Shown here in pieces: positions 1-8,138 of a DNA stretch of 8,138 nt. The translations under genes were made by a program, and so were the position numbers. Origin of the DNA: Anaerolineae bacterium (lineage in GTDB: Bacteria > Chloroflexota > Anaerolineae > 4572-78 > J111); contig JAGRCC010000579.1 in assembly GCA_020433785.1 (NCBI GenBank), positions 1-8,138 on the forward strand. Reading direction: 5' to 3'. The notes beneath the pieces are model-generated. The model was not told the origin of the DNA, ran no database searches, and worked only from the letters and a program-made list of their open reading frames with translations. Position 1 is the first letter of the stretch. Each line of letters opens with the position of its first letter.

Positions 1-435
1 ACGGCTTACGTCTGGGTGTTGGTGCCGATATTGGTTACCCCCTGGATTATCTTTGAGATACTGCCGGGCCACCTCCAAATAGCTGTTGACCAGAATGCAC
101 CACAGGCCTTAATCTATGGCTGGGTGCTACAATTCGGCTATGCCCTGCTACCCTACGTGTTTGCCAAGGTACTCTTACCGGGTCAGATGCCCAAACTCGG
201 CGGTAATTGGTTCAGTTTAATTACGGTTCATCTGGGAGGCATCTTCATCTGGATCAGCATTTTTAGCCAGGCTTATCAGGCGACCTTGCATGGAATCGGT
301 TATGCTTTTTGGGTCGTGTCTGCCTTGCCCATCCTGCTCGAATTGTGGCGTATTATGCGGACCGGATTGACTCGCATTGAGCGGAATGAACTCACCTCAC
401 TTAGCGAACCTGTGGTTGTTAGAGACCGTGTTTGA
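1..435 (+). CDS. Polytopic membrane protein, C-terminal part (5' end outside window)
   Basis: The reading frame is open from base 1 and ends at TGA 433-435, so only the last 144 codons are seen. A GTG at 16 is in frame but has no reason to be the start. Four hydrophobic segments are visible, around residues 6-22, 36-59, 70-90 and 98-116 of the visible part. A short charged tail follows (RIERNE... to VVVRDRV). Aromatic-rich helices with isolated histidines (one in ITVHLGG, one in ATLHGIG) faintly recall heme-copper oxidase subunit I-like or NnrS-like proteins, but no diagnostic motif is in view, so the family is left open. It is transcribed toward the repeat region, with about 770 bp of non-coding DNA after it. 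It probably belongs to the host chromosome to the left of the accessory segment. Coding status is fairly secure; function is unknown. Confidence 0.75.
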   Translation, partial: TAYVWVLVPILVTPWIIFEILPGHLQIAVDQNAPQALIYGWVLQFGYALLPYVFAKVLLPGQMPKLGGNWFSLITVHLGGIFIWISIFSQAYQATLHGIGYAFWVVSALPILLELWRIMRTGLTRIERNELTSLSEPVVVRDRV

Positions 436-574
436 TCAAGAAGCCAAAACACAAACGGCATAGAGGGGAATGTATTGCTCTGAATTGTAGAGAGAGTGCC
501 AGAGTTGGATGAAGTGCTTGAGATTATCCTAAAATGGGTGTGAACCAAAAACCTGGCGCTATCACGGCAGTTAA

Positions 575-594
575 CATCAAAGTTAGTGGTAATG
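575..594 (+). repeat. Repeat family near TCAAAGTTGTTGGCAATG, copy a; left arm of a 20-base inverted repeat
   Basis: CATCAAAGTTAGTGGTAATG matches the reverse complement of 1122-1141 at 18 of 20 positions. It also resembles, more loosely, the direct copies at 969-985 and 1015-1031. With its partner it encloses about 527 bp of repeat-bearing DNA. Confidence 0.6.
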
Positions 595-744
595 AATACC
601 ACATTTGTTGACGATTCCCTACTATACTGCGATTACAATGAAAACAAAACTTTTGGGATTGAGAATAGTAAGCTGAGTAGGTTGAAGCGGAGCAAAACCC
701 GTATTGAAGGATGTGGGTTAGTCTCGAATCAAGACCAAAGCCGC

Positions 745-756
745 ATCCTTCGATAC
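745..756 (+). repeat. Dispersed-type short repeat, copy 1 of the CCTTCGATAC unit
   Basis: ATCCTTCGATAC here is followed by CGCCTCCACTGCGCTACGGC. The core CCTTCGATAC recurs at 811-820. The style (CCTTCGATAC...CTACGGCTGC...ACTCAGGATGCT) resembles the dispersed intergenic repeats scattered through many environmental bacterial genomes; that resemblance is from memory and was not tested. Confidence 0.5.
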
Positions 757-810
757 GCCTCCACTGCGCTACGGCTGCTAAGAAACTCAGTACTTTGGTA
801 CTGCCCGCAC

Positions 811-853
811 CCTTCGATACAGCCTCATTCTTCGGTTTACTCAGGATGCTACC
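811..853 (+). repeat. Dispersed-type short repeat, copy 2 (CCTTCGATAC ... ACTCAGGATGCTACC)
   Basis: This unit starts with the same CCTTCGATAC core as 747-756 and ends with TACTCAGGATGCTACC at 838-853. That 16-base end recurs exactly at 905-920, 67 bases further on. The unit therefore looks complete, with two partial neighbours on either side. Confidence 0.55.
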
Positions 854-904
854 GGTGTTTCTTGCCGATTGAATGACCCTGAAGTATGAAGGGTGATGGT
901 TACC

Positions 905-920
905 TACTCAGGATGCTACC
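905..920 (+). repeat. Direct repeat TACTCAGGATGCTACC, second copy
   Basis: Exact 16-base copy of 838-853 on the same strand. It is the end of a dispersed-type repeat unit whose beginning is missing or degenerate here. Confidence 0.6.
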
Positions 921-968
921 CCAATATTTCGGCGAAGGTTATGTTCTCATTCCGTTTTCAGTATAGTA

Positions 969-985
969 TCAAAGTTGTTGCCAAC
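969..985 (+). repeat. Repeat family, copy b
   Basis: TCAAAGTTGTTGCCAAC shares AAAGTTGTTG with the copy at 1015-1031, 46 bases downstream, and TCAAAGTT with the copy at 575-594. Confidence 0.5.
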
Positions 986-1014
986 GATCTATATCCGCTC
1001 TGTTTTTTCGCCTC

Positions 1015-1031
1015 CCAAAGTTGTTGGTAAT
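1015..1031 (+). repeat. Repeat family, copy c
   Basis: CCAAAGTTGTTGGTAAT. Its part at 1018-1030 matches the reverse complement of 1145-1157 at 12 of 13 positions, giving a second inverted pair nested inside the first. Confidence 0.55.
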
Positions 1032-1121
1032 TGCTTATGTTTTTCACATCTTGCTCGACCAAGTTAACGGATTCTCCTCTAAAAGTCCACGTTTCGGTTC
1101 CGACGTAACTTAGTTATTAGC

Positions 1122-1141
1122 CATTGCCGCTAACTTTGATG
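1122..1141 (-). repeat. Repeat family, copy d (inverted); right arm of the 20-base inverted repeat
   Basis: Read on the minus strand it is CATCAAAGTTAGCGGCAATG, differing from 575-594 at two positions. It lies about 60 bp upstream of the recombinase -35 box. Confidence 0.6.
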
Positions 1142-1144
1142 CTC

Positions 1145-1160
1145 TTGCCAACAACTTCGA
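1145..1160 (-). repeat. Repeat family, copy e (inverted)
   Basis: Read on the minus strand it is TCGAAGTTGTTGGCAA. It sits in tandem with copy d, only three bases apart, so the right-hand side carries two units in the opposite orientation to copies a-c. Confidence 0.5.
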
Positions 1161-1203
1161 ATCCCTACAAAGGTCCTACAGTAATAACAGACTAAAAAAC
1201 CCC

Positions 1204-1232
1204 TTGACACAACAGAATGCATGTTCTAAGAT
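1204..1232 (+). promoter_or_regulatory. Sigma-70-type promoter of the tyrosine recombinase gene
   Basis: A perfect TTGACA -35 box at 1204-1209, a 17-base spacer, and TAAGAT (4 of 6 to consensus) at 1227-1232. Transcription would start near 1239 and leave a leader of about 110 bases before the ATG at 1352, which contains the inverted repeats listed separately. Confidence 0.6.
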
Positions 1233-1265
1233 GAAATCAATCAATGACTTCTAACTGCTTTTGTG

Positions 1266-1335
1266 CGACGCAAAATGGCAAATAAAGTCGTTAAACAGGG
1301 CATTTAGACAAAATTAACGGCAAGATTTTGTGTCG
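1266..1335 (+). promoter_or_regulatory. Nested inverted repeats in the recombinase leader
   Basis: The outer arms are CGACGCAAAAT (1266-1276) and ATTTTGTGTCG (1325-1335), complementary at 10 of 11 positions with the eleventh a possible G-U. The inner arms are GTCGTTAA (1287-1294) and TTAACGGC (1314-1321), 7 of 8 plus one possible wobble. The structure ends just before the ribosome binding site at 1342-1347. It could be an RNA leader structure controlling translation or a binding or recombination site of the enzyme itself; the sequence does not decide between them. Confidence 0.4.
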
Positions 1336-1351
1336 TATAACGAGGGGCATC

Positions 1352-2272
1352 ATGAATATTACCACATTTCTCGACTATTTACTCGAACAAGACCGGGCTG
1401 AACGTACCATTGACGGCTACCGGCGAGACCTGGCTCACTTTGCGAACTGGTTCGAACAAACCACCGGCCGAACTCCGGACCCGGTTCGGGTCACGCCACT
1501 TGATATTCGTGAATACCGCCAATACCTGAGAACTATCAAGCGTCTCAAGCCGGCCAGCGTCAATCGAAAATTGGCTGCCCTCAAGACCTATTTCGGTTGG
1601 GCCCGCGATGCCGGCCTGGTCGTCAACAACCCAACCGATGGAATTAAGTCAGTCGGGCAAACAGAAACGAAGCAGCGCTGGTTGAGCCGAGGGCAAGCCT
1701 TCGCCCTGACCCGAGCTGCCACCGAGGCCATTCAACTGGCTGAAACAAAGGGGTTACGGCCATCTACCATTTTGGCCAAACGCAATGCGGCTATTGTAGC
1801 GGTTCTACTACACGGCCTGCGAGTCTCTGAGGTTTGCGATCTGGAATTTATCGATGTCACCCTCAAACCTCGCAGCGGATTTGTGATCGTCCGGTCTGGC
1901 AAAGGGGGGCGTTATCGTGAAGTCCCACTCAACAAAGATGCTCGCGGAGCACTTCAGACCTGGTTAGACGTTCGTCCTGAAAACGGCAGCCCTGTTCTGT
2001 TTACCAGTCGAAGCGACGACCCGGTTCAACCCAGGGATATTCAGCGGATGCTAGATAAGCTGGCTCACAGCGCCTCTGGCCTGGATCCGGAAGAGGTGAC
2101 GCCGCATAAATTACGCCACACCTTCGGAAAATCCTTGGTAGACGCCGGCGTTTCGCTTGATCGCGTGGCGATGTTAATGGGTCACCAGGACCTGGCCACC
2201 ACCGCCATCTACACCACTCCGTCACGGGAAGATCTGACCGCCGCCGTGGAGAAGATTGCCTGGCGGGATTGA
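1352..2272 (+). CDS. Tyrosine recombinase/integrase, XerC/XerD-like
   Basis: Site-specific DNA recombinase that cuts and rejoins strands through a tyrosine-DNA link. The ATG at 1352 is preferred over an in-frame TTG at 1328 because GAGGGG (1342-1347) sits four bases before it. This gives 306 residues, the usual size for Xer-type enzymes. The N-terminal part (about 1-90) is the helical core-binding domain with a TIDGYRRDL motif. The catalytic domain follows with all expected residues: R157 (GLRVSEV), K184 (SGKGG), H252 and R255 (HKLRH), H278 (MGHQD) and the nucleophile Y287 (AIYTTPS). It should be active. No integron-integrase-specific insert is apparent between R157 and the HxxR box. It could be a mobile-element integrase or a stand-alone inversion or resolution enzyme. 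No paired att site was found, but repeats cluster directly upstream. Confidence 0.93.
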   Translation: MNITTFLDYLLEQDRAERTIDGYRRDLAHFANWFEQTTGRTPDPVRVTPLDIREYRQYLRTIKRLKPASVNRKLAALKTYFGWARDAGLVVNNPTDGIKSVGQTETKQRWLSRGQAFALTRAATEAIQLAETKGLRPSTILAKRNAAIVAVLLHGLRVSEVCDLEFIDVTLKPRSGFVIVRSGKGGRYREVPLNKDARGALQTWLDVRPENGSPVLFTSRSDDPVQPRDIQRMLDKLAHSASGLDPEEVTPHKLRHTFGKSLVDAGVSLDRVAMLMGHQDLATTAIYTTPSREDLTAAVEKIAWRD

Positions 2273-2452
2273 AATCAATTCTTTGAGCGGGATAGCGGCG
2301 TTACACGCTTGACCAAAAGATTAGTGACGCCATCCTGGTGCTGAGTTGTACCCTCCGCCACCAGCAATGGCTCGTTGTGATGTATAAAAACTGGCCTGGC
2401 CAGGCTCGGGATAGCTCCGTGACAGCTGTCTTCATCAGTCCAAGGTTTTTCT
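2273..2452. other. Intergenic spacer with short palindromes between recombinase and abiE
   Basis: No gene is supported here. It holds an 8-base imperfect inverted repeat (GGCGTTAC 2297-2304 with GTGACGCC 2324-2331) that has no T-tract, so it is not called a terminator. It also holds two perfect palindromes: GCCTGGCCAGGC at 2394-2405 and GACAGCTGTC at 2421-2430. The second lies 22 bases ahead of the abiE -35 box and could be a protein-binding site. Confidence 0.4.
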
Positions 2453-2480
2453 TTGACAAAATTATAATATTGTGTAAGAT
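2453..2480 (+). promoter_or_regulatory. Promoter of the AbiE toxin-antitoxin operon
   Basis: TTGACA at 2453-2458 and TAAGAT at 2475-2480, 16 bases apart. The same two hexamers occur in the recombinase promoter. The start of transcription is predicted near 2487, leaving a very short leader of about 17 bases before the ATG at 2504. Confidence 0.6.
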
Positions 2481-2481
2481 T

Positions 2482-2499
2482 GTTCCCATAAAAGGGAAC
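2482..2499. promoter_or_regulatory. Inverted repeat, likely AbiEi operator, overlapping start site and RBS
   Basis: GTTCCC (2482-2487) and GGGAAC (2494-2499) are perfect six-base arms separated by six bases. They lie just after the -10 box, over the predicted transcription start. The right arm contains the Shine-Dalgarno AAGGGA of the antitoxin gene. AbiEi antitoxins of studied AbiE systems repress their own promoter by binding inverted repeats, so this is the natural candidate operator. That role is inferred. Confidence 0.5.
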
Positions 2500-2503
2500 T
2501 ATT

Positions 2504-3328
2504 ATGACAGAAGATATAAACAAGTCTAAGACTCTGAGTGCCTCAGATGCTAAGCTGTTGGCTACCTTGAGTGAGCAAGGGCAAAATATCTTCACCGCTC
2601 AAATGGCGACTGAGATCCTCAACCAGCCGTCGGCAGCAGTCCGCAAACGACTCCATCGTCTCACTCAGAAACGCTGGCTGCAACGTCTGGAAAAGGGGAA
2701 GTATCTCATTGTCCCCCTATCAGCCGGGTTAGATGGGCATTATACTGAAAATGAGTTGGTGATTGCCGCTCATTTAATCGAACCCTACTACATCACGTAC
2801 CGGACCGCCCTCAGCTTCTACGGTTATACCGAGCAGCCCAGCCGCAGCGTATATATTGCCACGCCCAAACGTAAATCGGCCCTGACCTTCCACGGCTTAA
2901 CCTACCATTTTGTTACCTTGCCGGCCCACAAGTTTTTTGGGCAGAGCCGGGTTTGGATCGGCGAACATGCGGTGATGATGGCTGACCGGGAGAAGACCAT
3001 TGTGGATGGCCTTGATCATCCTGAACACGCTGGCAGTATCATCGAAGTAAGCAAAGCGCTCTGGCGAGGACAGACCGAACTCGATTTTGAGCGTCTCGTT
3101 GATTACAGTCTCCGGATGCAAAACCGGGCCATCGTCAAGCGTCTGGGTTTTCTATTAGAGTGTCTCGATGTGGGGCCGCCCGCGCTGCGCGAACCGCTGC
3201 AAGCGCATCTCAGTGCCGGTTATGCTCAGCTTGATACGCTATCGCCCAAACGCGGCCATCATAATGCTCGCTGGCGGGTGTTGGTCAATCTCCCCGAAGA
3301 CGAATTACTCAGGTGGCGAGAAACATGA
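2504..3328 (+). CDS. abiEi: AbiEi family antitoxin / transcriptional regulator of an AbiE toxin-antitoxin system
   Basis: Antitoxin half of an AbiE module (classed as type IV toxin-antitoxin; in known systems it counters toxin activity without stable binding to the toxin and represses its own operon). The 274-residue product begins at the ATG at 2504 after AAGGGA. Residues about 11-72 form a winged helix-turn-helix (from LSASDAKLL through RKRLHRLTQKRWLQRL to KGKYLIV). The AbiEi core follows, with YYITYRTALSFYG (96-108), the signature ADREKTIVDGLDHPE (160-174) and GFLLE (215-219). The stop codon overlaps the toxin start as ATGA, so the two are translationally coupled. The family call rests on the motifs and on the neighbour, and the gene looks intact. 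In AbiE systems the pair gives plasmid stabilisation and, in some cases, abortive phage resistance. Confidence 0.92.
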   Translation: MTEDINKSKTLSASDAKLLATLSEQGQNIFTAQMATEILNQPSAAVRKRLHRLTQKRWLQRLEKGKYLIVPLSAGLDGHYTENELVIAAHLIEPYYITYRTALSFYGYTEQPSRSVYIATPKRKSALTFHGLTYHFVTLPAHKFFGQSRVWIGEHAVMMADREKTIVDGLDHPEHAGSIIEVSKALWRGQTELDFERLVDYSLRMQNRAIVKRLGFLLECLDVGPPALREPLQAHLSAGYAQLDTLSPKRGHHNARWRVLVNLPEDELLRWRET

Positions 3329-4155
3329 TCAGTCTACGCGAGGTGCAACGGCTGGCCTTTGAGATCCGGATGCCCGAACAGGCCATTGAGCGTGACTATG
3401 TGTTGACCTGGGTCTTGAGTGAAATCGCTCGCCACCCAATGCTAGGAGCGCAAGCTATCCTGAAAGGCGGCACAGCCATCAAAAAGCTGTATTTTTCAGA
3501 GTGGCGTTACTCCGAAGACTTGGACTTCACCTTGCAGCCACCGTGGGCAGTGGAACCGATTGTTGCTGCCCTGGAAGAGGTCAATACTGCCTGTGCAAGT
3601 TCCGCCGGGCTCGAGGTAGCGGTTTCATCTCAAGAGCCACGACCTGAGACTGGCCAACTGAGCAGCCTGACCATTTATTTGGCCTATATCGGCCCACTCC
3701 GTCGAACCCGACGCCCGCGGGAGCTAAAACTAGATTTCACGAACGATGAGGTTGTGGTCGAAGCACCGGTGCGCCGTTCATTGCCAAGGATTTATTCAGA
3801 TGAGATTGAGCCGGCCGTCGAGGTTTTGGCTTATCCTCTGGAAGAAATTTTGGCCGAGAAAATGCGAACCCTGCTCCAGCGTACGGAGCCACGTGATCTG
3901 TATGACGTTTGGCGACTGCTGACCGATTATGAGGCTGAGATTGATGTGTTTCGCACCAAATCTATTTTTGAGGACAAGTGTCGCTTCAAGGATTTAGCCC
4001 CTGAAAGCTGGACCGAATTTTTGTCCGCCGAACGGATTGAGCGTTTCGCAGCGGCCTGGAACCGCCGCCTGGGCGAACAGGTAGAAGATTTGTTACCTCT
4101 CGATGCTGTGGTTCGCCAGATGCGGCGCTTGATACGGTCTCAGTGGCAGTGGTAA
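3325..4155 (+). CDS. abiEii: AbiEii/AbiGii family nucleotidyltransferase toxin
   Basis: Toxin half of the AbiE module, a DNA polymerase beta-fold nucleotidyltransferase; in this superfamily such toxins act by adding nucleotides to a target such as tRNA. The start chosen is the ATG at 3325, which overlaps the antitoxin stop and is served by AGGTGG at 3311-3316. It gives 276 residues; an in-frame GTG at 3313 would add four. Visible motifs are the active-site block LKGGTAIKKLYF (46-57) with SEDLDF (63-68, acidic D65 and D67), KLDF (135-138), EEILAEKMRTLLQR (173-186) and PRDLYDVW (189-196). All the blocks expected of a working AbiEii are present with no frameshift, so the module is probably functional. 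It converges with the large minus-strand gene, 35 bases away. Confidence 0.93.
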   Translation: MISLREVQRLAFEIRMPEQAIERDYVLTWVLSEIARHPMLGAQAILKGGTAIKKLYFSEWRYSEDLDFTLQPPWAVEPIVAALEEVNTACASSAGLEVAVSSQEPRPETGQLSSLTIYLAYIGPLRRTRRPRELKLDFTNDEVVVEAPVRRSLPRIYSDEIEPAVEVLAYPLEEILAEKMRTLLQRTEPRDLYDVWRLLTDYEAEIDVFRTKSIFEDKCRFKDLAPESWTEFLSAERIERFAAAWNRRLGEQVEDLLPLDAVVRQMRRLIRSQWQW

Positions 4156-4190
4156 GGTGGTTTGAAAATAAGATTGAGCCTCAGACCACG

Positions 4191-6815
4191 TTACTCCTCA
4201 GCAGCCAACCTGACCAGGTCTATCGAAATTGATCGGCCCAGGGTCCAGCCCGGATCAATGGTATTGTCGACCATCTTCATAAATGCTGCTTCATCACGCA
4301 CCACTAACAGAAAAGCCTCGACAATACTCCGCAGGTTGCTGCAAATCCATAACAATGTAGAGTAATGCAGCTGCTCGGCGTTGTCTATGATGATGATATT
4401 ATACTGCCCGCGAATTTGACGCTGGATGACCCCATCGGTTGATTCGCCGCGCTTCAAGGGCCGCCCGACGATATTTTCAACCAGCTGGCGCAGCTTGATT
4501 TTGGCTCCCTGCCGGGGGAGTTGGGCCAGAACAATTTGGTCTGCTGTTTCCCGGTGTACCTTGTCCACAAAGCGTTGAACGGTGATTGTGTCTTCGGGCA
4601 GCAACATCGCCAGGCCATAGCCGCCCTGGGCTCGGGGCGTTGCTGTTTTCAAGCGATACAACCCAAATTCGAGGCGAGACTCTTTTGGCGTGATCAACTC
4701 GGGACCCTCAGCCTCAACATCTGTTACCATCTCTTCCGCCTGCTGGTTTAATTGGGCCAGTTCGTTGTACCAGATGGCGCGACTGAGAAACCAGTCCAGC
4801 CCGGCCCGGATTTTCTCGGCCTCGGCCAGAAAGGACTCCTGGTTTCGGACCACCAGCAGGAAGACGCCGGCGATGGCTTGCAGGCTGCTGCACAGACCCA
4901 GCAGGGTCTGGTGATGCAATTTTTCGGCGTGGTCAATGATGATGACGTCGCCCGGATTGCGTTCAAGTTCGGCGATGACGCCGGCGATAGACTCGTCGCG
5001 TCGCAGGGAACGTTGGGTCAGATAGGCCAGCAAGGCCCGCTCTTTGATGCGCGGTCCAGGTTGGGGTAAGTCTACCGACCAGACTTGGTCGTAGCTGTTA
5101 CTGAGGGTACCGACCAACGCTTGAACGGTGGTTTGGTCTGCGGGTGACAAAATAGCTAAGCCATAGGCCTCCCCCTCAGCGCCGGCCGATCTGATCCGCT
5201 CAAGCCAGTCAGCGACCGGTTCTGGCGGGACCGTCATTGGCTCTGGCGTCTCCGCTTCATATCGCACGTGGCTCTGCTCCAGGGCCAGCCGAAGATGCTC
5301 TTGCCAGTCTTCTTCGGTTTCAACCCGTTCGAACAGCGAGGAAAGATGGGCCGGAGTGGTTTGTTGTCGCCGGGCCGTGTGGATCTTGAGCGGGGCATCG
5401 CTCTGGGCTAAGTACTCTGGCCGTAAGCGCTGGATTTGGATCTGACCGGTCGTGTCCGGGTAAGCGATGGCCTGACCGTCAGGGGCTATCAACACATTCA
5501 GCGACCAGGGATTGACATCCGGCAGGGGCAGCGGTTGCTGGGAAACCAGGTTGACCAGTTTCCAGGCTCGCTCCTTGTTCTGCACCAGCCCCAGGACACA
5601 GTTTGCGTCCAGAATTTTGAGCTCCTGGATGGTGGCTTCGAGCGGTGGATCATCTATGGTCGTATGAATGAATTCCCGTTCGTAAACCTCCCGCTGATAC
5701 CAAACCTCGAACAACTGCTCCTCGCCGCCGCAGGCCACCAGCAACATCTCGCCGCTCTGGTTCAGTCCCACCAGGTCAATAGATCGGACCTGCCGGGAAA
5801 AGATTTCGCCCCGGATATGCCGGCCGGTCAGGCTGAAGAATTCCAACTGGCGCGACAGGAAAGGCAGCACAGCCAGCATCTGTCCATCCGGGGTAACGGC
5901 CAGCTGCTTGACCGAAAATTCACCGTACTGGGGCGGCGGTTCCTCTTCTTCAGCCCAGCTGATTTGCCAGCTGGAGCCCAACTCAAGCTGAGTCCGCCGG
6001 ATTTCCAAATCGGCAAACAGTTGCGGTAAGGATAGGGTGTGGCTTTCCTGCCAGGTGGCGGTATGCCACAAACGGAGGGTACCATGCCCTTCGTTCACGG
6101 CGGCCAGAATAGTCCCATCCGGGCTGAATTGCAGCAGGCTGATGACCCCGTAATCGGTCTCGCCGACAAAATCCCACAATTCCTGGGAATAGCTGCTGCC
6201 ATCCACCGGATCGAGACAGGCCACAGCTTGCTGCTTCTCCCAATCCCAAACGTCGATGGTGTCCATATCAGTGGCGGTGGCAATCAGGCGGCCATCCGGG
6301 TTGAAGACTAGCGCTGAGATGTAACCATCCGTTTGGATGGTACGGATCAACTGGCCGCTGGTCGCCTCCCAGATACACAATCGATATTTTTCACCGCCGG
6401 CATCGGGAACCGCGCCGGCCAGGAAGGCGCCATCAGGGGACCAGGCCAATTCCAGCCCCGTATCCACTTTCAGCGACACGTCCGGCGGTAAAGCACAGGT
6501 CAGGCGTTGTCCCAAAGCCGGGGCAGTAACGATAGCGGCGTAGGCCTGATCCAGCCGGCTCCTTTCCGGGGATGACAGGCTCAGAAATAGGGCCGGCTCT
6601 TGTCCAAAGCGCAAGGCCAGAATTTCCAGTTCCCCCAACCCATATTCGCCGTGGCCGTCACGCTCGAGGCGGGCGATACGCGAGCGTGAGCAGCTCAGCA
6701 GGTCGGCCAGATCTTGTTGGGACAGTCCATGACGTTCACGCAGGTCGGTGATTGTTTTAATGAGGCTTGCTTGCCGCTGGGAAGCATACTGTTTGGGTGT
6801 CATTGAGTCGGTCAT
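4191..6815 (-). CDS. XRE-type HTH / WD40-repeat protein with two tandem degenerate MuB/TniB-like AAA+ domains
   Basis: The start chosen is the ATG at 6815, because GGAGGTGAT (6816-6824 on the plus strand, reversed) directly precedes it; this gives 874 residues. Residues about 16-72 form an XRE/Cro-like helix-turn-helix (RERHGLSQQDLADLLSCSRS). Residues about 119-469 form a WD40-type propeller, with SPDG/NPDG/TPDG turns near 124, 171, 230, 307 and 444. Two homologous units follow at about 549-689 and 731-864. Each has a GLA-L-P start where a P-loop would lie, a basic helix, a Walker B-like strand (VIIIDHAEKLH, IIIIDNAEQLH), and LLVVR. The order matches MuB/TniB ATPases, but GK[ST] is absent in both and the Walker B glutamate is H or N, so both are predicted to be pseudo-ATPases. 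The function is unknown. A DNA-binding sensor or scaffold, perhaps autoregulated, is inferred. It has its own promoter and is insulated from the upstream methylase by a terminator. Confidence 0.85.
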   Translation of the reverse strand: MTDSMTPKQYASQRQASLIKTITDLRERHGLSQQDLADLLSCSRSRIARLERDGHGEYGLGELEILALRFGQEPALFLSLSSPERSRLDQAYAAIVTAPALGQRLTCALPPDVSLKVDTGLELAWSPDGAFLAGAVPDAGGEKYRLCIWEATSGQLIRTIQTDGYISALVFNPDGRLIATATDMDTIDVWDWEKQQAVACLDPVDGSSYSQELWDFVGETDYGVISLLQFSPDGTILAAVNEGHGTLRLWHTATWQESHTLSLPQLFADLEIRRTQLELGSSWQISWAEEEEPPPQYGEFSVKQLAVTPDGQMLAVLPFLSRQLEFFSLTGRHIRGEIFSRQVRSIDLVGLNQSGEMLLVACGGEEQLFEVWYQREVYEREFIHTTIDDPPLEATIQELKILDANCVLGLVQNKERAWKLVNLVSQQPLPLPDVNPWSLNVLIAPDGQAIAYPDTTGQIQIQRLRPEYLAQSDAPLKIHTARRQQTTPAHLSSLFERVETEEDWQEHLRLALEQSHVRYEAETPEPMTVPPEPVADWLERIRSAGAEGEAYGLAILSPADQTTVQALVGTLSNSYDQVWSVDLPQPGPRIKERALLAYLTQRSLRRDESIAGVIAELERNPGDVIIIDHAEKLHHQTLLGLCSSLQAIAGVFLLVVRNQESFLAEAEKIRAGLDWFLSRAIWYNELAQLNQQAEEMVTDVEAEGPELITPKESRLEFGLYRLKTATPRAQGGYGLAMLLPEDTITVQRFVDKVHRETADQIVLAQLPRQGAKIKLRQLVENIVGRPLKRGESTDGVIQRQIRGQYNIIIIDNAEQLHYSTLLWICSNLRSIVEAFLLVVRDEAAFMKMVDNTIDPGWTLGRSISIDLVRLAAEE
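4224..4625 (-). other. Second MuB/TniB-like degenerate AAA+ unit within the XRE-WD40 protein
   Basis: C-terminal copy of an internal tandem duplication of about 135 residues. Shared landmarks with the first copy are GLA-L-P, TTVQ or ITVQ, QLP-Q-G, RGES or RDES followed by GVI, IIIID, AEQLH, TLL-ICS-L and FLLVVR. The P-loop position reads LLPEDTITVQ, with no glycine-lysine. The Walker B-like strand is IIIIDN, so the usual DE is DN. Confidence 0.65.
4749..5171 (-). other. First MuB/TniB-like degenerate AAA+ unit within the XRE-WD40 protein
   Basis: N-terminal copy of the duplication. The P-loop position reads LSPADQTTVQ and the Walker B-like strand is VIIIDH. A linker of about 40 acidic residues (including VTDVEAEGPEL) separates it from the second copy. 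The two copies have clearly diverged, so the duplication is old. Confidence 0.65.
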
Positions 6816-6832
6816 ATCACCTCCAAGAGCTC

Positions 6833-6857
6833 GATACAATTCCCCGCGTATTGTATC
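6833..6857. promoter_or_regulatory. Perfect inverted repeat, likely operator, over the -10 box of the XRE-WD40 gene
   Basis: GATACAAT (6833-6840) and ATTGTATC (6850-6857) are exact reverse complements with nine bases between them. The right arm contains the -10 hexamer of the minus-strand promoter, so a bound protein would block RNA polymerase. The helix-turn-helix at the start of the gene's own product is the natural candidate binder, which would mean autorepression. Confidence 0.6.
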
Positions 6858-6878
6858 ATATGGTAACAACACAGACAA
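6850..6878 (-). promoter_or_regulatory. Promoter of the XRE-WD40 gene
   Basis: On the minus strand: TTGTCT (6873-6878), a 17-base spacer, and TACAAT (6850-6855). The -10 differs from consensus at one position. The start of transcription would fall near 6843, about 28 bases before the ATG, inside the inverted repeat. Confidence 0.6.
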
Positions 6879-7004
6879 GATTATGGCGTTGTTTTGTAAA
6901 CCAGACACCCCCGGCAAAGTCCGAAAAACTGCGGCCACAGCCGGTTGACACAGAGATGAACGACTTTTATAGGCGAAGTTTTCCGGGGTTTGAATTGTCC
7001 TTTA

Positions 7005-7038
7005 AAATAAAAAAACCTCACCGCGTTGGTGAGGTTTT
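7005..7038 (-). terminator. Rho-independent terminator of the methylase-like gene
   Basis: A perfect 11-base stem, AAAACCTCACC (7012-7022) with GGTGAGGTTTT (7028-7038), around a five-base loop. On the minus strand it is followed by a T-rich run (GGTTTTTTTATTTTAAA). It lies 24 bases after the TAG of the methylase-like gene. It ends that transcript before the separate promoter of the XRE-WD40 gene, so the two neighbours are not one operon. Confidence 0.88.
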
Positions 7039-7061
7039 GAAGGAAGCTGAATTCAGCCTGA

Positions 7062-8138
7062 CTATCCGGCAGGTACAGTTGCTCCGGCCGCAATCCTGAA
7101 AATTTGTTCGAAGCTGGCCCCCTCCTCAGCCGAGGGCGGAGTAGCGCCATTTCGATAGACATTCCGCAGGATTTGAGCCGGAGATTGCAGATCAGAGTGA
7201 GCTTTCTCATTCGTTTGCTGTTGCCGGGCAGCCAGGGCTTCTGCCGCCGCTGCTTCCAATTTCAACGCATAGCCGTTTAGACCATAAATCATTGTCGATA
7301 TGGAGCTCATCTTAACACAGGTCGCGTCGACGTCCATTCCGCTAAATCTGATTAAGGCGTATTTTACCGCCCAGGGTGGACAACAGGCTGCTGCAGCGAG
7401 GACCATCACGCCAGAGCCGATACAAGGTTCATTGAATAAAACCGGGTCGTAATAAGGATAAGCAGATGGAATCATTTTGTTGATGAAGTATTCCTGAAAA
7501 ATACCGGCCTCACTCTCTTCCGGGATGGCCAATCCGGCCAATAAGGTGGCTGCTCCCAGGATGTTATCCGGGTGACATAAGGCTGCCTTGAGTCGTTGGT
7601 GAATGACCTGCTCAATATCCATCAAGGTGATTTTCCCCATGCATAATGCTAAATTGTAAGGTGTGAAATATTGGGCTTGCCAGGAAGGGTCCGCTTGAGC
7701 CCAGGTCTGGTACACGTCGCCCAGAATATCCGGCCCCATGATACTGCCGTGCGCTGAGTCCTGGTAAGCCCACAAACCGGGCGCTACGCTTTCCAGCAAC
7801 AAAGCAAATGCCTGGCAAAAACCATCCCGCCAAACCCGCTCCTCAAATGAGCCATAGCAGTTGCGCCGGTAGCGCGTCTCGATTTGTTGAAAAATGTTGG
7901 CGACTTCCGGGGTGTCGGGTTTAAATTTCCCGGTGGTACCGGCAGCCACAAGCTGTTCCGGCAAGACCTTCAAGGTCGCTTCGGTCAGGTGGAGAAAATC
8001 GTCATAGACAATCGAGGGACGATGCCCCGTCGCAGAAACAATACCCTCCAGGGCTTTGATCAGCGCGGTGGCATACCGTTTTGGATCAGGGATAAGAGGA
8101 TTATGGGGTGGTCTGCGTTTTCGTTGCGTTCGTTTTTT
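7062..8138 (-). CDS. N6-adenine DNA methylase-like protein (partial; 5' end beyond the right edge)
   Basis: The frame is open to the right edge, with 358 codons visible and the stop TAG at 7062-7064. A TTG at 7973 lacks a ribosome binding site, and the frame before it remains protein-like, so the true start is probably outside. QYFTPYNLA (about 7647-7673) matches the motif X region of type I restriction-modification M subunits. EPCIGSGVMVLAAA (about 7389-7430) is motif I of SAM-binding methylases, and GMDVDATCVKMSSI supplies the acidic SAM-ribose contact (MDVD, about 7326-7337). The expected NPP[YF] catalytic motif IV is not found before the stop; the tail is low-complexity and rich in A, E and Q. 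This resembles the shortened N-6 methylase-like proteins of plasmids and integrative elements. It may bind SAM without methylating, or be truncated. Confidence 0.8.
   Translation of the reverse strand, partial: KKRTQRKRRPPHNPLIPDPKRYATALIKALEGIVSATGHRPSIVYDDFLHLTEATLKVLPEQLVAAGTTGKFKPDTPEVANIFQQIETRYRRNCYGSFEERVWRDGFCQAFALLLESVAPGLWAYQDSAHGSIMGPDILGDVYQTWAQADPSWQAQYFTPYNLALCMGKITLMDIEQVIHQRLKAALCHPDNILGAATLLAGLAIPEESEAGIFQEYFINKMIPSAYPYYDPVLFNEPCIGSGVMVLAAAACCPPWAVKYALIRFSGMDVDATCVKMSSISTMIYGLNGYALKLEAAAAEALAARQQQTNEKAHSDLQSPAQILRNVYRNGATPPSAEEGASFEQIFRIAAGATVPAG

Follow-up and report, generated by a model that had tools for sequence, protein, structure and literature searches.

Two predicted MuB/TnsC-group AAA+ cores without a usable ATP site at the end of an HTH–WD40 protein from an Anaerolineae bacterium

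Sequence comparison together with structure prediction shows that P0001, an 874-residue protein encoded by an Anaerolineae bacterium (GCA_020433785.1), ends in two AAA+ cores that belong to the MuB/TnsC/Cdc6 group, and that neither core has a usable ATP site, the place of which is taken by another conserved motif in every relative found. The protein belongs to a small family, undescribed in the mainly open-access literature searched, in which the AAA+ core of a transposition helper has been duplicated, no longer has its ATP site and is joined to a DNA-binding domain as well as a propeller. The window analyzed here is the whole stretch of 8,138 nt, positions 1 to 8,138 of contig JAGRCC010000579.1.

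Domain layout and AAA+ kinship of the doubled unit

The P0001 gene occupies 4191..6815 on the reverse strand, with an ATG start and a TAA stop. A Shine-Dalgarno sequence (GGAGGTGAT; 6816..6824, reverse strand) lies immediately 5' of the ATG, and a weak promoter-like site with a TG ahead of its second hexamer (9 of 12 matches) was found on the same strand at 6850..6878, seven such sites being present in the window and 5.2 in shuffled sequence. Searches of Rfam and for tRNA genes gave no match. The amino-terminal part contains an XRE-type helix-turn-helix (HTH) at residues of about 20–71 (6603..6758, reverse strand), matched at residues 24–71 by the Pfam families HTH_31 (2e-7) and HTH_3 (1.8e-6). 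It is followed by a WD40 β-propeller at residues of about 118–470 (5406..6464, reverse strand; limits read from the sequence), the repeats of which are found by both Pfam (WD40, 4.9e-10) and a PDB search (WD-40 repeat protein 2ymu, 1.9e-31); counted by eye, the propeller reads as seven-bladed.

The remainder consists of two pseudo-AAA+ units, unit 1 comprising residues 533–692 (4740..5219) and unit 2 residues 716–874 (4194..4670), both on the reverse strand. The two copies share 43% identity over 134 aa (E 1e-31), are offset by 182 residues and leave 23 residues in between; the doubling is also visible in the DNA as a repeat of 76% over 46 nt at a spacing of 546. Unit 2 matches AAA_22 with 26.7 bits, just below the Pfam cut-off of 27. 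Among the nine units of the family that were scanned against Pfam, seven match AAA_22 at E≤1 (best 3.4e-6), and any other family appears in at most one of the nine; two relatives, P0013 and P0025, gave no Pfam hit at E≤0.01. A PDB sequence search with nine units returned nothing significant (best E 0.13). The fold search with the predicted unit structure, in which Foldseek candidates were re-examined by VIA-align and rows within 1 Z treated as ties, gave the transposition helpers TnsC and MuB as the closest structures. The structure prediction has a low pTM of 0.52, and the placing of the two units relative to each other is not fixed by the model.

We compared an alignment of 31 units with 17 target profiles using hhalign. 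In local mode MuB ranked top (E 8.6e-5, probability 60%, 123 columns), followed by TrbE (0.0093), TniB (0.012) and MalT (0.036), while the two reversed profiles (MuB and TniB) and a further eleven decoys scored worse; with shuffled unit columns none of 100 runs against MuB reached the real score (best 23.7 versus 36.8). In global mode MuB was found at E 5.1e-5, the remaining 16 targets yielding 0.17 or worse. Four subsets of units, each run alone against five targets, all had MuB as their best target: the unit-1 copies (n=6) at E 0.00036 and probability 37%, the unit-2 copies together with P0010 and P0011 (n=8) at E 0.00021 and 46%, the units of single-unit proteins (n=15) at E 0.002 and 14%, and the pair P0013 and P0025 at E 0.0038 and 9%. 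A small alignment (A2) run against single sequences gave weak matches to MuB (0.0023 over 28 columns), TniB (0.029 over 54) and MalT (0.16).

By fold, MuB profile and AAA_22 matches, the units thus contain the AAA+ core that characterizes the MuB/TnsC/TniB helpers. The initial annotation had described an XRE-HTH, a WD40 propeller and two nucleotide-site-dead cores of this group, a layout borne out by Pfam, the identity between the units, the fold search and the MuB profile. It had further proposed that both copies keep the strand order, which the fold alignment of the predicted structures supports, and had named a non-AAA fold as an outcome that would speak against its reading; the fold search returned AAA+ proteins (TnsC, MuB).

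The former ATP site

The former Walker A segments are YGLAILSPADQTT in unit 1 (residues 551–563; 5127..5165) and YGLAMLLPEDTIT in unit 2 (residues 733–745; 4581..4619), both on the reverse strand. GK[ST] is absent from the whole of P0001, and neither GxxxxGK[ST] nor its lysine occurs in any of the 31 units from the 25 proteins found. The Walker B segments, IIIDHAEKLH in unit 1 (residues 625–634; 4914..4943, reverse strand) and IIIDNAEQLH in unit 2 (residues 808–817; 4365..4394, reverse strand), retain the aspartate. The glutamate that follows it in hhhhDE is found in 0 of 31 units, the position being occupied by N (20), H (6), R (3), Q (1) or G (1). The loss of GK[ST], the kept Walker B aspartate and the replaced glutamate (IDH, IDN) are exactly as initially described for P0001, and the intact P-loops in homologues that had been put forward as contrary evidence were not encountered in this set.

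In their place we observed residues that are invariant in 31 of 31 units, namely L738, D742, T745, C825, W857 and R861 in unit-2 numbering. D811, E814 and L816 are invariant as well, in part by construction, because the units were picked by a Walker B pattern (D, A or G, E, L, H or S) that requires these residues. An independent pattern, YGLA.L, recovered the same units except the clipped unit 1 of P0009, which lacks its start yet reaches the former loop. At 90% identity the 31 units collapse into no more than 18 clusters. Not counted among them are partial remnants of a unit in P0011 and sequence in another frame in P0010.

The hhalign alignment pairs P740, D811, N812, E814 and R861 of unit 2 with P102, D173, E174, D176 and R224 of MuB, respectively. 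D742 pairs with MuB K106 if the loop is shortened by two residues; without that gap K106 meets a variable column (T 19, I 4, A 4, V 2, N 1, E 1), and the apparent residue pairing within the P-loop depends on where the gap is placed. All 12 MuB rows have S223 and R224, and we take R224 to be the arginine finger of Box VII. Arg861 (4233..4235, reverse strand), aligned with it, is retained in all units, so that a kept Box VII arginine is combined with a lost Walker A throughout. In unit 1 the same alignment column holds Arg679 (LSRA; 4779..4781, reverse strand), at the position where the low-confidence part of the model starts. As read from these alignments, the former ATP site does not look like the product of random decay, a different motif being fixed in the 31 units found; this invariance could equally reflect a new ligand or reaction.

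Relatives and genomic setting

Three protein searches covering 5.8 billion proteins, in which the best 7992, 6378 and 7999 candidates were scored, yielded at least 24 relatives, giving 25 proteins including P0001. At least three proteins combine the propeller with two units (P0001, P0002 and P0014, the last starting inside the HTH), at least three have two units with the N-terminal part absent (P0003, P0004 and P0009), at least ten show HTH, WD40 and one unit (P0005–P0008, P0015–P0018, P0020 and P0021), and at least nine are shorter pieces or lone units. P0004 comes from a Chloroflexota MAG (59.9-kb contig) and P0021 from a 57-kb contig; P0013, at 184 aa and located on a contig of 12.8 kb, has the appearance of an independent gene. 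Two entries appear chimeric and are possibly assembly joins: in P0011 unit sequence follows a start that resembles a short-chain dehydrogenase (Pfam PF00106), and P0010 opens with unrelated or other-frame sequence. No relative was detected in GTDB representative contigs or IMG/VR, a weak absence given scans seeded by few short peptide patterns. The P0001 tail had no match at E≤1 in phages or plasmids. Full-length P0001 matched 42 plasmid records, and among the matches listed (10) all fall within residues 106–478, that is, the WD40 part. Pfam and NCBIfam hold no family covering the HTH-WD40-core-core layout, nor was a description met in the literature searched, including work on its kin and on dead ATPases, with mainly open-access coverage, in agreement with the initial annotation, which knew of no named family.

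In a tree of the 31 units the unit-1 copies fall to the same side of one branch (100/99), the unit-2 copies form one branch with P0010 and P0011 (95/95), and fifteen single-unit rows form a separate branch (97/93). Support is weak (91/47) for the fork at which unit 1, unit 2 and P0013 meet, and the branches of P0025, P0013 and unit 1 of P0014 are long, for which the tree program warns of false joins. The simplest reading is a single duplication of the unit, which probably happened in the P0001 lineage before the known two-unit proteins split. Alternatively, the tree being unrooted, one unit may have been lost in the single-unit lineage.

Downstream of P0001 lie an AbiEi-type antitoxin gene (2504..3328, forward strand; PADLOC AbiEi 1.9e-82) and an AbiEii nucleotidyltransferase toxin gene (3313..4155, forward strand; PADLOC AbiEii 2.7e-71, Pfam 1.4e-37). 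The pair and P0001 stand on opposite strands and converge, their stop codons 35 bp apart. P0001 thus lies outside the AbiEi/AbiEii operon, and a part for it in the AbiE system is not supported. The abortive-infection module postulated next to P0001 is thus present, while its tie to the protein is not upheld by the convergent arrangement. On the other side, a terminator-like hairpin (7012..7038, reverse strand; 20 such hairpins in the window versus 8.9 in shuffles) separates P0001 from the upstream gene at 7062–7973. Since the AbiE genes are convergent and the hairpin intervenes, P0001 is probably transcribed alone, as its own transcription unit.

The upstream gene (7062–7973, reverse strand) shows a weak N6-methyltransferase match (Pfam E 0.019, below the cut-off) and matches phrog_5696, a phrog of unknown function, with 68 bits; an NPPY-type motif was not seen by eye, and phages and plasmids gave no match (tblastn, E≤1e-5). 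A XerC/D-like tyrosine recombinase is encoded at 1328–2272, and no DDE transposase gene was seen beside P0001 within the 8.1-kb window. Upstream of the recombinase gene stand five copies, with 0 to 4 mismatches, of a 19-nt motif, TCAAAGTTRKTGSYAAYGA, at 577, 969 and 1015 (forward) and at 1121 and 1142 (reverse). In 200 base shuffles it occurred 0.3 times on average and at most 3 times, a comparison biased by drawing the motif from the same sequence, and the copies are possible recombination sites. A 349-bp stretch (620–968) between imperfect 34-nt inverted repeats (74%; TACTATACTG...CAGTATAGTA) is a possible MITE-like element.

Possible functions and comparison with known systems

We tentatively favor, at a little short of an even chance, the reading that P0001 is a one-component, DNA-bound, partner-docking regulator or scaffold that works independently of nucleotide. 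The HTH would place the protein on DNA, the propeller would dock a protein partner, and the two pseudo-AAA+ cores would provide a fixed interface that needs no nucleotide, formed by the faces with which MuB and TnsC stack on one another, on DNA or on a client. In this way the protein could control nearby genes, or else recruit or block a partner, with no ATP clock involved. MuB and TnsC form filaments or rings and recruit or activate transposase (PMC11208146, PMC9371665). ATPase-deficient mutants of the related IstB are reported still to permit transposition, to a varying degree, in agreement with mutants of MuB and TnsC (PMC11208146). A dead core could therefore keep its binding surface and drop the clock.

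The same invariance may instead mark a former nucleotide pocket re-purposed for another small ligand or reaction, which would make P0001 a ligand-controlled repressor or an enzyme rather than a mere scaffold. Residues at or near the old site are fixed and not drifting, which exceeds the needs of a scaffold; no catalytic family was matched in Pfam or NCBIfam, however, and we regard this reading as fairly unlikely. Strict conservation of the former active-site positions also exceeds what a generic dimerization tail requires, as does the occurrence of a unit seemingly encoded on its own (P0013), and both observations weigh against P0001 being an ordinary XRE/WD40 transcription regulator with the C-terminal units as a lineage-specific dimerization domain. 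The HTH and WD40 parts are nevertheless the best matched by Pfam, and three JGI entries (P0002, P0015 and P0018) are named 'transcriptional regulator with XRE-family HTH domain', leaving this a fairly unlikely account.

Anti-element defense, in which the units would target an incoming Mu- or Tn7-like element by binding its transposase or its intact AAA+ helper, or would bind another phage protein, and the HTH-WD40 part would convert binding into a response, is in our estimate distinctly unlikely. The closest folds are transposition helpers, and the adjoining AbiE pair with a tyrosine recombinase nearby resembles defense islands, yet the AbiE genes are convergent and separate from P0001, and PADLOC matches on P0001 itself are weak (five models, best 3.3e-5), all inside residues 13–56 of the HTH. 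No relatives were detected in the phage, plasmid and viral collections, a result that is neutral on a host-encoded defense gene. We would give very little credence to the units, themselves devoid of a nucleotide site, acting as arginine-finger donors. In that reading they would cap an intact MuB/TnsC-type filament or ring, or interleave with it, whether it comes from an incoming mobile element or from the host. Hydrolysis would then be forced or growth jammed, with the HTH and propeller anchoring and reporting; if true, this would make P0001 a poison subunit or sensor that sits on DNA and derives from a domesticated transposition helper.

The family possibly represents a transposition helper turned cellular regulator or anti-element sensor. 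Because the motif at the site is fixed and does not resemble random decay, the family also offers a natural experiment on the abilities of the MuB/TnsC core without ATP.

Among known systems, P0001 resembles MuB in the order of an N-terminal HTH (HTH_31/HTH_3 in P0001) followed by an AAA_22-type AAA+ core, and in the alignment of D811 and R861 with the Walker B aspartate D173 and the arginine R224. The MuB relative L055 matches HTH_3 with 25.3 bits (cut-off 23), and Mu's own MuB shows a weak HTH_24; the HTH profiles of P0001 and the MuB type align at E 5.8e-6, XRE HTHs being common and the comparison including no decoy. P0001 differs from MuB in the propeller between HTH and core, in its two cores, and in lacking the Walker A lysine and the Walker B glutamate. 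The proposal that the ends of MuB are kept thus holds for the HTH-then-AAA order, as in L055, and fails at the other end: Phage-MuB_C is matched in MuB and not in P0001, where neither a lid nor the MuB C-terminal domain was found, unit 2 stopping 13 residues past R861.

TnsC has an intact P-loop, as does TniB of R751 (GPTNNGKS), unlike the P0001 units, and compared with both P0001 adds the HTH and propeller and lacks the lid region after the core. Cdc6/Orc1 proteins carry a lid and a winged helix after the core, whereas P0001 has nothing there, a dead nucleotide site and an N-terminal HTH. STAND ATPases (NLR, MalT-type) carry an intact P-loop NTPase between effector and sensor repeats, whereas in P0001 the NTPase fold follows the repeats, is present twice and is dead. 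The order HTH-WD40-core-core and the missing P-loop set P0001 apart from the STAND NTPases, and the MalT profile matches at no better than E 0.036. Pseudo-AAA+ subunits of the clamp-loader delta-prime type have a dead Walker A and keep the Box VII arginine. The units of P0001 likewise combine a dead Walker A with a kept arginine; no clamp-loader-like partner is known for P0001.
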